From positions 1 through 64,000 of the forward strand of contig JAUHYZ010000008.1 in assembly GCA_030426245.1 (NCBI GenBank): a stretch of 64,000 nucleotides of DNA. The letters run 5' to 3'. The notes below the pieces were generated by a model. It saw only the letters and a list, made by a program, of their open reading frames with translations, did not search any database and was not told where the DNA came from. How positions within the stretch are numbered: the stretch's first letter is position 1; each line of letters starts with the position of its first letter. The position numbers and the translations under genes were made by a program. This DNA is from Alphaproteobacteria bacterium (GTDB taxonomy: Bacteria; Pseudomonadota; Alphaproteobacteria; Sphingomonadales; Sphingomonadaceae). Shown here in pieces: positions 1 to 64,000 of this stretch.

Positions 1-169
1 CCATTGCCCCCTATAGAGCGCAGCGAACCGCGCAATCAACGCGCTTTGATGCGCCGCGCACTCTTGACGTTGCACTGCAAAACGAGCAGGTGCCGAGTCA
101 TCCCGTTGCCCCCGCTCCCGGCCATTTCCGGAAGGGGTCCCACTTCACGGCAAAGGATGATGCATCACG

Positions 170-2842
<2,673 letters not shown>

Positions 2843-2901
2843 GCCTTCGCCCAATCCGGATCGGCGCTATCCAGATCCGTTGGTGCTGAACCGGCGGTGC
2901 T

Positions 2902-2939
2902 GCGCTGCCGCTTCGCGTTCGCTTGCGAAGCAGCAGCGC
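2902..2939. terminator. Hairpin between convergent genes
   Basis: Arms at 2902-2916 and 2925-2939 form a stem of about 15 bp with one mismatch, closing an 8-base loop. It sits in the 113-bp gap between convergent acnA and the lyase-fold gene, so it could terminate both. There is no clear T run on either side, so Rho independence is not certain. Confidence 0.6.
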
Positions 2940-2955
2940 GTCACGCGACCGCCGA

Positions 2956-4815
2956 TCAGTTCGTCCGCCCGGCAGCCTCAAGGGTTGCAGCCGGCATCGG
3001 GATCTCGCCGGGATCGGGCATCGCTGCCGTCGTTTCGAAGAACTGCGACGACGGCGTATTCGCGATGAATTCCGCGACCAGGGAATGGTCGCTGCGGACC
3101 GGCTGCGGCGTGTCGTCCGGCCGGTTCAGCGGGACGACCTGCCGCAGGGCCGCATGCGCCGCCGTGGGGCCGGGGCCGAAGCCACGCTCCGGATTTTGCG
3201 CCTTGCGCACGTCCATCCAGTAGGCCGCGGTGAGGATCGATCCGGCGAGCAGCTCGCGCTGAACCTCCAGCAGCCGATTGGCGCGTTCCAGCCGCAGCAG
3301 CGGGACGGCGCCGACATCGGCCGGGTCGGCGACCGTGCCGATTCCGGGCGGGGTCAGCGGCATGGCCAGAGAGAGGATTTCCGACCACAGCCAGTGATTG
3401 GACCGGCCGCCGCCGCTACCGAAGCGGGGGCCGTCTTCCAGCACCTCTTCGGGGCGCACCACGGTGAAGAAGGGATCTTCGAACCGGCTTATCGTTTCGA
3501 CTACGATCGAATCCACATTGATCAGGGCGATGCCCAGCTGCTCGATCGAAACCACCAGCGGGAAGGGATCCCAGTTGGAGTTCGAGAAGATGTAGCCGCC
3601 GACACCATCGGAAAAGCGGCCGCCCTTGATGTAGTATTGCATCATCTGGGGCGTGGAGAGTTCCCACGCATCTTCCGGGCTGACACCCGGCCGGGAGGTC
3701 GGATTGTGATCGCTGGAGTTTATCTGGATCAGCGTGTTGTTGCGCAGGTTGGCCCAGGCTTCCCACACTGCGCCCTGGCGCCAGGGTTGGGCGCGCAGGC
3801 CCTCGGGATCCTGAATGATACGGTCGGGATCGGCTTCGAACAGATAGCTGCCGCGCAGCATCTCCATCACCCGCGCGCCGTGATAGCCGACCCAGGGGAA
3901 GGGGCGCGTGCCCAGCGTGGGCATGGCAATCGGCGTCAGGCTGGAATTCATGCCGTTCAGCGTCATCGCATAGGCCATGTCGGCCCATTCCAGATATTCC
4001 CGCACATCGTGCACCAGCAGCGCGGCCTTGCCCCCCGTCAGCGAACTGACGGTGTTCATGGCGTCGTCATTGCCGGAAAGTTCGAAGGGCTTCAGCCCTG
4101 CCTGCCGCAGCGCATCGGCGGCGAGCATCCGCTCCCCCTTGTAATAGGCGAAACCGCGACCGCCCATAGTGGCGCCGGCCGGGATGAAATCGGCTTCACC
4201 GCGCGCGCCGCGGGCGGGCATGGCGGGATAGATGCGGTTGTTGAGCAGCGCCACCACGCCATTGATGAAGTTCTCGCTGGAGGCTTCCCAGGTCGCCGTA
4301 TTGGCGAGCACGGCCAGCATGGCGCGCAAGGACGCTTCGTCCAGAACCTCCGGCTCCAATCCGCGCGAGCCGTAAGACCCTTCGAAGCGTTTGGCGATGG
4401 TCGCCAGCGCTTCGGGCGAATCCGGCGATCCTTCCAGCGTCACGATCTCGCGGCCCGCCCCCGCGCCGCGGTTGAAGCGGTAGACGGAAACGCCTTCTTC
4501 CTGCGCCTGCAGCATCAGCCCATAGGAGGCCTTGGCCCGTTCCATGGCTTCCGGGGCAACTTCGATCTTCGCCCCGCCGCGCGCGACCTTGACCACTTGC
4601 TCGATCGTCAGGCTGTGACCGGTGAGCGTGACCGTCTCATCGGCCATCGTCGGCTCGATGGATTGGAACTGCGCCGCCGCGGGCGTCGCTGCCAAGGCAA
4701 GGATGGCCGCCGCCATTAGGCTGAAGACGCCAAGCGCCGCGGATGCAAGCTGTCGGTAGCTATCGCCAAAAAATGTGTCCGGTTTGCGAAGGTCGGCGCA
4801 GTGTTGGGGATGCAT
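2956..4815 (-). CDS. Secreted HAL/PAL-fold protein lacking the MIO motif
   Basis: The protein (619 aa) belongs to the aromatic amino-acid ammonia-lyase family by its N-terminal LTIEQVVKVARGGAKIEV stretch, the VYRFNRGAG loop (Tyr112), YYKGERMLAADALRQAGL, the QDPEGLRAQP segment (335-344) and INSSDHNP (365-372). It has a signal peptide: a hydrophobic run from about residue 22 to 44 and a likely cleavage after Ala48 (TPAAA/QF). Normal family members are cytoplasmic. The Ala-Ser-Gly triad that cyclises to the MIO electrophile is replaced by Glu-Ala-Asp (207-209). By hand alignment to HutH, active-site His83, Asn195 and Tyr280 also appear changed (to Tyr148, Thr260, Glu338), while the Tyr53 and Arg283 equivalents remain. 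It is therefore probably not a classical ammonia-lyase; the function is unknown. It is monocistronic, with a long repeat-rich region upstream. Confidence 0.85.
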   Translation of the reverse strand: MHPQHCADLRKPDTFFGDSYRQLASAALGVFSLMAAAILALAATPAAAQFQSIEPTMADETVTLTGHSLTIEQVVKVARGGAKIEVAPEAMERAKASYGLMLQAQEEGVSVYRFNRGAGAGREIVTLEGSPDSPEALATIAKRFEGSYGSRGLEPEVLDEASLRAMLAVLANTATWEASSENFINGVVALLNNRIYPAMPARGARGEADFIPAGATMGGRGFAYYKGERMLAADALRQAGLKPFELSGNDDAMNTVSSLTGGKAALLVHDVREYLEWADMAYAMTLNGMNSSLTPIAMPTLGTRPFPWVGYHGARVMEMLRGSYLFEADPDRIIQDPEGLRAQPWRQGAVWEAWANLRNNTLIQINSSDHNPTSRPGVSPEDAWELSTPQMMQYYIKGGRFSDGVGGYIFSNSNWDPFPLVVSIEQLGIALINVDSIVVETISRFEDPFFTVVRPEEVLEDGPRFGSGGGRSNHWLWSEILSLAMPLTPPGIGTVADPADVGAVPLLRLERANRLLEVQRELLAGSILTAAYWMDVRKAQNPERGFGPGPTAAHAALRQVVPLNRPDDTPQPVRSDHSLVAEFIANTPSSQFFETTAAMPDPGEIPMPAATLEAAGRTN

Positions 4816-4975
4816 TGCGAAAATTCCTTTCGGGAAAGTCGGCTCCCGTCAGGACTATTGCATCGGTGCCCGGCAGGACAAAGGCGAGCCGAACGAACGG
4901 GGCCATACCTTTTTCCGAAAGGGCGGCGTTGATGGCTGCAATGGGTGGGGAGCGGACGACCCAATACCACCACAT

Positions 4976-5037
4976 CCGTTCGTCCTGAGCCTGTCGAAGG
5001 ACGCGCGTTCATGCTTCGACAAGCTCAGCACGAACGG
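4976..5037. repeat. Sphingomonad-type palindromic repeat (TCGTCCTGAGC family)
   Basis: Arms 4976-4999 and 5014-5037 are 24-nt inverted copies with two mismatches around a 14-base spacer. The arm sequence, CCGTTCGTCCTGAGCCTG followed by TCGAAG, is a form I recognise as recurring between genes of many sphingomonads, probably a REP-like element. One full unit is seen here. Confidence 0.8.
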
Positions 5038-5091
5038 GTTCTGGATGATGGCTGTGGGTCCGCTCTGGCTCGTTAGCGGACATTGAAACGC

Positions 5092-5174
5092 GGTCACCCC
5101 GGGCCTGTCCCGGGGTCCAGCTTTTTACTTGTCGGCATAAGAGAGCGGGATCCCGGAACAAGTCCGGGATGACC
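5092..5174. repeat. Paired palindromic repeat (GGTCAYCCCGG family)
   Basis: Two 30-nt units, 5092-5121 and 5145-5174, are inverted copies of each other (24 of 30 positions match). Each unit is itself a small hairpin: CCCCGGG/CCCGGGG at 5097-5115 and ATCCCGG/CCGGGAT at 5150-5170. The sequence resembles another repeat common between genes of sphingomonads. Transcripts crossing it would fold strongly. Confidence 0.75.
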
Positions 5175-5519
5175 AAGGGGCACGGGAATGACGATAGGGG
5201 GCAGACACACCCGATCATCCGGCGGCGAACCCGGACGTTACGCCCTGAAGAAATAACGGATCGCGCGGCTGGCGCCGGGATGCGGGTGAGGCAACCCTGG
5301 GCGTCAGGTCAGGCGGGCGGATGGAAATGTGTTGCGATTGACCTATGCGTTCCAAATTCCGCTCCATCCGCGCACAGGTTCGGCCCTATTTCCCGCCACC
5401 GGCTCGGGATGAGAGGAGCGGGCTCGCATTGCTCCTTACATCCCTGCGGCTGAATTGCCGCACCACATCCGGTGTCTGCAGGCTTCTGCCGCTCTCTTTC
5501 CTTTCGGGCTGAGGTGACC

Positions 5520-5573
5520 CGTCAGGGGGAGAAGCAACAGGCGGAGCCGGCGAATGAAGCCGCCTCCCTGACG
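5520..5573. other. Nested inverted repeat, possible structured RNA
   Basis: An outer stem of CGTCAGGG (5520-5527) with CCCTGACG (5566-5573) encloses an inner stem of GGCGG (5540-5544) with CCGCC (5560-5564). Both are perfect. No known riboswitch core was recognised, and no gene starts directly downstream on either strand. Confidence 0.35.
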
Positions 5574-5593
5574 CAATATGCGCCAGCCGCGAA

Positions 5594-5610
5594 TGTCCCA
5601 TTTTGGGACA
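5594..5610. promoter_or_regulatory. Perfect TGTCCCA-TTT-TGGGACA palindrome
   Basis: A perfect 7-bp inverted repeat with a 3-base centre. Its symmetry and size fit a dimeric transcription-factor site. The nearest start codons are far away (lyase-fold gene at 4815, LysE at 6356), so the target is unclear. Confidence 0.35.
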
Positions 5611-5741
5611 GATGGAAGCGGGTTCAGCCGGCCATGCCGCCCCCGATCCGCATCCTGCTGAGGTTACAGGATGGGCGCATCGATAACCAAAACGGTTAGT
5701 TATGTCAAGAAGAATGTGCCGGGCGCGTGCAGCGGTGCCGA

Positions 5742-6356
5742 TCAGCCGGTGCCGAAAATCACGGGGTAGAGCGACGCCAGCAGAAGCAGCGCGGCCGCGA
5801 TATTGAAGGCGCGCAGCCAGTTCGGGCGGGAAAGCACGCGCCGTACCTGCACGCCCATCAGCGTCCAGACGCTGACCGACGGAATGTTGACGATGGCGAA
5901 TACCGCCACCAGCACCGCCAGGCTGGCGAAGGGCGCATTTTTCGACGTGTAGGTGGCAATTGCGGCCAGGCCCATGGTCCAGGCCTTGGGGTTCACCCCT
6001 TGGAACAGCGCGGCCTGAAAGAGGGAGAAGGGCCTGGGCCCCTCGGCCTGCAAATCGCCGCCGCGTATGGGGGAGGCGGCGGTCGCGATCTTCCAGGCGA
6101 GGAACAGCAGATAGGCCACGCTGATCCATTTCAGCGCCGTGTAGGCCATCGGGAATCTGCCGAACAGCTGATACAGCCCGGCGCCCATCACGCAAAGCAG
6201 CACGGCCATGCCCAGCACGACGCCCAGCATGTGCGGGATGGTCCGGCGAAAGCCGAAATTCGTGCCGGAGGCCATCAGCATGATGTTGTTCGGCCCCGGT
6301 GTGATGGACGCGACGAAGGCGAAAGCCGCCAGGGCAAAGAGCAACTCGGTTTGCAT
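5742..6356 (-). CDS. LysE/RhtB-family amino-acid exporter
   Basis: A 204-residue inner-membrane protein with about six hydrophobic segments and the family N-terminus: a hydrophobic helix followed by TPGPNNIMLMASG. Later hallmarks are FQGVNPKAWTMGL and the closing hydrophobic helix. LysE/RhtB proteins export amino acids or their derivatives. The open frame extends 24 residues upstream, but the ATG giving MQTELLFALAAF matches the family start and leaves room for a promoter. It is divergent from an Lrp-type regulator 75 bp away, the classic LysE/regulator pairing. The substrate cannot be read from the sequence. Confidence 0.9.
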   Translation of the reverse strand: MQTELLFALAAFAFVASITPGPNNIMLMASGTNFGFRRTIPHMLGVVLGMAVLLCVMGAGLYQLFGRFPMAYTALKWISVAYLLFLAWKIATAASPIRGGDLQAEGPRPFSLFQAALFQGVNPKAWTMGLAAIATYTSKNAPFASLAVLVAVFAIVNIPSVSVWTLMGVQVRRVLSRPNWLRAFNIAAALLLLASLYPVIFGTG

Positions 6357-6431
6357 GACCGTGCAATAATAGGCGAATATCCGCCGAAATATGTTGCAAA
6401 GATCGTGCAAAAATCGTCCAATGCACAATAT
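6357..6431. promoter_or_regulatory. Divergent LysE/Lrp control region
   Basis: A 75-bp AT-richer spacer between divergent genes. GTGCAA occurs at 6361-6366 and 6405-6410, with a related GTTGCAAA near 6393, and an inverted GGCG-N6-CGCC lies at 6372-6385. Regularly spaced, AT-rich half-sites suit an Lrp-type octamer that represses itself and controls the exporter. This is inference from layout. Confidence 0.45.
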
Positions 6432-6884
6432 ATGGCGGATATGGACGATTTCGACCGAAGGATATTGCGCGTTCTTCAGGAGGACGGGCGGATCAGCAAT
6501 GTCGATCTCGCTGCCAGAGTCGCTCTCTCGCCATCGGCATGCCTGCGCCGCGTTCAGGCGCTGGAGCGGTCCGGCGCGATTGCGGGCTACCGCGCCAGTG
6601 TCAGCCCGGAAGCGCGGGGCGTATCCTTCATCGCCTATGTCACGGTGGGCCTCTCACGCCATACGAAGGACGAACAGCTAAGTTTCGAGCGGGCGATCGG
6701 TCAGTCGCCCGAAGTGCGCGAATGCCACAATGTCACCGGCAGCGTCGAATATCTGCTGCGGATCGAAGCGGCCGATCTGGCGAGCTACAAGCATTTCCAT
6801 ACCGAAGTGCTGGGCGCCCTGCCGCAGGTTTCCACCATCACCTCCTACATCGTGATGGGCTCGCCCAAGGACGAACGGGCCTAG
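6432..6884 (+). CDS. Lrp/AsnC-family transcriptional regulator
   Basis: A 150-residue protein with an N-terminal winged helix-turn-helix (DDFDRRILRVLQEDGRISNVDLAARV, then LSPSACLRRVQALERSG) and a C-terminal RAM/effector domain (VRECHNVTGSVEYLLRIEAADLASY). This is the full Lrp layout and length. The ATG giving MADMDDFD was chosen because the family starts a few residues before LDxxDRxIL. It probably senses an amino acid and controls the divergent LysE-family exporter and itself. No amino-acid specificity can be assigned. Confidence 0.92.
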   Translation: MADMDDFDRRILRVLQEDGRISNVDLAARVALSPSACLRRVQALERSGAIAGYRASVSPEARGVSFIAYVTVGLSRHTKDEQLSFERAIGQSPEVRECHNVTGSVEYLLRIEAADLASYKHFHTEVLGALPQVSTITSYIVMGSPKDERA

Positions 6885-6938
6885 GCAGGCACTGCTCCTG
6901 CCAGGCCAACGCTTGATCGGGTTCGCGCCGACTTATTC

Positions 6939-6964
6939 GGAACATTGCAGCGCCCCCACGGATT
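6939..6964 (+). promoter_or_regulatory. Possible EcfG-like promoter of the CsbD gene
   Basis: GGAAC at 6939-6943 matches the -35 of the alphaproteobacterial general-stress sigma factor. The base pairs 17 nt later read GATT instead of CGTT, so the -10 is imperfect. CsbD genes of sphingomonads are often stress-regulated, which raises the prior. Confidence 0.35.
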
Positions 6965-7000
6965 GAGTCGGTATAAAGCAACCGAACGGAGTGAACGAAC

Positions 7001-7225
7001 ATGACCGACCAGAACGCCGATCAGGACAAGAAGATGGACCAGGACCGCGCGGAAGGCAGTGCGAAGCAGCTTTCCGGCAAGTTGAAGGAAGGCGCCGGCA
7101 AACTCGCCGGAGACGCCAAGCTCGAAAATGAAGGCCGCGCCGAGCAGGCCGAAGGCAAGGTCCAGAATGCCTGGGGCAGCGCGAAGGAAAAGGCGCGCGA
7201 ATTCGTCAAGGACGAAAAGGCCTGA
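7001..7225 (+). CDS. CsbD family stress-response protein
   Basis: A 74-residue, highly charged, soluble protein made of Lys/Glu/Ala/Gly-rich helical repeats (KQLSGKLKEGAGKLAGD, then KLENEGRAEQAEGKVQNAWG). This is the CsbD/UPF0337 signature. CsbD was first seen as a sigma-B-dependent general-stress protein in Bacillus; its molecular role is unknown. It is monocistronic, with a GGAAC element upstream and a strong hairpin after the stop. Confidence 0.9.
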   Translation: MTDQNADQDKKMDQDRAEGSAKQLSGKLKEGAGKLAGDAKLENEGRAEQAEGKVQNAWGSAKEKAREFVKDEKA

Positions 7226-7261
7226 AGCCTCCTCCCGTCACCGGGCGGTAAATCCGCACAA

Positions 7262-7299
7262 GCAGGGCCGCGTTTGCCGCAGGGCAGGTGCGGCCCTGC
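7262..7299. terminator. Hairpin after CsbD gene
   Basis: GCAGGGCCGC (7262-7271) and GCGGCCCTGC (7290-7299) are perfect 10-bp inverted arms with an 18-base loop, in the short gap between convergent genes. It probably ends transcription from one or both sides. No T run follows. Confidence 0.6.
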
Positions 7300-7352
7300 C
7301 CCTGTCTGGACCCGCTCTGTCTGCACCCACCTCTAACTACCGCCAGCTCTAT

Positions 7353-8495
7353 CTACGGGTTGATCCGGTGGTTCACGGTCACGCTCGAACCCGGATAGGA
7401 CCCGTCCGCGTTGAGCACCTGGTCGGGATCGGCGATCAGCGTGCCGACGGTCAGATGCACGATGCCGTCTTCGGCGCGGAACATCGGCATATCCGGATCG
7501 CCCGAGAGGATCAGCGTTTCGATATAGATCTGGCGGATGGTGCCCGCCGTGCCCTTGCCAATCACGTTGAAGGACCGGTTGGGCCCGATCTCCACCAGTC
7601 CGTGATCCTGATCGTCCCACAATTTCATGCCCGAATAGCAGCCTTCGACGTAGACGTTGTTCACCGACACGTCGCCCTTCAGGTCCAGGCAGGCGTCGCT
7701 GGCATTCCTGATCCGGCCATTGGTGATGGTCCCGGAATAGCCTCTCTCCGTCGAGATTCCGTCGACATTCTGGAAGTAGGTGCCCGCTTCCATGAACAGG
7801 TCCTGGAAATCGAAGCGGTCGATGGAAAATCTGCCGATATCGTCCGCGCCGCGGCCTCTCAGCGCGATGGCGGCCCAGGCGTCATCGATGTTGCGCGTCG
7901 GCTTGTCGGGATCGCCGCGATAAATCAGATCCTGGAAGGTGACATTGGTCATGTAGCTGGTGAAATGGCCGATCCCGATCCCGTAGATCGAACTGCCGGA
8001 GGAAGCTCCGTCTGTCACTTTCACGCGGCTGACGCGCAATTGGGGCATGTTGAACAGCTTGACCACCAGCCCGAAATTGCGGGCATCCACGTCTTCCACC
8101 ACATAGCCGCTTATGCCGTTGCCGCGCATGTAGAGATCGGCTTCCTCGATGCAGAGGCCGTCCACATCGGCTGTGCCGGAATTCAGAACCTGCTCGGCGG
8201 GCATTGTGTAACGCCCCGTGCAGGCGATCTGCGGCTGCTGGATCGTCGGCATGGAAAAGGCCGGCACTCCCGGCGTAGGGGCGGGCGTCGGGCTCGGCGA
8301 GGGTGAAGGGGCAGGCCGCGGCGAGGGTGTCGGGGAAGGCGCAGGTGCAGGGGCCGGCGAAGGCGTGGGGGAAGGCGCGGGCGCTGTCGGCGTCGGCGTG
8401 GGGGAGCCCCCCACCGCACCATCGTCCTCGCCGCCGCAAGCTGCGAGCAGGGCTGGCAGGATCAGCGCCAATGCGCTGCTGTTTCGGTAATTCAC
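7353..8495 (-). CDS. Lipoprotein with Pro-rich linker and probable beta-helix domain
   Basis: About 380 residues beginning at a GTG (V-N-Y-R-N-S...), chosen because it places a short signal peptide directly before the lipobox LAAC (LPALLAACGG). After the lipid-anchored Cys comes a stretch of roughly 45 residues made almost only of Pro, Ser, Thr and Ala in PTPTP/PSPTP repeats (DNA about 8265-8410). The rest is a Gly/Asn/Asp/Val-rich domain with repeated turns (NGISGYVVEDVDARNFGLVV, SGTITNGRIRNASDACLDL), typical of right-handed beta-helices of the pectate-lyase fold. A surface-anchored polysaccharide-binding or degrading role is possible, but no catalytic residues were recognised. Confidence 0.75.
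   Translation of the reverse strand: MNYRNSSALALILPALLAACGGEDDGAVGGSPTPTPTAPAPSPTPSPAPAPAPSPTPSPRPAPSPSPSPTPAPTPGVPAFSMPTIQQPQIACTGRYTMPAEQVLNSGTADVDGLCIEEADLYMRGNGISGYVVEDVDARNFGLVVKLFNMPQLRVSRVKVTDGASSGSSIYGIGIGHFTSYMTNVTFQDLIYRGDPDKPTRNIDDAWAAIALRGRGADDIGRFSIDRFDFQDLFMEAGTYFQNVDGISTERGYSGTITNGRIRNASDACLDLKGDVSVNNVYVEGCYSGMKLWDDQDHGLVEIGPNRSFNVIGKGTAGTIRQIYIETLILSGDPDMPMFRAEDGIVHLTVGTLIADPDQVLNADGSYPGSSVTVNHRINP
8265..8410. repeat. Low-complexity Pro/Ser/Thr/Ala coding repeat
   Basis: Imperfect repeats of a six-base GGCGMA/GGHGWA type encode the Pro-rich linker of the lipoprotein. Such tracts vary in length between strains and are the likeliest place for replication slippage in this window. 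Confidence 0.6.
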
Positions 8496-8625
8496 TCGCG
8501 CCTCGCTTCGGGGAGATGCTCGGCTGCGAATCTGATGGAAATTCCGCCTGCCCGCCAGTGGCGCGCGCCCTTCTTCCACAATCGCGCGGCGAGTTTTCTC
8601 GCGGCTGCGAAGATGCCGGCCCGCC

Positions 8626-9627
8626 TCAGGGTGCGATCAGCACCTTGCACTGGCTGGTGCGGTGCTTGAGGCTTTCGAACACTTCGGGCGTTTCGGCCAG
8701 AGCGATCGTGTCGGTCACCAGCAGGCGCGGCTTGGCATCGCCCTGTTCCAGCGCGTCCAGCGCGGCCTGATAGTCCTGCCGCGTGAAGAAGGCGCTGGTC
8801 ACCAGCTTCACTTCCTTGCTCAGCATGCGAAAGCTGTTGATTGTGTCGGGCTGCGTGCACAGCCCCAGCAGCAGGATCGTGCCGCGATTGCGCACCTGCT
8901 CCACCGCTTGCGCGATCAGGCCGGGAATGCCGACGCATTCGAAGACGATATCCGCCTTGCCGCCCAGGCCGCGCTCGGCGCTGCCCACCGGATCTTCGGG
9001 ATCGACCACGAACACGTCCGCCCCCATGCCCAGCGCGCGCTCGCGCTGAAAATCGGCGACGTCCTGAATGGCGACCTTGCCCGCGCCCATGCGCTGCGCC
9101 CAGAAGGCGACGGCCAGGCCGATCGGCCCCGCGCCCAGCACCAGCACCTTGTCCCCCCGTTGCATGCCCGAAAGGTTCACGCCGTGAAGCGCCACGGCCA
9201 GCGGCTCTATAATCGCACCGTCCGCCAGGCTGATATCCGCCGGCAGTTTCACGCACTGATTGGGCCGGGTCACCGCATATTCGGCATAGCCGCCGCCCTG
9301 CAGGCCGAACTGATCGCACCATTGCACTTCGCCCTTGCGGCAATATTCGCAGTGCCCGCAGCTCTTCAGCGGGATCACCGAAACCAGCTCTCCGGTCTTG
9401 AAGCCTTCGACGCCGCGGCCAAGGCCAACGATTTCGCCGGCGAATTCATGGCCCAGCACGTCGCCATGCTGGCAACCATAGGCGGCGTCCTCCGTCATGT
9501 GCAGATCGCTGCCGCAAATGCCGCAGCGCCCGACATGCACCACCACTTCGTCTTCGCCGGGCGCCGGATCGGGCAGGGTTTCCGCCTTGAGCGGCTGATG
9601 CAGGGCCTGGAAGGTCACGGCGCGCAT
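8626..9627 (-). CDS. Zinc-dependent medium-chain alcohol dehydrogenase
   Basis: A 333-residue MDR-family oxidoreductase. Catalytic-zinc residues lie in CGICGSDLH (Cys38) and GHE (His60-Glu61), and the structural zinc Cys are 90, 93, 96 and 104. A Rossmann motif VLGAGPIGL follows in the middle. It resembles sorbitol/threonine/butanediol dehydrogenases, but the substrate is not readable. The ATG giving MRAVTFQALHQ starts 4 bases after the preceding stop, so it is translationally linked to the metallo-beta-lactamase-fold gene. It is the last gene of the leftward catabolic operon. Confidence 0.9.
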   Translation of the reverse strand: MRAVTFQALHQPLKAETLPDPAPGEDEVVVHVGRCGICGSDLHMTEDAAYGCQHGDVLGHEFAGEIVGLGRGVEGFKTGELVSVIPLKSCGHCEYCRKGEVQWCDQFGLQGGGYAEYAVTRPNQCVKLPADISLADGAIIEPLAVALHGVNLSGMQRGDKVLVLGAGPIGLAVAFWAQRMGAGKVAIQDVADFQRERALGMGADVFVVDPEDPVGSAERGLGGKADIVFECVGIPGLIAQAVEQVRNRGTILLLGLCTQPDTINSFRMLSKEVKLVTSAFFTRQDYQAALDALEQGDAKPRLLVTDTIALAETPEVFESLKHRTSQCKVLIAP

Positions 9628-9631
9628 GCGC

Positions 9632-10528
9632 TTATTCCTCCCACGGTTCCTGTTCGCCCATCGCCACGTCGGCGGAATTGGGCAGGATGAAATCGTCGAG
9701 CACGTCGATTGCTTCGGGAAAGGCGGCCCGAACCCGGCGCTGTAGATCCTGCGAATCTTCCGCTTGCGCGACCAGCTGCGGCCACGCATCGAGATAGCGA
9801 TAGGTGAAGGCGATCCCGCTGGCATCGTCGGCCAGACCGGGCTTCGCATGGCCTGCCACAACGATATCGGGCTCGAGCTCTTCCAGCGTGTCCATCGATT
9901 GGCGCCAGGCCGTCACCGCATCGGGCGTATGCTCGCCCAACCACAGGAATACCTGATTGAACACAAGGTCCCCGGCAATCAGCGCGCGGATTTCCGGCAC
10001 CCAAAGTGCAGTGGAGTGCCGATGGTCGCCCTGCATCGGGCCGAGCACTTTCAGCTCGTGCCCCTCCAGCATGATGGCGTCGCCGGCCAATGCATGGGGT
10101 GCACTGGGATAGGCCGGGCCGTTGTCGGCCAGCATCGGGCTCCAGCGCGCGACCTTGAAGGGCAGGGAGCGCCAGATGTCGGCCACGACAGTCTCATGTG
10201 CGACGATCTCTGCGTCCGGAAACACTTCTTCCAGCACGTCCATCGAGAAGAAATGATCGGGGTGATCGTGCGTGACGAAGACATGGGTGAGGCGTTTGCC
10301 GCTATCCAGCACCATTGCCGTCACGCGGTGTGCGTCCGCCTGAGTGAAGGGCGGATCGACCAGCACGGCGTCCCGCTCTCCCACGATCAGCGCGGCGTTG
10401 GAATGCAGCGATCCGGCGCTGGTGCGCAGCACTTCCACTGTCAGCGGCGGCGCGTTCTCCTGGGCCGCGGCGCTATGCGCAGTGAGAGCCGCGAGCGCGG
10501 CCAGCACCACAGAGGCAATCCTACCCAT
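9632..10528 (-). CDS. Exported metallo-beta-lactamase-fold hydrolase
   Basis: A 298-residue protein with a clear signal peptide (hydrophobic residues 5-20, cleavage near AHSAAAQ). The family zinc motif appears as THDHPDHF, with later metal-site segments GDHRHS, IAGDLVF and VAGHAKPG. It is therefore a periplasmic binuclear metal hydrolase-type fold. Possible substrates include esters, lactones or thioesters. Its place between an SDR and a Zn-dehydrogenase suggests it handles an intermediate or the incoming substrate of the cluster. Confidence 0.85.
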   Translation of the reverse strand: MGRIASVVLAALAALTAHSAAAQENAPPLTVEVLRTSAGSLHSNAALIVGERDAVLVDPPFTQADAHRVTAMVLDSGKRLTHVFVTHDHPDHFFSMDVLEEVFPDAEIVAHETVVADIWRSLPFKVARWSPMLADNGPAYPSAPHALAGDAIMLEGHELKVLGPMQGDHRHSTALWVPEIRALIAGDLVFNQVFLWLGEHTPDAVTAWRQSMDTLEELEPDIVVAGHAKPGLADDASGIAFTYRYLDAWPQLVAQAEDSQDLQRRVRAAFPEAIDVLDDFILPNSADVAMGEQEPWEE

Positions 10529-10541
10529 TGTCTTTTCTCCG

Positions 10542-11393
10542 TCAGTCGTTCAGCGGCTTGATCGGCCCCAGCTGCATGCCGCCGTCGATCATCACGTGGC
10601 TGCCGGTCATGTAGCTTCCGGCGTCAGAGGCCAGCAGCAGGGCCAGCGGCTTGATCTGATAGGTCTCCGCCATGCTGCCCAGCGGGCACAGCTCGTCCCA
10701 GGCCTGCTTCGCCTGCGGGTTCTTTTTCACCCAGCCATCGCCGATATTGGTGACGAAGGGGCCCGGCGCGATCGCGTTCACGCGGATGCCATAGGCGGCC
10801 AGTTCGAAGGCCGCATGGCGCATGAAATGCTTCACGCCCGCCTTGGCGGCCATATAGGGCACGCCCACGATCGCCTCGTTCACTTCCGCCGCGTTGGAAC
10901 TGGTGATCACGATGCTCCCGCCGCGGCGGCCGGTATTCGCCTCGTTCCGTTTCATCGCCCGTGCCGCTTCGCGCACCGTATGGAACACGCCGGTCAGGTT
11001 GACATTGATGGATCTGTGCCAGCGCGCGGGATCGTAAACGTCGATCTGGCCATCGGGATTGCGCTTGCCCTCCGGCGTCCAGAAGCCGTTGCCCGCATCC
11101 ACGCCTGCATTGGCGAAGCATATATCCAGTCCGCCATAGGCATGGACATGGCCGTCCACCGCCTCTGTCACCTGGTCGAGATCGGCCACGTCGCAGACCG
11201 CCCAGCGCGCTTCGTAGCCTTCCTTCACCAGCCTCGCGGCTTCCCGCTCGGCACCGTCGGCGTCGATATCGGTCAGGGTCACCACGGCACCGGCTTCGGC
11301 CATGCATTCCGCATAGGCGAGCCCGATGCCCGAGGCGGCACCGGTGACGAGCGCAGAGCGGCCCGACACGTCGAACTGGTCGAGCGTCTTCAT
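10542..11393 (-). CDS. Short-chain dehydrogenase/reductase (SDR)
   Basis: A 283-residue classical SDR. The NAD(P) motif TGAASGIG is near residue 18, the acidic residue after beta-2 (TLTDID) favours NAD(H), NAG is present, and the catalytic Ser and YMAAK (Tyr-x-x-x-Lys) lie in the second half. An insertion around residues 105-125 (FWTPEGKRNPDGQIDV) is longer than usual. It lies between the cupin and the metallo-beta-lactamase-fold gene and probably oxidises an alcohol in the same pathway. Confidence 0.92.
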   Translation of the reverse strand: MKTLDQFDVSGRSALVTGAASGIGLAYAECMAEAGAVVTLTDIDADGAEREAARLVKEGYEARWAVCDVADLDQVTEAVDGHVHAYGGLDICFANAGVDAGNGFWTPEGKRNPDGQIDVYDPARWHRSINVNLTGVFHTVREAARAMKRNEANTGRRGGSIVITSSNAAEVNEAIVGVPYMAAKAGVKHFMRHAAFELAAYGIRVNAIAPGPFVTNIGDGWVKKNPQAKQAWDELCPLGSMAETYQIKPLALLLASDAGSYMTGSHVMIDGGMQLGPIKPLND

Positions 11394-11403
11394 GTGCAGT
11401 CCC

Positions 11404-11943
11404 TCAGACGTAGAGCTTTTCGTTGATCGCGATGCCCTGATCGCGGCAATATTCCTCGTAGTGGTTCATCATCCACCACACATCGACCGTTTCGATGAAA
11501 TTGGCATTCTCGTCGTAAAACTCGATCGGGCCTTCCATCCAGCCGAACAGTTTGCAGCCTTCGGGATGCTCGGTCACCAGCGTATGCGCTTCGCCCGGAA
11601 CTTCCAGGATCAGGCCGCCGGGCGATGCCACCCAGTCATATTCCAGATAGCGCACGCTGCCTTCCAGGCAGACCATGGTGATCGTGCCGCGGTGCAGATG
11701 GGTGCCGACAACGCCGGGGCCTTTCACCCACAGAATGTTGGAAAACAGGTTGCGGCGGACATCGAATGCCAGGTGCTTGATCGCGGCATTGTCGCCGAAG
11801 GGCACCCAGGGGCTGTCATCGTCGGTCTGCGCGTCGATATAGCGGCCGCCGGGAGAATATTTCTCCACCATGGAGCGATAGTTGAAGGGGACTTCCACGA
11901 TCTCTTTCTTCGTGGACGGCGGGGCTTTCATCTGGGTGGCCAA
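11404..11943 (-). CDS. Cupin dioxygenase, 2,4'-dihydroxyacetophenone dioxygenase-like
   Basis: A 179-residue single-domain cupin with the first metal motif GTHLHRG and a conserved second half (ILEVPGEAHTLV). It looks like the family that includes 2,4'-dihydroxyacetophenone dioxygenase and acetylacetone dioxygenase, non-haem iron enzymes that cleave a C-C bond next to a ketone. I chose the TTG start (MATQMKAPPS) because AGGAGA lies 6 bases upstream; the downstream ATG is too far from it. It precedes the SDR by about 10 bp. Family assignment is good, substrate unknown. Confidence 0.75.
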   Translation of the reverse strand: MATQMKAPPSTKKEIVEVPFNYRSMVEKYSPGGRYIDAQTDDDSPWVPFGDNAAIKHLAFDVRRNLFSNILWVKGPGVVGTHLHRGTITMVCLEGSVRYLEYDWVASPGGLILEVPGEAHTLVTEHPEGCKLFGWMEGPIEFYDENANFIETVDVWWMMNHYEEYCRDQGIAINEKLYV

Positions 11944-12025
11944 TGGCACTCTCCTGGTTGATGCGGCCCGGCACATTTCCGGACTCGCGTATTTCGGACA
12001 AAGTCTACTCGCTTGACCGGCTTTG

Positions 12026-13285
12026 TCACGCAGTCTGTGCGGCGGAACGCCGCGCCCGGACGGCGGGGGCGGACTCGGTCAAGAACATCGAAAAGAAGAA
12101 GGCGGCCAGCGTCAGCGCCAGCAGCAGCCAGATCGTAGCCGAAAGGCCGTGCAGATCGGCCAGCCAGCCGGCAAGGGAAGGGCTGAGCACGCCGCCCAGC
12201 ACTTCGCCGATGCCGCCCACGAAGCCTGCCAGCGTGGCCGTGAGCCGCGGATCGACGCTTTCGGCCGGCACCGTCGCCATGAAGAGCGGGAAGGTGCCGC
12301 TGACGAACCAGCCGGTGAAGAACAGCAGGCCCATCGTCCATGCCGATCCCTGCCAGTAAAGCGCCCCCAGCGGCAGAATGGCGCCGATCAGGCAAGTGAC
12401 AAGGAAGGTCGGCTTGCGCCCCCAGCGGTCCGAGATCGCGGGGACGAGAAACCCGCTGACCGCCGCCGATATGCCCAGCACGGCCATCACCCCGGCCATT
12501 ACCGGCCCATCGTAACCTGCGCCTCTGACCAGATAGAGCGGCATGAAAGTCCAGCACACGACCAGGTAGGAAACCAGCAGCACGGACAGCACCGTGCACA
12601 GCAGCACATTGCGGTTGGAAAGCGCCTCCATCAGGGTGGGCTTGCGGATCGCGGTTTCGCCTTCTTCCAGATGGCCCTGTTCCACAAGTGCGGCCGGCGC
12701 TTCGCGCAGGGTTAGCCAGATCAGCGCGGCAGTGATCAGCCCGGGGATGGCGGCGATGTAGAAGCCCATGCGCCAGCCCACCCATGCCGCCAGCGGGATC
12801 AGGACCAGCGGCGCCACCGTGGAGCCCAGGATGCTGGAAAAGAAACTCTGGCCCACGCCCATGGCCGTGCCGCGATGCTTGGGATTCACTTCCGCCACGA
12901 TCATCGCATGGCTGATCGGCATTACGCCGCCTTCGGCCACGCCCATCAGCAGCCGCGCGGCCAGCAGCGCCAGAAATCCCCCGGCCAGCCCGGACAGGAA
13001 AGAGCAGGCGCAGAACATCACCGTGCATATCAGCAGCAGCGGTTTGCGCGATCCCAGCCGGTCGGACAGCGGACCGATCGCCAGGCCCGCCATCGCCCAG
13101 GTGAGCGAGAGCCCGGAAGAAAGCATCCCGATCTGCGTGTTGCTGAGCCCCAGATCCGGCTGGATCGAAGGCATCATGAAGTTCACTGCCTGCCGGTCGA
13201 AGAACAGGATTCCGAAATTCAGGCTCAGCAGCAGGACCAGCCAGAACTGGTAGCGGCCGCTGCGCCGCATGGCGGGCTCGATCAT
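12026..13285 (-). CDS. MFS transporter (first of a tandem pair)
   Basis: A roughly 419-residue, 12-helix major-facilitator carrier. The loop 2-3 motif is GPLSDRLGSRK, and helices 4-5 carry ARLLMGVAEGGVMPISHAM, typical of the anion:cation symporter group that imports organic acids. The start was taken at the ATG (MIEPAMRRSGRYQF) after the previous gene's stop; another in-frame ATG lies 15 bases on. It is strongly similar over its full length to the neighbouring MFS gene, so the two arose by tandem duplication. Confidence 0.9.
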   Translation of the reverse strand: MIEPAMRRSGRYQFWLVLLLSLNFGILFFDRQAVNFMMPSIQPDLGLSNTQIGMLSSGLSLTWAMAGLAIGPLSDRLGSRKPLLLICTVMFCACSFLSGLAGGFLALLAARLLMGVAEGGVMPISHAMIVAEVNPKHRGTAMGVGQSFFSSILGSTVAPLVLIPLAAWVGWRMGFYIAAIPGLITAALIWLTLREAPAALVEQGHLEEGETAIRKPTLMEALSNRNVLLCTVLSVLLVSYLVVCWTFMPLYLVRGAGYDGPVMAGVMAVLGISAAVSGFLVPAISDRWGRKPTFLVTCLIGAILPLGALYWQGSAWTMGLLFFTGWFVSGTFPLFMATVPAESVDPRLTATLAGFVGGIGEVLGGVLSPSLAGWLADLHGLSATIWLLLALTLAAFFFSMFLTESAPAVRARRSAAQTA

Positions 13286-13301
13286 GGTCCGATGGGCTCG
13301 A

Positions 13302-14636
13302 TCATACAGGTTCGTAGGTCTTGCCGCGCCGGCGAAGCGCGGCAGGTGCGGTTTCATGCAGCCCCATGGAGACGATCCCGCTGATCGCGGCCAGCACCAT
13401 CAGCGCATAGAGGAAGGATTCCATCCCGAACCGGTCGTTCAGCAGCCCGGCAATCGGCGGGCCCGCGACGCCGCCCAGCACTTCGCAGAAACCCATGGCC
13501 AGGCCCAGCACCGTGGCATGGTGGACCGGTTTGAACGTTTCGGAAGGGATCGTGGCCATGAAGATCGGGAACGTGCCGTTGACCATCCAGCCGAGGAAGA
13601 AGATCGGCACCAGCACAACGGCATAACCGCTCATGTTCCCGATGGCGAAGCTTTCGAAATTCGCCGGATCGAGCAGCAATACGCCAAGCGGGCCGATCAG
13701 CGAGAGGAATGGCAGGAAGACCATCACCGGTTTGCGCCCGATCCTGTCGGAAAGGCCGGAAACCGCCATCGAATATATTGCCGCCGCGATGCCGAGCGAG
13801 CCCATGAGGTAGCTCATCGAAGTGCCGTCCAGGCCTTTGCCCTGCACCAGGAAGATCGGCATGAAGGCCCAGGTAATGACGAAATGGGCCACCATCATGA
13901 TGCCCACCACCACGCTGATCCACATGTTGCGGACTTTCATGGCGCGGACGACTTCGGTGAAATAGCTGCTCGCCGCTTGCGAATCGCCGGCAGTGGGCCT
14001 CTCGTCGCGCGCGACGGGCCTTGGCTCTTCGAGCAGGAACCAGATCAGCGCGGCCGAAATGAGGCCGGGCAGCGCGGCAAGGTAGAAGGCCTCGCGCCAG
14101 CTGAACTGCATTTCGACAACAAACCATACCAATACCACGGGCGCGGCGAAGCTGCCGAGCAGGTTGGAGCCCAGATTTTGCGCAACGCCCTGCGCCAGGC
14201 CGCGGCGTTCCGGGTTGACCTCGCTTGCCACCATCGCATGGCTGATCGGCATTACGCCGCCCTCGGCAGCACCCATCAGCAAGCGCGCGCCGAACAGGAA
14301 CAGGAAGCTGGGCGCAAGCCCGGAAAGAAAGGAGCACAGCGAAAAGGCGATCGTGGCGATGATCAGCAGCAATTTGCGCTTGCCCAGCGTGTCGGACAGG
14401 CGCCCGACGAAGAAGGCGGCGATGGCCCAGCTGAAGGAAAGGCCAGCCGCCAGCAGGCCGATCTGCGCTCCGGAAAGGGCAAGCTCCGGCTGCACGAAAG
14501 GCATCAGCACATTCAGCGCCTGCCGGTCGAAGAACACGATCCCGAAATTCAGGCTCAGCAGGAAAACCAGCAGGAACTGGTACTTTCCGGAATTCTTCGT
14601 CCAATTCCCTTGGGGCAACATGCCGGCTGGCTGCAT
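13302..14636 (-). CDS. MFS transporter (second of a tandem pair)
   Basis: A 444-residue, 12-helix MFS carrier paralogous to the gene just downstream: SGKYQFLLVFLLSLNFGIVF matches SGRYQFWLVLLLSLNFGILF, and both share FFDRQA, ARLLMG.AEGGVMPISHAM and SEVNP/AEVNP. The start has a good ribosome site (GGGAGA). It lies between the glyoxalase-fold gene and its paralogue, and probably imports the substrate of the cluster or a related compound. Confidence 0.92.
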   Translation of the reverse strand: MQPAGMLPQGNWTKNSGKYQFLLVFLLSLNFGIVFFDRQALNVLMPFVQPELALSGAQIGLLAAGLSFSWAIAAFFVGRLSDTLGKRKLLLIIATIAFSLCSFLSGLAPSFLFLFGARLLMGAAEGGVMPISHAMVASEVNPERRGLAQGVAQNLGSNLLGSFAAPVVLVWFVVEMQFSWREAFYLAALPGLISAALIWFLLEEPRPVARDERPTAGDSQAASSYFTEVVRAMKVRNMWISVVVGIMMVAHFVITWAFMPIFLVQGKGLDGTSMSYLMGSLGIAAAIYSMAVSGLSDRIGRKPVMVFLPFLSLIGPLGVLLLDPANFESFAIGNMSGYAVVLVPIFFLGWMVNGTFPIFMATIPSETFKPVHHATVLGLAMGFCEVLGGVAGPPIAGLLNDRFGMESFLYALMVLAAISGIVSMGLHETAPAALRRRGKTYEPV

Positions 14637-14691
14637 TGTGTTCTCTCCCTGCCGCGCCTTTGCGGTGCGTCCTACGTTGTCCGTTCGATTG

Positions 14692-15237
14692 TCAGATGAA
14701 GGAACGGACGGGATCGCTGCCGTCCCATCCCTGCGAAGCTTTCCAGAAACGGGTGAAGGTTTCGTCCATGCCCGGCGTCACGGGCAGCAGTTCCACAAAA
14801 CCCCACTGGGCGCCTGTGCCGTTGTCCAGATAGATCACTTCGCCGCCGGTCCGCACCGCAGCGCGAAACGCCTCTGCGTAGCCGCGGGCCTGATAGTCGC
14901 GCGATGCCGCGTCCACATCTGCACAGGCTATGCCCAAATGGTGGAAGCCGTATCCGCGCTGCTCGATGGTTTCGCGGTAGACGGAAGGATTTGTGTCCAG
15001 CGGCTGGATCAGCTCGATCAGCATGTGCCCGGCAAACCCCATTGCCAGCGTGATATCGGCGCGCGATTCCTCGCCGCGATAAGTCTGCCCGGGCGCCAGA
15101 AAGTGATCGAGAACGAAGAACGGGCCGGTACCGGTATCCGCCACGAAGCGGGCGATCGACGCTTGCAGGTCTTCGACCACAAAGGCGGTCTGCGCGATCC
15201 CGCCCAGTGGTTGGCCGTAGCCCAGGGTTTGCGTCAT
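14692..15237 (-). CDS. VOC (glyoxalase/bleomycin-resistance fold) protein
   Basis: A 181-residue protein of vicinal-oxygen-chelate type. A beta-alpha-beta module starts at QTAFVVEDLQASIARF, and a second half includes GFHHLGIACADVDAASRDYQARG and WGFVELLP. His and Glu at the expected places of metal ligands (HHLG, HMLIELIQ, FVELLP) suggest an active metalloenzyme. VOC enzymes include dioxygenases, isomerases and lyases. It is the first gene of the leftward operon, with an AGGAGA site, and diverges from the aldolase-family gene. Confidence 0.88.
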   Translation of the reverse strand: MTQTLGYGQPLGGIAQTAFVVEDLQASIARFVADTGTGPFFVLDHFLAPGQTYRGEESRADITLAMGFAGHMLIELIQPLDTNPSVYRETIEQRGYGFHHLGIACADVDAASRDYQARGYAEAFRAAVRTGGEVIYLDNGTGAQWGFVELLPVTPGMDETFTRFWKASQGWDGSDPVRSFI

Positions 15238-15419
15238 GGCATTGCTCTCCTGCCGTCAAACGGGCCGCCGGCTTCACTGCCGGCATGATTCCCCGAACGC
15301 GGTGGAACATGGCTTGCTAATTACCGGGGCATTGTCAATCTGCGAGCGCAGCCGTGCACGCTCTTGTGACCCTGCATGACGCCGTGCGATAGGCTGCAGG
15401 CAAGTTTTGGAGGCAGGCA

Positions 15420-16181
15420 ATGGCAACCCGGATCGAGCGCAAAACGGAATGCAGCGAAGCGGAATGGCAGGCGCGGCTGGATCTGGCTGCCTGTTACCGG
15501 ATATTCGACATGCTCGGCTGGTCAGAATCGATCTACAACCACATCACCTTGCGCGTGCCGGATGACGATAAAGCCTTTCTGATCAATCCCTATGGGTTGC
15601 TTTGGTCGGAAGTAACGGCATCCAACCTGGTGAAGATCGATGGGGAGGGCAACAAGCTGGACGGCAGCCCCTACCCGGTCAACAAGGCGGGCTTCACGCA
15701 GCATGGCTGCTTCCACAACAATCTGCCCTGGGCCCATGCCATCGTGCATACGCATACGCCCGAAACGATGGCGGTGTGCTGCACGGAAGAAGGGCTGACG
15801 CCGACCAATTTCTATTCCTGCTTCTTCCAGGGGATGATCGGCTATCACGATTTCGAAGGCATCACGGTGCGCCCGGATGAGGGCGAGCGGCTGCTGAGGA
15901 ATCTGGGCAATGGGCGCCAGATCCTGATGCTGCGCAATCACGGCCCGGTGGTGCTGGGCAAGACGCTGCCGGAAATGTTCTTCATGTATTACATGCTGCA
16001 GCGCGCCTGTGAGGTGCAGATCATGGCCAATGGCGCGGGCACCCCGATCGTGGTGCCGGAAGAAGTGATCGCGGTGCATCAGCGCGACCGGGACGAAGTG
16101 GCGATCGCCGGTTTCGGCGAGGCCGATTTCGCGGCCTGGGTGCGCAAGCTGGACACAATCGATACAGGCTGGCGCGCGTGA
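15420..16181 (+). CDS. Class II aldolase/adducin family protein
   Basis: A 253-residue protein with the zinc ligands of the family: HTHTPET and RNHG. The N-terminus SIYNHITLRVPD matches the usual S.GNIS.R phosphate-loop region, but in the variant seen in decarboxylases and adducin-like members. Enzymes of this family cleave or decarboxylate hydroxy-carbonyl compounds. An excellent GGAGGCAG ribosome site precedes the ATG. It is divergent from the seven-gene catabolic operon and is followed by the 2Fe-2S gene. Confidence 0.9.
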   Translation: MATRIERKTECSEAEWQARLDLAACYRIFDMLGWSESIYNHITLRVPDDDKAFLINPYGLLWSEVTASNLVKIDGEGNKLDGSPYPVNKAGFTQHGCFHNNLPWAHAIVHTHTPETMAVCCTEEGLTPTNFYSCFFQGMIGYHDFEGITVRPDEGERLLRNLGNGRQILMLRNHGPVVLGKTLPEMFFMYYMLQRACEVQIMANGAGTPIVVPEEVIAVHQRDRDEVAIAGFGEADFAAWVRKLDTIDTGWRA

Positions 16182-16232
16182 TATTGCAGGCAGCCCGCAT
16201 GGCCTCGAGCATGGAGAATTGCCCTGTCTAGG

Positions 16233-16769
16233 ATGACTGTGAATGGCCGGCCGGTCGAATTCGAAATGGATCCGCAGACGCCGCTGCTCTGGGCGCTGCG
16301 CGACGCCGCCAATCTCACCGGCACGAAATATGGCTGCGGCGTGGGCGATTGCGGCGCCTGCATGGTGATGGTGGATGGCGAGGCGCTGAGGAGCTGCCTG
16401 ATCACCATTGCCGAGGCGGAAGGGCGCTATGTCACCACGATCGAGGGGCTTTCGCGCGACCGCTCCAACCCGGTGCAGCAGGCGCTGGTGGCCGAACAGG
16501 CGATCCAGTGCGGTTTCTGCACGCCTGGCATTGCGATTGCCGCGGCTGCGCTGATCGCCCGGAACCCTTCACCTTCTCAGGAGGAAATAGAGGAGGCGAT
16601 CCCCAATCTGTGCCGCTGCGGCGTCTATCCGCGGCTGGTGCGCGCGGTGCAGCGCGCCGGGCGCGTCACGCTGCGGCAGGAAACGATCAGCGCCATGCCC
16701 GCGCCGGGGATCAGCGCGGAGGATGCCGCGCAGGCCGTCCCTGCGATCGGCACCGGCGACAGCGATTAG
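16233..16769 (+). CDS. 2Fe-2S subunit of a xanthine-dehydrogenase-family enzyme (IorA-like)
   Basis: A 178-residue small subunit with all eight Cys of the two [2Fe-2S] clusters: Cys35, 40, 43, 55 (plant-type) and Cys93, 96, 127, 129 (alpha-helical). Such proteins pass electrons from a molybdenum hydroxylase large subunit (isoquinoline 1-oxidoreductase, aldehyde oxidase). No large subunit or CoxL-type gene is present on either side; the next gene is a convergent TonB receptor whose stop overlaps this one by 4 bases. The C-terminal tail beyond the fold (residues 152-178) is unusual. It needs a partner from elsewhere. Confidence 0.9.
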   Translation: MTVNGRPVEFEMDPQTPLLWALRDAANLTGTKYGCGVGDCGACMVMVDGEALRSCLITIAEAEGRYVTTIEGLSRDRSNPVQQALVAEQAIQCGFCTPGIAIAAAALIARNPSPSQEEIEEAIPNLCRCGVYPRLVRAVQRAGRVTLRQETISAMPAPGISAEDAAQAVPAIGTGDSD

Positions 16770-18844
16770 AAGCGCAGCTTGGCGCCGAGAGTGGCGCTGA
16801 TCGGTTCGCCGGGCTGGATGTTGTTGTCGCCATGGGCGCTGGCATAATAGGCCGTGTCGAACAGGTTCTCGACATTGAGCTGCAGCGCGAGCTGCTCCGT
16901 CACGTCGAAGAACACTGCCGCATCCACCCGCGTATAGGCAGGCAGCACCACCTGGTTGCTGAGCGATGCGAATTGCTCCGACTGGTGAACGATGCCCGCA
17001 CCCACGCCGAGGCGGCGCGAGATGTCATAGCGGGCCCATGCGCCGATCTGGTGTTCGGGCAGCTGTTCCAGCCGTGTACCGGCCACAGCGGAGCTCGTGT
17101 CGGACGTCACTTCGCCGTCGAGATAGGTATATCCCAGATTGACGTGGAGGTTGGAGAGGACATCCCCCGCCAGGCTCAGCTCGAAGCCTTCCACCCGCGT
17201 CTCGCCCGTCTGGATCACGAAGCCCGGATTGTCCGGATCGGGTGCAGTGCTGTTCGAGCGTTCGAGCCGGAAGAGCGCGGCCGTCAGGAGGAGTTCGGGC
17301 TGGATCGCCCATTTCGCGCCGATCTCGAAATTCTCGAACTCCTCGGGCTCCAGGGTGACGCTGGTTGCATTGAGGACGGAGAATTGATCGCCCGATTGCG
17401 GCAGGAAGCTTTGCGAATAGCTGCCATAGATGGAAACCGCTTCAACGGGCTTCAGGACCACGCCAAAGCGCGGGCTCCATTTCGTGTCCTTGCGCTGGGC
17501 ATTGAATGCGGCAACGAAGTCCGAGGTTTCGAGGTCGAAGCTTTCGTAGCGGATCCCGGCGATGAGCTGGAGGAATTCGCCGATCTCGACCTGATCCTGG
17601 ATGTAGACGGAGGTGGTCGTCAGATCGGATTCGCTGGCCCGCTGCGGCTCCAGCGTGAAGGCGGGAACGGTGATGGTTTCGGCCAGCAATACCGAAACGC
17701 TCGTTTGGCCGCCGAACACTGCGCGGTCCCGTGACGAATCCGATTTTTGGCTGATCGCCTCGACACCGGCGAGCAGCGTGTGGCCGATGCTGCCCGTGTC
17801 GAACTGCGCAACGAAATTCGCCTGGCCGATGAAATTCTGCCGGTTATTCGCATTCTGATAGCCGACGAGCGTGGCCTCGGTTCCGTCCGTGCCCGACGGT
17901 ACGATATTGGCGTAGAACTTGTCGTAATCGGCGAATTGCGCCGTCGCATTGAAACTGACGCCGTCCGACAGCCGGTGATCGATGCGTCCGCGCAGAATAT
18001 GCGCCTGAACTTGCGAGCGGTTATAGTCCGGATCGCCGAACAGCGTTTCGTCATAGCCTTCGATCGGCATCCCGCCGAAGGAGGGGATGCCGCGATCGGC
18101 CAGGCGATCGTCGTCGTCATAGGTGTAATGCACTGCCAGGCTGGTATCCGGCCCCAGCTCGGCATTCAGCGTGGGACTGATGCCGATGAAGCGCCCGTCA
18201 TAGAACTGGCGATGGCTGTCGAAGGTCTCATAAGTTGCATTGAGCCGCCCGGCGATATTGGCGGTCAGCGGCTGGTTGATGTCCGCGGAGGCATTCCATG
18301 CGCCTTCGGTATCGATGCCTGCAGCCAGTGCCGTGAAGCCGCCCATGAGGTCCGCGCGCTTGGCGATGCGGTTGACTGCGCCGCCGCCGCCACCGCGCCC
18401 GAAGATCAGCGCATTGGCGCCCTTGAGCACCTCGACCCGTTCGACATTGTAGAGCGAGCGATAATATTGCGCGTCGTCGCGCAGCCCGTCGATGTAGAAA
18501 TCGGCGGTCGATTCCTGGCCGCGAATAAACACCGCGTCACGGTTGCCTTCGCCGCTTTCCATGCTGACGCCAGGAACGAAGCGCAGCGCATCGTTGAGCC
18601 TGGTCTGCCCCTGATCGTCCAGCTGGTCGCGCGTGATCACGGATATGGCCTGCGGCACGTCGACCAGCGGTGTCGGCGTCTTTGTGCCGCTGGAACCGTC
18701 TTCGAGGACATAGCCGGGCGTTTCCCCGGTCACGACGATGTCGCCCGGCAAATAGGTGCGGCCATCCTGGGCGTGAGCAACAGTGGCGGGAACCAACGCG
18801 CCTGCGCAGAGCAGAAGCGCCTGCAAACTATTCGACCTCAACAA
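16766..18844 (-). CDS. TonB-dependent siderophore receptor
   Basis: A 692-residue outer-membrane receptor. It has a signal peptide (cleavage near VAHAQ), a plug domain (PTPLVDVPQAISVITRDQL, VFIRGQESTADFYIDGLRDD, NVERVEVLKGANALIFGRGG) and a barrel ending in the C-terminal LGAKLRF, with terminal Phe for Bam insertion. The plug signature is that of Fiu/FhuE-like ferric siderophore receptors. The only start consistent with the signal peptide is TTG. A GATAGTGATAAT-like Fur site lies upstream. The gene ends inside the last codons of the convergent 2Fe-2S gene. Confidence 0.92.
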   Translation of the reverse strand: MLRSNSLQALLLCAGALVPATVAHAQDGRTYLPGDIVVTGETPGYVLEDGSSGTKTPTPLVDVPQAISVITRDQLDDQGQTRLNDALRFVPGVSMESGEGNRDAVFIRGQESTADFYIDGLRDDAQYYRSLYNVERVEVLKGANALIFGRGGGGGAVNRIAKRADLMGGFTALAAGIDTEGAWNASADINQPLTANIAGRLNATYETFDSHRQFYDGRFIGISPTLNAELGPDTSLAVHYTYDDDDRLADRGIPSFGGMPIEGYDETLFGDPDYNRSQVQAHILRGRIDHRLSDGVSFNATAQFADYDKFYANIVPSGTDGTEATLVGYQNANNRQNFIGQANFVAQFDTGSIGHTLLAGVEAISQKSDSSRDRAVFGGQTSVSVLLAETITVPAFTLEPQRASESDLTTTSVYIQDQVEIGEFLQLIAGIRYESFDLETSDFVAAFNAQRKDTKWSPRFGVVLKPVEAVSIYGSYSQSFLPQSGDQFSVLNATSVTLEPEEFENFEIGAKWAIQPELLLTAALFRLERSNSTAPDPDNPGFVIQTGETRVEGFELSLAGDVLSNLHVNLGYTYLDGEVTSDTSSAVAGTRLEQLPEHQIGAWARYDISRRLGVGAGIVHQSEQFASLSNQVVLPAYTRVDAAVFFDVTEQLALQLNVENLFDTAYYASAHGDNNIQPGEPISATLGAKLRF

Positions 18845-18893
18845 AAGACCCTCATTCGTTAATTGTTATTGCGAGCGATTTGCGGCAGCCCTC

Positions 18894-18920
18894 TATTGAG
18901 ATCAATTATCACTATCAAGC
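18894..18920 (-). promoter_or_regulatory. Candidate Fur box upstream of the siderophore receptor
   Basis: On the minus strand the sequence reads TTGATAGTGATAATTGATCT, close to the GATAAT-GATAAT-x-ATTATC model. It lies about 55-75 bases before the TTG start, a normal operator/promoter position. Iron repression is therefore likely; match judged by eye. Confidence 0.45.
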
Positions 18921-18993
18921 GTTTTGTGGTCTTTTCGAAAATTTTCCCGCTCGCTAGGAGGCTGAGGCCGAAACTCGCGAAAGGAATGGAGAG

Positions 18994-19338
18994 ATGAAGG
19001 CCACGATCTGGCACAATCCCAATTGCAGCAAGTCACGCATGGCTCTGGAAACGTTGCAGGCACAGCCGGGTATCGATCTGGAAGTGGTGCAATATCTCAA
19101 GCATCCGCCCAGTGCGGACAAGCTTGCCCAGCTTTACCGGGATGCCGGAATGACCGCGAGCGAGGGGCTGCGCCTTTCGGGTACCGATGCGAAGGAGCGC
19201 GGGCTGACCGAGGCCGACGATGCCACGGTGCTTGCCGCCATGGCCAAAGAACCGAAGCTGATAGAGCGGCCGCTGGTGGAAACGGAAAAGGGTGTGCGCC
19301 TCTGCCGCCCGCCGGAGAAGATCCAGGAAATCCTGTAG
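18994..19338 (+). CDS. arsC: Arsenate reductase, glutaredoxin-linked ArsC family
   Basis: A 114-residue thioredoxin-fold protein with the catalytic HNPNCSKSR (Cys11) and the arginine-bearing segments EGLRLSG, IERPLV and GVRLCRPPEKI that correspond to the catalytic arginines of E. coli ArsC. It reduces arsenate to arsenite with glutathione/glutaredoxin. No arsR or arsenite pump is adjacent, so it is a solitary copy; some family members (YffB-like) have other roles. The ribosome site GGAATGGAGAG precedes the ATG. Confidence 0.88.
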   Translation: MKATIWHNPNCSKSRMALETLQAQPGIDLEVVQYLKHPPSADKLAQLYRDAGMTASEGLRLSGTDAKERGLTEADDATVLAAMAKEPKLIERPLVETEKGVRLCRPPEKIQEIL

Positions 19339-19359
19339 CGCGCGTTCCTATTCCGGTCT

Positions 19360-20718
19360 CTAGCGGTTTGCCTCGCGCAGCGCCTGATCGCTGGCGAGCT
19401 TGACCCAGCCCAGCAGCAGCACCGCTGCGGAAAGTGCTGCAATCGCGCCGAAGCCGATGCCGGGATGGGTGTTGTAAAGCCACACGCCGATAGCGGGAGC
19501 CGCGACGAAGGATGCGCCGGCCACCGAAGCCACCATGCCGGAGACTTGCCCCTGTTCGGCCCGGTTGACGGCAAGCGATGCCCCGGCCGTGAAGCCCGGG
19601 CGAAAAAGCCCGAAGCCGAGCGAGGCGATCGCAAAGCCCAGTGCGATCGTGTGCAGATCGTGGGCCACGCTCCACAGCGCGCTCCCCGCCAATGCGCAGA
19701 CCATGCCCCACAGCACCGATGAGCGCGGGCCCAGCTTGAGGAAGGGGATCAATCCCCATTGAGCCAGCAAAGTCGCCGATGCGCCGGCCATCATCACGAT
19801 GCCAATCGGGCCGGTTCCCGCTTCGGGATCGGATCGCAGGTTCAGCCGGTCAAGCACCAGAAACCCGCAAATCCCCATCATGGCCGCCTGTGCGTGACCA
19901 CCCAGCAAGCCGGAGATCAGCCAGTAGCGCAGCCGTTTGTCGCGCCATCGCAGACGCACGGGCGCGTCCGCGCCCTCTGTACGGTAGGCCAGCCCTTCGC
20001 CGCCGGGAAAATCGTCTTCGATTTCCTCCTCGCCGATCCGCGAATCCGCCCCAGCGCCATAGGGGCCGGAAATCACGCTGCCGCGCGCGGGATAGGTGGG
20101 GTTATCATTGGGCAGGAACAGGCGCAGCGCGATCAGCATGCACACCGCAATTGCCGTGAAGGCAATGAATGGTCCGGTCAGCCCGACCACCGGGAATATC
20201 AGCAGGGGTGCAAGTGCCGGCCCGATCACCGTGCCGAGGCCAAAGCTGGAGGCCACGATGGACATTGCCTGGGTCCGGTCTTCAGGTGCCGTGCGGCTGG
20301 CGACATAGGCCTGCACGGCGGGCGGGGCGGCGCTGCCGAACATGCCGTAGATCGCGCGGGACGCGGCGAATAGCAGAAGTGTGGCGGTCACCCCCAAGGC
20401 GCCCATCAGGCCGAACCACAGCACCGCGCCGCACAAAGAAAAGGATATGCTGAAACCGATCAGCCCCTGCGCCATCATGGCTTTTCGGCCGCGCTGGTCG
20501 GATCGCCTTGCCCAGATCGGCGCAGTCAGCATCCACAGCGCCGCCGACCAGCTGAACGCCAGGCTGATGTAGAAATCCTCCACATTCAGCGCCGTGCCGA
20601 CGGCCGGCATGACCGATTGCATCGCCGTGTTGCCCGCCGCCGTCACCAGCATCACGCCGAACAGCAACGCCATGCGTACGGGCGGGATTCCGGTTTTGAG
20701 GGGCGAGGGCGTGCGCAT
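19360..20718 (-). CDS. MFS transporter (drug-efflux type)
   Basis: A 452-residue, 12-helix major-facilitator protein. The motif-A-like loop WARRSDQRGRKAMMAQG and motif-C-like GLGTVIGPALAPLL place it among proton-driven drug/metabolite exporters. A long hydrophilic central loop (GSVISGPYGAGADSRIGEEE onwards) separates the two halves. The ATG giving MRTPSPLKTG has GCGGGA upstream and was preferred over one 36 bases earlier. It converges on arsC; the substrate is unknown. Confidence 0.88.
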   Translation of the reverse strand: MRTPSPLKTGIPPVRMALLFGVMLVTAAGNTAMQSVMPAVGTALNVEDFYISLAFSWSAALWMLTAPIWARRSDQRGRKAMMAQGLIGFSISFSLCGAVLWFGLMGALGVTATLLLFAASRAIYGMFGSAAPPAVQAYVASRTAPEDRTQAMSIVASSFGLGTVIGPALAPLLIFPVVGLTGPFIAFTAIAVCMLIALRLFLPNDNPTYPARGSVISGPYGAGADSRIGEEEIEDDFPGGEGLAYRTEGADAPVRLRWRDKRLRYWLISGLLGGHAQAAMMGICGFLVLDRLNLRSDPEAGTGPIGIVMMAGASATLLAQWGLIPFLKLGPRSSVLWGMVCALAGSALWSVAHDLHTIALGFAIASLGFGLFRPGFTAGASLAVNRAEQGQVSGMVASVAGASFVAAPAIGVWLYNTHPGIGFGAIAALSAAVLLLGWVKLASDQALREANR

Positions 20719-20867
20719 GGTGTTCCCGCTACGACCGTCTTGCGCCGCATGCAATGATACCGGTCACTCTATGGGCTATATGGCCTCTGCACTTGCAATG
20801 GCCGGGCTAATTTGCGAACGCCTGCAATCAGATATGTGGTCCCCATGCCCGGGGGCGTGGCTAGGGG

Positions 20868-21527
20868 ATGAGTGCCGTAATGGGTGGACATGAGCTTTCT
20901 CAGGAACGCAAGCGCGACACCCTGAAACGAAAGCTGCGCCGTTTCCTCGGACCGTGGGGCGTATTTTTCGAAGAGTTTGTGCAGCATCCGGTGATGGTCG
21001 GATCGGTCATCCCGTCTTCCGGCTTCACCATTCGCAAGATGCTTGCCCCGGTGAAGTGGGAAGAGTGCAAGCTGTTTGTCGAATATGGGCCCGGCGTGGG
21101 CACATTCTGCAAGCCGGTGCTCGACCGATTGCCGCGTGACGGCACGATGCTGGTGATCGACACCAACCGCGCATTCATCGACTATCTCAAGCGGACCGTG
21201 ACGGACAGCCGCTTCGTCGCGGTGCTCGGTTCAGCCGAAGACGTGCAGGAAATCATCAAGGCGCATGGCCATGATCATGCCGACTATGTGCTTTCCGGCC
21301 TTCCCTTTTCGACTTTGCCCGATGGCGTGGCCCCGCGCATTGCAGAGGCGACTTACGATGTGGTGCGCCCCGGCGGTGCTTTCCTGACCTATCAGTTCAG
21401 CAATGTCGCCCGCAATTATACGGCGCGGCATTTCGAACGGATCGAAGAAGGCTTCGAACCGCTCAACATCCTGCCCTGCAAGCTTTGCTGGGGCTGGAAA
21501 GAGCCTGAAGACAAAAGCGGCGCCTGA
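20868..21527 (+). CDS. SAM-dependent methyltransferase, phospholipid N-methyltransferase-like
   Basis: A 219-residue class I methyltransferase. The SAM motif I is FVEYGPGVGTF near residue 70, then VIDTNRAF, and the post-motif NYVLSGLPFSTLP equivalent (DYVLSGLPFS) resembles KsgA/Erm and PmtA proteins. N-terminal HPVMVGSVIPSS matches bacterial phosphatidylethanolamine N-methyltransferases of the soluble PmtA type. It probably acts on membrane lipid from the cytoplasmic side. It is followed closely by a convergent membrane-protein gene. Confidence 0.75.
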   Translation: MSAVMGGHELSQERKRDTLKRKLRRFLGPWGVFFEEFVQHPVMVGSVIPSSGFTIRKMLAPVKWEECKLFVEYGPGVGTFCKPVLDRLPRDGTMLVIDTNRAFIDYLKRTVTDSRFVAVLGSAEDVQEIIKAHGHDHADYVLSGLPFSTLPDGVAPRIAEATYDVVRPGGAFLTYQFSNVARNYTARHFERIEEGFEPLNILPCKLCWGWKEPEDKSGA

Positions 21528-21544
21528 AACGGCGCTCTGCCGGT

Positions 21545-22360
21545 TTACTCGAAAGTCTGGCTGAGATTGCCGGTCGAAGGACCGGCCAGCTGACGGTGCA
21601 CCGCTGCCAGAATGGCGGCGAACAGCATCGTCCCCAATGCGCTGACGAGGCCGGACACCACCCCGCTTATGATCTGGGCCGTCGCGCCATCGCCCAGCAG
21701 CGCGGCGGGTATTCCGGTGACCAGGCTGGCCACGATGGAGATGACCATGAAGGCGACGAACAGCAGCATGAAAAACAGGAAAAGCTGCAGCGCATGGCCC
21801 TTGGTCAGGTTCCAGGCGCGCCTGATGATGTGCAGAGGATTGAAGACTTTCTCTATCGAGATCACCGGCAATGTCAGCGACAGGCGGGTCATGATGTAAG
21901 CGAATGCGGCGGCTGCAATGGCGCCGAAGATCACGGTGATTGCGGCAATCCCGGCTGCCGCAGGAAGCGCAACCAGCAGGATAATTGCAAGCGCCAAGGC
22001 AAAGGCGACGATCAGCTGCGTGCCGATATAGGGCAGGACGCCCGTCACGCCGACTTTAAGCGCGTCGCCGACTGTCGGCCGCCGGTCATCCCGCAGCAGA
22101 GCAAGCACTGCCAGCAGGCCAACGACCTGGATCACTCCCATAATGATGAAATAGGGCGAGTTGGCGGAATAGAATTCCAGCAGAAGCCGTTCGACTTCTT
22201 CGGGATTGTCGCTCGTCGGTGGCTGGATTTCGGGGATCAGCAGAACGAAGGCGAGGCTGGGCAAGAAGAAGAACACGCCGGAAATGACGAGCATCACTTC
22301 GCGATTGGCGTTGATCATCGCCACTGCATCGCGCCAGGCCCGGCCCATATCGAACTTCAC
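21545..22360 (-). CDS. Polytopic membrane protein, unknown function
   Basis: About 271 residues with five or six long hydrophobic segments ([40 protein letters not shown] and the following helices). The layout of amphipathic ends and a [22 protein letters not shown] cytoplasmic loop resembles the membrane domain of glycerophosphodiesterase-type proteins (YciC-like). The GTG start is supported by GGGGAGAG upstream. It diverges from lipB with a 29-bp gap. No enzymatic motif was seen. Confidence 0.75.
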
Positions 22361-22389
22361 TTTGTACTCTCCCCTCAACGCTTCCACAC

Positions 22390-23091
22390 TTGATAAACCC
22401 GCCCAACCGGGCCACGCAATCGCCCATGTTGGAAAACGCTCCCGGCAGGATCGAATGGCGGATCGAGCAATCGCCAGTGCCCTATTTGGACGCTCTTGCA
22501 CAGCAGGAAGCGCGCAACGACGCGATCGCTGCCGGCGAAGCGGAGGAACTGATCTGGCTGCTGGAGCATCCGCCGGTCTACACGGCAGGCACCAGCGCGC
22601 CGGCTGCCGAGCTGATCGATCCGCGCTTCGATGTGATCCAGACAGGGCGCGGTGGGCGTTACACTTATCACGGGCCGGGCCAGCGGGTAGCCTATGTGCT
22701 GCTCGATCTGCGCCGGCGGGGGCGCGACGTGCGTGCCTTCGTCCACGTGCTGGAAAGCTGGACGATCGCCACGCTCGGCGATTTCGGCGTGGACGCCTGG
22801 GCCGTTCCGGACAGGATCGGCATCTGGACGCGGGATATTGACGGGCAAGAGGCCAAGATCGGCGCCATCGGCGTGCGCATCCGGCGCTGGGTCACCATGC
22901 ATGGCATGGCCGTCAATCTCGACCCGGACCTGTCGCATTTCGGCGGGATCGTGCCTTGCGGGATTGCCGAATATGGCGTGACGAGCATGGCCCGCCTGGG
23001 CGTTCCTGTTGCGCAAGAGGCATGGGATGAGGCATTGCAGCGCCGCGCCGGGGACTTCCTGAGCGTTTTCGCGACGATCGAGGCAGAATGA
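22390..23091 (+). CDS. lipB: Lipoyl(octanoyl) transferase
   Basis: LipB moves octanoate from acyl carrier protein to lipoyl domains of 2-oxoacid dehydrogenases. The 233-residue protein has [12 protein letters not shown], the catalytic Lys156 (AKIGAIGVR) and catalytic Cys190 (VPCGI). An alternative ATG 36 bases downstream would remove residues that are not conserved. The stop overlaps the start of the next lipoprotein gene by 4 bases (ATGA), indicating co-translation. Confidence 0.95.
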
Positions 23092-23432
23092 ACAGAGTGA
23101 TGAACTGGCAATTTCCGGCAGGGGTTGCAGCTGCAATGCTGCTTGGCGCGTCGCTGTCTGCTTGCGGAGAAGAGAGCGCTCAAAGCGATGACCGGACGGC
23201 CTCGGGCGAAGTTCTGGAAGGCTCCATCAGCGATGCCATGCTGCCGCTGGATACGGTGACATCGCAGCCGCCGCTCTTGCAGAGCCAGCCCGCAAGCGAG
23301 ACCGGCCCTGGAGAAGAGGCGGAAGCAGCGGGCGATGTTGCCGCTGAAGCAGAGGGGAATGCAGCAGAGAGCGAAGCGCCTGCCGACGGCGAACCCTCAG
23401 CTTTGCCTACGGTTGCACCGGCGGAAAATTAG
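23088..23432 (+). CDS. Small hypothetical lipoprotein
   Basis: A 114-residue protein with a signal peptide and lipobox LSAC (SLSACGEES). The mature part is acidic and low in complexity (Glu/Ala/Pro/Ser-rich), with no recognised domain. It overlaps lipB by 4 bases at its start and the convergent nadA by 4 bases at its end, so it is squeezed with no spare DNA. Function unknown. Confidence 0.75.
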
Positions 23433-24418
23433 GGGCGGTTGCCCAGATCGCCCTTGCCGACCGTGCTGCCTGCCATTTCCAGCATTCTGTCGAGACTGGC
23501 CTTGGCTTTCAGACGTAGGCCTTCCTCGATCTCGATCCGTGGTTCCAGATCGCGCAGGCAGGCATAGAGCTTTTCCATGGTGTTGAGCGCCATATAGGGG
23601 CAGATATTGCAATTGCAGTTTCCGTCCGCGCCCGGCGCGCCGATAAAGGTCTTTTGCGGCAGCGCCTTTTCCATCTGGTGGATGATATGCGGTTCGGTGG
23701 CCACGATCAGCGTGTCGCCCGGGAAGCTCTTCGCGAAATTCAGGATCGAACTGGTCGAACCGACATGGTCGGCATGATCCAGGATCGTGGGCGGGCATTC
23801 GGGATGGGCGGCAATCGGCGCATCGGGATGCTGCGCCTTCAGCTTGAGCAATTCCGTCTCGCTGAAGGCCTCATGCACGATGCACACGCCGGGCCAGAGC
23901 AGCATTTCGCGGTTGAACTTGCGGGAGAGATATCCGCCCAGATGCCTGTCGGGCCCGAAAATGATGGGCTGATCCTTCGGGATCTGTTGCAGGATCGTCT
24001 CTGCGCTGGATGAGGTGACGATGATGTCGCTGAGCGCTTTCACTTCGGTCGAACAGTTGATGTAGGTCAGCGCGATGTGATCGGGATGCGCTTCGCGGAA
24101 AGCCTTGAACTTTTCCGGCGGGCAGGAATCTTCCAGGCTGCAGCCGGCATCCAGATCGGGCAGGACCACGATCTTTTCGGGGCTGAGGATCTTGGCCGTG
24201 TCGGCCATGAATTTGACGCCGCAAAAGGCAATCACTTCGGCGTCGGTTTCCGCCGCCTTGCGCGAAAGTTCCAGGCTATCGCCGACGAAATCGGCGAGAT
24301 CCTGCAATTCCGGCTTCTGATAGTAATGCGCCAGGATCACGGCATTGCGCTCTTTGCGCAGGCGTTCGATCACTTCAAGCAGATCAGTGCCGGCAGGTAT
24401 CGTGGTTTCGGCGCTCAT
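23429..24418 (-). CDS. nadA: Quinolinate synthase A
   Basis: NadA condenses iminoaspartate with dihydroxyacetone phosphate to quinolinate for NAD synthesis, using a [4Fe-4S] cluster. The 329-residue protein has AHYYQKPELQDLADFVGDSL, FCGVKFMADTAKIL, DLDAGCSLEDSCP and the Cys-rich NCNCNICPYMALN segment. nadB and nadC are not adjacent. Its C-terminal end overlaps the preceding convergent lipoprotein gene by 4 bases. Confidence 0.95.
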   Translation of the reverse strand: MSAETTIPAGTDLLEVIERLRKERNAVILAHYYQKPELQDLADFVGDSLELSRKAAETDAEVIAFCGVKFMADTAKILSPEKIVVLPDLDAGCSLEDSCPPEKFKAFREAHPDHIALTYINCSTEVKALSDIIVTSSSAETILQQIPKDQPIIFGPDRHLGGYLSRKFNREMLLWPGVCIVHEAFSETELLKLKAQHPDAPIAAHPECPPTILDHADHVGSTSSILNFAKSFPGDTLIVATEPHIIHQMEKALPQKTFIGAPGADGNCNCNICPYMALNTMEKLYACLRDLEPRIEIEEGLRLKAKASLDRMLEMAGSTVGKGDLGNRP

Positions 24419-24509
24419 GGTCTCGCGGCTTCCTCTTTGCTTCCTGCACCGGATATAATGTTCCGGCGCGCGATTTCATCCCCCAAAAGGCCGCCTTGGG
24501 GCAGGAAAT

Positions 24510-25421
24510 TCAGGAGCCCAGAAGCCGGAAGGGGTAAGGGCGGTGGTTGCCGTAAAGCGCCAGCCGCTTGGTTCCGGGTTCTCCATCGCCGCGCCGGTGG
24601 AAGCCGAACACATTGGCGATCACCAGCGTATTTGCAGGCACGGCATAGGTAAGCGGATCGGGAAGGCCCAGCTGCGCAATTTCGCTGCGGGAAATCCGGA
24701 AGGCGCCGCCCATCCCGCCGGTATCGCCCGCGCAGCTCGCTTCAACGGCCGCCGCTGCGCGCGCATCTTCCCATGCAAGGCGTGCGGAGGTCAGTTTGTG
24801 GCTGGTCGGCACATAGACGAACGGGCCGTCCTCATCGCGCACTGGCTCAAGAAAATACCAGAACTTGACCGCATTGAAGAAAGTGTCGCGGTGGAAATCG
24901 CGCTGAATGTCGGGATTGCCGCGATCTTCATGGCTCACCGATTCATAGATCGAGCCCCGCCGGGGATCGAAAGAGCGGCCGGTCGCGACGCGGGTCAGCC
25001 CGCGCAGGGCCGGATGGCGGGCGAATTGCCGGGCCAGCGGGCCGGGATCGATGAACCGGTTGAGCGTACTGCCATCGAAGCGGTCGAAGCCCCAGTCGTG
25101 GCGGCGTTCTTTCCCGAAGCCCCGCTCGGTTGGCTCGGGATAGGGAGTTGCATCGTGCGCAATTGCGGCGGCTTCCGATACTTCCTTGTAAAGGCTCTGA
25201 AAATCCTGCTCAGGCAGAAAATCGGAGACGATGGCGACGCCATTGTCGCGCAGTTCGCACTCGGCCCTGGTGAGCGTGCCGGGGCGCTGCCAGCGGCGGA
25301 AGGTGCCCAGCGCCATGGCCGTCTTCACGCGGGCACGGTGCAGGCCCAGGCGGTTGAGTCCGGCATGGCCCACCCAGCGGTCGCCGAAATATTTCTGGGA
25401 AGTCAGGATCGAATAGACCAT
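24510..25421 (-). CDS. Phytanoyl-CoA dioxygenase (PhyH) family protein
   Basis: A 303-residue protein of the Fe(II)/2-oxoglutarate oxygenase class. FHRDTFF supplies the His-x-Asp pair, and VFGFHRRGDGEPG the distal His and a possible 2-oxoglutarate-binding Arg. FVYVPTSHK is also typical of PhyH proteins. The substrate cannot be inferred. It is a single gene, 90 bp before nadA in the same direction. Confidence 0.8.
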   Translation of the reverse strand: MVYSILTSQKYFGDRWVGHAGLNRLGLHRARVKTAMALGTFRRWQRPGTLTRAECELRDNGVAIVSDFLPEQDFQSLYKEVSEAAAIAHDATPYPEPTERGFGKERRHDWGFDRFDGSTLNRFIDPGPLARQFARHPALRGLTRVATGRSFDPRRGSIYESVSHEDRGNPDIQRDFHRDTFFNAVKFWYFLEPVRDEDGPFVYVPTSHKLTSARLAWEDARAAAAVEASCAGDTGGMGGAFRISRSEIAQLGLPDPLTYAVPANTLVIANVFGFHRRGDGEPGTKRLALYGNHRPYPFRLLGS

Positions 25422-25485
25422 CGCCGAATTATTCGCTTTTTTCGTACCTTCAGTTCAAGTGCATGCCATAGCGGGCAGGCGTAAC

Positions 25486-26358
25486 CTATTCGCTAATAAC
25501 CCAAAATTCACCATCGCGAACCACGCGTCCCTGGCGCTGCAGCTCGATCAGATGCGCCGTGACGGATTGCCCGGCGGCAGGCCAGAGTTTCTTGTCTACG
25601 CCAGCATACATGCGCGGCACCAACTGCATAACCTCGTGCGGTTCCTCATTCAGCAGTCTAACGATCTGGCGTTCGCGTTGTTTCCTGTGCCCAATCATGC
25701 CGCGCACCAATTGCTGCGGTTTTTCAACTGCCGGGCCGTGGGCCGGGTAATATATGCGGTCGGATCGTTCGTGCAGCAGGCTGAGCGAGGCCATGTAATC
25801 GGCCATGTTCCCGTCGGGCGGAACGACCACGCTGGTGGACCAGCCCATCACGTGATCGCCGGTGAACAGGGCGCCGCTTTCTTCCAGCGCGAAGCACAGA
25901 TGGTTGGATGTGTGCCCTGGCGTTGCGATCGCGGTCAACGTCCAGTCGGGCCCGGTCAGGCTCTCTCCGTTTCGCAGGACCCTGTCAGGGGCGTATTCCC
26001 TGTCGAACGGGGCATCCACGCGGGGCTCGTCGCTTTCGATGACCAGTGGGGCGCAGCCGGCGATCTGCGCACCGGTTCGCTTCGCAAGCGGGGCAGCCCC
26101 CGGGGAATGGTCGCGATGCGTGTGAGTGCAGCATATCGCACAGACCGACGCGCCGCCAATTGCAGCCTCGATGGCGTCCAGATGTTCAGGATCGTCGGGA
26201 CCGGGATCGATCACGGCGATCTCCCGCCCCGCGCCCACCAGATAGGTCTGCGTGCCGGTGTAGGTGAATGGCGATGGGTTGGGCGCAAGCACCCGCCGGA
26301 CAAGCGGCTCCAATATTTCAGTCTTGCCGGTCGGCCAGGGTTGCGGTGGGAGGGCCAT
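25486..26358 (-). CDS. MBL-fold hydrolase, LACTB2-like
   Basis: About 290 residues. The metal motif THTHRDHS, then TPGHTSNHLCF, FTGDHVMGW and YPAHGPAVE define a binuclear zinc site. The C-terminal 90 residues (HRKQRERQIVRLLNEEP onwards) form the winged-helix tail seen in LACTB2, an endoribonuclease in mitochondria. Three in-frame ATGs exist (26394, 26367, 26358); the most upstream would overlap the glpK start codon head to head, so I used MALPPQPWP at 26358. An RNase or a general esterase role are both possible. Confidence 0.85.
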   Translation of the reverse strand: MALPPQPWPTGKTEILEPLVRRVLAPNPSPFTYTGTQTYLVGAGREIAVIDPGPDDPEHLDAIEAAIGGASVCAICCTHTHRDHSPGAAPLAKRTGAQIAGCAPLVIESDEPRVDAPFDREYAPDRVLRNGESLTGPDWTLTAIATPGHTSNHLCFALEESGALFTGDHVMGWSTSVVVPPDGNMADYMASLSLLHERSDRIYYPAHGPAVEKPQQLVRGMIGHRKQRERQIVRLLNEEPHEVMQLVPRMYAGVDKKLWPAAGQSVTAHLIELQRQGRVVRDGEFWVISE

Positions 26359-26392
26359 GCGCCGCATATGGAGCACAGGGAGCCCGATTGCC

Positions 26393-27880
26393 ATGATTCA
26401 ACCGTTAATTCTTGTGCTTGATGAAGGCACGACTTCCACCCGTGCGATGCTGTTCGAACTGGGCGGCAAACTGGCCGGTGTGGCGCAGCGGGATATTACG
26501 CAGCACTATCCGCGCCCCGGCTGGGTCGAACACGATGCGGCGGAGATCTGGGAGAAGACGCTCGCCTGCGCTCAGGAAATGGTGGAGCAGGCCGGCGGCG
26601 CGGACAGGATTTCCGCGATCGGGATCACCAATCAGCGCGAAACGGTTGTCGCCTGGGACCGTGAGACAGGAGAGCCGCTGTCGCGTGCGCCTGTGTGGCA
26701 GGATCGGCGTACTGCAAGCAGATGCGCCGAATTGCGCGGCGATGGGCATGAGCCCTTCGTGCAGGAGGCAACCGGGCTGCTGATCGACCCGTATTTTTCC
26801 GGCACCAAGATGCATTGGCTGGTTGAAAACGAGCCGGCAGTGGCAGAGGCGGCCAAGGCGGGCAGATTGGCGCTCGGCACCGTGGAAAGCTGGCTGGTTT
26901 ACAAGCTGACGGGCGGCGCATTCATAACCGACGCCAGCAATTCCAGCCGCTCTCTGCTCTTGCCGCTGGCCGGTGCAAGCTGGGACGAAGGCCTTTGCGA
27001 ATTGATTGGCGTGCCGCACCGCGCGCTTGGCGAAGTGGTCGACAATGCCGGAAGTCTGGGAGAGACGCTGCCTGAGTTTTTCGGCGGTCCGATTGCCATA
27101 ACGGGCCTGGCTGGGGACCAGCAATCGGCGATGATCGGACAGGGGTGTCTCTCGCCTGGAGACAGCAAGGCGACATACGGAACCGGTGCCTTCATTCTGG
27201 CCAATACCGGAAAAAAGATCCCGCGATCATCCAACCGTCTGCTGGGGACCGTGCTTTGCCAGCTGGGCGGGGAACGCAGCTACGCCATCGAAGGATCGGT
27301 GTTCGTGGCCGGCAGTCTTGTCCAGTGGCTGAGGGACTCGCTCGGCGTCATAGAAAATTCAGCCGATACCGAAGATCTGGCCCGGTCGATCGAAGACAGC
27401 GGCGGCGTGGCGATCGTGCCCGCGCTTTCGGGGCTGGGCGCGCCTCACTGGATGCCGTCTGCCCGCGGGCTGATTACCGGCCTTAGCTTTTCCACCGGAC
27501 GTGCGCATATCGCCCGCGCTGCGCTGGAGGCGATGTCACACCAGACCTACGATCTGGCGCGTGCCTTCGAAGCCGATGGGGCGGCGTGGTCGTCGCTCAG
27601 GATCGATGGCGGAATGAGCGCGAATGACTGGATGGCGCAGGACATTTCCAACCTCGCCTGCCTGACCGTAGAGCGGCCCGACTTCGTGGAAACCACGGCG
27701 CTGGGCGCAGCGATCCTGGCCGGGCTGGGCGCTGGCCTTTTCGATACGCTGCAGGAGGCAGCGGACGCCATGTGCGGCGCCACGAAGAAATTCGAACCGG
27801 AAATGCCCGATGATGTCAGGTCCGAACGGCTCGACCGCTGGAACAAGGCGATCGCAGCATTGAACGCAGCGTCGGACTAG
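26393..27880 (+). CDS. glpK: Glycerol kinase
   Basis: GlpK phosphorylates glycerol to sn-glycerol 3-phosphate. The 495-residue FGGY-family protein starts with LVLDEGTTSTRAMLFE and contains ITNQRETVVAWDRETGEP, the GTVESWLVYKLTGG and TYGTGAF phosphate loops, and SGLGAPHWMPSARG. The ATG giving MIQPLIL matches the family; upstream codons in the same frame are not conserved. No glpF or glpD is adjacent, so it is a solitary kinase gene. It ends directly against the convergent RcdA-like gene with no gap. Confidence 0.95.
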   Translation: MIQPLILVLDEGTTSTRAMLFELGGKLAGVAQRDITQHYPRPGWVEHDAAEIWEKTLACAQEMVEQAGGADRISAIGITNQRETVVAWDRETGEPLSRAPVWQDRRTASRCAELRGDGHEPFVQEATGLLIDPYFSGTKMHWLVENEPAVAEAAKAGRLALGTVESWLVYKLTGGAFITDASNSSRSLLLPLAGASWDEGLCELIGVPHRALGEVVDNAGSLGETLPEFFGGPIAITGLAGDQQSAMIGQGCLSPGDSKATYGTGAFILANTGKKIPRSSNRLLGTVLCQLGGERSYAIEGSVFVAGSLVQWLRDSLGVIENSADTEDLARSIEDSGGVAIVPALSGLGAPHWMPSARGLITGLSFSTGRAHIARAALEAMSHQTYDLARAFEADGAAWSSLRIDGGMSANDWMAQDISNLACLTVERPDFVETTALGAAILAGLGAGLFDTLQEAADAMCGATKKFEPEMPDDVRSERLDRWNKAIAALNAASD

Positions 27881-28351
27881 TCAGCCGCCGACGCCGACGC
27901 GCTTTTCGAGCTGGTCCTGCATTTCCAGATAAGCGCTGCGTTCCATGGCAAACTTGGCCTCCAGCGCTTTGTCCAGCCGGGCAACCCGGGCATAGAGCAG
28001 CTCCGAACATTCGATGAGCTCGCGCGTATCAGGATCGATCAGGTCGAGCTGTTCCGGGTCGGGCTTGGACTTGTTCTTCGGCAGGCGGCCATGCCGCTTG
28101 AGCTGCACTTCGGAGATCTCGCCGTTGAAATAGGCCCGTTGATTGAGCAGCCAGGCAATCGCCTGCATCATACGCGTCGTCGTCCGCAACGCTTCGCAGG
28201 ACAGCGCGATCCGCGTGAGGTCTTCATCCTGTTCATTGGCCTCAGGCCGCGCGGACAGGTCGAAAGCCGCACGCACTTCGTCGGCCAGTATGAGCGCGTC
28301 GTTGTAGAGCGACTCCACAATGCGCGGATTGATGTCGGTCATTGTCGTCAT
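27881..28351 (-). CDS. DUF1465 family protein, RcdA-like
   Basis: A 156-residue, largely helical protein. It matches my memory of DUF1465, the family that contains Caulobacter RcdA, an adaptor for ClpXP degradation of the cell-cycle regulator CtrA. Characteristic stretches are RIVESLYNDALILADEVRAAFD and LSCEALRTTTRMMQAIAWLL. The ATG start (MTTMTDINPR) was preferred over an extension that is not conserved in character. Functional transfer to this organism is inference. Confidence 0.75.
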   Translation of the reverse strand: MTTMTDINPRIVESLYNDALILADEVRAAFDLSARPEANEQDEDLTRIALSCEALRTTTRMMQAIAWLLNQRAYFNGEISEVQLKRHGRLPKNKSKPDPEQLDLIDPDTRELIECSELLYARVARLDKALEAKFAMERSAYLEMQDQLEKRVGVGG

Positions 28352-28518
28352 ATCGCCGCCACCGCTAACTCCGGCCATGCGGCTTCGCCAGCGCGTTAGG
28401 GTTGTTTTCGACTGCCAAAATGGGACTGTCCCGCAGCGGAACGGTTTCATTCCAAGTGGCAAATATCTGTGGATTTCCGGGTTTGAGAGCGGTCTGGCGG
28501 CAGCCGAGGCGAAACGCG

Positions 28519-28716
28519 TCAGGCAATAATGTCGGGCAGCAGATTGTCCTCGATCATGGCGATCTGATCCTTCAGCAGCAATTTCCGTTTCTTAAGCCGG
28601 GCCAGTTGCAGCTGATCCAGAGAGCCAGCGGCAGTCAGCGCGTCAATCGCGGCGTCCATATCTCGGTGTTCGATGCGAAGGGTGGCAAGCCTTTTGCGCA
28701 TCTCATCTTCATTCAC
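28519..28716 (-). CDS. DUF465 (YdcH-like) small protein
   Basis: A 65-residue, highly charged coiled-coil protein starting at GTG with GGGAGA upstream. The family core is HRDMDAAIDALTAAGSLDQLQLARLKKRKLLLKDQIA. Function of the family is unknown. A second, divergent DUF465 protein lies 178 bp away on the other strand. Confidence 0.85.
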   Translation of the reverse strand: MNEDEMRKRLATLRIEHRDMDAAIDALTAAGSLDQLQLARLKKRKLLLKDQIAMIEDNLLPDIIA

Positions 28717-28894
28717 CGTGAGGGATCTCCCAAACTCGACAGACCGCATTTACGCCTTCATGCGTCGCGCGGCGCAACACCAATTGCCGATCTACGGCTA
28801 TTATGATTTGATGACAATTGCGCGGCTTCGCCCGCAGGCGAGTCGCCCTTTGGGCATCCGGCAGGACGCCTGTAGATAGAAGGAGTTGCAACCA

Positions 28895-29050
28895 ATGGAA
28901 TCGTCTCACATCACTGCATTGCAAACCAAGCATGATGGGCTCGAACGCCGGATACGCGAAGAAATGGGCCGACCTTCCCCGGACGAGACGACGTTGCAGT
29001 ACCTCAAGAAGCAGAAGCTCAAGATCAAGGAAGAGATCAACGATCTCTAA
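28895..29050 (+). CDS. DUF465 (YdcH-like) small protein, second copy
   Basis: A 51-residue protein (MESSHITALQTKHDGLERRI...) ending in LQYLKKQKLKIKEEINDL, the DUF465 helical hairpin with the K-Q-K-L-x-I-K-E-E signature. AAGGAG lies 9 bases before the ATG. It precedes ptsP by 76 bp in the same direction. It is too short for common gene-length filters. Confidence 0.85.
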   Translation: MESSHITALQTKHDGLERRIREEMGRPSPDETTLQYLKKQKLKIKEEINDL

Positions 29051-29126
29051 CCTGCGCGGCGGGGATGATTTGCCGGACACGTTCTGAAACATTCCCTTAG
29101 CGGTGATTGTGCGATAGGCGGGTGAT

Positions 29127-31397
29127 ATGACTGCCGCAGCGGCCGCCCGTTCTATCCTCACGCAGCTTCACGAAGTGATGGCTTCGCGCCTGCATGCGCA
29201 GGGCAAGCTCAATCAGGTCGTGGACATCATCGGTGAGGCCTTGGATAGCGAGGTGTGTTCGATCTACCTCCTTCGCGAGGGGATGCTCGAACTCTATGCA
29301 ACCCGCGGCCTCAACCAGAGTGCTGTCCACGTCACCCGTATGGGTGTGGGCGAAGGCCTGACCGGCACCATAGCCGCCAATGTGGAAACGCTGAACCTGG
29401 CAGAGGCGACGGCGCATCCGGAATTCCAGTATCGCCCCGAAACGGGCGAAGAGAAGTTCCATTCCTTCGCAGGCGTGCCGATCGTGCGACGCGAACGGGC
29501 CATCGGCGTGCTCACGGTGCAGCATGTCGATCCCCGCCGCTACGAAGAAGTGGAGATCGAGGCCCTGCAAACGGTCGCCATGGTGCTGGCCGAACTGATC
29601 GACAATGCAGGGCTGGTAGACGGAGAAGATGCCTCTGGCCGGGATGCGTCCCTTTCCGAACCCAACATTCTTAGCGGCCTTTCCCTGGTGAAGGGGCTGG
29701 CATCGGGCGTGGCGGTTTTCCATCAGCCGCGGATCACCATCGAGCACACCGTGGCGGAAGATACGGAGGCCGAGCGCCAGCGCGTCTATCTCGCCTTCGA
29801 CAGAATGCGCGAACAGATCGATCAGATGGCCGCGCAAGCCGAATTCGGGGTGGGCGGAGAGCATGAGGCCGTGCTCGAGACCTACAAGATGTTCGCTTAT
29901 GACGAAGGGTGGAGCCGCCGGATCAATGAAGCGATCGATTCCGGTCTGACTGCAGAAGCGGCTATCGAACGCGTCCAGCAGCGCACGCGCATGAGGATGC
30001 GCGAGATCGACGATCCTCTGCTGGCCGAACGGATGCACGATCTGGAAGACCTCGCCAACCGTTTGCTCAGGATGGTTTCGGGCCAGGTTGGAACGGCTGC
30101 CAGCATGGGGCTGCGCGAGGATGCCATCCTGATCGCACGCAATCTGGGCCCGGCGGAGCTGCTGGAATATGACCGGAGACGCCTGAAGGGCGTCGTGCTC
30201 GAAGAAGGCTCCCTTACCGCGCATGTGGTGATCGTGGCCCGGGCCATGGGCGTGCCCGTGGTCGGCCGTGTCGCCAATGTCCGTTCGCTCATTCGCGAAG
30301 GCGACCGGATCCTGCTCGACGGTGACGCGGCAAGAGTTTCCGTCCGTCCGCCGCCGAGCGTGATCGAGGCTTTCGAGGCGCGCTTTGCCAAGAGCAAGGA
30401 ACGCCAGGCCGCCTACGCCAAATTGCGTGACGTGAAACCGTTCACCAAGGATGGAACGCGCATCACCGTGATGATGAATGCGGGGCTGCGCGACGATATC
30501 CCGACTCTCAATCTCACCGGTGCTGATGGGATCGGGCTGTTCCGCACGGAGTTTCAGTTCCTGGTCGCTGCGACGATGCCGCAGCGCGAGCGGCAGACCA
30601 GGCTCTACCGGGATATTCTAGAGGCCGCCGGCGATCGGCCAGTGATCTTCCGGACGGTCGATATCGGCGGTGATAAAACATTGTCCTATATGCGCAGCGA
30701 GTATTCGGAGCTCGACGAAAATCCGGCCATGGGCTGGCGCGCATTGCGGCTTGCGTTGGAGCGCGAAGGCCTGCTGAAGGCGCAGGCGCGTTCTCTGATC
30801 GAGGCCGCGGCGGGCAAGACGCTCAACGTCATGTTCCCGCTCGTTTCCGAGCCGTGGGAATTCGATGCTGCGCGCCAGGTGTTCGAACAGCAGCTGGCCT
30901 TCCTCAAGCAGCAAAAGAAAAAGCTGCCCGAACAGATCCGCTATGGGGCGATGCTGGAAGTGCCCGCATTGGCCGAGGTCCTCGATCTGATCATGCCGAA
31001 GCTTTCGTTCCTGTCGATCGGAACCAACGATCTCACCCAGTTCCTGTTCGCGGCCGATCGCTCCAACCCCAAACTTGCGGAACGATACGATTGGCTGAGC
31101 CCTTCCATCCTGCGGTTTATCAGTCGCGTCGTTAAATCGACCGAAGGGAACAATGTGGACGTGACCGTCTGCGGGGAAATGGGCGGCCGGCGGCTGGAGG
31201 CGCTGGCTTTGCTGGGAATTGGGATCAGACGTCTTTCGATCACGCCGGCGGCTATCGGCCCGATCAAGGAGCTGGTCTGCAAGGTTGATCTTGCCGAGAT
31301 TGGCGAGGCGATGACCGGGTGGCTGGCCCATCCCCCGGCCAATATGCGCAAGACCCTTGAAGACTGGGCTGCCGATCGCGATATCGAATACGACTAG
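29127..31397 (+). CDS. ptsP: Phosphoenolpyruvate-protein phosphotransferase EI-Ntr
   Basis: First enzyme of the nitrogen-related PTS: takes phosphate from PEP to NPr. The 756-residue protein has an N-terminal GAF domain (about 10-160), then the EI domains with phospho-His366 (SLTAHVVIVARAMGVPVVG), DIGGDKTLSYM, the PEP-binding GIGLFRTEFQF and GTNDLTQF, and the catalytic Cys in VCGEMGG. Partners (NPr, EIIA-Ntr) are not in the window. It links nitrogen/PEP status to regulation rather than sugar uptake; this matters here because the ED operon is nearby. Confidence 0.95.
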   Translation: MTAAAAARSILTQLHEVMASRLHAQGKLNQVVDIIGEALDSEVCSIYLLREGMLELYATRGLNQSAVHVTRMGVGEGLTGTIAANVETLNLAEATAHPEFQYRPETGEEKFHSFAGVPIVRRERAIGVLTVQHVDPRRYEEVEIEALQTVAMVLAELIDNAGLVDGEDASGRDASLSEPNILSGLSLVKGLASGVAVFHQPRITIEHTVAEDTEAERQRVYLAFDRMREQIDQMAAQAEFGVGGEHEAVLETYKMFAYDEGWSRRINEAIDSGLTAEAAIERVQQRTRMRMREIDDPLLAERMHDLEDLANRLLRMVSGQVGTAASMGLREDAILIARNLGPAELLEYDRRRLKGVVLEEGSLTAHVVIVARAMGVPVVGRVANVRSLIREGDRILLDGDAARVSVRPPPSVIEAFEARFAKSKERQAAYAKLRDVKPFTKDGTRITVMMNAGLRDDIPTLNLTGADGIGLFRTEFQFLVAATMPQRERQTRLYRDILEAAGDRPVIFRTVDIGGDKTLSYMRSEYSELDENPAMGWRALRLALEREGLLKAQARSLIEAAAGKTLNVMFPLVSEPWEFDAARQVFEQQLAFLKQQKKKLPEQIRYGAMLEVPALAEVLDLIMPKLSFLSIGTNDLTQFLFAADRSNPKLAERYDWLSPSILRFISRVVKSTEGNNVDVTVCGEMGGRRLEALALLGIGIRRLSITPAAIGPIKELVCKVDLAEIGEAMTGWLAHPPANMRKTLEDWAADRDIEYD

Positions 31398-31404
31398 GTG
31401 ATTG

Positions 31405-31438
31405 CCTTGACCGGCTGATTGTCACAGGATGGTCAAGG
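31405..31438. other. Perfect 8-bp inverted repeat after ptsP
   Basis: CCTTGACC (31405-31412) and GGTCAAGG (31431-31438) are perfect inverted arms separated by 18 bases, starting 8 bases after the ptsP stop. It may be a terminator, though no T run follows, or an operator for the downstream RodZ-like gene. Confidence 0.4.
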
Positions 31439-31586
31439 TATCTGCTTCGCAGCGATTTCGTCGTACATATGCGTCGTTCGGTCGCGGCAGGAAGGGACGG
31501 GCCGGTCATTTGCTTGACTTGGCAGAGTCTGATTGATTCCTTCCCTTTCGGGCAAATTCAACAATCTGTCTGTAATCGGGTCTGCA

Positions 31587-32411
31587 ATGGACGATGATGA
31601 AGTAATCGCGGAGCATGATGCGCTCCCCGTCAGTGTCGGGGACAGGCTTCGTGCTGCGCGAGAGGCAAAGGGGCTTGGGCTGGACGAGGTCGCGGCCGAG
31701 ACCCGAATTGCCAAGCGGCATCTGGAGCAGATCGAAGCCGGCAAACTGGAAGAACTTCCGGGCCGGACCTATGCGGTGGGCTTTTCGCGCAGCTATGCAA
31801 AGCTTCTGGAGCTCGACGATGACGAGATTGCGCGCGATGTGCGCGCGGAGCTTGCCAGCTACGAGCAGACCGAAAATGTCAGGCCACGTGACTTCGAGCC
31901 GGGTGATCCCGCCCGTGTTCCCTCGGCCCGCCTCGCCTGGATTTCGGCCTTCGCCGGAATTGCGATTTTCGCGGCCGGCTGTGTATTTCTCTGGAGCAGC
32001 TTTATCGCTCCTGCAGGCCGGCTTCCTGCGCTTGGCAGCGAAGAGGCGCCCGCTGCTGTCTCCGATACAGCGGTAGGTCAGGCGCCCGCCGAATTGGCGA
32101 CGAGTTCACAGCCGCCCGATCAAGTCATTTTCACGGCGCTTGAAGAGGGTATCTGGGTCAAGTTCTATGAGCGTGGCGGTGCGCAGTTGATGCAGAAGCA
32201 GATGAGTCTGGGTGAGACCTACACCGTACCTGCCGGGGCAGACGGACCGCTATTGTGGACCGGCCGCCCCGACGCGCTGAAAATCACGGTTGGCGGCAAC
32301 CCGGTGCCCAAGCTGTCCGAGACGGACCGTGTGATGAAAGACGTGCCGGTGACAGCCGACGCCTTGCTGGTTCGCCAGAACGTGGATGAGGCCGCGTCGC
32401 CCACAGCTTAG
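31587..32411 (+). CDS. RodZ-like helix-turn-helix membrane protein
   Basis: A 274-residue bitopic protein. An N-terminal HTH (VSVGDRLRAAREAKGLGLDEVAAETRIAKRHLEQIEAG) is followed by GRTYAVGFSRSYAKLL, a single membrane helix (ISAFAGIAIFAAGCVFLWSS) and a C-terminal DUF4115-type beta domain. This is the RodZ layout; RodZ bridges MreB and the cell-wall machinery. The ATG start (MDDDEVIAEHD) is preferred over an upstream TTG. It precedes the CpoB-like gene and tilS in the same direction. Confidence 0.85.
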   Translation: MDDDEVIAEHDALPVSVGDRLRAAREAKGLGLDEVAAETRIAKRHLEQIEAGKLEELPGRTYAVGFSRSYAKLLELDDDEIARDVRAELASYEQTENVRPRDFEPGDPARVPSARLAWISAFAGIAIFAAGCVFLWSSFIAPAGRLPALGSEEAPAAVSDTAVGQAPAELATSSQPPDQVIFTALEEGIWVKFYERGGAQLMQKQMSLGETYTVPAGADGPLLWTGRPDALKITVGGNPVPKLSETDRVMKDVPVTADALLVRQNVDEAASPTA

Positions 32412-32536
32412 CTTACGCGCCAACTCGACAAGCGAATCCTGGATTGGCAATGTCGTAGGTCCTATTTGTTCAGCTTCGGTTCGTCGCGCATGGGCCATTC
32501 TGAATTTGAATTCGGTGACACGGGAGAAACAGGACA

Positions 32537-33475
32537 ATGATGGCTCGATGGGTACAGCCGCGCATGATCGCCTTGGCAATGGCGCTGGCCAGTACTGGTT
32601 TGACAGCGCTTCCCGCAGCGGCGCAATCGGGCGATCAGGATGCGCGCCTGCGCAAGATCGAAGCGGAAGTGCGCGCGCTTCAGCGCAAGGTGTTCCCGGG
32701 CGCTGACGGCCGCTTCTTCACGCCTGAAGTGGATACGTCCGATGCGGCCACGCCTGCTCCCAGCGCCGCCCCGGCAACTACGGCGGTGACGGACATCCTG
32801 GGCCGTCTCCAGTCGCTGGAATCGCAGCTTGCCGTTCTGACTGCGCAGACGGAGGAGAACACCAATGCCATTGCCCGGCTGACCGAGCGCCTGGATGCGC
32901 AAGGTGCAGTGCCGGGGACGGGAGTTAGCGCTCCCTCGCCGCAGGGCACCCCATTGCCGCCTGCGCAAAGGACCGGCGAAATTCTGCCTTCGCAGTCGTC
33001 TCAAGCGCAGGAGCCGGCCGAACCGGCGGGACCAAGCCCGGAGCGCATCGAAGCCGTTCAGGCGATCGCCAAGCCGCAGACTTCCGATGCCGGAGACGAC
33101 GAATATGTCTACGGTTTCCGCTTGTGGGATGCGGGGTTCTACCCCGAAGCGCAGCAGCAATTGACCTTGTACCTCAACGAATATCCGGATCATTGGCGCG
33201 CCAGCTACGGCCGCAACCTGCTTGGCCGGGCATTTCTGGACGATGGGAAGCCGCGGGAAGCGGCGCCGTGGTTCCTGAAGAACTATCAGGCTGACAAGCA
33301 GGGCGTGCGTGCGGCCGACAGCCTGCTCTTCCTCGCGGAATCGATGATCGCAATAGACGATACGAACCGGGCCTGCATTGCACTTGCCGAATTCAGCGAG
33401 ACCTATCCGGCAATCGCTTCCGGGCGGCTCTCCGGCCAGTATCAGGACAATCGCGGCAAGGTGAACTGCAATTGA
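32537..33475 (+). CDS. Periplasmic TPR protein, CpoB/YbgF-like
   Basis: A 312-residue exported protein: signal peptide cleaved near LPAAAQS, a coiled coil (ARLRKIEAEVRALQRKVF), a Pro/Ala-rich linker, and a C-terminal TPR region (YGFRLWDAGFYPEAQQQLTLYLNEYPDHWRASYGRNLLGRAFLDDG). That matches CpoB, which coordinates peptidoglycan synthesis with Tol-Pal outer-membrane constriction. The tol-pal genes are not adjacent. Its TGA overlaps the presumed ATT start of tilS. Confidence 0.85.
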   Translation: MMARWVQPRMIALAMALASTGLTALPAAAQSGDQDARLRKIEAEVRALQRKVFPGADGRFFTPEVDTSDAATPAPSAAPATTAVTDILGRLQSLESQLAVLTAQTEENTNAIARLTERLDAQGAVPGTGVSAPSPQGTPLPPAQRTGEILPSQSSQAQEPAEPAGPSPERIEAVQAIAKPQTSDAGDDEYVYGFRLWDAGFYPEAQQQLTLYLNEYPDHWRASYGRNLLGRAFLDDGKPREAAPWFLKNYQADKQGVRAADSLLFLAESMIAIDDTNRACIALAEFSETYPAIASGRLSGQYQDNRGKVNCN

Positions 33476-34430
33476 GGCGCTGTCTCACAAGCTGATTGCG
33501 CGATTTGCGGCCGATCTCGCTCGGATCTGGCCGGAGGGCGACCGGCTTGGTCTTGCAGTGTCGGGCGGGCCGGACAGTCTTGCTCTGCTGCTGTTGGCCA
33601 ATGCTGCAGTGCCGGAGCGGCTCGCCGTTGCGACGGTCGATCACGGTTTGCGGCCGGAAAGCGCTTCGGAAGCTGCAATGGTGGCGGAGCTGTGCGCGGC
33701 CTATGGCATTCCGCATGAAATCCTCAATGTGAAGGTCGCCTCCGGGAACCTGCAGGACCGTGCCCGCAAAGCCCGCTATGGAGCGCTTGCAGGCTGGATG
33801 GCGCGAAGCGGCCTCACCGCTTTGGCGACAGGGCATCACGCGGACGACCAGGCGGAAACGCTGATCATGCGGCTCAATCGCGGGAGCGGCGTCGCCGGCC
33901 TCGCTGGCGTACGTGCAAGAGGGATCGTACCGGGTACTGACTTCGCTTTGCTGCGGCCTTTGATCGGCTGGCGGCGGGAGGAACTGGCACGGATAGTCGA
34001 GACATCCGGTATCGAACCGGCCCAGGATCCGAGCAACGAGGATCCCCGATTTGACCGGGCACGCATTCGCGAAGCATTGAAGGAAGCCGACTGGCTCGAT
34101 GTTCAGGGTGTTGCCGCAAGCGCGGCCTACCTGGCCGAGGCCGAAGGCGTCATGCAGTGGGCCGCACAGCGCGAATGGAACGAGGCCGTCAAGGTCGGCG
34201 AAGGGGAAATCGTCTATACGCCCTCTGCACCGCAGCCCATCCGCATGCGTATCGTGGCTCGTGCGATCGGCATTCTGGGCGGGGAACCCAGGCTCAGCGC
34301 CGTCGCGCGGCTCATGCAGCGTTTGCGCAATGGCAAGGATGCGACGCTGGGCGGGGTTGTGGCGCGCGTCGACAAGAACAGCTGGACGTTCCGCCGCGAA
34401 CCGCCGCGCCGCATAAAAGGGCCGGAATAG
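33471..34430 (+). CDS. tilS: tRNA(Ile)-lysidine synthase
   Basis: TilS makes lysidine at the wobble position of the AUA-reading isoleucine tRNA. The PP-loop AVSGGPDSLALLLL, TVDHGLRPES and ATGHHADDQAETLIMRLNRGSG are clear. The first standard start codon (GTG, 33558) lies inside the PP-loop and would remove the beta strand before it; coding character (DRLGLAVSGG) continues upstream to a stop at 33462. I therefore place the start at ATT, 33471, with AAGGTG 7 bases before it and an overlap with the previous stop; CTG at 33480 is the alternative. The protein would be 319 aa. Confidence 0.85.
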   Translation: MEALSHKLIARFAADLARIWPEGDRLGLAVSGGPDSLALLLLANAAVPERLAVATVDHGLRPESASEAAMVAELCAAYGIPHEILNVKVASGNLQDRARKARYGALAGWMARSGLTALATGHHADDQAETLIMRLNRGSGVAGLAGVRARGIVPGTDFALLRPLIGWRREELARIVETSGIEPAQDPSNEDPRFDRARIREALKEADWLDVQGVAASAAYLAEAEGVMQWAAQREWNEAVKVGEGEIVYTPSAPQPIRMRIVARAIGILGGEPRLSAVARLMQRLRNGKDATLGGVVARVDKNSWTFRREPPRRIKGPE

Positions 34431-34452
34431 TCAGCCGGAGGGTCGCTCGCGG

Positions 34453-35682
34453 TCAGCTTACGCCGGCTTTTACCAGTGCGAGTTCTTCGAACAGGTCGGA
34501 ATAATTGTTGACCATTACATCGATGTCGAAGCACTTCACCCGCTCGGAAGCTGCGGCTGCGAGCGCAGCACGCCGCGCCGGATCGGCGATCAGTTCGCTC
34601 ATCTTCGCGGCCAGAGCATCGACATCGTCGACGGGCACCAACTCGCCGCTCACTCCCGGTTCGATCACGTCGCGCGGGCCGAATTCACAGTCGGAAAGCA
34701 GCAGCGGTGTGCCTGCAGCCATTGCCTCGGCGGCGACAGTCGGAAACCCTTCCCATCTGCTCGGCAACACGAACAGCTCGGCCCGGTGCATCCAGGCGTA
34801 GGGATTGGCAACGAAGCCGATGAAGCGAACATATTCGCCAACACCCAGCTTGGCCGCCAGGACGTGCAGCTCCGCCAGCCGGCTGCCTTTGCCCAGGATC
34901 ACCAATGCATGGCTGCGCCAGAGCCCGCTTGCGGCGAAGGCGCGGATCAGCACTTCATGCGCCTTCTGATATTCGAGCCGACCGGCGGTAAGAATGAAGG
35001 GCCGCTTGGGCGCGCCCGGCAGGCAGTCGTCAAGCCGCGAACGGATAGTCTCGATATCGATGGGATTGTTGATCATCCGCATGCGACCGCGCTCGAGCCC
35101 GAGATCCTTGGTCAGTCCTTCGGCCATGTCGGATGAATTGGCGAGCACGACGTCCGCCGCACGATAGGCCTTCTTGGTAAGGCCCAGCGAAACGGCCGCA
35201 GCCAGCTTGTTGGGGCTTTCCTCTTCGACCACGGAGACCACGTTATTGCCTTCGCGGGCGATCCATTTGGGGCGCTTGCGGCCCAGGCCGGTCAGACCCA
35301 GCCAGGCGAGCAGATTCGTGCCCTTGAGAAAACTCATCATGACATCCGGCTGGGTCTCGCGGATCATGTCGCGGAATGCCAGCGGCGCGCGCATCGCGCT
35401 GCCCAATACTTTTCCCGGTGTGAACTGGGCCGAGTTCGGACCGTCATAGTTGAAATACTTGTCGCCATCAGGCGCCGTCAGCACTCGATCCATATCGACC
35501 TGGCCCATATAGGGTCCCGCGGCACGCAGCAGGCCCATCTTGACCTCGACGCGTTTGGGATCGAGCCGGTTCATCAGGTGGACCGCAACGCGTTCCGCGC
35601 CGCCACCATGCAGCGAGCTCAACAGGAGCAACACTCGGACAGGACGACCAAGTGTTTGAACTGCCGAGGGTTTTCCATGCAT
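34453..35682 (-). CDS. Glycosyltransferase family 4 protein
   Basis: A 409-residue GT-B glycosyltransferase. The N-terminal domain opens with VRVLLLLSSLHGGGAERVAVHLMNRL; the C-terminal domain has FILTAGRLEYQKAHEVLIRAFA, RFIGFVANPYAWMHRAELFVLPSRWEGFPTVAAEAMA with the E-x7-E type nucleotide-sugar site. Such enzymes build envelope glycolipids or exopolysaccharide. The ATG giving MHGKPSAVQ is used. It converges on tilS; there is no surrounding polysaccharide cluster. Confidence 0.92.
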   Translation of the reverse strand: MHGKPSAVQTLGRPVRVLLLLSSLHGGGAERVAVHLMNRLDPKRVEVKMGLLRAAGPYMGQVDMDRVLTAPDGDKYFNYDGPNSAQFTPGKVLGSAMRAPLAFRDMIRETQPDVMMSFLKGTNLLAWLGLTGLGRKRPKWIAREGNNVVSVVEEESPNKLAAAVSLGLTKKAYRAADVVLANSSDMAEGLTKDLGLERGRMRMINNPIDIETIRSRLDDCLPGAPKRPFILTAGRLEYQKAHEVLIRAFAASGLWRSHALVILGKGSRLAELHVLAAKLGVGEYVRFIGFVANPYAWMHRAELFVLPSRWEGFPTVAAEAMAAGTPLLLSDCEFGPRDVIEPGVSGELVPVDDVDALAAKMSELIADPARRAALAAAASERVKCFDIDVMVNNYSDLFEELALVKAGVS

Positions 35683-35782
35683 ACTAAATTCTCTGGGGGA
35701 GTTTCGCGGGCTTATTGCCATTGCCTCCAAGCGCTGGCAAGGAGCGCAGCGACGAACGGAGATATCCTAAGGAGCATTGGCG

Positions 35783-36889
35783 TTGGCTCGCTTCGAGCTG
35801 CTGGTCGGATCGGGCGAATTCTGGTCGCGCGCTGCACAAGACATTGCGGCTGCGAAACGGCGCGTGCTCGTCCAGGCGATGACTTTCGAAGGCGATGCCG
35901 CCGGAACCGCCGCCGCGCAGGCAATCGGTGCGAGCAAGGCGCTGGACCGGCGTGTGTTGGTCGACGATTATTCCCGCCACGTGATCAACGACACCTTTCT
36001 GCTTTTCTCGCGTGATCCGAAACTGGTTTCGGAAGCTTCGGCGACCTGGGCCATGTTCGATGCACTGCGGCAAAACGGCGCCGATATACGGGTAACCAAT
36101 CCGATCGGGAGAAATCCGTTCCGTTATCCGGCACGCAATCATAAGAAATTGCTGATCATGGACAATGCGGTGTGGCTTGGCGGCATCAACTTTTCCGACC
36201 ATAATTTCGAATGGCACGACATGATGCTGCGTATCGAAGATGGCGCGGTTGCCGATTGGCTTGCCACGCATTTCGAAGCGGACTGGCAGGGAGACCCGGG
36301 ATTCGCATGCCGGGATTTCGGACCCGATCTTCAGATCATGAGCTTTGACGGTGCAACCAATGTCGCGCAGTCGCATGGCTTGCTGGCTTACTTTGCCGAA
36401 GCGAAACATTCCATCGAAGTGCTTTCGGCCTATCCCACCATGCCATTCACCGAAGCCATGGCGCATGCGGCCGCCCGCGGCGTCGACATTACGATTCACA
36501 CGCCGCGGCCTAACAACAAGCCGATAGTCCGGGATTACTTGTTGGGTTTCGCTTCCAAGGCTGGAATCAAACTTTCGATGATCGATCGGATGACTCACGT
36601 GAAGGCCGCGCTGATCGATGGCGAGATCTTGCTCGCAGGGTCCAGCAATTTCGATTTCGTCAGCTACAGGCTCAACAGCGAATATATCGCGGTATTGCGG
36701 GACAAGGCTCTGATCGCGGATGTCGAGGCACGCCTGCTCGCTCCGGCCAGAGCGGAAGGGCAACCGCCCAGACAAAGCGAACAGCACGGTTGGGCGCCGT
36801 TCAAGGCGAAAGTGACGCTGAAAGCGGCCGACATGGCGCTGCGGTTAATCCGCCCGGGCAAGCGCGTCGGGGAATGGCAAGGGCCTTAG
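35783..36889 (+). CDS. Phospholipase D-family protein (cardiolipin synthase-like)
   Basis: About 368 residues with both HKD motifs: HKKLLIMDNAVWLGGINFSD and HVKAALIDGEILLAGSSNFD. That pairing is the catalytic core of PLD-type phosphatidyltransferases. It has no N-terminal membrane helices, unlike ClsA, so ClsB/ClsC-like or a soluble transferase is possible. The second of two in-frame TTG codons is chosen as start because AAGGAG sits 8 bases before it. It lies back-to-back with a glycosyltransferase and converges on the ppc-like gene with a 12-bp gap. Confidence 0.85.
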   Translation: MARFELLVGSGEFWSRAAQDIAAAKRRVLVQAMTFEGDAAGTAAAQAIGASKALDRRVLVDDYSRHVINDTFLLFSRDPKLVSEASATWAMFDALRQNGADIRVTNPIGRNPFRYPARNHKKLLIMDNAVWLGGINFSDHNFEWHDMMLRIEDGAVADWLATHFEADWQGDPGFACRDFGPDLQIMSFDGATNVAQSHGLLAYFAEAKHSIEVLSAYPTMPFTEAMAHAAARGVDITIHTPRPNNKPIVRDYLLGFASKAGIKLSMIDRMTHVKAALIDGEILLAGSSNFDFVSYRLNSEYIAVLRDKALIADVEARLLAPARAEGQPPRQSEQHGWAPFKAKVTLKAADMALRLIRPGKRVGEWQGP

Positions 36890-36901
36890 CGCACGCTTCA
36901 G

Positions 36902-39688
36902 TCAACCATGGGCACCGAAATGGTTGGCGATGGCAGTCGTGATCCGGAGCGAAAGATTATGCGCACGCTCGATCGGCTGGACGAAATCCCTCTGGATGGC
37001 CTCGTAGCCTTCGCCTGCACCTTCCGGATAATCGGTCGGTTCGTCGACGGCGAAATCCTCGATTTTCGGGAAGCTGGTCGGGAATGCCCGCCGCAGCTGC
37101 GCCAGCGCATCGTCGACCCTGAGCGTGAAGACCATTTCCAGCACGTCGTCACGGCTGATGTCGTTGGCGCGGCTGAAAGCCGGAACCGAAACGGCGCAGA
37201 TGAACATGTGCTGGAACAGGGCCAGCCGCAGCGCCTGAAGCACACCGATCGAGCGGCGAACATGTTCCCGATCAGGAAGAGGGCTGTCGTCCGGGATCAG
37301 GTCCAACAGGCGGTGCAGCTTCAGAGCATCGACTCTGAGGCGTGATGCAAGGCGGCGGAAAACTCCGGTGCGGTCATCCTTGATCAGATATTCCGCCAGC
37401 GCTTCGCAGGCGTCCGATAGGTGCCTTTCCGTGCCGCGATAAGGGCGGCTCGCCCAATAGGCCGAGTTGAACAGTTCGCCATAGGCGGCAACGGTTTTCA
37501 CGCTGGCCAGGGCATTGGCTGCGCGGGCGAGGCGGACCAGCTGCTTGCCCCTGTCGCTGTCGCGCAGCAGTGCGGCCAGATCCTCGTAAATGCCATCGGC
37601 GGCGGTCCCGATACCGCAGATCACGTTCACAGGATAGCCGAGCTGCTGCAGGATCGCATTATGCGGAATGGCCCGGATCTGCCTCAGGCTCATTTCGCGG
37701 TCTGCCGAAAGGTCTGACTGCCGGCGTGAAACCCGGCTGCCGGTGACATTGAGCATCCCGAGGCCGAACGCCGTGATGGCACGGGAATAGGTCCGGCTTT
37801 CCAGGTGCTGGTGCTGGTGATCGCGAATGGCGCGGTAGAAATCCAGGCTCAGATCGGTGCGGCGATAGAACAGGTCGGTCGGCGCATTGGGATCGGTGTC
37901 GGAAGGCTTGATCTCGGCAATGCGCGTAAGCGTGGCCAATGCCAGTTCGAGAGAACCGAAAAACAGGTAACCGTCGCCGCCCTGGAAGCTCACTTCGGGT
38001 TCCAGCGTGATGCCAGCCCGGACAAAGCGCCTGCGCGCCCAGGGTGAAAGCGGCCAGGCGAGCCGGTCTTCGAATGAATCGGGATGGGCGCCGCGGCCCA
38101 TGCTTTCGCCATGCGTATCGAAAATCAGCGCGGCGACGTCGGTCAGTTCGTTGTCGACCATTGCCTGCGCCAGCCGGCCCTGGAGGCGCTCGATCGCCAG
38201 GCTGGCAGGGATCTGGCCGACGAACCTCCCGGCGTCGGAAAACCCGGTCTGTATCGCTACGCGGCCACGCTTGCGCACATAGGTCTGGTAAGGTTCCTCC
38301 GCCAGCAAAGCGTCGAGGAAGCGCCCGCCATGCTCCAGCGCGCTCTCGGTCTCGAACAGCGGCGAGACGTCCACCTTCTCTTCGATCCCGAACAGCCTCG
38401 AGAAATAGAGCGCGGCCAAGATCGTCGAAGGCTGTTCGCATTCCGCGATGAGCATCCGGATCGGCGCATCGGCATCGATGTGATGCAGAATCTGCGCCAT
38501 CGCCAGGAATTGCCGGATCGCCGTACTGCTTTCGATCGCGAGTGCAGCAAAATTGGATCGATGGGCTTTCACCTCGTCCAGCTTCTCGCGCAGGCGAACC
38601 AGCGCGCCCCGGCTCGAAAGATCGAGCTCGCCAGACGGGTCGATCACGCGGCGAATGGCGTTGTGCAGCTGGCTGGAATTCACCCGGAAGTGGATCCAGC
38701 CTGCGCCGAGCCCATCGGCCCGCATGGCCGCGGCCAAGGTCTTGAGCTCGATCGCGCGTGTCGTATCGGCGCCCCTGGCTTCTTCTTCCAGCGCCTCGAT
38801 CATGGGAGCCAGGGAGAGCAGCTTGTCCGGATCGTCTGCAGTCAATCGATTGGCTGCGGCAGACAGTTTATCGGGGTCGGTCAGGTCGTCTGAGAATTCC
38901 GCTGCGCGGTCTTTGGAATATGCGGTGGCTGCGCGCAGTTTCTCAAGCAGCGCATGGGCCGGGTCGATAGCTTCGAGAGAGGCGCAATAGCGTTCAAGGC
39001 GCGCGGCCTTTTCTGCCAGCCGAAAGCCGATCGAATCGTACCATTTAATGTCGGTTCGGCCGTCCATGTCGTAGCCGACCCAGCTTGCGAAACGGAATGG
39101 CAGCGGTTGCAGGGCATGCCATTCATCCGGCCAGCGCTCGCTCGCCTGTTCGAGCAGCACCGTCACGAGCCGATCGCGCGCATCGGCGCCGTGGGCAATC
39201 GCCTCGAGCGCCCGGGCATGTTCGAAGTCGAGAGTGATATCCGGCCTGTCGCTCGGCGCGCTGCAGGCCGAGGCGTCGATGTCACCATCCTGTGATGCTG
39301 CGGAGACCACCGCGTCGGTCTGAGCGGGAGAAAGGAGGAATGTCGGGTGTGCAGTGAAGACGCAGTGCAATTGCGGCCGTTCCCACCGGGCGCGGAATTC
39401 CGCAAAATTGTCTGGGCTGTCTGCCAGTGCTTGCGCAAAAAGGTCATGGTTGGACTGGATGCCAACCGGCTCGACAAGCCGGCGCAGGCGCCGGGCACGG
39501 CTTTGCAGCGCATCGCATTCCAGCTCCGCAATCATGCCCTCGATCATGTCCAGCGACAGCTCGCCGGCTTCGATCTCCCGCGAAAGCTCGAGCGAGAGCT
39601 GGAAGGCGGGATTGAACAGCGGCGTTTCATTGGTGCGCTCGCGCAAGGCCTCAAGGCGAGCGGACAGGTCAAAGACGCTCTTCATCAT
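36902..39688 (-). CDS. ppc: PEP-carboxylase family protein with altered active site
   Basis: At 928 residues the protein has PEPC length and order: VFTAHPT (His114), SWVGYDMDGRTD, SPLFETE (Glu446), GFSDAGRF (Asp485) and GESMGRGAHP (Arg532). PEPC carboxylates PEP to oxaloacetate. By hand alignment to E. coli the metal ligands, His138 and Arg587 equivalents are kept, but Lys546 becomes Arg488, His579 becomes Asp524, Arg581 becomes His526, and the usual C-terminal QNTG is replaced by GAHG. So it may be a variant or altered-function paralogue; the symbol denotes family only. It is the last gene of the ED operon, with AAGGAGG before its start and 5 bp from eda. Confidence 0.85.
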   Translation of the reverse strand: MMKSVFDLSARLEALRERTNETPLFNPAFQLSLELSREIEAGELSLDMIEGMIAELECDALQSRARRLRRLVEPVGIQSNHDLFAQALADSPDNFAEFRARWERPQLHCVFTAHPTFLLSPAQTDAVVSAASQDGDIDASACSAPSDRPDITLDFEHARALEAIAHGADARDRLVTVLLEQASERWPDEWHALQPLPFRFASWVGYDMDGRTDIKWYDSIGFRLAEKAARLERYCASLEAIDPAHALLEKLRAATAYSKDRAAEFSDDLTDPDKLSAAANRLTADDPDKLLSLAPMIEALEEEARGADTTRAIELKTLAAAMRADGLGAGWIHFRVNSSQLHNAIRRVIDPSGELDLSSRGALVRLREKLDEVKAHRSNFAALAIESSTAIRQFLAMAQILHHIDADAPIRMLIAECEQPSTILAALYFSRLFGIEEKVDVSPLFETESALEHGGRFLDALLAEEPYQTYVRKRGRVAIQTGFSDAGRFVGQIPASLAIERLQGRLAQAMVDNELTDVAALIFDTHGESMGRGAHPDSFEDRLAWPLSPWARRRFVRAGITLEPEVSFQGGDGYLFFGSLELALATLTRIAEIKPSDTDPNAPTDLFYRRTDLSLDFYRAIRDHQHQHLESRTYSRAITAFGLGMLNVTGSRVSRRQSDLSADREMSLRQIRAIPHNAILQQLGYPVNVICGIGTAADGIYEDLAALLRDSDRGKQLVRLARAANALASVKTVAAYGELFNSAYWASRPYRGTERHLSDACEALAEYLIKDDRTGVFRRLASRLRVDALKLHRLLDLIPDDSPLPDREHVRRSIGVLQALRLALFQHMFICAVSVPAFSRANDISRDDVLEMVFTLRVDDALAQLRRAFPTSFPKIEDFAVDEPTDYPEGAGEGYEAIQRDFVQPIERAHNLSLRITTAIANHFGAHG

Positions 39689-39693
39689 TCGCT

Positions 39694-40311
39694 CTAAACC
39701 TCCTTGAGAGCACTTGCCTCGCGGGCAGCCTGCGCAATCTTGTCAAAATCCATCGGTCCCTTGGGTACAAGCCAGCTTCCGCCGACGCACAGGACGGGGT
39801 CGAGGGCAAGCCAGTCCGGCGCAGTGTCTTGCGAGATCCCGCCTGTCGGGCAGAAACGGCATTGCCCGAATGGCCCGGCAAGAGCTTTGAGTGCCGGAAT
39901 TCCGCCGGCGGCCATCGCCGGAAAGAACTTGAAATGCGTAAGGCCCAGATCGAGCCCGCGCATGATGTCACCAGCCGTCGCGATGCCGGGAAGCAGGGGG
40001 ACGCCGGCCTCGACCACGTGCTTACCCAGCTTATCGGTTAGCCCCGGGGAGATGATGAATTCGCTTCCCGCTTCGACCGCCGCATCGAATTCCTGCGGGT
40101 TGGTGACCGTGCCTGCACCGACGATCGCCCCGGGCACCTGCTTCATTTCGCGGATCACGTCGAGCGCGGCGGATGTGCGCAATGTCACTTCGAGCACTTT
40201 CAGTCCGCCCGAAACGAGCGCCTCGGCCAGCGGGGCGGCCTGGCTGGCATCTTCCACGACCAGCACCGGGATCACCGGCGCTGCAAGCATAATCGATTCA
40301 ATGGATTTCAT
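39694..40311 (-). CDS. eda: 2-keto-3-deoxy-6-phosphogluconate (KDPG) aldolase
   Basis: Eda splits KDPG into pyruvate and glyceraldehyde 3-phosphate, the last ED step. The 205-residue class I aldolase has the catalytic Glu41 (KVLEVTLRT), GAGTV, FIISPG and the Schiff-base Lys128 (THFKFFPA), and GGIS near the end. The start overlaps the glk stop by 4 bases (ATGA). It is followed 5 bp on by the ppc-like gene. Confidence 0.96.
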   Translation of the reverse strand: MKSIESIMLAAPVIPVLVVEDASQAAPLAEALVSGGLKVLEVTLRTSAALDVIREMKQVPGAIVGAGTVTNPQEFDAAVEAGSEFIISPGLTDKLGKHVVEAGVPLLPGIATAGDIMRGLDLGLTHFKFFPAMAAGGIPALKALAGPFGQCRFCPTGGISQDTAPDWLALDPVLCVGGSWLVPKGPMDFDKIAQAAREASALKEV

Positions 40312-41288
40312 ACCTGGCGATCTCCAAGGTGTTCCTGCGCGAAGGCAGCTACGGCGCCGAACAGGCCCGGCTGCGGATGGACAATGAGTTTTACGGGCAA
40401 GGCCGCCATCATCGCTTCATAGCGTCCCTTGAAGCGGAAGCGCTCCGCAAAGCCGGACTTGGGGAGCAAGTCCCGCAGTCGGTATCCAAGTCCGCCTGCG
40501 ATCACGACGGCACTGGCGCCATGGGCTAGAGCATAATCGCCCACCGCGCTGCCAAGCGACTGGCAAAATCGATCGACGGCCGCAATGGCAAGGCCGTCTT
40601 CGCCGTTCATCCCACGCTCCCAGATGGTGCGATCGTCCAGTTCCTCCACGCTACGTTTTTCTAAGGCTGCGAGCGCGTGGTAGATTTCCACGATCCCCGG
40701 CCCCGATACGACCCTTTCGGTGGAAACCCGGCGGTGGCGTTCGCGCAGGCGAGCCAGGATGATGTCATCGATATGGTCGACCGGCGCGAAATCGGTATGC
40801 GCGCCTTCGGTTGCCTGGATGTGATAGCCGCCTTCGAAGCGATGGAAATGCGCGACGCCAAGTCCGGTCCCCGGGCCTATCACTGTAATCGTGCCTTGGC
40901 CTGGCAAGGGGCGCTCGGGGCCGGTGAGGTGAACGAATTCGTCTTCCGGTGCCTGCGCGACGGCATGGGCCACCGCTCCGAAATCGTTGAGCACGGTCAC
41001 CCGCTCGAGACCAAGCTGCTCGTCGAGCGCTCCGGTATGCAATATCCAGCTATTGTTGGTCATGCGCACGGTTTCGCCGGTTACAGGCCCGGCAATCGCT
41101 ATGGCTGCCGCCTTTGGTGTCGTGCCCCCAACAATGCGGGCGAAATCGTCCCATGCGTTCTTCAGGTTGGCATAGTCGCTGGTCTTGAGCGTTGTGATTT
41201 CGCCAAGTTCGATGCTGCCATCGGGCGTGACCTTGGCCGGGGCAAATCGTGCATGCGTGCCGCCTACGTCGACCGCGACCAGTTCCAC
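40308..41288 (-). CDS. glk: Glucokinase
   Basis: Phosphorylates glucose to glucose 6-phosphate. The 326-residue protein is of the Glk (Zymomonas/E. coli) type: phosphate 1 motif VAVDVGGTHARFA, then VLNDFGAVAHAV, VIGPGTGLGVA, EGAHTDFAP and VIAGGLG. The start is GTG, sharing its G with the edd TAG stop, so translation is coupled. It gives the operon its own route from free glucose into the ED pathway; an uptake carrier (glf in Zymomonas) is not here. Confidence 0.95.
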   Translation of the reverse strand: MELVAVDVGGTHARFAPAKVTPDGSIELGEITTLKTSDYANLKNAWDDFARIVGGTTPKAAAIAIAGPVTGETVRMTNNSWILHTGALDEQLGLERVTVLNDFGAVAHAVAQAPEDEFVHLTGPERPLPGQGTITVIGPGTGLGVAHFHRFEGGYHIQATEGAHTDFAPVDHIDDIILARLRERHRRVSTERVVSGPGIVEIYHALAALEKRSVEELDDRTIWERGMNGEDGLAIAAVDRFCQSLGSAVGDYALAHGASAVVIAGGLGYRLRDLLPKSGFAERFRFKGRYEAMMAALPVKLIVHPQPGLFGAVAAFAQEHLGDRQV

Positions 41289-43114
41289 TACATGGCCCCC
41301 ATGGCCAACATGGAAGAACCGCCTTGCTCGGCGCCGTCGGCATTGGCCCGGAACATGGCGAAAAGCTCTCTTCCCATGCCCATTTCCGGCGGCGGGGCGG
41401 GGGCCGGATCGCGTGTGGAGAGGTCCGCGCTGGTCGACAAAGTTCCGTCCTCCGCGGAAAGGCGCACAATGTCGCCATCTTGAAGCAGGGCCAGCGGGCC
41501 CGGCGTTCCGGTTGCAGTCGCCAGTGCTTCGGGCGTTACGTGAATTGCCGCCGGAACCTTGCCACTGGCTCCGGACATGCGCCCGTCGGTAACGAGTGCG
41601 ACGCGGTATCCGCGATCCTGCAAGACACCCAGAGGCGGGGTGAGCTTGTGCAGTTCGGGCATGCCATTGGCGCGCGGGCCCTGGAAGCGGACGACCACGA
41701 TCACGTCGCGATCCAGTTCGCCGGCGGCGAAGGCCTTGGCCACGCTTTCCTGCGTCTCGAATACGCGGCAAGGCGCCTCGATCGTCCAGCGTTCTTGCTC
41801 CACGGCACTGGTCTTGAAAGTCGCACGGCCCAGATTGCCCTGGACCAGCCGCATGCCGCCTTCGCTCTGGAACGGCGCGCTGGCCGGCCGCAGCATTTCG
41901 TCGTTTCCGCTGGGGCCGGTCGGGCGCCAGACGAGCTTGTCGTCATCGAGGCCGGGCTCCTGCGCATAGGCGGAAAGATCGTCTCCGCCGACAGTCAGGA
42001 TGTCCCGGTGAGCGAGGCCCGCATCCAGCAATTCGCCGATGACATAGCCCATGCCGCCCGCAGCGTGGAAATGGTTCACATCGCCCGATCCGTTGGGATA
42101 GACGCGCGCGATCAGCGGTATGGTGGCGGAAAGCTCCGACAGGTCTTCCCAGTCGATCAGGATGCCCGCCGCACGCGCCATTGCGGGCAGGTGGATCGCG
42201 TGATTGGTCGATCCCCCCGTTGCGAGCAGGCCGATCGCGGCATTGACGATGGCCTTTTCATCCACGCAGGCTGAAAGCGGCCGGAAATCGTCCCCGTCCC
42301 TGGACATTGCGGCAAGGCGCTGTGTCGCTGCGCGGGTGAGCGCCTGGCGCAGAGGCGTGTTGGGCGTCACAAAGGCTGCGCCGGGCATGTGCAGCCCCAT
42401 CATCTCCAGCATCATCTGGTTGGAATTGGCGGTGCCGAAGAAGGTGCAGGTGCCAGGCGAATGATAGCTGGCGCTTTCGCTTTCGAGCAATTCGGCGCGC
42501 GTCGCCTTGCCCTCGGCATAGAGCTGGCGGACCTTTTGCTTTTCCTTGTTCGCGATGCCGGAAGGCATGGGGCCGGATGGCACGAAGACCGCGGGCAGAT
42601 GGCCGAAGCGCAGCGCGCCTATCATCAGCCCAGGCACGATCTTGTCGCAAATCCCCAGCAGCGCCACGCCATCATACATGGCGTGGCTCAGGCCCACGGC
42701 GGTGGAAAGCGCGATCACATCGCGCGAGAACAGGGAGAGCTCCATCCCGCCCTGGCCCTGCGTAACCCCGTCGCACATGGCCGGCGTTCCGCCCGCGACC
42801 TGCGCAGTGGCACCGACTTCGCGCGCAAAGAGCTTCATCTGCTCGGGATATCGGCCATAGGGCTGATGGGCCGAAAGCATATCGTTATAAGCGGTGACGA
42901 TGGCCAGATTGGGTCCGCGATTGGCCTTGATCGCCTGCTGATCCTCCAGCGCACCGGCAAAGGCGTGGGCCAGGTTGGAGCAGGAAAGGCTGTTGCGGTC
43001 GGGCTGGTTCTCCGCTTCGCGCTGCATGAGTTCCAGATAGCGGCCACGCGTATCCCGAGATCTCTCGATGATACGCTGCGTCACTTTGGCTATGGTGGGG
43101 TTGAGTTCCGCCAT
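41288..43114 (-). CDS. edd: 6-Phosphogluconate dehydratase
   Basis: Edd converts 6-phosphogluconate to KDPG using a [4Fe-4S] cluster. The 608-residue protein belongs to the IlvD/Edd family: [42 protein letters not shown] and [16 protein letters not shown] contain the cluster Cys and substrate residues, and [16 protein letters not shown] is the late signature. It lies 43 bp after zwf and its last base is the first base of glk. Confidence 0.97.
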
Positions 43115-43157
43115 TATTCTGTCGCAATCTTGTTCATATTCAGTCGTATATACGCCA

Positions 43158-44591
43158 TCACTCGTGCCAGCTCACCCCATCGCGTTCGGTCAGGGCGATG
43201 GCTGCGCTCGGCCCGGAGCTTCCGGCGGTGTAAGGCTTCGGCAGCAAGGCGTTTTCGGCCCAGTTCGCGCGAATGCGGTCCACCCAGTTCCACTGGGCTT
43301 CGACTTCGTCGCGCCGCACGAACAGGGTCTGATCGCCTTCTATCAGATCCAGCAGCAGGCGTTCATAGGCGATGCGTTTATGCTTGCCCGTAAAGGCGTC
43401 TGCCATGGCGATATTCAGCGGTACCTTGCGCAGGCTGATGCCGTCGCGGTCCAGACCGGGCACCTTGGCCATCAGCGACAGGGTGATATTCTCTTCGGGC
43501 TGGATGCCGATCAGCAGGCTGTTGGGTTCGCTTCTTGTGCCGGTGAAGATCGAATGGGGCACGGGGCGGAACTGCACCAGGATTTCGGTCGTGCGCTTAT
43601 ACAGCCGCTTGCCGGTGCGCAGGTAGAACGGCACGCCTTTCCAGCGCCAATTATCGACATGGGCCTTGATCGCGACGAAGGTTTCCGTGTCGCTCTCCTT
43701 GCCCAGCTCATCGTCATATCCCGGCACGGCCTGGCCGCCGATTGCACCGGCGCGGTATTGCCCGGTCACGGTCTCCCCCGATGAGACCGCACGCAGGGCG
43801 CGTAGCACCTTCACCTTCTCGTCACGCACGGCAGTGGCGTCGAAGCTGACAGGCGGCTCCATCGCGACGAGCGCCAGGAGCTGCAGCATGTGGTTCTGCA
43901 CCATGTCGCGCAGGGCGCCGGCTTCGTCGTAAAAGCCCACGCGGCCTTCCAGCCCGACCGTCTCGGCCACGGTGATCTGCACATGGTCGATATGGGCTGC
44001 GTTCCACAGCGGTTCGAACATCACATTGCCGAAGCGCATCGCCAAAAGGTTCTGAACCGTTTCCTTGCCCAGATAATGATCGATCCTGAAGATACGGTCT
44101 TCCGGAAAGGCTTCGGCTACAGCGTCGTTGATGTCGCAGCTTGATTCGAGATCGATCCCGAGCGGCTTTTCGAGCCCGATCCGCGCTTTCTCGCCTGCCA
44201 GGCCGCTTTGCGCCAGCCCGCTGATCGTCGGCTTGAACAGGCTTGGCGCAGTGGAGAGGAAGATGGCCAGGCCGTCATCATACGCCCCGACTTCCTCGGC
44301 CAGCGCTCCGAAGCCGCTCGGGTCGCTTGCATCCAGCGGCTGATAATGAAGGCGGTTGAGGAATTCGGCGACACTGCCCCGGCGTTCGGCAGGCAGGTAC
44401 TTCTCCAGCGCCTCGCGGGCGAAGTTGCGGTATTGGTGCGTATCGTATTCGGAGCGCGCCGTGCAAATGATCCTGAGCTCGGGATGTACCAGCTCATCGG
44501 CATCCAGCGCACACAGAGAGGGGAGCAGCATACGCTGCGCAAGGTCGCCCGTTGCACCGAACAGGAGCAGGCGGTTTGCAGTGAAGCTCAT
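43158..44591 (-). CDS. zwf: Glucose-6-phosphate 1-dehydrogenase
   Basis: First ED/pentose-phosphate step, glucose 6-phosphate to 6-phosphogluconolactone. The 477-residue enzyme has the coenzyme loop [16 protein letters not shown] (Met where Lys is common) and the active-site [22 protein letters not shown] pgl gene for the next step is not in the operon, so the lactonase is encoded elsewhere or hydrolysis is spontaneous. Upstream, a TTGC-N6-GCAA inverted repeat (about 44628-44641) sits in the 83-bp gap to the transglutaminase gene and may belong to the promoter. Confidence 0.96.
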
Positions 44592-44674
44592 CCCTGGGCG
44601 GTCCCCTTCACGCTCCTTCGGCCTCCAACCAATTGCTGCATTGCAACATGGCTAACAGGTTTGCGGCGGCTTGG

Positions 44675-45481
44675 CTAGCTTGCCTGGGCCCTGCTGCTGA
44701 CGTTAATTTCCATGCCTGCGAATTGGCAATCGCCGAAGCTCGTCAGGAAGCTGGTATCGGCTGCGTCGCGGCCTATGCCGATCTTCACTACCTCGCCTGC
44801 TTCGGCCATTTGCGTGGCGTCGACAAGCTGCCAAGTGCCGCCCTCGCCTTCCGGATTGGCCAGGAAGACTTCCGCCACGGCATGGAAATCCTGTGGAGTG
44901 ACACCGGGTGCGTAGGCGCTAACATAGCGGGCAGGGATACCGGAGGCCCGGGCAAGCGAAACCAGCACATGGGCGTAGTCCCGGCAGATGCCTCGCCGTT
45001 CCACGAAACTGTCCAGCGCGGTTGTCGATTGGTTGGAGAATCCGGGCTCGTATTTGAAGTTCTCGGCAATCCAGTCCCGGATGGCCTCTATCCTTGCACC
45101 GCCTTCCGTGCCTTCAAACGTGTCCGTAACGAAGCTGAGGAAGCGCTGTGCAGGGCAATAGAGCGAAGACAGCAGATATTGCACCGCTTCGCCCGGCATA
45201 TTGTGCAGGTCGAGCTTCTCGAGTGATCCTAGCGGAGGCAGGCTGCGATTGATGTCCACACTGGCCGTATAGGACACATCGAATGCGCCGCTCGCATGGA
45301 TCCAGATGCGTTCCCCGATGTCGTCCTGTGCAGAAACGCGCACGCAATCGTCACCGCAGGCGAGGTTCGTCTGCGCGTTCAGTATCGTCTGCTCGGGAAT
45401 GGCGGCAGCTTCGAATTGCAGCAGCACGTCGACCGGTTGCGGAAGCGTGAAGGAGAAGCGGGTGCTAACGTCGATTGTCAT
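44675..45481 (-). CDS. Transglutaminase-like family protein
   Basis: A 268-residue protein with the papain/transglutaminase triad: Cys in ERRGICRDYAHVLVSL, His in QDFHAVAEVF and Asp in WQLVDATQMAE. The N-terminal beta domain precedes it. The family includes bacterial cysteine peptidases and amide-hydrolysing enzymes, often cytoplasmic like this one (no signal peptide). An in-frame ATG 18 bases upstream is possible; MTIDVSTRFSF fits the family better. It is 36 bp after yjbQ and may be part of the rimO-zwf run. Confidence 0.9.
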   Translation of the reverse strand: MTIDVSTRFSFTLPQPVDVLLQFEAAAIPEQTILNAQTNLACGDDCVRVSAQDDIGERIWIHASGAFDVSYTASVDINRSLPPLGSLEKLDLHNMPGEAVQYLLSSLYCPAQRFLSFVTDTFEGTEGGARIEAIRDWIAENFKYEPGFSNQSTTALDSFVERRGICRDYAHVLVSLARASGIPARYVSAYAPGVTPQDFHAVAEVFLANPEGEGGTWQLVDATQMAEAGEVVKIGIGRDAADTSFLTSFGDCQFAGMEINVSSRAQAS

Positions 45482-45517
45482 ATGCCGCTTCAAACGCATG
45501 GCTGTGGGGAATGTTTC

Positions 45518-45937
45518 TCATTCTCCGACAATATGCAGAACAATTTTGCGGCGGTGTGGCGCGCGGCGATGTTCCGCAAGGAAGATGCCCTGCCACGTCC
45601 CCAAGGTCATGCGCCCGTTTGCTACCGGCAAAGACATGCTCACGCCGGTCAGCGCAGATTTGAGGTGGGCGGGCATATCGTCCGGTCCTTCGGCGTCGTG
45701 GCGGTAATAGCCGCCTTCGGGCGCCATTCTGGAGAGCCACTCTTCCATGTCCCGCCACACCGCAGCCGAGGCATTTTCCGTGATCAGGATGGACGCGGAA
45801 GTGTGCTTGCAATGCAGTGTCAGCAGGCCGGTTTCGATGCCCGTTCCGTCCAGCCATGCGGCAATGTCATCGGTGATCTCGCTCAGGCCCTGGCTGCTTG
45901 TGGCGAATTCCAGTTCGGTCAACGCCTGGCGCATCAT
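45518..45937 (-). CDS. yjbQ: YjbQ family protein (UPF0047)
   Basis: A 139-residue single-domain protein with [12 protein letters not shown], the Glu-Trp-Leu and Asn-Gly loops, and C-terminal [12 protein letters not shown], all characteristic. Members complement thiamine-phosphate-synthase defects weakly and may bind thiamine-phosphate-like compounds; the true role is unknown. Two adjacent ATG codons are possible starts; the first overlaps the rimO stop in ATGA fashion. Confidence 0.9.
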
Positions 45938-47331
45938 TCGCCAGGAACGCCGAATAGATCGTGGGCGTCGGCATCTTCGATCAGCACATTCACAATATCG
46001 CCTGGGCGCATCTCGGCCGAAACGTCCCTCAGGAAGACATTCCCGTCGATCTCCGGCGCATCGGCCTCGCTGCGGCCGGTCGCGCCGATATCGCCGTCTT
46101 CGTCGGGTTCGCCCACTTCGTCGATTATGACGGGGATCGTCCGGCCAACCTTGGCTGCAAGCTTGGCTGCACTGATGGCTTCGGTTTTCTCCATCAGGCG
46201 GGCGTAGCGCTCTTCCTTCAGCTCTTCCGGAACCTGGCCGGGCAAGTCGTTCGCAGCAGCGCCCTCGACCGTTTCGAAGCGGAACCCGCCCACCCGGTCG
46301 AGCTGGGCTTCGTCCAGCCAGTCGAGCAGATACTCGAAGTCCGCTTCCGTTTCGCCGGGAAAGCCGACCACGAAGCTGGAGCGTACGGCGATGTCGGGGC
46401 AAATCTCGCGCCAGCTCTTCAGCCGTTCCAGAACCTTCGCTTCATTGGCGGGACGCTTCATCGCCTTGAGCACCGAAGGCGCGGCATGCTGGAACGGGAT
46501 GTCGAGATAGGGCGTCACCAGCCCTTCGGCCATCAGCGGGATCGCCGCGTCGACATGGGGATAGGGGTAGACATAGTGCAGGCGGACCCAGGGGCGCTGT
46601 CCATCGGGCGTCTTCAACTGGCCCAGGGCTTGCGCAAGGTCGTTCATATGCGCGCGCACTTCGCGGCCCTTCCATTCGCGCGCCTCGTGCCTGATATCGA
46701 CGCCATAGGCCGAAGTGTCCTGGCTGATCACCAGCAATTCGCGCGTTCCCGCCGCCACCAGCTTTTCCGCTTCGCTCAACACGGCATCCACGCGGCGGCT
46801 GACCAGCTTCCCGCGAAGCTGCGGGATAATGCAGAAGGCGCAGGAATGGTTGCAGCCTTCGGAGATCTTCAGATAGCCATAATGGCGCGGGGTGAGCTTT
46901 ACGTCAGCCAGATCCGCCCGTGCGGGGATCAAATCGACGTACGGCCCCTGAGAAGGCGGTGCGGCCTCGTGCACGGCCTCCACCACATCCTCGTATTGAT
47001 GCGCCCCGGTCACGGCCAGCACAGCGGGGAACCGCTCGCGGATCTGCTCCGCTTCGTTGCCCATGCAGCCCGTGACGATCACCCGCCCGTTTTCCGCAAT
47101 CGCTTCCCCGATGGCGGCCAGGCTTTCCTCCTTGGCCGAATCGAGAAACCCGCAAGTGTTGACCAGCACGACATCGGCACCTGAATAGTCTGCGCTCATG
47201 GCATAGCCATCGGCACGCAACTTCGTGAGGATGCGTTCGGAATCGACCAGCGCCTTGGGGCAGCCAAGACTGACCATGCCGACTTTCTTCGCAGCCGGAA
47301 TCGTGCGTGTTTCGGTTGGAGCTGTATCCAT
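45934..47331 (-). CDS. rimO: Ribosomal protein S12 methylthiotransferase
   Basis: Radical-SAM enzyme that methylthiolates an Asp of S12. The 465-residue protein has the UPF0004 domain with Cys24, Cys60 and Cys89 for the auxiliary cluster, the radical-SAM CxxxCxxC as Cys160/164/167 ([13 protein letters not shown]) and a C-terminal TRAM domain. The [13 protein letters not shown] start region separates RimO from MiaB. It heads a leftward run toward zwf and diverges from the DUF1761 gene. Confidence 0.95.
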
Positions 47332-47399
47332 AATTGCCGCGCCTCTACACCCGGCACGCGCTTTGGGCTAGGGTCCGCAGCCTGCGAGGAGGGTCGATC

Positions 47400-47816
47400 A
47401 TGGGTGCAGTCAATTTGCCGGCAGTGTTTCTGGGCGCTGCCGTGTTCTTCGCAATCGGCGCTCTGTGGTACGGGCCGTTCTTCGGCAAGGCCTGGCGGGA
47501 GCTCAGCGGCATCAGCGAAGAAATGCGTAAGGCTGGGCCGCAGGCAGGGCAGAACCCCGTCTGGCTGATCATGCTGCTGGCGTTCCTGTTCGAACTGCTG
47601 ATCTGCGTCATGTTCGGCCATATGCTGGCACGCACAACTCCGCCGCCGCATGTGGTGATGATGATGGCTGGCGGCTTCGGTATCTCGATCATGGCGCCGG
47701 CGATCGGTATCAATTATCTGTTCCAGATGCGGCCTGGCAAGCTCTTCGCGATCGACGCGGGCTATTTCATTGTCGGAATGTTGGCCGTTGGCGGCGTGTT
47801 CGTGGCGCTTGGCTGA
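47400..47816 (+). CDS. DUF1761 membrane protein
   Basis: A 138-residue protein with about four membrane helices. FFAIGALWYGPFFGKAW and the His/Met-rich HVVMMMAGGFGIS region are typical of DUF1761. GAGGAGGG lies just before the ATG. Function unknown. It ends 6 bp from the convergent channel gene. Confidence 0.85.
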   Translation: MGAVNLPAVFLGAAVFFAIGALWYGPFFGKAWRELSGISEEMRKAGPQAGQNPVWLIMLLAFLFELLICVMFGHMLARTTPPPHVVMMMAGGFGISIMAPAIGINYLFQMRPGKLFAIDAGYFIVGMLAVGGVFVALG

Positions 47817-47822
47817 ACCGGC

Positions 47823-48890
47823 TCAAGGCGTCGTTGCCTTTCCATTGCCGTTCTTGCCTTCGTCCGTGGGCAGGATTTCCACGACGACATCGCCTGTCTG
47901 AAGTTTCTTGGCTTCGTCTTCCCAATAACCGAAGGCGATGCCATCGCGGTAGACCCTGAGCCCGAGGCCGCCTGAGGCAAGGTCTTTGAGGCCCTGGCCC
48001 ACTTCTTCCGCCATTACGGGCCTTTCGACCAGCTGGACCCGGCCGGAAATCGAAGCGAGATCCGCCAGATAATCCGAAACATGGGCCCCTTGCGCGGAAC
48101 CGGCCAGCAGCAGGCCTGTAAAGTGCACCGGGTTGATGACATTGTCGGCCCCGGCCTGGCGGGCCAGGATCTCGTTGTCTTCCGCCCGCACGACCACGCT
48201 GATCGGCACGTTGGGCGCGAGATGACGCACGGTGAGCACAATCAGGATCGACGTATCGTCGCGCCCGGCCGAAACCAGCACGGCGCTGGCCTTGTCGATC
48301 CGGACCGCCATCAGGCTTTCATCCCGCCCGGCATCGGCGCACATCACATTGCAGCCCAGGTCCTCCGCCAGTTGGAGACGCTGGGCGCTGGAATCCATGA
48401 CCACGATGGTACTGGGATCGGTGCCGCGCTCGATCAGTTCATTGACCGCTTCCGATCCGCTGACGCCGAAGCCCAGCACGACTAGATGGCCGGAAAGCTG
48501 CTGCTGAATGCGGGACATGCGGAACTTCTCCCAACTGCGCTTGATAATGAAGTTATAGGCTGTGCCGATAAATATGAAGATCACCGCGAAGCGGATCGGC
48601 GTAACGATTGCGGCTTCCACCAGGCGCGACCGGTCGCTGATCGGCGCAATGTCGCCAAAGCCTGTCGTGGTGATGGAGATCATCGTGAAATAGACGACAT
48701 CCAGGAAGCTGACATGCCCGTCATGCGCATCCACCAGCCCGTCACGGTCCCAATAATGGATCAGGATCACCAGGAAGATGAGCGCCAGCGCGGCGCTGAG
48801 GCGTATGCCGAGATCGGCCCAAACGGGGACGTGAACTGCCCGCTTCAGAGGCTGGAAGCGCCTCAGGCCGGGTTTCTTCTTCCCGTTCAC
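47823..48890 (-). CDS. Potassium channel with RCK (TrkA-N) domain
   Basis: A 355-residue two-helix channel. Membrane segments at about 30-45 and 92-115 flank the pore loop with the selectivity filter TTGFGD (75-80). The cytoplasmic part opens with the Rossmann motif VVLGFGVSGSEAV and includes a regulatory C-terminal region. This is the MthK/Kch layout, opened by ligand such as Ca2+ or nucleotide. GFGD rather than GYGD is a known variant. Its start overlaps the end of surE by 4 bases. Confidence 0.9.
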   Translation of the reverse strand: MNGKKKPGLRRFQPLKRAVHVPVWADLGIRLSAALALIFLVILIHYWDRDGLVDAHDGHVSFLDVVYFTMISITTTGFGDIAPISDRSRLVEAAIVTPIRFAVIFIFIGTAYNFIIKRSWEKFRMSRIQQQLSGHLVVLGFGVSGSEAVNELIERGTDPSTIVVMDSSAQRLQLAEDLGCNVMCADAGRDESLMAVRIDKASAVLVSAGRDDTSILIVLTVRHLAPNVPISVVVRAEDNEILARQAGADNVINPVHFTGLLLAGSAQGAHVSDYLADLASISGRVQLVERPVMAEEVGQGLKDLASGGLGLRVYRDGIAFGYWEDEAKKLQTGDVVVEILPTDEGKNGNGKATTP

Positions 48891-49636
48891 TGGTACCGTT
48901 CTGCCAGGGCGCCGATGGCCGAATGATCGGTGAGATCGACCTGCAGCGGGGTGACGGAGATATAGCCTTCACTGACGGCTTCCAGATCCGTGCCGTGATC
49001 CAGCGTGTGCTCGACATCTTCCAGGCCGAACCAGAAATAGGGCCGGCCTCTCGGGTCCTTGCTTTCGACCAGAGAGCCGCGCGCATAATCGTGAAAACCC
49101 TGGCGGACCACGCGAATGCCGCGGACTTCATCCGCCGGCCGGCAAGGAAAATTGACGTTGATCAGGGTGCGCTTTGCCCGCGTCATTTCCAGCAGCGGCT
49201 GCAGCACGTCGGCTGCCCATGTTTCGGCCGCGGCAAAGCTGCGTTTGTCGCCGCGCATTGCCTGGCTCAGGGCAATGGCGGGTATGCCCGCCAGTGCGCC
49301 TTCCATCGCCGCGGAGATCGTACCGGAATAGGTGATGTCGTCACCCAGGTTCTCGCCTGCATTGATGCCGGAGATCACCAGGTCGGGCGGCGTGTCGAAC
49401 AGTTTGCGCAAGGCCAGGTTGACGGCATCGGTGGGCGTGCCGGTCACGGCGAAGCGCCGATGCCCGAAGTCCTGCAGACGCACCGGCATATGCAGCGTCA
49501 GCGAATGGCCGGCGCCCGATTGCTCTTCCGCCGGGGCGCAAACGGTCACATCGTCGCTCAGCTGGCGAGCGACCTCTTCGAGCAGCTTGAGCCCCGGGGC
49601 ATGGATACCGTCGTCATTGGTCAGCAGGATGCGCAT
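48887..49636 (-). CDS. surE: 5'/3'-nucleotidase SurE
   Basis: SurE removes phosphate from nucleoside monophosphates and matters in stationary phase. The 249-residue protein begins ILLTNDDGIHAPG with the metal-binding Asp-Asp, and has APAEEQSGAGHSLT, SGINAGENLGDDITYSGTISAAMEGAL. It lies downstream of serS by 81 bp and overlaps the channel gene by 4 bases, so the three probably form one operon. Confidence 0.95.
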   Translation of the reverse strand: MRILLTNDDGIHAPGLKLLEEVARQLSDDVTVCAPAEEQSGAGHSLTLHMPVRLQDFGHRRFAVTGTPTDAVNLALRKLFDTPPDLVISGINAGENLGDDITYSGTISAAMEGALAGIPAIALSQAMRGDKRSFAAAETWAADVLQPLLEMTRAKRTLINVNFPCRPADEVRGIRVVRQGFHDYARGSLVESKDPRGRPYFWFGLEDVEHTLDHGTDLEAVSEGYISVTPLQVDLTDHSAIGALAERYQ

Positions 49637-49717
49637 AGGACCGCCTGTATCCCTTCTTAGCCAGTGTGAAACAAGTTCGGCATGGCGGCGACGGGGCAGC
49701 TTTCCACGCCCGCGTTG

Positions 49718-50998
49718 TCAATCGGCGGGCACCAGCCGGGTGATCCCGCCCATATAGGGGTGCAGCGCGGCGGGTACGTCCACGCTGCCGTCTTCCTGCT
49801 GGTAATTCTCCAGCACCGCCACCAGCGTGCGGCCCACGGCCAGCCCCGAACCGTTCAGCGTGTGGACGAAGGCTGTGCCCTTCTGCCCTTCCGGGCGGTA
49901 GCGGGTGTTCATCCGGCGCGCCTGATAGTCGCCGCACCAGGAAATGCTGGATATCTCGCGATAGGCGCCCTGTCCGGGCAGCCAGACTTCGAGGTCGAAG
50001 GTCTTCTTCGCCGTCGCGCCCATATCGCCGGAGCAGAGCAGCATCTTGCGATAAGGCAGCTCCAGTGCCTCCAATATGCCTTCGGCGGAACGCACCATGT
50101 GCTCATGCTCCGCTTCCCAGTCATCGGGGCGGCAGATGCAGACCAGCTCGACCTTCTCGAACTGGTGCTGGCGGATGAAGCCGCGCGTATCCTTGCCGGC
50201 GGCACCCGCTTCGCTTCGGAAGCAGGGGGTCAGCGCAGTCATGCGCAAGGGCCGGGCAAGCTCGTCCAGGATCTGGCCCTGTACTGCATTGGTCAGGCTG
50301 ACTTCCGCCGTGGGGATCAGCCAGCGGCCATCGGTCGTCTTGAACAGATCCTCGGCGAATTTGGGCAATTGGCCGGTGCCGAACACCGCGTCGTCCTTCA
50401 CCAGCAGCGGCGGCATGCATTCGGTATAGCCGTTTTCGCCCGATTGCCGGTCGAGCATGAACTGCCCGATGGCCCGTTCCAGCCGAGCCATCTGCCCGCG
50501 CAGGAAAGTGAAGCGCGCGCCGGAAATCAGTGCGCCGGTTTCGAAGTCAAGGCCCAGCACCGGGCCGATATCGGCATGTTCCTGCGGATCGAAGGAAAAG
50601 CTGCGCTGATCGCCCCAGCGCGAGACCTCGATATTGCCGTCCTCGTCCTCGCCGATGGGAACGGCGCCGTCGGGGATATTGGGCAGGCCGGCCAGCAAAT
50701 CGTCCAGCTGTGCGCCCAGAGTGCGCTCTTCTTCCTCCAGCGCGGGCAGAGCCTGCTTCAGCTCGGCGACTTCGGCCTTCAGGCTCTCCGCAGTATCCGT
50801 GTCGCCCTTGCCCATGGCAGCGCCGATCGCCTTGGAGGCTTCGTTGCGGCGGCTTTGCGCTTCCTGCATGCGCGTGGAAACCTCGCGCCGTTTCGCGTCG
50901 AGCTCTAGGATCGCGGCCGACGCGGGCTCGGCGCCGCGCTTGGCCAGGCCGGCATCGAATTCAGCCGGATTTTCGCGGATGTATCGCAGGTCATGCAT
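49718..50998 (-). CDS. serS: Seryl-tRNA synthetase
   Basis: Class II synthetase that charges tRNA-Ser. At 426 residues it has the N-terminal antiparallel coiled coil for the tRNA long arm (about 30-105), motif 2 ([15 protein letters not shown]) and motif 3 ([20 protein letters not shown]). The start ATG gives [11 protein letters not shown], typical of the family. It heads the serS-surE-channel run. Confidence 0.97.
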
Positions 50999-51075
50999 GG
51001 GGCGCGGCTATGCCGATTTGGCCAGTTGCTGGCAAGGTAAGTTGTTGGCGGCAGCGCCCGTAATATTCGCCCGGA

Positions 51076-51267
51076 CTATTCCGCCTTGCAGGTACTGATG
51101 CCCAGCAGCGAATAGAGCCCGCATGTGCGGAATATCCCGGTCGCCAGCGGTATCAGGCCCAGCCAGCCCCAGGGCGTCTTCGGCCCCACGAATACGAGCG
51201 CTATCAACACAAGGCCCACGATAATCCGTATGATGCGGTCCGCGCCGCCGACATTTGTCTTGAACAT
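51076..51267 (-). CDS. DUF2892 small membrane protein
   Basis: A 63-residue protein with two hydrophobic helices (IIRIIVGLVLIALVFV and WLGLIPLATGIFRTCGLYSLLG) and the FKTNVGGADRIIRI start. The C-terminal CGLYSLLGISTC is the family signature, with two Cys. The family accompanies rhodanese-type proteins (YgaP), but none is next to it. AGGAGAAGAA lies before the ATG. Confidence 0.88.
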   Translation of the reverse strand: MFKTNVGGADRIIRIIVGLVLIALVFVGPKTPWGWLGLIPLATGIFRTCGLYSLLGISTCKAE

Positions 51268-51327
51268 CGGTTCTTCTCCTCTCCAAGCCTTTTAGGCAGG
51301 CGGATCATGACACGGCATTGATTGGGG

Positions 51328-52770
51328 TCAATGTCCGTGCGCCATCGCCCGCTCGGGCGAAGCGGGGCGCCGCCGCATGTTCCTGCCGGCAAGGTAGAAG
51401 TGGAAGGCCGGCCATGTGGTCAGCGCCATGCTGGCCATCATTACCCATTGGGTGGAATTCGCCAGCGCACTCTTGCAGGCCGCGTCAAGCGCGGCAGCCG
51501 CGCCTGCGGGGGCTTGCCCCCCGGGACAGGCGGCCATGAAGCCTCCGGGCGCGAAATCGCCGAACTGGACCGCTGCGATCAGATCGTTGGCCGCGCCGGC
51601 AACCAGCGGGCCGATGCTGTGGCCGACAAGGCCCATGAACATTGTGAGGATCACAACAGCCTTGGCCCGGCCGCCTGGCGCGATGGAATTGTGCAGCACG
51701 GTGTAGGACGGCGCCAGGAACGTGGCGTTAATCAGCGCGCCGAAGAACATGAACGCCACCAGCAGCTGCCATTCCGACTGGGCGAGGGAAATCACATAGG
51801 GCACTGCTCCGATCGCTAACGTGATGCCCGGGAACCACATCAGCCAGCGCATGTCGCGCTGCCCCAGACGCTGGGCGATGATTCCGCCGACAAATGTGGA
51901 GATGGAGGCCGGCAACATCATGGCCGCAACCAGGATCCAGCCCAGCTCCGTATAGGAAACGGGAAAGCGGCGGACGATATAAGGCCCCAGAAATGTGGAA
52001 GTCGGGCTGGTAAAGACCGATACCAGCGTCAGCGCGATCACCATCTGCCGCAAGACCGGCGATCGCCACATGGTCGTTGCGACATCCTTGAAGGATACGG
52101 CGCCGCTATTTGCGCCGCCGGTCTCGCTTGCTGCGTCATATCGGCCGCGTTCCGGTTCCTTCACCAGATACCAGGTCATGGCCGCGACGATCAGGCCGGG
52201 TAGCCCGACCACGAAGAAGGCCGCGCGCCATCCCCAATGATCGACAACGGTGCCGCCCACCACCATCCCGATCAGCGATCCGGCTGGAAAGCCGAGCCCG
52301 AAGATAGCCAGTGCCTTGGTGCGCCTGAGTGGCGGATAATAGTCGCTGATCAGGGAATGGGAGGCCGGTAGACAGGCCGCTTCGCCAATACCCACGCCCA
52401 TGCGGGCGAGGGTCATCTGGAAGAAATTGACGCAAAGGCCGCTGACGGCGGTCATTACCGACCAGAAGGTGATGCAGATTGTCAGAATGTTGACCCGGTT
52501 GCCCTTGTCGGTGACCCAGGCCATCGGGAAACCGAAGATCAGGGTGACCAGGCTGAAGGCAAAACCGGTGAGGAAACCGATCTGCATGTCGCTCAGCAAC
52601 AGCTCCTCCTTGATCGGCTGGGCCAGGATGCTGAAGATCGAACGGTCGACCGAACTGATGAAATAGACGATGAACAGCACGCCCAGCACCAGGGTGGAGG
52701 TGCGCAGCTGTTCCGGCGAAATCTCCGCCGCCGTACCGTCCCCGGTCGATATGGGCTCGCTAACGTTCAA
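51328..52770 (-). CDS. MFS transporter, Spinster-like
   Basis: A 480-residue, 12-helix MFS protein. LFIVYFISSVDRSIFSIL, the VTDKGNR loop and RMGVGIGEAACLPASHSLISDYYPP are features of the Spinster-like group widely annotated in sphingomonads as transporters of unknown substrate. A Gly/Ala-rich periplasmic insertion (CPGGQAPAGAAAALDAAC) is present before the last helices. The start is TTG with GGGAGGCGGG upstream. It is not linked to a pathway here. Confidence 0.88.
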   Translation of the reverse strand: MNVSEPISTGDGTAAEISPEQLRTSTLVLGVLFIVYFISSVDRSIFSILAQPIKEELLLSDMQIGFLTGFAFSLVTLIFGFPMAWVTDKGNRVNILTICITFWSVMTAVSGLCVNFFQMTLARMGVGIGEAACLPASHSLISDYYPPLRRTKALAIFGLGFPAGSLIGMVVGGTVVDHWGWRAAFFVVGLPGLIVAAMTWYLVKEPERGRYDAASETGGANSGAVSFKDVATTMWRSPVLRQMVIALTLVSVFTSPTSTFLGPYIVRRFPVSYTELGWILVAAMMLPASISTFVGGIIAQRLGQRDMRWLMWFPGITLAIGAVPYVISLAQSEWQLLVAFMFFGALINATFLAPSYTVLHNSIAPGGRAKAVVILTMFMGLVGHSIGPLVAGAANDLIAAVQFGDFAPGGFMAACPGGQAPAGAAAALDAACKSALANSTQWVMMASMALTTWPAFHFYLAGRNMRRRPASPERAMAHGH

Positions 52771-53003
52771 TGCCCGCCTCCCGCAGACACCCGGCCGGGC
52801 GCCTGCAAACCTGATATGCTGGCCTGCGGCCTTATGCGGGCAGCCAGGCAAAGCGCTTAATGTGTGAAGTATCGCCCTTTGGGGGAGACCGCAATTGCCG
52901 ATCTTTCGAATGCGTCTTTGCTGTTGCGCAAGAGAGCGGCTTTCCGCCAATATGAGCGGCAACGAATACAAAACATTGCAGTAATTGACGCGCAGGATGC
53001 CGA

Positions 53004-54545
53004 ATGACTGATCCGGTCCAGGACCACACACAGCCAGGCGACGGGAATGGGGGGCTGGCAATGCTTTCGGTCCGGCGGATCCCGATCGATATGCATCCGG
53101 ACAACACGGCCTATCTGCTGCGGCACGGCAATGGCTATTCGGCCGAGCAGTTTCAGGCGCTCCGCAAGATCAGGATTTCGGCGGATGGCTGCGAGATTCT
53201 CGCTTCTTTGGGCCTGGTCGACGATGAGCGGATTGTCGGCCCAGGCGAAATCGGGCTGGGCGAACAGGCGTTTCGCAGGCTCGGGCTGGCAGAGGGCAGC
53301 CAGGTCCATATCGAGCAGGCACGGCCGCCGGCCAGCCTCGAATATGTGCGTCGCAAGATCGACGGCGAGGTTCTCAGCGATAGCGAGGTCTCCGCCATCA
53401 TCCACGACATCTCCCGCCATCTTTATTCTCCGATGGAGATCGGTGCGTTCCTTGTCGCTTGTGCCGGTTTCATGAGCACGCAGGAAACGCTCTCCCTGAC
53501 CCAGGCGATGATCGATGTCGGCAACCGGCTCCATTGGAATTCGCCGCTGGTGGTGGACAAGCACTGCATCGGCGGCATTCCGGGCAACCGGACTTCGATG
53601 ATCGTGGTCCCGATTGTCGCCGCACATGGCCTGATCTGCCCGAAGACATCCTCGCGGGCGATCACCTCCCCGTCGGGCACGGCGGATACGATGGAACTGC
53701 TGGCCAATGTCGACCTTTCCGAAGAGCAGATGTCGAATATCGTCGGGAAGGAAAAGGCAGTGCTCGCCTGGGGAGGAAGGGTGAACCTGTCGCCGGCGGA
53801 CGATATCCTGATTTCGGTCGAAAGGCCGCTGCGGCTCGACAGGTTCGAGCAGATGGTTGCATCGATCATGTCCAAGAAGGCATCTGCGGGCTCCACGCAT
53901 CTGGTCATCGACATCCCGGTCGGGCCGACCGCGAAGGTCCGCTCGCAAAGCGATGCTGTGCGCCTGCGAAAGCTCTTCGAATATGTTGCGCGGCATCTGG
54001 GGATCGAAATCGATGTGGTCCTGACAGATGGCTCCCAGCCGATCGGGCGAGGAATCGGTCCGGTGCTGGAAGTGCGCGATGTGATGGCCGTGCTGCGCAA
54101 TGAAGCAGACGCGCCCGACGATCTGCGCGACCGTGCCTTGCTGCTGGCGGGGCATGTGCTCGACTTCGATCCGGCGATCGAAGGCGGCAGAGGCTATGCG
54201 CGGGCGTTCGAACTGCTGGCATCCGGCGCGGCTCTGGCAGCGATGGAGCGATTGATCGAAGCTCAGGGGCGCAAGACCGGAAAGCTCGAGCCGGGCACCC
54301 TTCGCAAGGAAGTGACAGCGGGCCAGAATGGACGGGTTGTGAGCATCGATTGTGAACGAATGGCCCGGATCGCACGGCTTGCGGGCGCGCCCATGGATAA
54401 GGGCGCCGGCATCGATTTGTTGCACAAGGTCGGCGCGGAAGTCCGTACCGGTGAGGCGCTCTACCGGATTCACGCGAATACGAAGGCCGGGCTGGGCTTC
54501 GCGGCGGATCTGGCCGGCGAGCGTTCGGGATATGTAATCGGCTGA
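53004..54545 (+). CDS. AMP/thymidine phosphorylase family enzyme (archaeal AMPpase type)
   Basis: A 513-residue protein. The first 100 residues form the extra N-terminal domain of archaeal AMP phosphorylase, followed by the nucleoside-phosphorylase core: EYVRRKIDGEVLSDSEVSAIIHDI, VDKHCIGGIPGNRTSMIVVPIVAAHG, KTSSRAITSPSGTADTMELLA and TDGSQPIGRGIGP. Archaeal enzymes split AMP with phosphate into adenine and ribose 1,5-bisphosphate; ordinary thymidine phosphorylase (about 440 aa) lacks this N-terminus. Its stop overlaps the start of the PRPP-synthetase gene by one base, strong evidence of joint function. Confidence 0.88.
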   Translation: MTDPVQDHTQPGDGNGGLAMLSVRRIPIDMHPDNTAYLLRHGNGYSAEQFQALRKIRISADGCEILASLGLVDDERIVGPGEIGLGEQAFRRLGLAEGSQVHIEQARPPASLEYVRRKIDGEVLSDSEVSAIIHDISRHLYSPMEIGAFLVACAGFMSTQETLSLTQAMIDVGNRLHWNSPLVVDKHCIGGIPGNRTSMIVVPIVAAHGLICPKTSSRAITSPSGTADTMELLANVDLSEEQMSNIVGKEKAVLAWGGRVNLSPADDILISVERPLRLDRFEQMVASIMSKKASAGSTHLVIDIPVGPTAKVRSQSDAVRLRKLFEYVARHLGIEIDVVLTDGSQPIGRGIGPVLEVRDVMAVLRNEADAPDDLRDRALLLAGHVLDFDPAIEGGRGYARAFELLASGAALAAMERLIEAQGRKTGKLEPGTLRKEVTAGQNGRVVSIDCERMARIARLAGAPMDKGAGIDLLHKVGAEVRTGEALYRIHANTKAGLGFAADLAGERSGYVIG

Positions 54546-55444
54546 TGGGCATCGCAGTTTTCGGATTTGCCGAATGTACGGATGAGGCCGGGCGGCTGGC
54601 CGATGCGCTGGGCATTGCGTGCCACGAAATCAGTGTGCATCGCTTTCCCGATGGGGAGAGCCTGGTGCAGGTCGCGCCCGTACCTGCTCCGGAAACCGCG
54701 ATCCTCTATCGTTCGCTCGACAATCCCAATGCCAAGCTGGTCGAAATCCTGCTGTCTGCTTCGGCACTTCGCGAAAACGGCGCGCGCCGCATCATCTTGG
54801 TCGCGCCCTATCTGGCCTATATGCGGCAGGACATAGCATTCGAGCCCGGGCAGGCGGTCAGCCAGCGGGTTATCGGAAAGATGCTCGCCGCACATTTCGA
54901 CGGTTTGTTGACGGTCGATCCGCATCTCCACCGGATTCACTCCCTGGCCGAAATCATGCCGGACATCGAAGCAATCAGCATCACTGCGGCGCCAGCTCTG
55001 GCGCGTGCGATCGCCAAGGGTGAGAGCCCGGTGCTGATCGGACCGGACAGCGAATCCCGCCAGTGGGTGGAAGCGATTGCCGATCCATTGGGGCTCGACG
55101 TTTTGGTCGGCGCCAAGCGCCGCAAGGGAGATCGGGCCGTCGAAATCGTCATCGAAAGTATAGAGAAGGTCTCCGCCCGCCCGGCCGTGCTGGTCGACGA
55201 TGTCATCGCCAGCGGCGAGACGCTGGCGACCGCAGCGGGCCTGCTGCGCGAAGCCGGGGCCTCCAGGATCGAGGCGCTGGCCACGCATTGCCTGGCGAGC
55301 GACGCTGACCTTGCAAGGCTGCGCGAAGCCGGCATCGAACGAATCCGTTCCAGCGACAGCGTGCCTGGCGCGACTGCTTCGATTTCTCTGGCTTCCTTGC
55401 TGGCCGGTGAAATCGTGGAGCGGGGATGGATCGGTAAAGACTGA
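54545..55444 (+). CDS. Ribose-phosphate pyrophosphokinase, archaeal-like
   Basis: A 299-residue PRPP synthetase. It has the N-terminal RFPDGESLVQV loop, PYLAYMRQDIAFEPGQAVSQRVIGKML and the PRPP-binding VLVDDVIASGETLA. These resemble archaeal Prs (PYLAYARQDK.F.PGEA) more than the housekeeping bacterial form (PYFGYARQDR), so it is probably not the main prs gene. It starts one base into the previous stop. The substrate might be ribose 5-phosphate or a product of the neighbouring phosphorylase; this is inference. Confidence 0.85.
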   Translation: MGIAVFGFAECTDEAGRLADALGIACHEISVHRFPDGESLVQVAPVPAPETAILYRSLDNPNAKLVEILLSASALRENGARRIILVAPYLAYMRQDIAFEPGQAVSQRVIGKMLAAHFDGLLTVDPHLHRIHSLAEIMPDIEAISITAAPALARAIAKGESPVLIGPDSESRQWVEAIADPLGLDVLVGAKRRKGDRAVEIVIESIEKVSARPAVLVDDVIASGETLATAAGLLREAGASRIEALATHCLASDADLARLREAGIERIRSSDSVPGATASISLASLLAGEIVERGWIGKD

Positions 55445-55451
55445 GGAAATT

Positions 55452-57053
55452 ATGGCAAAAGACAGACTCTCGCTCACGTTCCACGGTGCCGCCCACACGG
55501 TGACGGGATCGTGCATGCAGTTCACGCATGAGGGGAAATCGATCTTGGTCGATTGCGGGATGTTCCAGGGCTCGCGCACGCTCGAACAGCTCAATGTCGA
55601 GCCTTTCGCGTTTCGGCCGGCGGATATCGATGCCGTCCTTCTTACGCATGCCCATATCGATCACAGCGGCATGTTGCCCAAACTGGTCAAGCACGGTTTC
55701 AGAGGCGATATCTGGTGTACCCGGCAGACTGCCGATCTGCTGCAGTTCATGCTGGCGGATTCTGGCCGGATCCAGGAATACGATGTCGAGCGGCGAAACC
55801 GCCGGCGAGACCGGGCCGGCGAGGAGCCTTTGGAGGCGGTCTACACAGAAAAGGACGCGATGGCTGCTTGGCGGCGCTGCCGGCCGGTGGAAAGGGGGAC
55901 TAGTTTCGAACCTGCCCCGGGATTTTCCGCATGCCTGTGGAATGCCGGCCATATCCTCGGCTCCGCTTCTGTCGAACTTCAGGCGGACGGGGTGCGCGTG
56001 ATGTGCTCTGGGGACCTGGGCCCCGAATATCACGCATTCCTGCGAGATCCCTCGGGCCCTTCGGGTTTCGACTATGTGGTCTGCGAAACGACCTATGGCG
56101 GCCGCGTGCGCGAAAAGGTGACGCTGGAGGAGCGGCGCAAGCTGCTGGAGGCGGAAGTGAAGGCTGCGATCACGCGCGGGGGCAACCTGATCATCCCCAC
56201 TTTCGCATTGGAGCGAACTCAGGAGCTGCTGCTCGATCTCGCGCATATGCTGCGCGACGGGAGCATTCCCAAGGTTCCGGTCTTCGTCGATTCACCGCTT
56301 GCGAATGAAGTTACCAGCGTGTTCGCGCGCTATTCCGCAGAGCTTGAAGATACGGGCGGGATCGACGTTTTTGCGCATCCATCGTTCCATTTTGTTGACG
56401 ATGTGAAGGAATCGATCCGGCTCAATTCGATGTCCGGCGCGATCATCCTTGCCGCTTCCGGGATGTGCGAAGGGGGCCGGATACGGCATCACCTGATCCA
56501 CAACCTTCACCGGCGCGATTCGACGGTGCTGTTTGTCGGCTTCCAGGCGCAAGGATCGCTTGGCCGCGTAATTATGGAGGGTGCGAAGACCGTCAGAATT
56601 TCCGGCAAGGACGTCAATGTGCGTGCGCAAATCCGCCGCATCGACAATTACTCTGCGCATGCCGATCAGGAGGAACTGCTGGAATGGATCGACGATCGCG
56701 GCCCGATCTCGGGCAGCCTGTTTCTATCGCATGGTGAACCCGTCGGCATGGAAGCGATGCGGCGGGAAATGCAGCGGCGATTGCCGGAGCTATCGGTTCG
56801 CCTGCCGGAAATTGGGGAAACCTACGAACTGGCTGCCGGTGAGCCTGCAAAGAGAAGCAAGACCGGCCGGACCGATCTGGCACTGGCCAAGGGGCGCGAC
56901 TGGCAGAATGCCTATGCCGACTTTGCAACTTCGCTGAAGGCCAAGCTCAAGCGGATCCATGACGACCGCAAGCGGGAAGAAGCTCTCGAGGCGATGCGCC
57001 AGGTGCTCGATTCATACGAGGAACACAGGGAGAAGAAGGCGGACCGCGTTTGA
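55452..57053 (+). CDS. Metallo-beta-lactamase/beta-CASP family ribonuclease
   Basis: A 533-residue protein with all core motifs: THAHIDHSG (motif 2), NAGHILGSASV, CSGDLG, then beta-CASP motifs around the VDSPLANEVTSVF region, AASGMCEGGRIRHHL and NYSAHADQEELL. It belongs with CPSF73-like/YsbH RNases acting on RNA, usually as exo- or endonucleases. The C-terminal Lys/Arg/Glu-rich tail (from about 470) may bind RNA. It starts 7 bp after the PRPP-synthetase gene with GAGGA upstream, so it belongs to the same operon. Confidence 0.92.
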   Translation: MAKDRLSLTFHGAAHTVTGSCMQFTHEGKSILVDCGMFQGSRTLEQLNVEPFAFRPADIDAVLLTHAHIDHSGMLPKLVKHGFRGDIWCTRQTADLLQFMLADSGRIQEYDVERRNRRRDRAGEEPLEAVYTEKDAMAAWRRCRPVERGTSFEPAPGFSACLWNAGHILGSASVELQADGVRVMCSGDLGPEYHAFLRDPSGPSGFDYVVCETTYGGRVREKVTLEERRKLLEAEVKAAITRGGNLIIPTFALERTQELLLDLAHMLRDGSIPKVPVFVDSPLANEVTSVFARYSAELEDTGGIDVFAHPSFHFVDDVKESIRLNSMSGAIILAASGMCEGGRIRHHLIHNLHRRDSTVLFVGFQAQGSLGRVIMEGAKTVRISGKDVNVRAQIRRIDNYSAHADQEELLEWIDDRGPISGSLFLSHGEPVGMEAMRREMQRRLPELSVRLPEIGETYELAAGEPAKRSKTGRTDLALAKGRDWQNAYADFATSLKAKLKRIHDDRKREEALEAMRQVLDSYEEHREKKADRV

Positions 57054-57063
57054 CCGGCTGCGA

Positions 57064-57795
57064 TCAGCCCGATTGGGCGTCCGAAAACCGGTGTATCTGG
57101 ATGCGCGGAAACACTTCTTCCAGGCTCTTCGTGTCCGGGAGGACGTAGACCACGCCCCCATTCTCTTCGAAATGGGTCACGATCTGCGTCTCATAGAAAT
57201 TGGTTGGCACGTTGATGCAGCCGAAAGTGATGCGATTGTCTTCCGCTGCCGGCGTAAGCAGGCGCAGGCGCCGCTCTTCTTTCTTGTTGCCTGTGGCAAC
57301 GGCATGCATCGCGACGGAATCGGCGTATTTGACCCAGAAGACTCTTTCGCCGCCGGCCGCATAGCCGAATTTGGAAACAAAACGTCCCGCAGGTGTCGTT
57401 CGCTCTGCCGGACCGATCTCGGCCAGTTTCAGGCTGCCAATTCCCGGCGAGGACTCGTCCCCCCTTGCGACGCCTATCAGGACCGGAGTGTCGCCCAGGG
57501 ATTTAGCCTGGGCATCAAACGCGAACATTGTCCCGGCATTCTTGTCGATGACAAGATAGGGCAGGGATCCGTTGTCATTGGATGACGCAATCCAGCCGAT
57601 CACGCGTGCCGCAGCTTCCGATCTTGGCGTTTCACCGCCAGCCGCGAAGCTATTCATTTCGTGAAATTGGGCGCTCAGTTGGACAGGCACCGGAATGCCG
57701 GCCGCGCCAGCCTCCTCTTCGGCCTGCAGAGCTGACGGAAGACCGCACGCAAGTGTCAGGCACGACATTGCACCCACAACTCTGCGCGCGGTCAT
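57064..57795 (-). CDS. L,D-transpeptidase (YkuD-type) family protein
   Basis: A 243-residue exported protein when started at MTARRVVGAMSCLTLACGLPSALQ, which makes a proper signal peptide; an ATG 51 bases upstream is also open. The YkuD core shows YLVIDKNAGTMFAFD, TPAGRF, an HA motif (MHAVATG) and the catalytic Cys in RITFGCINVP. The last motif has Asn where most enzymes have Arg (SHGCIR type). It probably remodels peptidoglycan cross-links in the periplasm. It lies after the coiled-coil lipoprotein gene, same strand; a GGAAC-N16-CGTA element overlaps that gene's end. Confidence 0.82.
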   Translation of the reverse strand: MTARRVVGAMSCLTLACGLPSALQAEEEAGAAGIPVPVQLSAQFHEMNSFAAGGETPRSEAAARVIGWIASSNDNGSLPYLVIDKNAGTMFAFDAQAKSLGDTPVLIGVARGDESSPGIGSLKLAEIGPAERTTPAGRFVSKFGYAAGGERVFWVKYADSVAMHAVATGNKKEERRLRLLTPAAEDNRITFGCINVPTNFYETQIVTHFEENGGVVYVLPDTKSLEEVFPRIQIHRFSDAQSG

Positions 57796-57854
57796 TCCAT
57801 CAAGAAAGTGCGTCATCTGACAAGGTCCGGCGAAAGGGAACTTCATCAGCTAAC

Positions 57855-57879
57855 TACGTTTTTCGCGGAGTTCAGTTCC
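57855..57879 (-). promoter_or_regulatory. Possible EcfG-like promoter before the L,D-transpeptidase gene
   Basis: GGAAC at 57879-57875 is followed after 16 bases by CGTA (57858-57855), one base off the CGTT consensus. The -35 overlaps the stop region of the upstream lipoprotein gene. Position suits a leader of about 50 bases to the ATG at 57795. Confidence 0.35.
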
Positions 57880-58165
57880 GCGCGGGCCTTTCTTCCATGC
57901 GCTGCTCAAGGCCATCCACCCTGGCATTCAACTGGTCGATGCGCGTGCTGTTATTCTGTGCCTGACCCGAAGCGGCCTGGCCTTCGGCCATGGCGGCATT
58001 TGCCGTTCCGTCGGTGGTCTGCAACTGGGCGTCCAGTGCATCGATGCGCTGGTTTACGCTTGCGATCTGTTCGTTCACATATTCCTTGGTTGCGCAGCCG
58101 CTGAGGCCGAGTGCGCTTACCAATGCCAGTGCAGCGGGCGCTGCAATCGTCTTCGATATGGCCAT
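57872..58165 (-). CDS. Small coiled-coil lipoprotein
   Basis: A 97-residue protein with a signal peptide and lipobox LSGC (ALGLSGCATKEYV). The mature part is a heptad-rich coiled coil (VNEQIASVNQRIDALDAQL and STRIDQLNARVDGLEQRM), similar in style to Lpp, but it ends in Asn and not in the Lys that Lpp uses for attachment to peptidoglycan. It is preceded by a full EcfG consensus promoter and followed by an L,D-transpeptidase gene. Function unknown; probably an outer-membrane structural lipoprotein. Confidence 0.85.
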   Translation of the reverse strand: MAISKTIAAPAALALVSALGLSGCATKEYVNEQIASVNQRIDALDAQLQTTDGTANAAMAEGQAASGQAQNNSTRIDQLNARVDGLEQRMEERPARN

Positions 58166-58490
58166 TGCCCATCTCCTGTTTTGTCTCGCCAGTTAAAAAA
58201 CTAGGTTAATGTCTTAACGAAGTCTAGGAACATAAGGTTCCGGCTCGGCGGATCCTCCGGCGCGGCGGGCTGCTTCAACAGGGTAGTTCGGGAGACCGGA
58301 GTGTAGCTTCTCTGCTGAATTTGCTGGAAACTCCGCGATTGAGGTCCGATTGGCATTGGCCCTTGCCACGGGGAGACATTTTCCGGCACTCTAGCCTGGT
58401 CTGTCGCTGAACATCAGGCGCAGGTGGAGGGTATTCCAGCGATTTTAGCGCCCGATCGAGGCGCTCGAAGCGGACAAAATTGGGGGTGGC
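58166..58490. other. Intergenic region with divergent promoters
   Basis: A 325-bp gap between divergent lipoprotein genes. It holds the EcfG-type promoter at 58216-58241 pointing left, overlapping a GGAAC-N5-GTTCC inverted repeat (58227-58241). No promoter with a good match was found for the rightward gene. A 62-codon leftward frame within it (58201-58389) was judged non-coding. Confidence 0.6.
58216..58241 (-). promoter_or_regulatory. EcfG (general-stress sigma) promoter of the coiled-coil lipoprotein
   Basis: GGAAC at 58241-58237, 17-base spacer, CGTT at 58219-58216: an exact match to the alphaproteobacterial EcfG consensus. Distance to the ATG at 58165 gives a leader of about 40-45 bases. 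Induction under general stress through PhyR/NepR is therefore likely. Confidence 0.7.
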
Positions 58491-59300
58491 ATGCGGATCA
58501 GTGTTTTCGGGATGTGCGGGTTGTTGCTTTTGGCGGGTTGTGGCGGCGATGACGGCTCCGCTGCCGATGCAGAGCAGTCATCGGTAGAGGGCAGCTCTTC
58601 GAGCGACACCGAAGTTGCGTCCGGCGAAGGCGGAGCAGGCTGTGAGTCTGTCGAAGGTGAGACCGCGCCGGAAGGGCAGCCGGCAGATGACATCCTGGGC
58701 GTTCGCGAAGGCATGTCGATCGAACAAACGCGTCAGGTTCTGCAATGCAGGAATGCCAGCTACGCGATCCGGACCAGCGATTATAAGCCCAGCCTGCCGG
58801 ATGGCGGGCAGATGTCTCGCGTCGATCTGACAGCGGATTCAGGACTGGACAGAGTCGTGGTGTGGCTCGTCGGACCTTCTGGGGAAGAACAGGTCATGCA
58901 TGTCGAGCGCACGATCGAATTCACCAGCGGAAACGAATTGCCCATCGCCAGCATAGAACAGGAGCTGGAGAACAAATATGGCGAGTTCGATGCGGCGGCC
59001 TATGGGCATAGCGGATACATCGTCCGCTCTCGCGATGGGCAGAGGCTTGGGCCGAACAACACCAACTATACCGTGTGCCGCAGGCATACGTTCAGTTCAG
59101 AGAGCCCGAAACCGTGCTTCAATGTGGTTTCCTACGACATCCAGGATTCGAGCGACAATGCGCAGCTTGCGTCGAAATTCACAGTGACGATCACCAATCA
59201 GGCGCGGAACTGGGCCATGGTCGAAGCAGCCCAGGGCAAGAAGGCTTCAGAGGTCGAACATGCCCGGGAGAAAGCGGAAGACCAAGGGCTGGAACTCTAG
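58491..59300 (+). CDS. Hypothetical lipoprotein
   Basis: A 269-residue protein with a signal peptide and lipobox LAGC (LLLLAGCGGDDG), then an acidic Ser/Glu/Gly-rich linker, then a globular part with four Cys (CESVE, LQCRNASY, TVCRRH, KPCFNV) that may form disulfides. DDILGVREGMSIEQTRQVLQC resembles small periplasmic beta-lactamase-inhibitor-like or SmpA-like modules (GM-s-x-x-x-V), but this is only a hint. Function unknown. It diverges from the coiled-coil lipoprotein gene. Confidence 0.75.
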   Translation: MRISVFGMCGLLLLAGCGGDDGSAADAEQSSVEGSSSSDTEVASGEGGAGCESVEGETAPEGQPADDILGVREGMSIEQTRQVLQCRNASYAIRTSDYKPSLPDGGQMSRVDLTADSGLDRVVVWLVGPSGEEQVMHVERTIEFTSGNELPIASIEQELENKYGEFDAAAYGHSGYIVRSRDGQRLGPNNTNYTVCRRHTFSSESPKPCFNVVSYDIQDSSDNAQLASKFTVTITNQARNWAMVEAAQGKKASEVEHAREKAEDQGLEL

Positions 59301-59337
59301 TCGGCCGAGTGCCGTAGCGCCCGAGCGGGATGCGCCG

Positions 59338-60891
59338 TTATCCCAGCCAGCCCAGCGCAGCCGCGGCCCATACGGCACCGCCCCCAATCACTGCAGCCAG
59401 CAAATAGCCGGCCCAGCTGCGGGTTCGCCGGCCCCCTTCCCACATCAGCGCTATTTCGGGTAGCGGCGGAGCGTCTGGCGCACCGCCCTTTGCCGGAATC
59501 CGCTCCTCCAGCCGCCGCACCAGTTCGGGCAGGCGCAGCAGTGTTCCGAAATCCTCCCGCAGCCGGTCGGCCAGTGCTGCTTCGGGGCCAAGTTCGTCCC
59601 GGATCCAGCTTTTCACATAGGGCGCGGCAACGTCCCACATATTGATCTGGGGGTGGAGCTGGGTCGCGACGCCTTCCACCATTACCATCGTCTTTTGCAG
59701 CAGCAGCAGGTGGGGCTGGGTCTGCATGTCGAAATCGCGGGTGATCGCGAACAGACCGTCCAGCATTTGCCCGACGGAAAGCTCGCTCACGGGTTTGCCG
59801 CGCATCGGCTCACCCACTGCGCGCAGCGCGGTCGCGAATTCATGGACATTGTGATGGGCCGGCACATATTGCGCTTCGAAATGGATTTCCGCGACGCGCT
59901 GATAATTGCCTGTCGTCAGGCCATAGAGGATCTCGGCCAGCCATTGCCTGGCCCGCCGATCGATGCGGCCCATGATCCCGAAATCGATTGCCACGATCGT
60001 GCCGTCGGCCTTCACGAACAGATTGCCCTGATGCATGTCGGCATGGAAATAGCCTGCGCTGATCGCCTGGGTCAGGAAGGCCAGGACCAGCCGCTGGGCC
60101 AGTTCGGGCAGATCGTGTCCGGCGGCCTTGAGTGCTTCGACTTCGCTGATCTTGATGCCATCGACCCATTCGATGGTCAGCACACGGCCATTGGTACGGT
60201 CCCAGTCGATCTCGGGGATCGTATAGCCGGCGAAGCCCTTCATGGCGGCGGAAAGCTCGGAGGCGGAAGCAGCTTCGCGCCGCAGATCGAGTTCACGGTT
60301 GGTCCAGCGCTTGAAGTTCTCGATCGTTAGGCGCGGGCGCAGGCGCGCTGCCTCTCCGCCCAGCGCCTCCAGGTGCGCGGCCGCCCATTCATAGGTATCG
60401 ATGTCGCGCGCGAAGCGCTGGCGGATGCCCGGGCGCAGAACCTTCACGGCCACGGTGCGGCCATCGCTTGTAACCGCCTTATGCACCTGAGCGATCGAAG
60501 CCGCGCCAACGGGATCGGGATCGATGCTTTCGAACAGCGCTTCCAGCGGCTGGCCAAAACTTGTTTCGATTTCCTGCCGGATGGATTCGAAACTGACCGG
60601 CGGCAGCCTGTCCTGCAGCGTCAGCAGGTTTTCCGCCGCTTCGTCGCCCACCAGGTCGGGCCGCGTTGCCAGCGATTGGCCCAGCTTGATCGCCGCCGGC
60701 CCGATGGCCTTGAATGCGGTCGCATAGTCTGGCTCGACCGGCTGAAAAGTCCCGAAACGGGCGATTCTGGCCAGGCGCCGAACCGGTGCAGGCGTATTGG
60801 GGTCGCGCTCGATCCCGCGCAGCCCGCCGTGCCGTGCAAGCGTGCGGCCCCATTTCAGGAGCCGGAAGATATGAGTGGATGGCCTAGCCAC
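59338..60891 (-). CDS. ubiB: UbiB-family kinase-like protein for ubiquinone biosynthesis
   Basis: A 517-residue member of the ABC1/ADCK atypical kinase family. It shows the KxGQ motif (IKLGQSLATRPDLV), PVGAASIAQVHKA (the A-rich loop), VAVKVLRPG, the catalytic HADMHQGNLFV and AIDFGIMGR. Two membrane helices close the C-terminus. It supports ubiquinone synthesis at the inner membrane. The GTG start leaves 4 bases after the ubiE stop; the frame upstream lacks family features. Confidence 0.93.
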   Translation of the reverse strand: MARPSTHIFRLLKWGRTLARHGGLRGIERDPNTPAPVRRLARIARFGTFQPVEPDYATAFKAIGPAAIKLGQSLATRPDLVGDEAAENLLTLQDRLPPVSFESIRQEIETSFGQPLEALFESIDPDPVGAASIAQVHKAVTSDGRTVAVKVLRPGIRQRFARDIDTYEWAAAHLEALGGEAARLRPRLTIENFKRWTNRELDLRREAASASELSAAMKGFAGYTIPEIDWDRTNGRVLTIEWVDGIKISEVEALKAAGHDLPELAQRLVLAFLTQAISAGYFHADMHQGNLFVKADGTIVAIDFGIMGRIDRRARQWLAEILYGLTTGNYQRVAEIHFEAQYVPAHHNVHEFATALRAVGEPMRGKPVSELSVGQMLDGLFAITRDFDMQTQPHLLLLQKTMVMVEGVATQLHPQINMWDVAAPYVKSWIRDELGPEAALADRLREDFGTLLRLPELVRRLEERIPAKGGAPDAPPLPEIALMWEGGRRTRSWAGYLLAAVIGGGAVWAAAALGWLG

Positions 60892-60895
60892 CTGC

Positions 60896-61627
60896 CTAGA
60901 TCTTCCACCCCGAATGGATTGCGACGAGGCCGCCCATGATCGGCTCCACCTTCGTGCGGACGAAACCCGCATCGCGGATCATCGCTTCGAATTCGGGCAT
61001 CGTGGGAAACCGCCGGATCGATTCGATCAAATAGCGATAGCTTTCTGCATCGCCGGCAATGGCCTGCCCGATCTGAGGAACCAGCTTGTGCGAATAGACG
61101 TCGTAGACTTCCTTGAAGCCGGGCCATTCGGTGGTTGAAAATTCAAGGCAGAAGAAACGCCCGCCATGTTTGAGCACGCGGTAGGCCTCTGCCAGCGCCT
61201 TCTCCCGATGCGTTACATTGCGAATACCGAAGGCGATCGTATAGGCATCGAAAGTGCGGCTGGGAAAGCTCAACTCTTCCGCGTTCTGGCAGGACCAGAC
61301 GAAACCGTCCAAGCCGCGCTCCATCGCCCGTTCGATCCCGACATCCAGCATGTCCTGATTGATGTCGGAGACGGTCACGTCCGCTCCGCGCTCTGCCATG
61401 CGAAAGGCAATGTCGCCCGTGCCGCCTGCCACATCCAGGATCGCTTCGCCCGGCTGGGGCTTCACCCGGCGCACAAAGCGGTCCTTCCAGAAGCGGTGCA
61501 TTCCGCCCGACATCGCATCGTTCATGATGTCGTATTTCTTGGCGACGCTGGAGAACACGGCGCCCACGCGCTCGGTCTTCTCCTCGGGGCTCACCTCCTG
61601 GTAGCCGAAAGAAACGCTCTCACTCAT
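60896..61627 (-). CDS. ubiE: Ubiquinone/menaquinone C-methyltransferase
   Basis: A 243-residue class I SAM methyltransferase of ubiquinone biosynthesis. The family stretch YDIMNDAMSGGMHRFWKD, SAM motif LDVAGGTGDIAFRM, and FGIRNVTHREKAL are present. Its start overlaps the stop of the upstream EamA gene by 4 bases, and ubiB follows 4 bp on, so the three genes are one operon. Confidence 0.97.
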   Translation of the reverse strand: MSESVSFGYQEVSPEEKTERVGAVFSSVAKKYDIMNDAMSGGMHRFWKDRFVRRVKPQPGEAILDVAGGTGDIAFRMAERGADVTVSDINQDMLDVGIERAMERGLDGFVWSCQNAEELSFPSRTFDAYTIAFGIRNVTHREKALAEAYRVLKHGGRFFCLEFSTTEWPGFKEVYDVYSHKLVPQIGQAIAGDAESYRYLIESIRRFPTMPEFEAMIRDAGFVRTKVEPIMGGLVAIHSGWKI

Positions 61628-62592
61628 GACCCGTCCTCTAGCGCCGCCCCTTGGCGAGCGCCAGCGGCCTGTTGTCTTCGTTCGGGACGCCGCATGGCCA
61701 GAGCCGACAGCGCGATGCCGGCAAGGATCAGCGCCATGCCGACTACGTGATATAGATGCAGCGCCTCACCCAGCAGCAGAGCCGACAGAAGCGCTCCGAA
61801 AAGCGGCATCATCGTAATCGCCTGGCCTGCGCGAGCGGGGCCTACTTTGCCGGTGGCCCAATTATAGATGAAATACGCCACCAAGGAGGGCAGCAGCGCA
61901 ACATAGGCGAGCGCTGCGAAGACATGGGGCGTCCAGTTCACCTGCAGGCCAGCTTGCCGTTCTGCAAGAAAGAAGGGCAATTGCGCGATTGCGCCGATTG
62001 CGAATGTCACCGCAATGAAGCTGGCCGGGGCGACTGCCGGGCGCAATCGCAGGAAAACGGTATAAAGGGACCATGCCGCAACGGCTGCCAGCACAATTGC
62101 ATCGCCCATGCCGAGTTCAAGGCCCAGCACGGCGGAAAGGTCGCCCCGGAACACGATGCCTGCCACGCCCAGTATCGAAAGCGCCACGCCGCAGATCTGC
62201 CAGCGATGGGCACGTACGCCGAAAAAGAAGCGGTCCAGCAGCATGACGCAAGCCGGGATCGCGGCCTGCAGCAATAGGGCATTGGTGGCCGTTGTGTAGT
62301 GCAGCCCCGTATAAAGGATCGTATTGAACGCCCCCACGCCCAGCAGGCCAAGGGCCAGCACGGGCTTCCATGCAGCAAGCAGCGCCGCTCGGTCGCGCCA
62401 GACGCCGCGCAATGCAAAGGGCGCGACGATCAGGAAGGCGAGGCTCCAGCGTAGGAAGGCCAGTGTGACAGGCGGGATGTCTACCCGCACGGCCCGCGCC
62501 ACGATCGCGTTGCCGGCCCAGAGCAGGACAACCAGACCCAGCATGGCATAGGCGGCAAGCGGTTTCGTCTCCTGCGTCATGCGCGCCGCCAT
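61624..62592 (-). CDS. EamA/DMT-family transporter
   Basis: About 322 residues with ten predicted membrane helices in two EamA repeats (LLWAGNAIVARAVRVDIPPVTLAFLRW and the later VLAAVAAWSLYTVFLRL/LLPSLVAYFIYNWATGKVGPARAG). Members export or import metabolites such as amino acids. Two in-frame ATGs (62592 and 62580) are plausible starts. It is the first gene of the ubiE-ubiB operon, divergent from mutM, an unusual partner for a ubiquinone pathway. Confidence 0.85.
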   Translation of the reverse strand: MAARMTQETKPLAAYAMLGLVVLLWAGNAIVARAVRVDIPPVTLAFLRWSLAFLIVAPFALRGVWRDRAALLAAWKPVLALGLLGVGAFNTILYTGLHYTTATNALLLQAAIPACVMLLDRFFFGVRAHRWQICGVALSILGVAGIVFRGDLSAVLGLELGMGDAIVLAAVAAWSLYTVFLRLRPAVAPASFIAVTFAIGAIAQLPFFLAERQAGLQVNWTPHVFAALAYVALLPSLVAYFIYNWATGKVGPARAGQAITMMPLFGALLSALLLGEALHLYHVVGMALILAGIALSALAMRRPERRQQAAGARQGAALEDGS

Positions 62593-62664
62593 AGGGACCG
62601 CTGAAGCATAATGCGAGCGCAAGACGATGACAGCGATGCAATGGCGCACTAACGACGCTGTGCC

Positions 62665-63477
62665 ATGCCCGAACTGCCCGAAGTCGAGACCACTGTGCGC
62701 GGACTTGCCCGTTTCCTTGATGGGGAGCGGATAGTGCGCGTCGCCGTCAACAGGCTGGACCTGCGCCGTCCTTTCCCGCCCGATCTGGTGCAGGTGCTAA
62801 CCGGCGCAAAGGTGCTCGGGCTTTCGCGGCGCGCGAAATATGGCCTGATCCATACCGACCGACAGCAGACCATGATCTTCCATCTGGGTATGAGCGGACG
62901 CTGGCGCATCGATCCGGAAAGCCTGGGTAAGCATGACCATCTGGTCATCGAAACGGCCGGACATGCCTTCGCGCTCAACGATGCCAGGCGTTTCGGCTCG
63001 GTCGATCTCGTTGCGACCAACTCCCTCCCTTCCTGGCCGCAATTCGCCGCGATGGGCCCCGAGCCGCTAGGCAGCGAACTGACAGCGGAATATCTCAAAT
63101 CCGCGCTTGCCGGACGCAAACAGGCGATCAAGCTGCTGCTGCTGGATCAGAGGATCGTGGCAGGGCTGGGTAACATTTATGTTTGCGAAGCGCTCTTCCG
63201 CGCAGGGATCGGCCCGCGAAAGGCAGGCGGGCGGGTGTCACGCCCTGCATTGGAGCGCCTGGTTCCTGCCATTCGCGATGTGCTCAATGAAAGCATTACC
63301 GATGGGGGCTCGACCTTGCGCGACTATGCCCGCCCCGATGGGGAGCTGGGTTATTTTGCCACACGCTTCGACGTCTACGGCCGTGAAGGCCAAGTCTGCC
63401 GCCGCTGCGGTCAGGCCATAAGGCGCTTTGTTCAGGGTGGGCGCAGCACCTGGTATTGCCCAGCATGCCAGAAATAG
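62665..63477 (+). CDS. mutM: Formamidopyrimidine-DNA glycosylase
   Basis: DNA repair glycosylase/AP lyase that removes 8-oxoguanine. The 270-residue protein starts MPELPEVETT with the catalytic Pro2 and Glu3, has KLLLLDQRIVAGLGNIYVCEALF (helix-two-turn-helix) and a C-terminal CRRC...CPAC zinc finger (residues 244-268). A CCGCG-CTTTC-CGCGG-TTT terminator lies about 100 bp after the stop. rpsT follows. Confidence 0.97.
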   Translation: MPELPEVETTVRGLARFLDGERIVRVAVNRLDLRRPFPPDLVQVLTGAKVLGLSRRAKYGLIHTDRQQTMIFHLGMSGRWRIDPESLGKHDHLVIETAGHAFALNDARRFGSVDLVATNSLPSWPQFAAMGPEPLGSELTAEYLKSALAGRKQAIKLLLLDQRIVAGLGNIYVCEALFRAGIGPRKAGGRVSRPALERLVPAIRDVLNESITDGGSTLRDYARPDGELGYFATRFDVYGREGQVCRRCGQAIRRFVQGGRSTWYCPACQK

Positions 63478-63578
63478 CCGCTCGGCGATGGTGGAGCGGT
63501 CACGATTGCGCTCGTGCCGCTTCGCAGGCGCTGTCTGGGCCAGAACGAGTTGACGATTTGCGCCTGTCCGGCTAAGGG

Positions 63579-63596
63579 CCGCGCTTTCCGCGGTTT
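63579..63596 (+). terminator. Intrinsic terminator after mutM
   Basis: CCGCG (63579-63583), loop CTTTC, CGCGG (63589-63593), then TTT. It is a compact GC-rich stem directly followed by T residues, about 100 bp downstream of mutM and before rpsT. Confidence 0.6.
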
Positions 63597-63678
63597 GGCT
63601 CAGTCCAATCCAGCGATTTTGCTACAGTATTATATAGGAAATGTGCTGCGCCGACCGCAGCCGACATGAAGGACAGAC

Positions 63679-63939
63679 ATGGCCAATACGCCGCAAGCCC
63701 GCAAGCGCATCCGCCGCAACACCAACCGCGCCGAAATCAACGGTGCGCGCATGAGCCGTATTCGCGGTTTCGTGAAGAAGGTCGAAACAGCCATCGAAGG
63801 CGGAGACAAGACCGCCGCTGCCGACGCGCTGAAGGCTGCCCAGCCGGAAATGGCCCGCGGGGTTGCACGCGGCGTGCTCCACAAGAACACTGTCGCGCGG
63901 AAGATGTCGCGTCTCTCGAAACGAATCGCTGCGCTCTGA
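63679..63939 (+). CDS. rpsT: 30S ribosomal protein S20
   Basis: An 86-residue basic protein of all-helical S20 type: [36 protein letters not shown] and the C-terminal [19 protein letters not shown]. It binds 16S rRNA early in assembly. GAAGGA precedes the ATG by 10 bases. A T/A-rich stretch (63629-63636) upstream may hold the -10 of its promoter. In related bacteria rpsT commonly sits beside dnaA. Confidence 0.97.
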
Positions 63940-63959
63940 CCCAGCATTGATTCGCGAGC

Positions 63960-63980
63960 TTCCCGAAGCCTTTTCGGGAA
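63960..63980 (+). terminator. Hairpin after rpsT
   Basis: TTCCCGAA (63960-63967) and TTCGGGAA (63973-63980) form a perfect 8-bp stem with a 5-base loop, 20 bp after the rpsT stop. There is no T run after it. It may terminate or stabilise the rpsT mRNA. Confidence 0.5.
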
Positions 63981-64000
63981 CGAAGTTGGAACGGAGCCGG

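Follow-up and report, generated by a model that had tools for sequence, protein, structure and literature searches.

Three genes and their products

The 64,000-nucleotide stretch of DNA analysed here (the window) carries three genes on the same strand in the order phosphorylase, PRPP-synthetase-like kinase and beta-CASP nuclease, with open reading frames at 53004-54545 (+), 54545-55444 (+) and 55452-57053 (+). The last base of the TGA of the first gene (54543-54545) is the first base of the ATG of the second, a 1-bp overlap, and 7 bp separate the second gene from the third, in agreement with the layout given in a preliminary description of this DNA. ATG 53061, where several homologues start, is probably the start of the first gene rather than 53004, and ATG 55452 was taken as that of the third, though its reading frame opens at 55200, as this agrees with the homologues.

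53061..54545, forward strand: NMP-phosphorylase-like protein (PRK04350/TIGR02645), 494 aa; NF003338 676.7 bits, 4ga5 fold, tree
54545..55444, forward strand: PRK07199 PRPP-synthetase-fold kinase, 299 aa, candidate enzyme from ribose 1,5-bisphosphate (R15P) to PRPP; NF005537 347.7 bits, residues, co-occurrence
55452..57053, forward strand: beta-CASP metallo-beta-lactamase nuclease, 533 aa, with RMMBL domain; PF00753, PF10996, PF07521, HAHIDH

The phosphorylase passes the cut-offs of NF003338 (PRK04350; 676.7 bits, cut-off 434) and TIGR02645 (583.9 bits, cut-off 434.6), stays below the curated cut-off of TIGR03327 AMP_phos (477 bits, cut-off 535) and lies far under that of TIGR02643 (DeoA; 135.7 bits, cut-off 570.7); it is assigned to PRK04350/TIGR02645 only. 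Its AlphaFold model (residues 1-494) aligns with AMP phosphorylase 4ga5 over 487 residues (Z 48.2), and thymidine and pyrimidine phosphorylases align to the model only from about residue 88 onward, which bears out the extra N-terminal domain of archaeal AMP phosphorylase previously claimed for this protein. The phylogeny that the preliminary description proposed, run for the phosphorylase, places it on the archaeal AMP phosphorylase side and apart from the six DeoA sequences with full support. Family scores, fold and tree placement thus support its earlier designation as NMP-phosphorylase-like. In the alignment the window protein has K214, S217, T221, S222, A227, W256, G258, D267, P305 and K311 in common with the three archaeal sequences, and these are missing in the six DeoA sequences. 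Databases name relatives of the window protein thymidine phosphorylase family protein.

The kinase passes the cut-offs of NF005537 (PRK07199; 347.7 bits, cut-off 322) and TIGR01251 (178.8 bits, cut-off 113) and falls below that of the archaeal PRK00934 (182.9 bits, cut-off 296). Its closest solved relative is the M. jannaschii PRPP synthetase (128 bits versus 93 for the E. coli enzyme), and in a fold search the first four places go to archaeal proteins (Z 34.3 to 32.0, among them T. volcanium 3mbi at 34.3 and M. jannaschii 1u9y, a class III PRPP synthetase, at 33.6), followed by the first class I enzyme at 31.8; the kinase is therefore nearer to archaeal PRPP synthetases than to housekeeping prs, as had been proposed. 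It keeps F34, D36, R94, H127, D168, D218, D219, G224 and T226, each invariant or above 90% across the family, and by alignment equivalents are present for all of the ATP and ribose 5-phosphate contacts of the E. coli enzyme (F35, D37, R99, H131, D170, D220, D221 and the T225-T228 loop, as listed in an excerpt of PMC9232217). H129, R130, E170 and W174 are invariant in PRK07199 and missing from the five aligned solved sequences, which come from four organisms; placed solely by alignment with the E. coli enzyme, the PRK07199-specific residues would lie near the acceptor and the ATP phosphates. Besides this kinase, the window's own genome holds two housekeeping-type prs copies.

The third gene matches PF00753, PF10996 and PF07521 and carries the motif residues HAHIDH (66-71), H167, D188, E212, H346/H347, H403 and H427, of which H, D and E are unchanged in six homologues. 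RNase TTHA0252 is the closest solved relative of its product, and the HxHxDH motif and domain matches are in keeping with the CPSF-type (beta-CASP) RNase originally predicted.

Conservation of the phosphorylase-kinase pair

Among 240 alphaproteobacterial genomes, 34 bear the phosphorylase and 17 the kinase; every one of these 17 is among the 34, and in 14 of them the kinase adjoins the phosphorylase. In the phylum sample the linkage of phosphorylase and kinase is 36/36 versus 1/31, the 31 being phosphorylase-less genomes chosen non-randomly among those with a PhnN or DeoA match (G417, G420, G439 and G448 left out). This sample has 45 phosphorylase genomes, 41 of which were checked for the kinase; the window's genome (G000), G145 and G183 were already known to bear it, and G458 (70% complete) was left out. 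Loci L028 and L043 were scored as kinase-bearing on a kinase elsewhere in their genomes, which in G615 reached 321.3 bits, just below the cut-off. Among the best 80 loci of at least 574 relatives the kinase adjoins the phosphorylase in 71, which is no random sample, as these loci were ranked against an eight-phosphorylase alignment in which seven sequences are plasmid or window copies, most of them accompanied by the kinase. The nuclease adjoins the pair in 24 of these 80 loci and is absent from the DNA examined around 50. The conserved unit is phosphorylase plus kinase and not the trio as such, since the nuclease joins the pair less regularly; the supposed co-occurrence is far above chance.

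When window reading frames between 44 and 63 kb were compared with ten sphingomonad loci of 9-12 kb at most, the phosphorylase and nuclease alone were matched, the kinase being outside the query list. Clustering of neighbours returned a P-type ATPase, DUF1614, universal stress proteins and an N-ATPase as recurrent but scattered, and none of the recurrent neighbours accounts for the fate of R15P. Seven stretches with a kinase and no adjacent phosphorylase (L157-L163), judged from the starts of their reading frames, showed no telling neighbour.

FNR/FixK boxes lie upstream in 14 of 86 loci, which are related to each other and hence not independent, versus 0.8 expected from dinucleotide shuffles and distant windows; a first count with simple shuffles had given 15 of 93 loci with at most one mismatch. 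The window has no such box within 300 bp, its best match having 3 mismatches. Low oxygen probably induces the operon through FNR/FixK-type regulators in many relatives, though not visibly in the window.

The fate of ribose 1,5-bisphosphate

R15P metabolism is known mainly from archaea, where it leads to RuBisCO or RuBP phosphatase, and from PhnN in E. coli (see also PMC9700705). Across 70 alphaproteobacterial genomes R15P isomerase exceeded its cut-off in 0/35 with the phosphorylase (34 that pass the cut-off for that enzyme, and G038) and 0/35 others. The window's own genome, 79% complete, gave no match to R15P isomerase or to the RuBisCO large subunit, and no PhnN over the cut-off.

In relatives, PhnN (profile made from L105 and L108) is fused to the phosphorylase in eight loci; the six fusions placed in the tree form one clade, and none of the five fusion-bearing genomes checked (G065, G606, G528, G596, G471) has the kinase. 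In G477, a further candidate for a fusion, the phosphorylase matched only in part and PhnN not at all, and it was dropped from the count. In one genome (G165) PhnN is the divergently oriented neighbour of the phosphorylase. Among named genomes PhnN is present in 6/6 without the kinase versus 1/10 with it, eight kinase-bearing ones being our own pick from 71; a clade of low-scoring small MAGs was removed from the strict comparison after the data were seen, and with small MAGs included the association has p = 0.007. Eleven genomes of that clade, together with G231, G059 and G093, have neither kinase nor PhnN, and G041 and the genome of locus L084 have both. Within one sister pair (100/99), Thiomicrorhabdus has PhnN, no kinase and no C-P lyase PhnJ, and Cocleimonas has the kinase and no PhnN. 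Presence of the phosphorylase does not by itself go with more PhnN (5/35 phosphorylase genomes over the cut-off versus 12/35 others), C-P lyase phnJ is found in 8 of 10 kinase-less PhnN genomes, and in G135, G236, G617 and G618 PhnN sits inside the C-P lyase cluster.

Since relatives have PhnN, which forms PRPP from R15P, fused to the phosphorylase or next to it, and often carry PhnN where they lack the kinase, the kinase may likewise return R15P to PRPP. The earlier guess that this kinase variant answers the question of R15P gains from the fusions, the adjacency and the partial replacement of one enzyme by the other, and is confounded by C-P lyase. We tentatively read the trio, with somewhat less than even confidence, as a nucleotide-salvage line. 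The nuclease would cut RNA to 5'-mononucleotides, and the phosphorylase, judging from family, fold and residues, would convert NMP (of the AMP, CMP, UMP type) to free base and R15P. From its context the kinase would then make PRPP from R15P and ATP, PhnN's job in relatives, so that R15P isomerase and RuBisCO would be unneeded; PRPP and the freed bases would re-enter nucleotide synthesis via ordinary phosphoribosyltransferases. In many relatives FNR/FixK-type regulators would switch the line on at low oxygen.

If the kinase is instead an ordinary class-III-like PRPP synthetase on ribose 5-phosphate, its PRPP would recharge the freed bases and another enzyme would remove R15P. Ribose 5-phosphate is a fully possible substrate, since the kinase retains the catalytic residues expected of a PRPP synthetase, along with the fold and the TIGR01251 match; such an activity also matches the conversion of pentose phosphate into PRPP envisaged in the preliminary description, and the C-P lyase of most PhnN-bearing kinase-less genomes is enough alone to explain PhnN there. 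Yet this leaves the PhnN fusions, the PhnN neighbour and the Thiomicrorhabdus swap without C-P lyase unexplained, the family-invariant substitutions that alignment puts on the acceptor side speak against it, and with two housekeeping-type prs copies already in the genome a second enzyme for ribose 5-phosphate looks redundant; we regard it as possible but rather doubtful. That the first gene encodes a thymidine or pyrimidine-nucleoside phosphorylase and the trio a nucleoside catabolic set would suit the database names of its relatives and the shared core fold, but is very improbable given the TIGR02643 score, the tree and the AMP-phosphorylase N-terminal domain.

A nadC-like gene adjoins the PhnN::phosphorylase fusion in all eight loci, six of these matches being independent of the two loci (L121, L122) from which the profile was built. 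It suggests that part of the phosphorylase family may handle a nicotinate nucleotide, and hence a base-exchange or NAD-linked module, with NMN/NaMN or other non-standard mononucleotides as substrates of the phosphorylase and the PRPP for the exchange regenerated by the kinase. For the window this is improbable: positions 257, 262, 270, 273 and 283 carry residues peculiar to the fusion clade, the first four of them are as in the archaeal enzymes in the window protein, and the nadC profile matched no non-fusion locus among those searched. A phage search with the fusion protein matched 23 of 50,697 records, none at 80% coverage. Running the kinase in reverse (PRPP + AMP to ribose 5-phosphate + ATP) as an emergency ATP supply at low oxygen would fit the microoxic induction of the Bradyrhizobium trio described below, but would require an independent PRPP source, for which no context was found at the loci examined, and we consider it highly improbable.

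Returning to the salvage line, its bolder form makes PRK07199 a new PRPP-synthetase-fold activity, an ATP-dependent, PRPP-forming R15P kinase that replaces PhnN in a direct route from NMP to PRPP without isomerase or RuBisCO; the cousins with the nadC-like gene and the PhnN::phosphorylase fusion would run a catalytic PRPP cycle from quinolinate to nicotinate. This is on balance unlikely. If true, it would add a further R15P fate, in a widespread proteobacterial gene set whose members now go under the names thymidine phosphorylase and ribose-phosphate diphosphokinase. Several hundred genes or more (at least 574 relatives) would then need a corrected annotation, and an operon that rhizobia regulate by oxygen would gain a function.

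Comparison with known systems

Bradyrhizobium diazoefficiens bll3117-bll3116-bll3115, likened to the window trio by its products, matches it in all three of them and in gene order; it is microoxia-induced and FixK2-dependent, and is known from expression data only, no function being proposed for it in the passages that report them (PMC6515984, PMC9104804). For the nuclease, the HxHxDH motif and the beta-CASP and RMMBL domains of beta-CASP RNA nucleases are present. The kinase shares fold, ATP residues and ribose-phosphate residues with M. jannaschii 1u9y and T. volcanium 3mbi; unlike these archaeal PRPP synthetases, PRK07199 has its own invariant H129, R130, E170 and W174, and the window protein is under the PRK00934 cut-off. 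E. coli PhnN (ribose 1,5-bisphosphate phosphokinase) converts R15P and ATP to PRPP, the reaction proposed for the window kinase, but has a different fold, with a guanylate-kinase-like match. With the archaeal NMP (AMP) phosphorylase pathway (Thermococcus 4ga5) the first gene shares the full-length fold, many active-site residues and the tree position, though it scores under the TIGR03327 cut-off; where the archaeal pathway has R15P isomerase and RuBisCO, the window set pairs the phosphorylase with a kinase of PRPP-synthetase fold and with a beta-CASP nuclease.

Layout and identity of the gene products

The ORF coordinates, strands, one-base overlap and 7-base gap bear out the three-gene layout of the preliminary description (window positions 53004-57053), and the ATG at 53061 is equivalent to the start of several phosphorylase homologues.

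53004/53061-54545, + strand, phosphorylase ORF
54545-55444, + strand, kinase ORF
55452-57053, + strand, nuclease ORF

Against NCBIfam profiles the first protein falls within PRK04350 (676.7 bits, cut-off 434) and TIGR02645 (583.9 bits, cut-off 434.6), does not reach the AMP phosphorylase cut-off of TIGR03327 (477 bits, cut-off 535), and lies far below that of the thymidine phosphorylase DeoA, TIGR02643 (135.7 bits, cut-off 570.7). Its AlphaFold model (39 input sequences, mean pLDDT 91.9) aligns with the archaeal AMP phosphorylase structure 4ga5 over residues 1-494 (Z 48.2, 487 residues, 38% identity). With thymidine/pyrimidine phosphorylases the alignment begins no earlier than about residue 88, which confirms the extra archaeal-type N-terminal domain noticed previously. 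In a midpoint-rooted tree of 63 rows a 100/100 branch places three archaeal AMP phosphorylases with the bacterial family on one side and six DeoA rows on the other. Aligned residues common to the window and archaeal rows but not DeoA are grouped at the KTSSRAITS loop and between positions 256 and 267. At certain other positions (e.g. 188, 196, 197, 274) the window row is unlike the archaeal rows too. Positions 256-283 presumably line the base pocket, judging from E. coli thymidine phosphorylase residues. We infer that the protein acts like an NMP phosphorylase, yet it is not assigned to TIGR03327.

The third protein has metallo-beta-lactamase, beta-CASP and RMMBL domains with metal and beta-CASP residues intact, and its closest solved relative is the RNase TTHA0252. 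A histidine at motif C of beta-CASP proteins indicates RNA; the nuclease may feed the phosphorylase from RNA.

A phosphorylase clade of small alphaproteobacterial MAGs (loci L107, L109, L110, L112, L115-L118) often lacks active-site residues at 186, 256 and 291, is accompanied by no PRK07199 kinase over cut-off, and may be degenerate or repurposed. The phage record MT836048.1 ('Bacteriophage sp.', 13.5 kb, faeces), which encodes a phosphorylase relative at 41%, may be bacterial DNA rather than phage.

The kinase and the fate of ribose 1,5-bisphosphate

If the phosphorylase converts NMP to base and ribose 1,5-bisphosphate (R15P), the kinase could make PRPP from R15P in place of PhnN; the rival is an ordinary PRPP synthetase using ribose 5-phosphate (R5P). 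The data show the gene anatomy, the folds, the tree placement, the linkage and the fusion partners; substrates and reaction direction are predicted. NMP phosphorylase, R15P isomerase, RuBP phosphatase and E. coli PhnN are treated in sections of Sato 2022 (PMC9700705). In the literature searched (mainly titles and abstract openings, outside subscription journals and preprints) we found neither the proteobacterial trio nor the PhnN fusion to have been given a function. No R15P isomerase scored over cut-off in 70 genomes.

The kinase belongs to PRK07199 (347.7 bits, cut-off 322), and its model (46 input sequences, mean pLDDT 95.8) is closest to the PRPP synthetases of T. volcanium (Z 34.3) and M. 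jannaschii (Z 33.6). Equivalents of the E. coli ATP and R5P contacts, as described in part of PMC9232217, are retained in the alignment, as the R5P reading would expect. H129, R130, E170 and W174 are invariant in 46 sequences (W174 in 76/79 of a larger set) and absent from the five solved sequences aligned. H129/R130 follow the magnesium histidine equivalent to E. coli H131, and E170 lies two residues past the equivalent of E. coli D170, the aspartate that positions magnesium at the hydroxyls on C1-C3 of R5P (PMC9232217, in part). These family-specific residues are consistent with, though no proof of, an altered acceptor. The same assembly (G000) holds two more, housekeeping-type prs copies on different contigs (C66 and C5; loci L008 and L009), perhaps a strain mixture.

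Phosphorylase scored over cut-off in 34/240 alphaproteobacterial genomes and kinase in 17, all within the 34 (Fisher p 5e-17, relatedness ignored); the two adjoin on one contig in 14 of the 17. Phosphorylase matches occur in 45/398 Pseudomonadota genomes, 41 of which (36 non-fusion, four with PhnN and phosphorylase fused in one frame, and G477 with a partial phosphorylase match) were tested for kinase. It is present in 36/36 non-fusion genomes (35 over the curated cut-off), in 0/4 fusion genomes, not in G477, and in 1/31 phosphorylase-less genomes, which had been selected for having a PhnN or DeoA match (p 3e-18 for the contrast with the 36/36). Among the best 80 named loci (of at least 574 confirmed relatives), kinase lies directly 3' of phosphorylase in 71; nuclease follows kinase in 16, precedes phosphorylase in three, follows a kinase-less phosphorylase in five, lies elsewhere in six, and is absent from the available sequence of 50, some loci stopping at contig ends. 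It is the phosphorylase and kinase that are conserved as a unit; the nuclease accompanies them less regularly.

PhnN is over cut-off in 17/70 genomes and is not enriched with phosphorylase as such (5/35 versus 12/35 others). Split by kinase, it occurs in 6/6 kinase-less versus 1/10 kinase-bearing genomes among 16 named phosphorylase genomes (p 9e-4), in 10/13 versus 2/27 when surveyed genomes are added (p 2e-5), and in 10/24 versus 2/27 with 11 low-scoring-clade genomes included (p 0.007). Against replacement of one by the other, G231, G059 and G093 have neither, and the C-P lyase gene phnJ is present in 8/10 kinase-less PhnN genomes. PhnN lies inside the phnJ cluster in G135, G236, G617 and G618, on a separate contig from phnJ in G613, G614 and G616; in G165 a first PhnN is close to phnJ and a second (185.4 bits) is divergent from phosphorylase. 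phnJ was not found in kinase-less, PhnN-bearing G065 or G619 (Thiomicrorhabdus), and Thiomicrorhabdus versus its sister Cocleimonas is the cleanest swap of kinase for PhnN.

Probable low-oxygen regulation among relatives

B. diazoefficiens bll3117, bll3116 and bll3115 encode the trio's products in identical order, and at 0.5% O2 their proteins rise by log2 2.1, 4.4 and 2.9 and their transcripts 5.1-, 7.7- and 15.4-fold; a table in the same source leaves them unmarked as FixK2 targets and as bacteroid-induced (PMC6515984, in part). Without FixK2, bll3115 falls 30.6-fold and bll3117 6.6-fold; a FixK2 box is placed at -74, and the three genes are predicted to form one operon (PMC9104804, in part). 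Upstream of 86 loci, the box TTGATnnnnATCAA is matched with at most one mismatch in 14 (0.8 expected and maximum 5 over 200 rounds of dinucleotide shuffles; 1/78 distant windows); allowing up to two mismatches raises this to 32 loci (10.0 expected, maximum 17; 13/78). We infer a possible low-oxygen role for the window copy, upstream of which no box matching TTGATnnnnATCAA was found.

Neighbours of phosphorylase loci and PhnN fusions

On plasmids of Novosphingobium and Legionella anisa the phosphorylase-locus genes are followed by alternative F-ATPase operons (L001:16228-22758, L006:2548-9280); on a conjugative Sphingobium plasmid (L007) copper-resistance genes are nearby. Universal stress protein genes neighbour haloarchaeal plasmid AMP phosphorylase genes (L124:4045-7437, L125:5251-7904) and likewise the Bradyrhizobium septentrionale copy (L004). 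A DUF1614 membrane protein gene (L085:11662-12324) is 3' of kinase, the family occurring in 10 loci.

In G065, PhnN (192.2 bits, cut-off 156) and phosphorylase (PRK04350, 586.7) form a single 678-aa reading frame. Further fusions are on plasmids of Variovorax SRS16, Pacificitalea and Paraburkholderia 22B1P and in genomes G606, G528, G596 and G471; the six fusion rows included in the tree form one clade (100/100). By a profile built on two of the eight fusion loci, a nadC-like gene is immediately 5' on the same strand in 8/8 (L108, L121, L122, L123, L146, L147, L148, L149). Because of this neighbour and altered phosphorylase positions 257-283, the fusion loci suggest a route from quinolinate through NaMN to nicotinate, in which PRPP would be recycled. 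In Variovorax, nadC and phnN adjoin a quinolinate-binding protein gene (PMC11452294, in part), and the main text of that paper does not mention 'phosphorylase'.

Of the eight fusion loci, five have a SIR2_2-like or FRG-domain gene no more than about 2.5 kb away, in a scan that covered all but L146 and L148; these are possibly NAD-linked or defence genes. The SIR2_2 scores are 26.8 and 26.3 bits against a cut-off of 24.5, and no individual stretch of L108 passes.

SIR2_2-like/FRG-domain genes near fusions
L108:5322-6524
L147:7479-8684
L123:7861-8703
L149:11528-12304
L121:5478-6287

Beside the L147 fusion, molybdenum-hydroxylase-type genes and an FAD monooxygenase (4239-6515, 13414-18467) resemble pyridine or purine breakdown sets.
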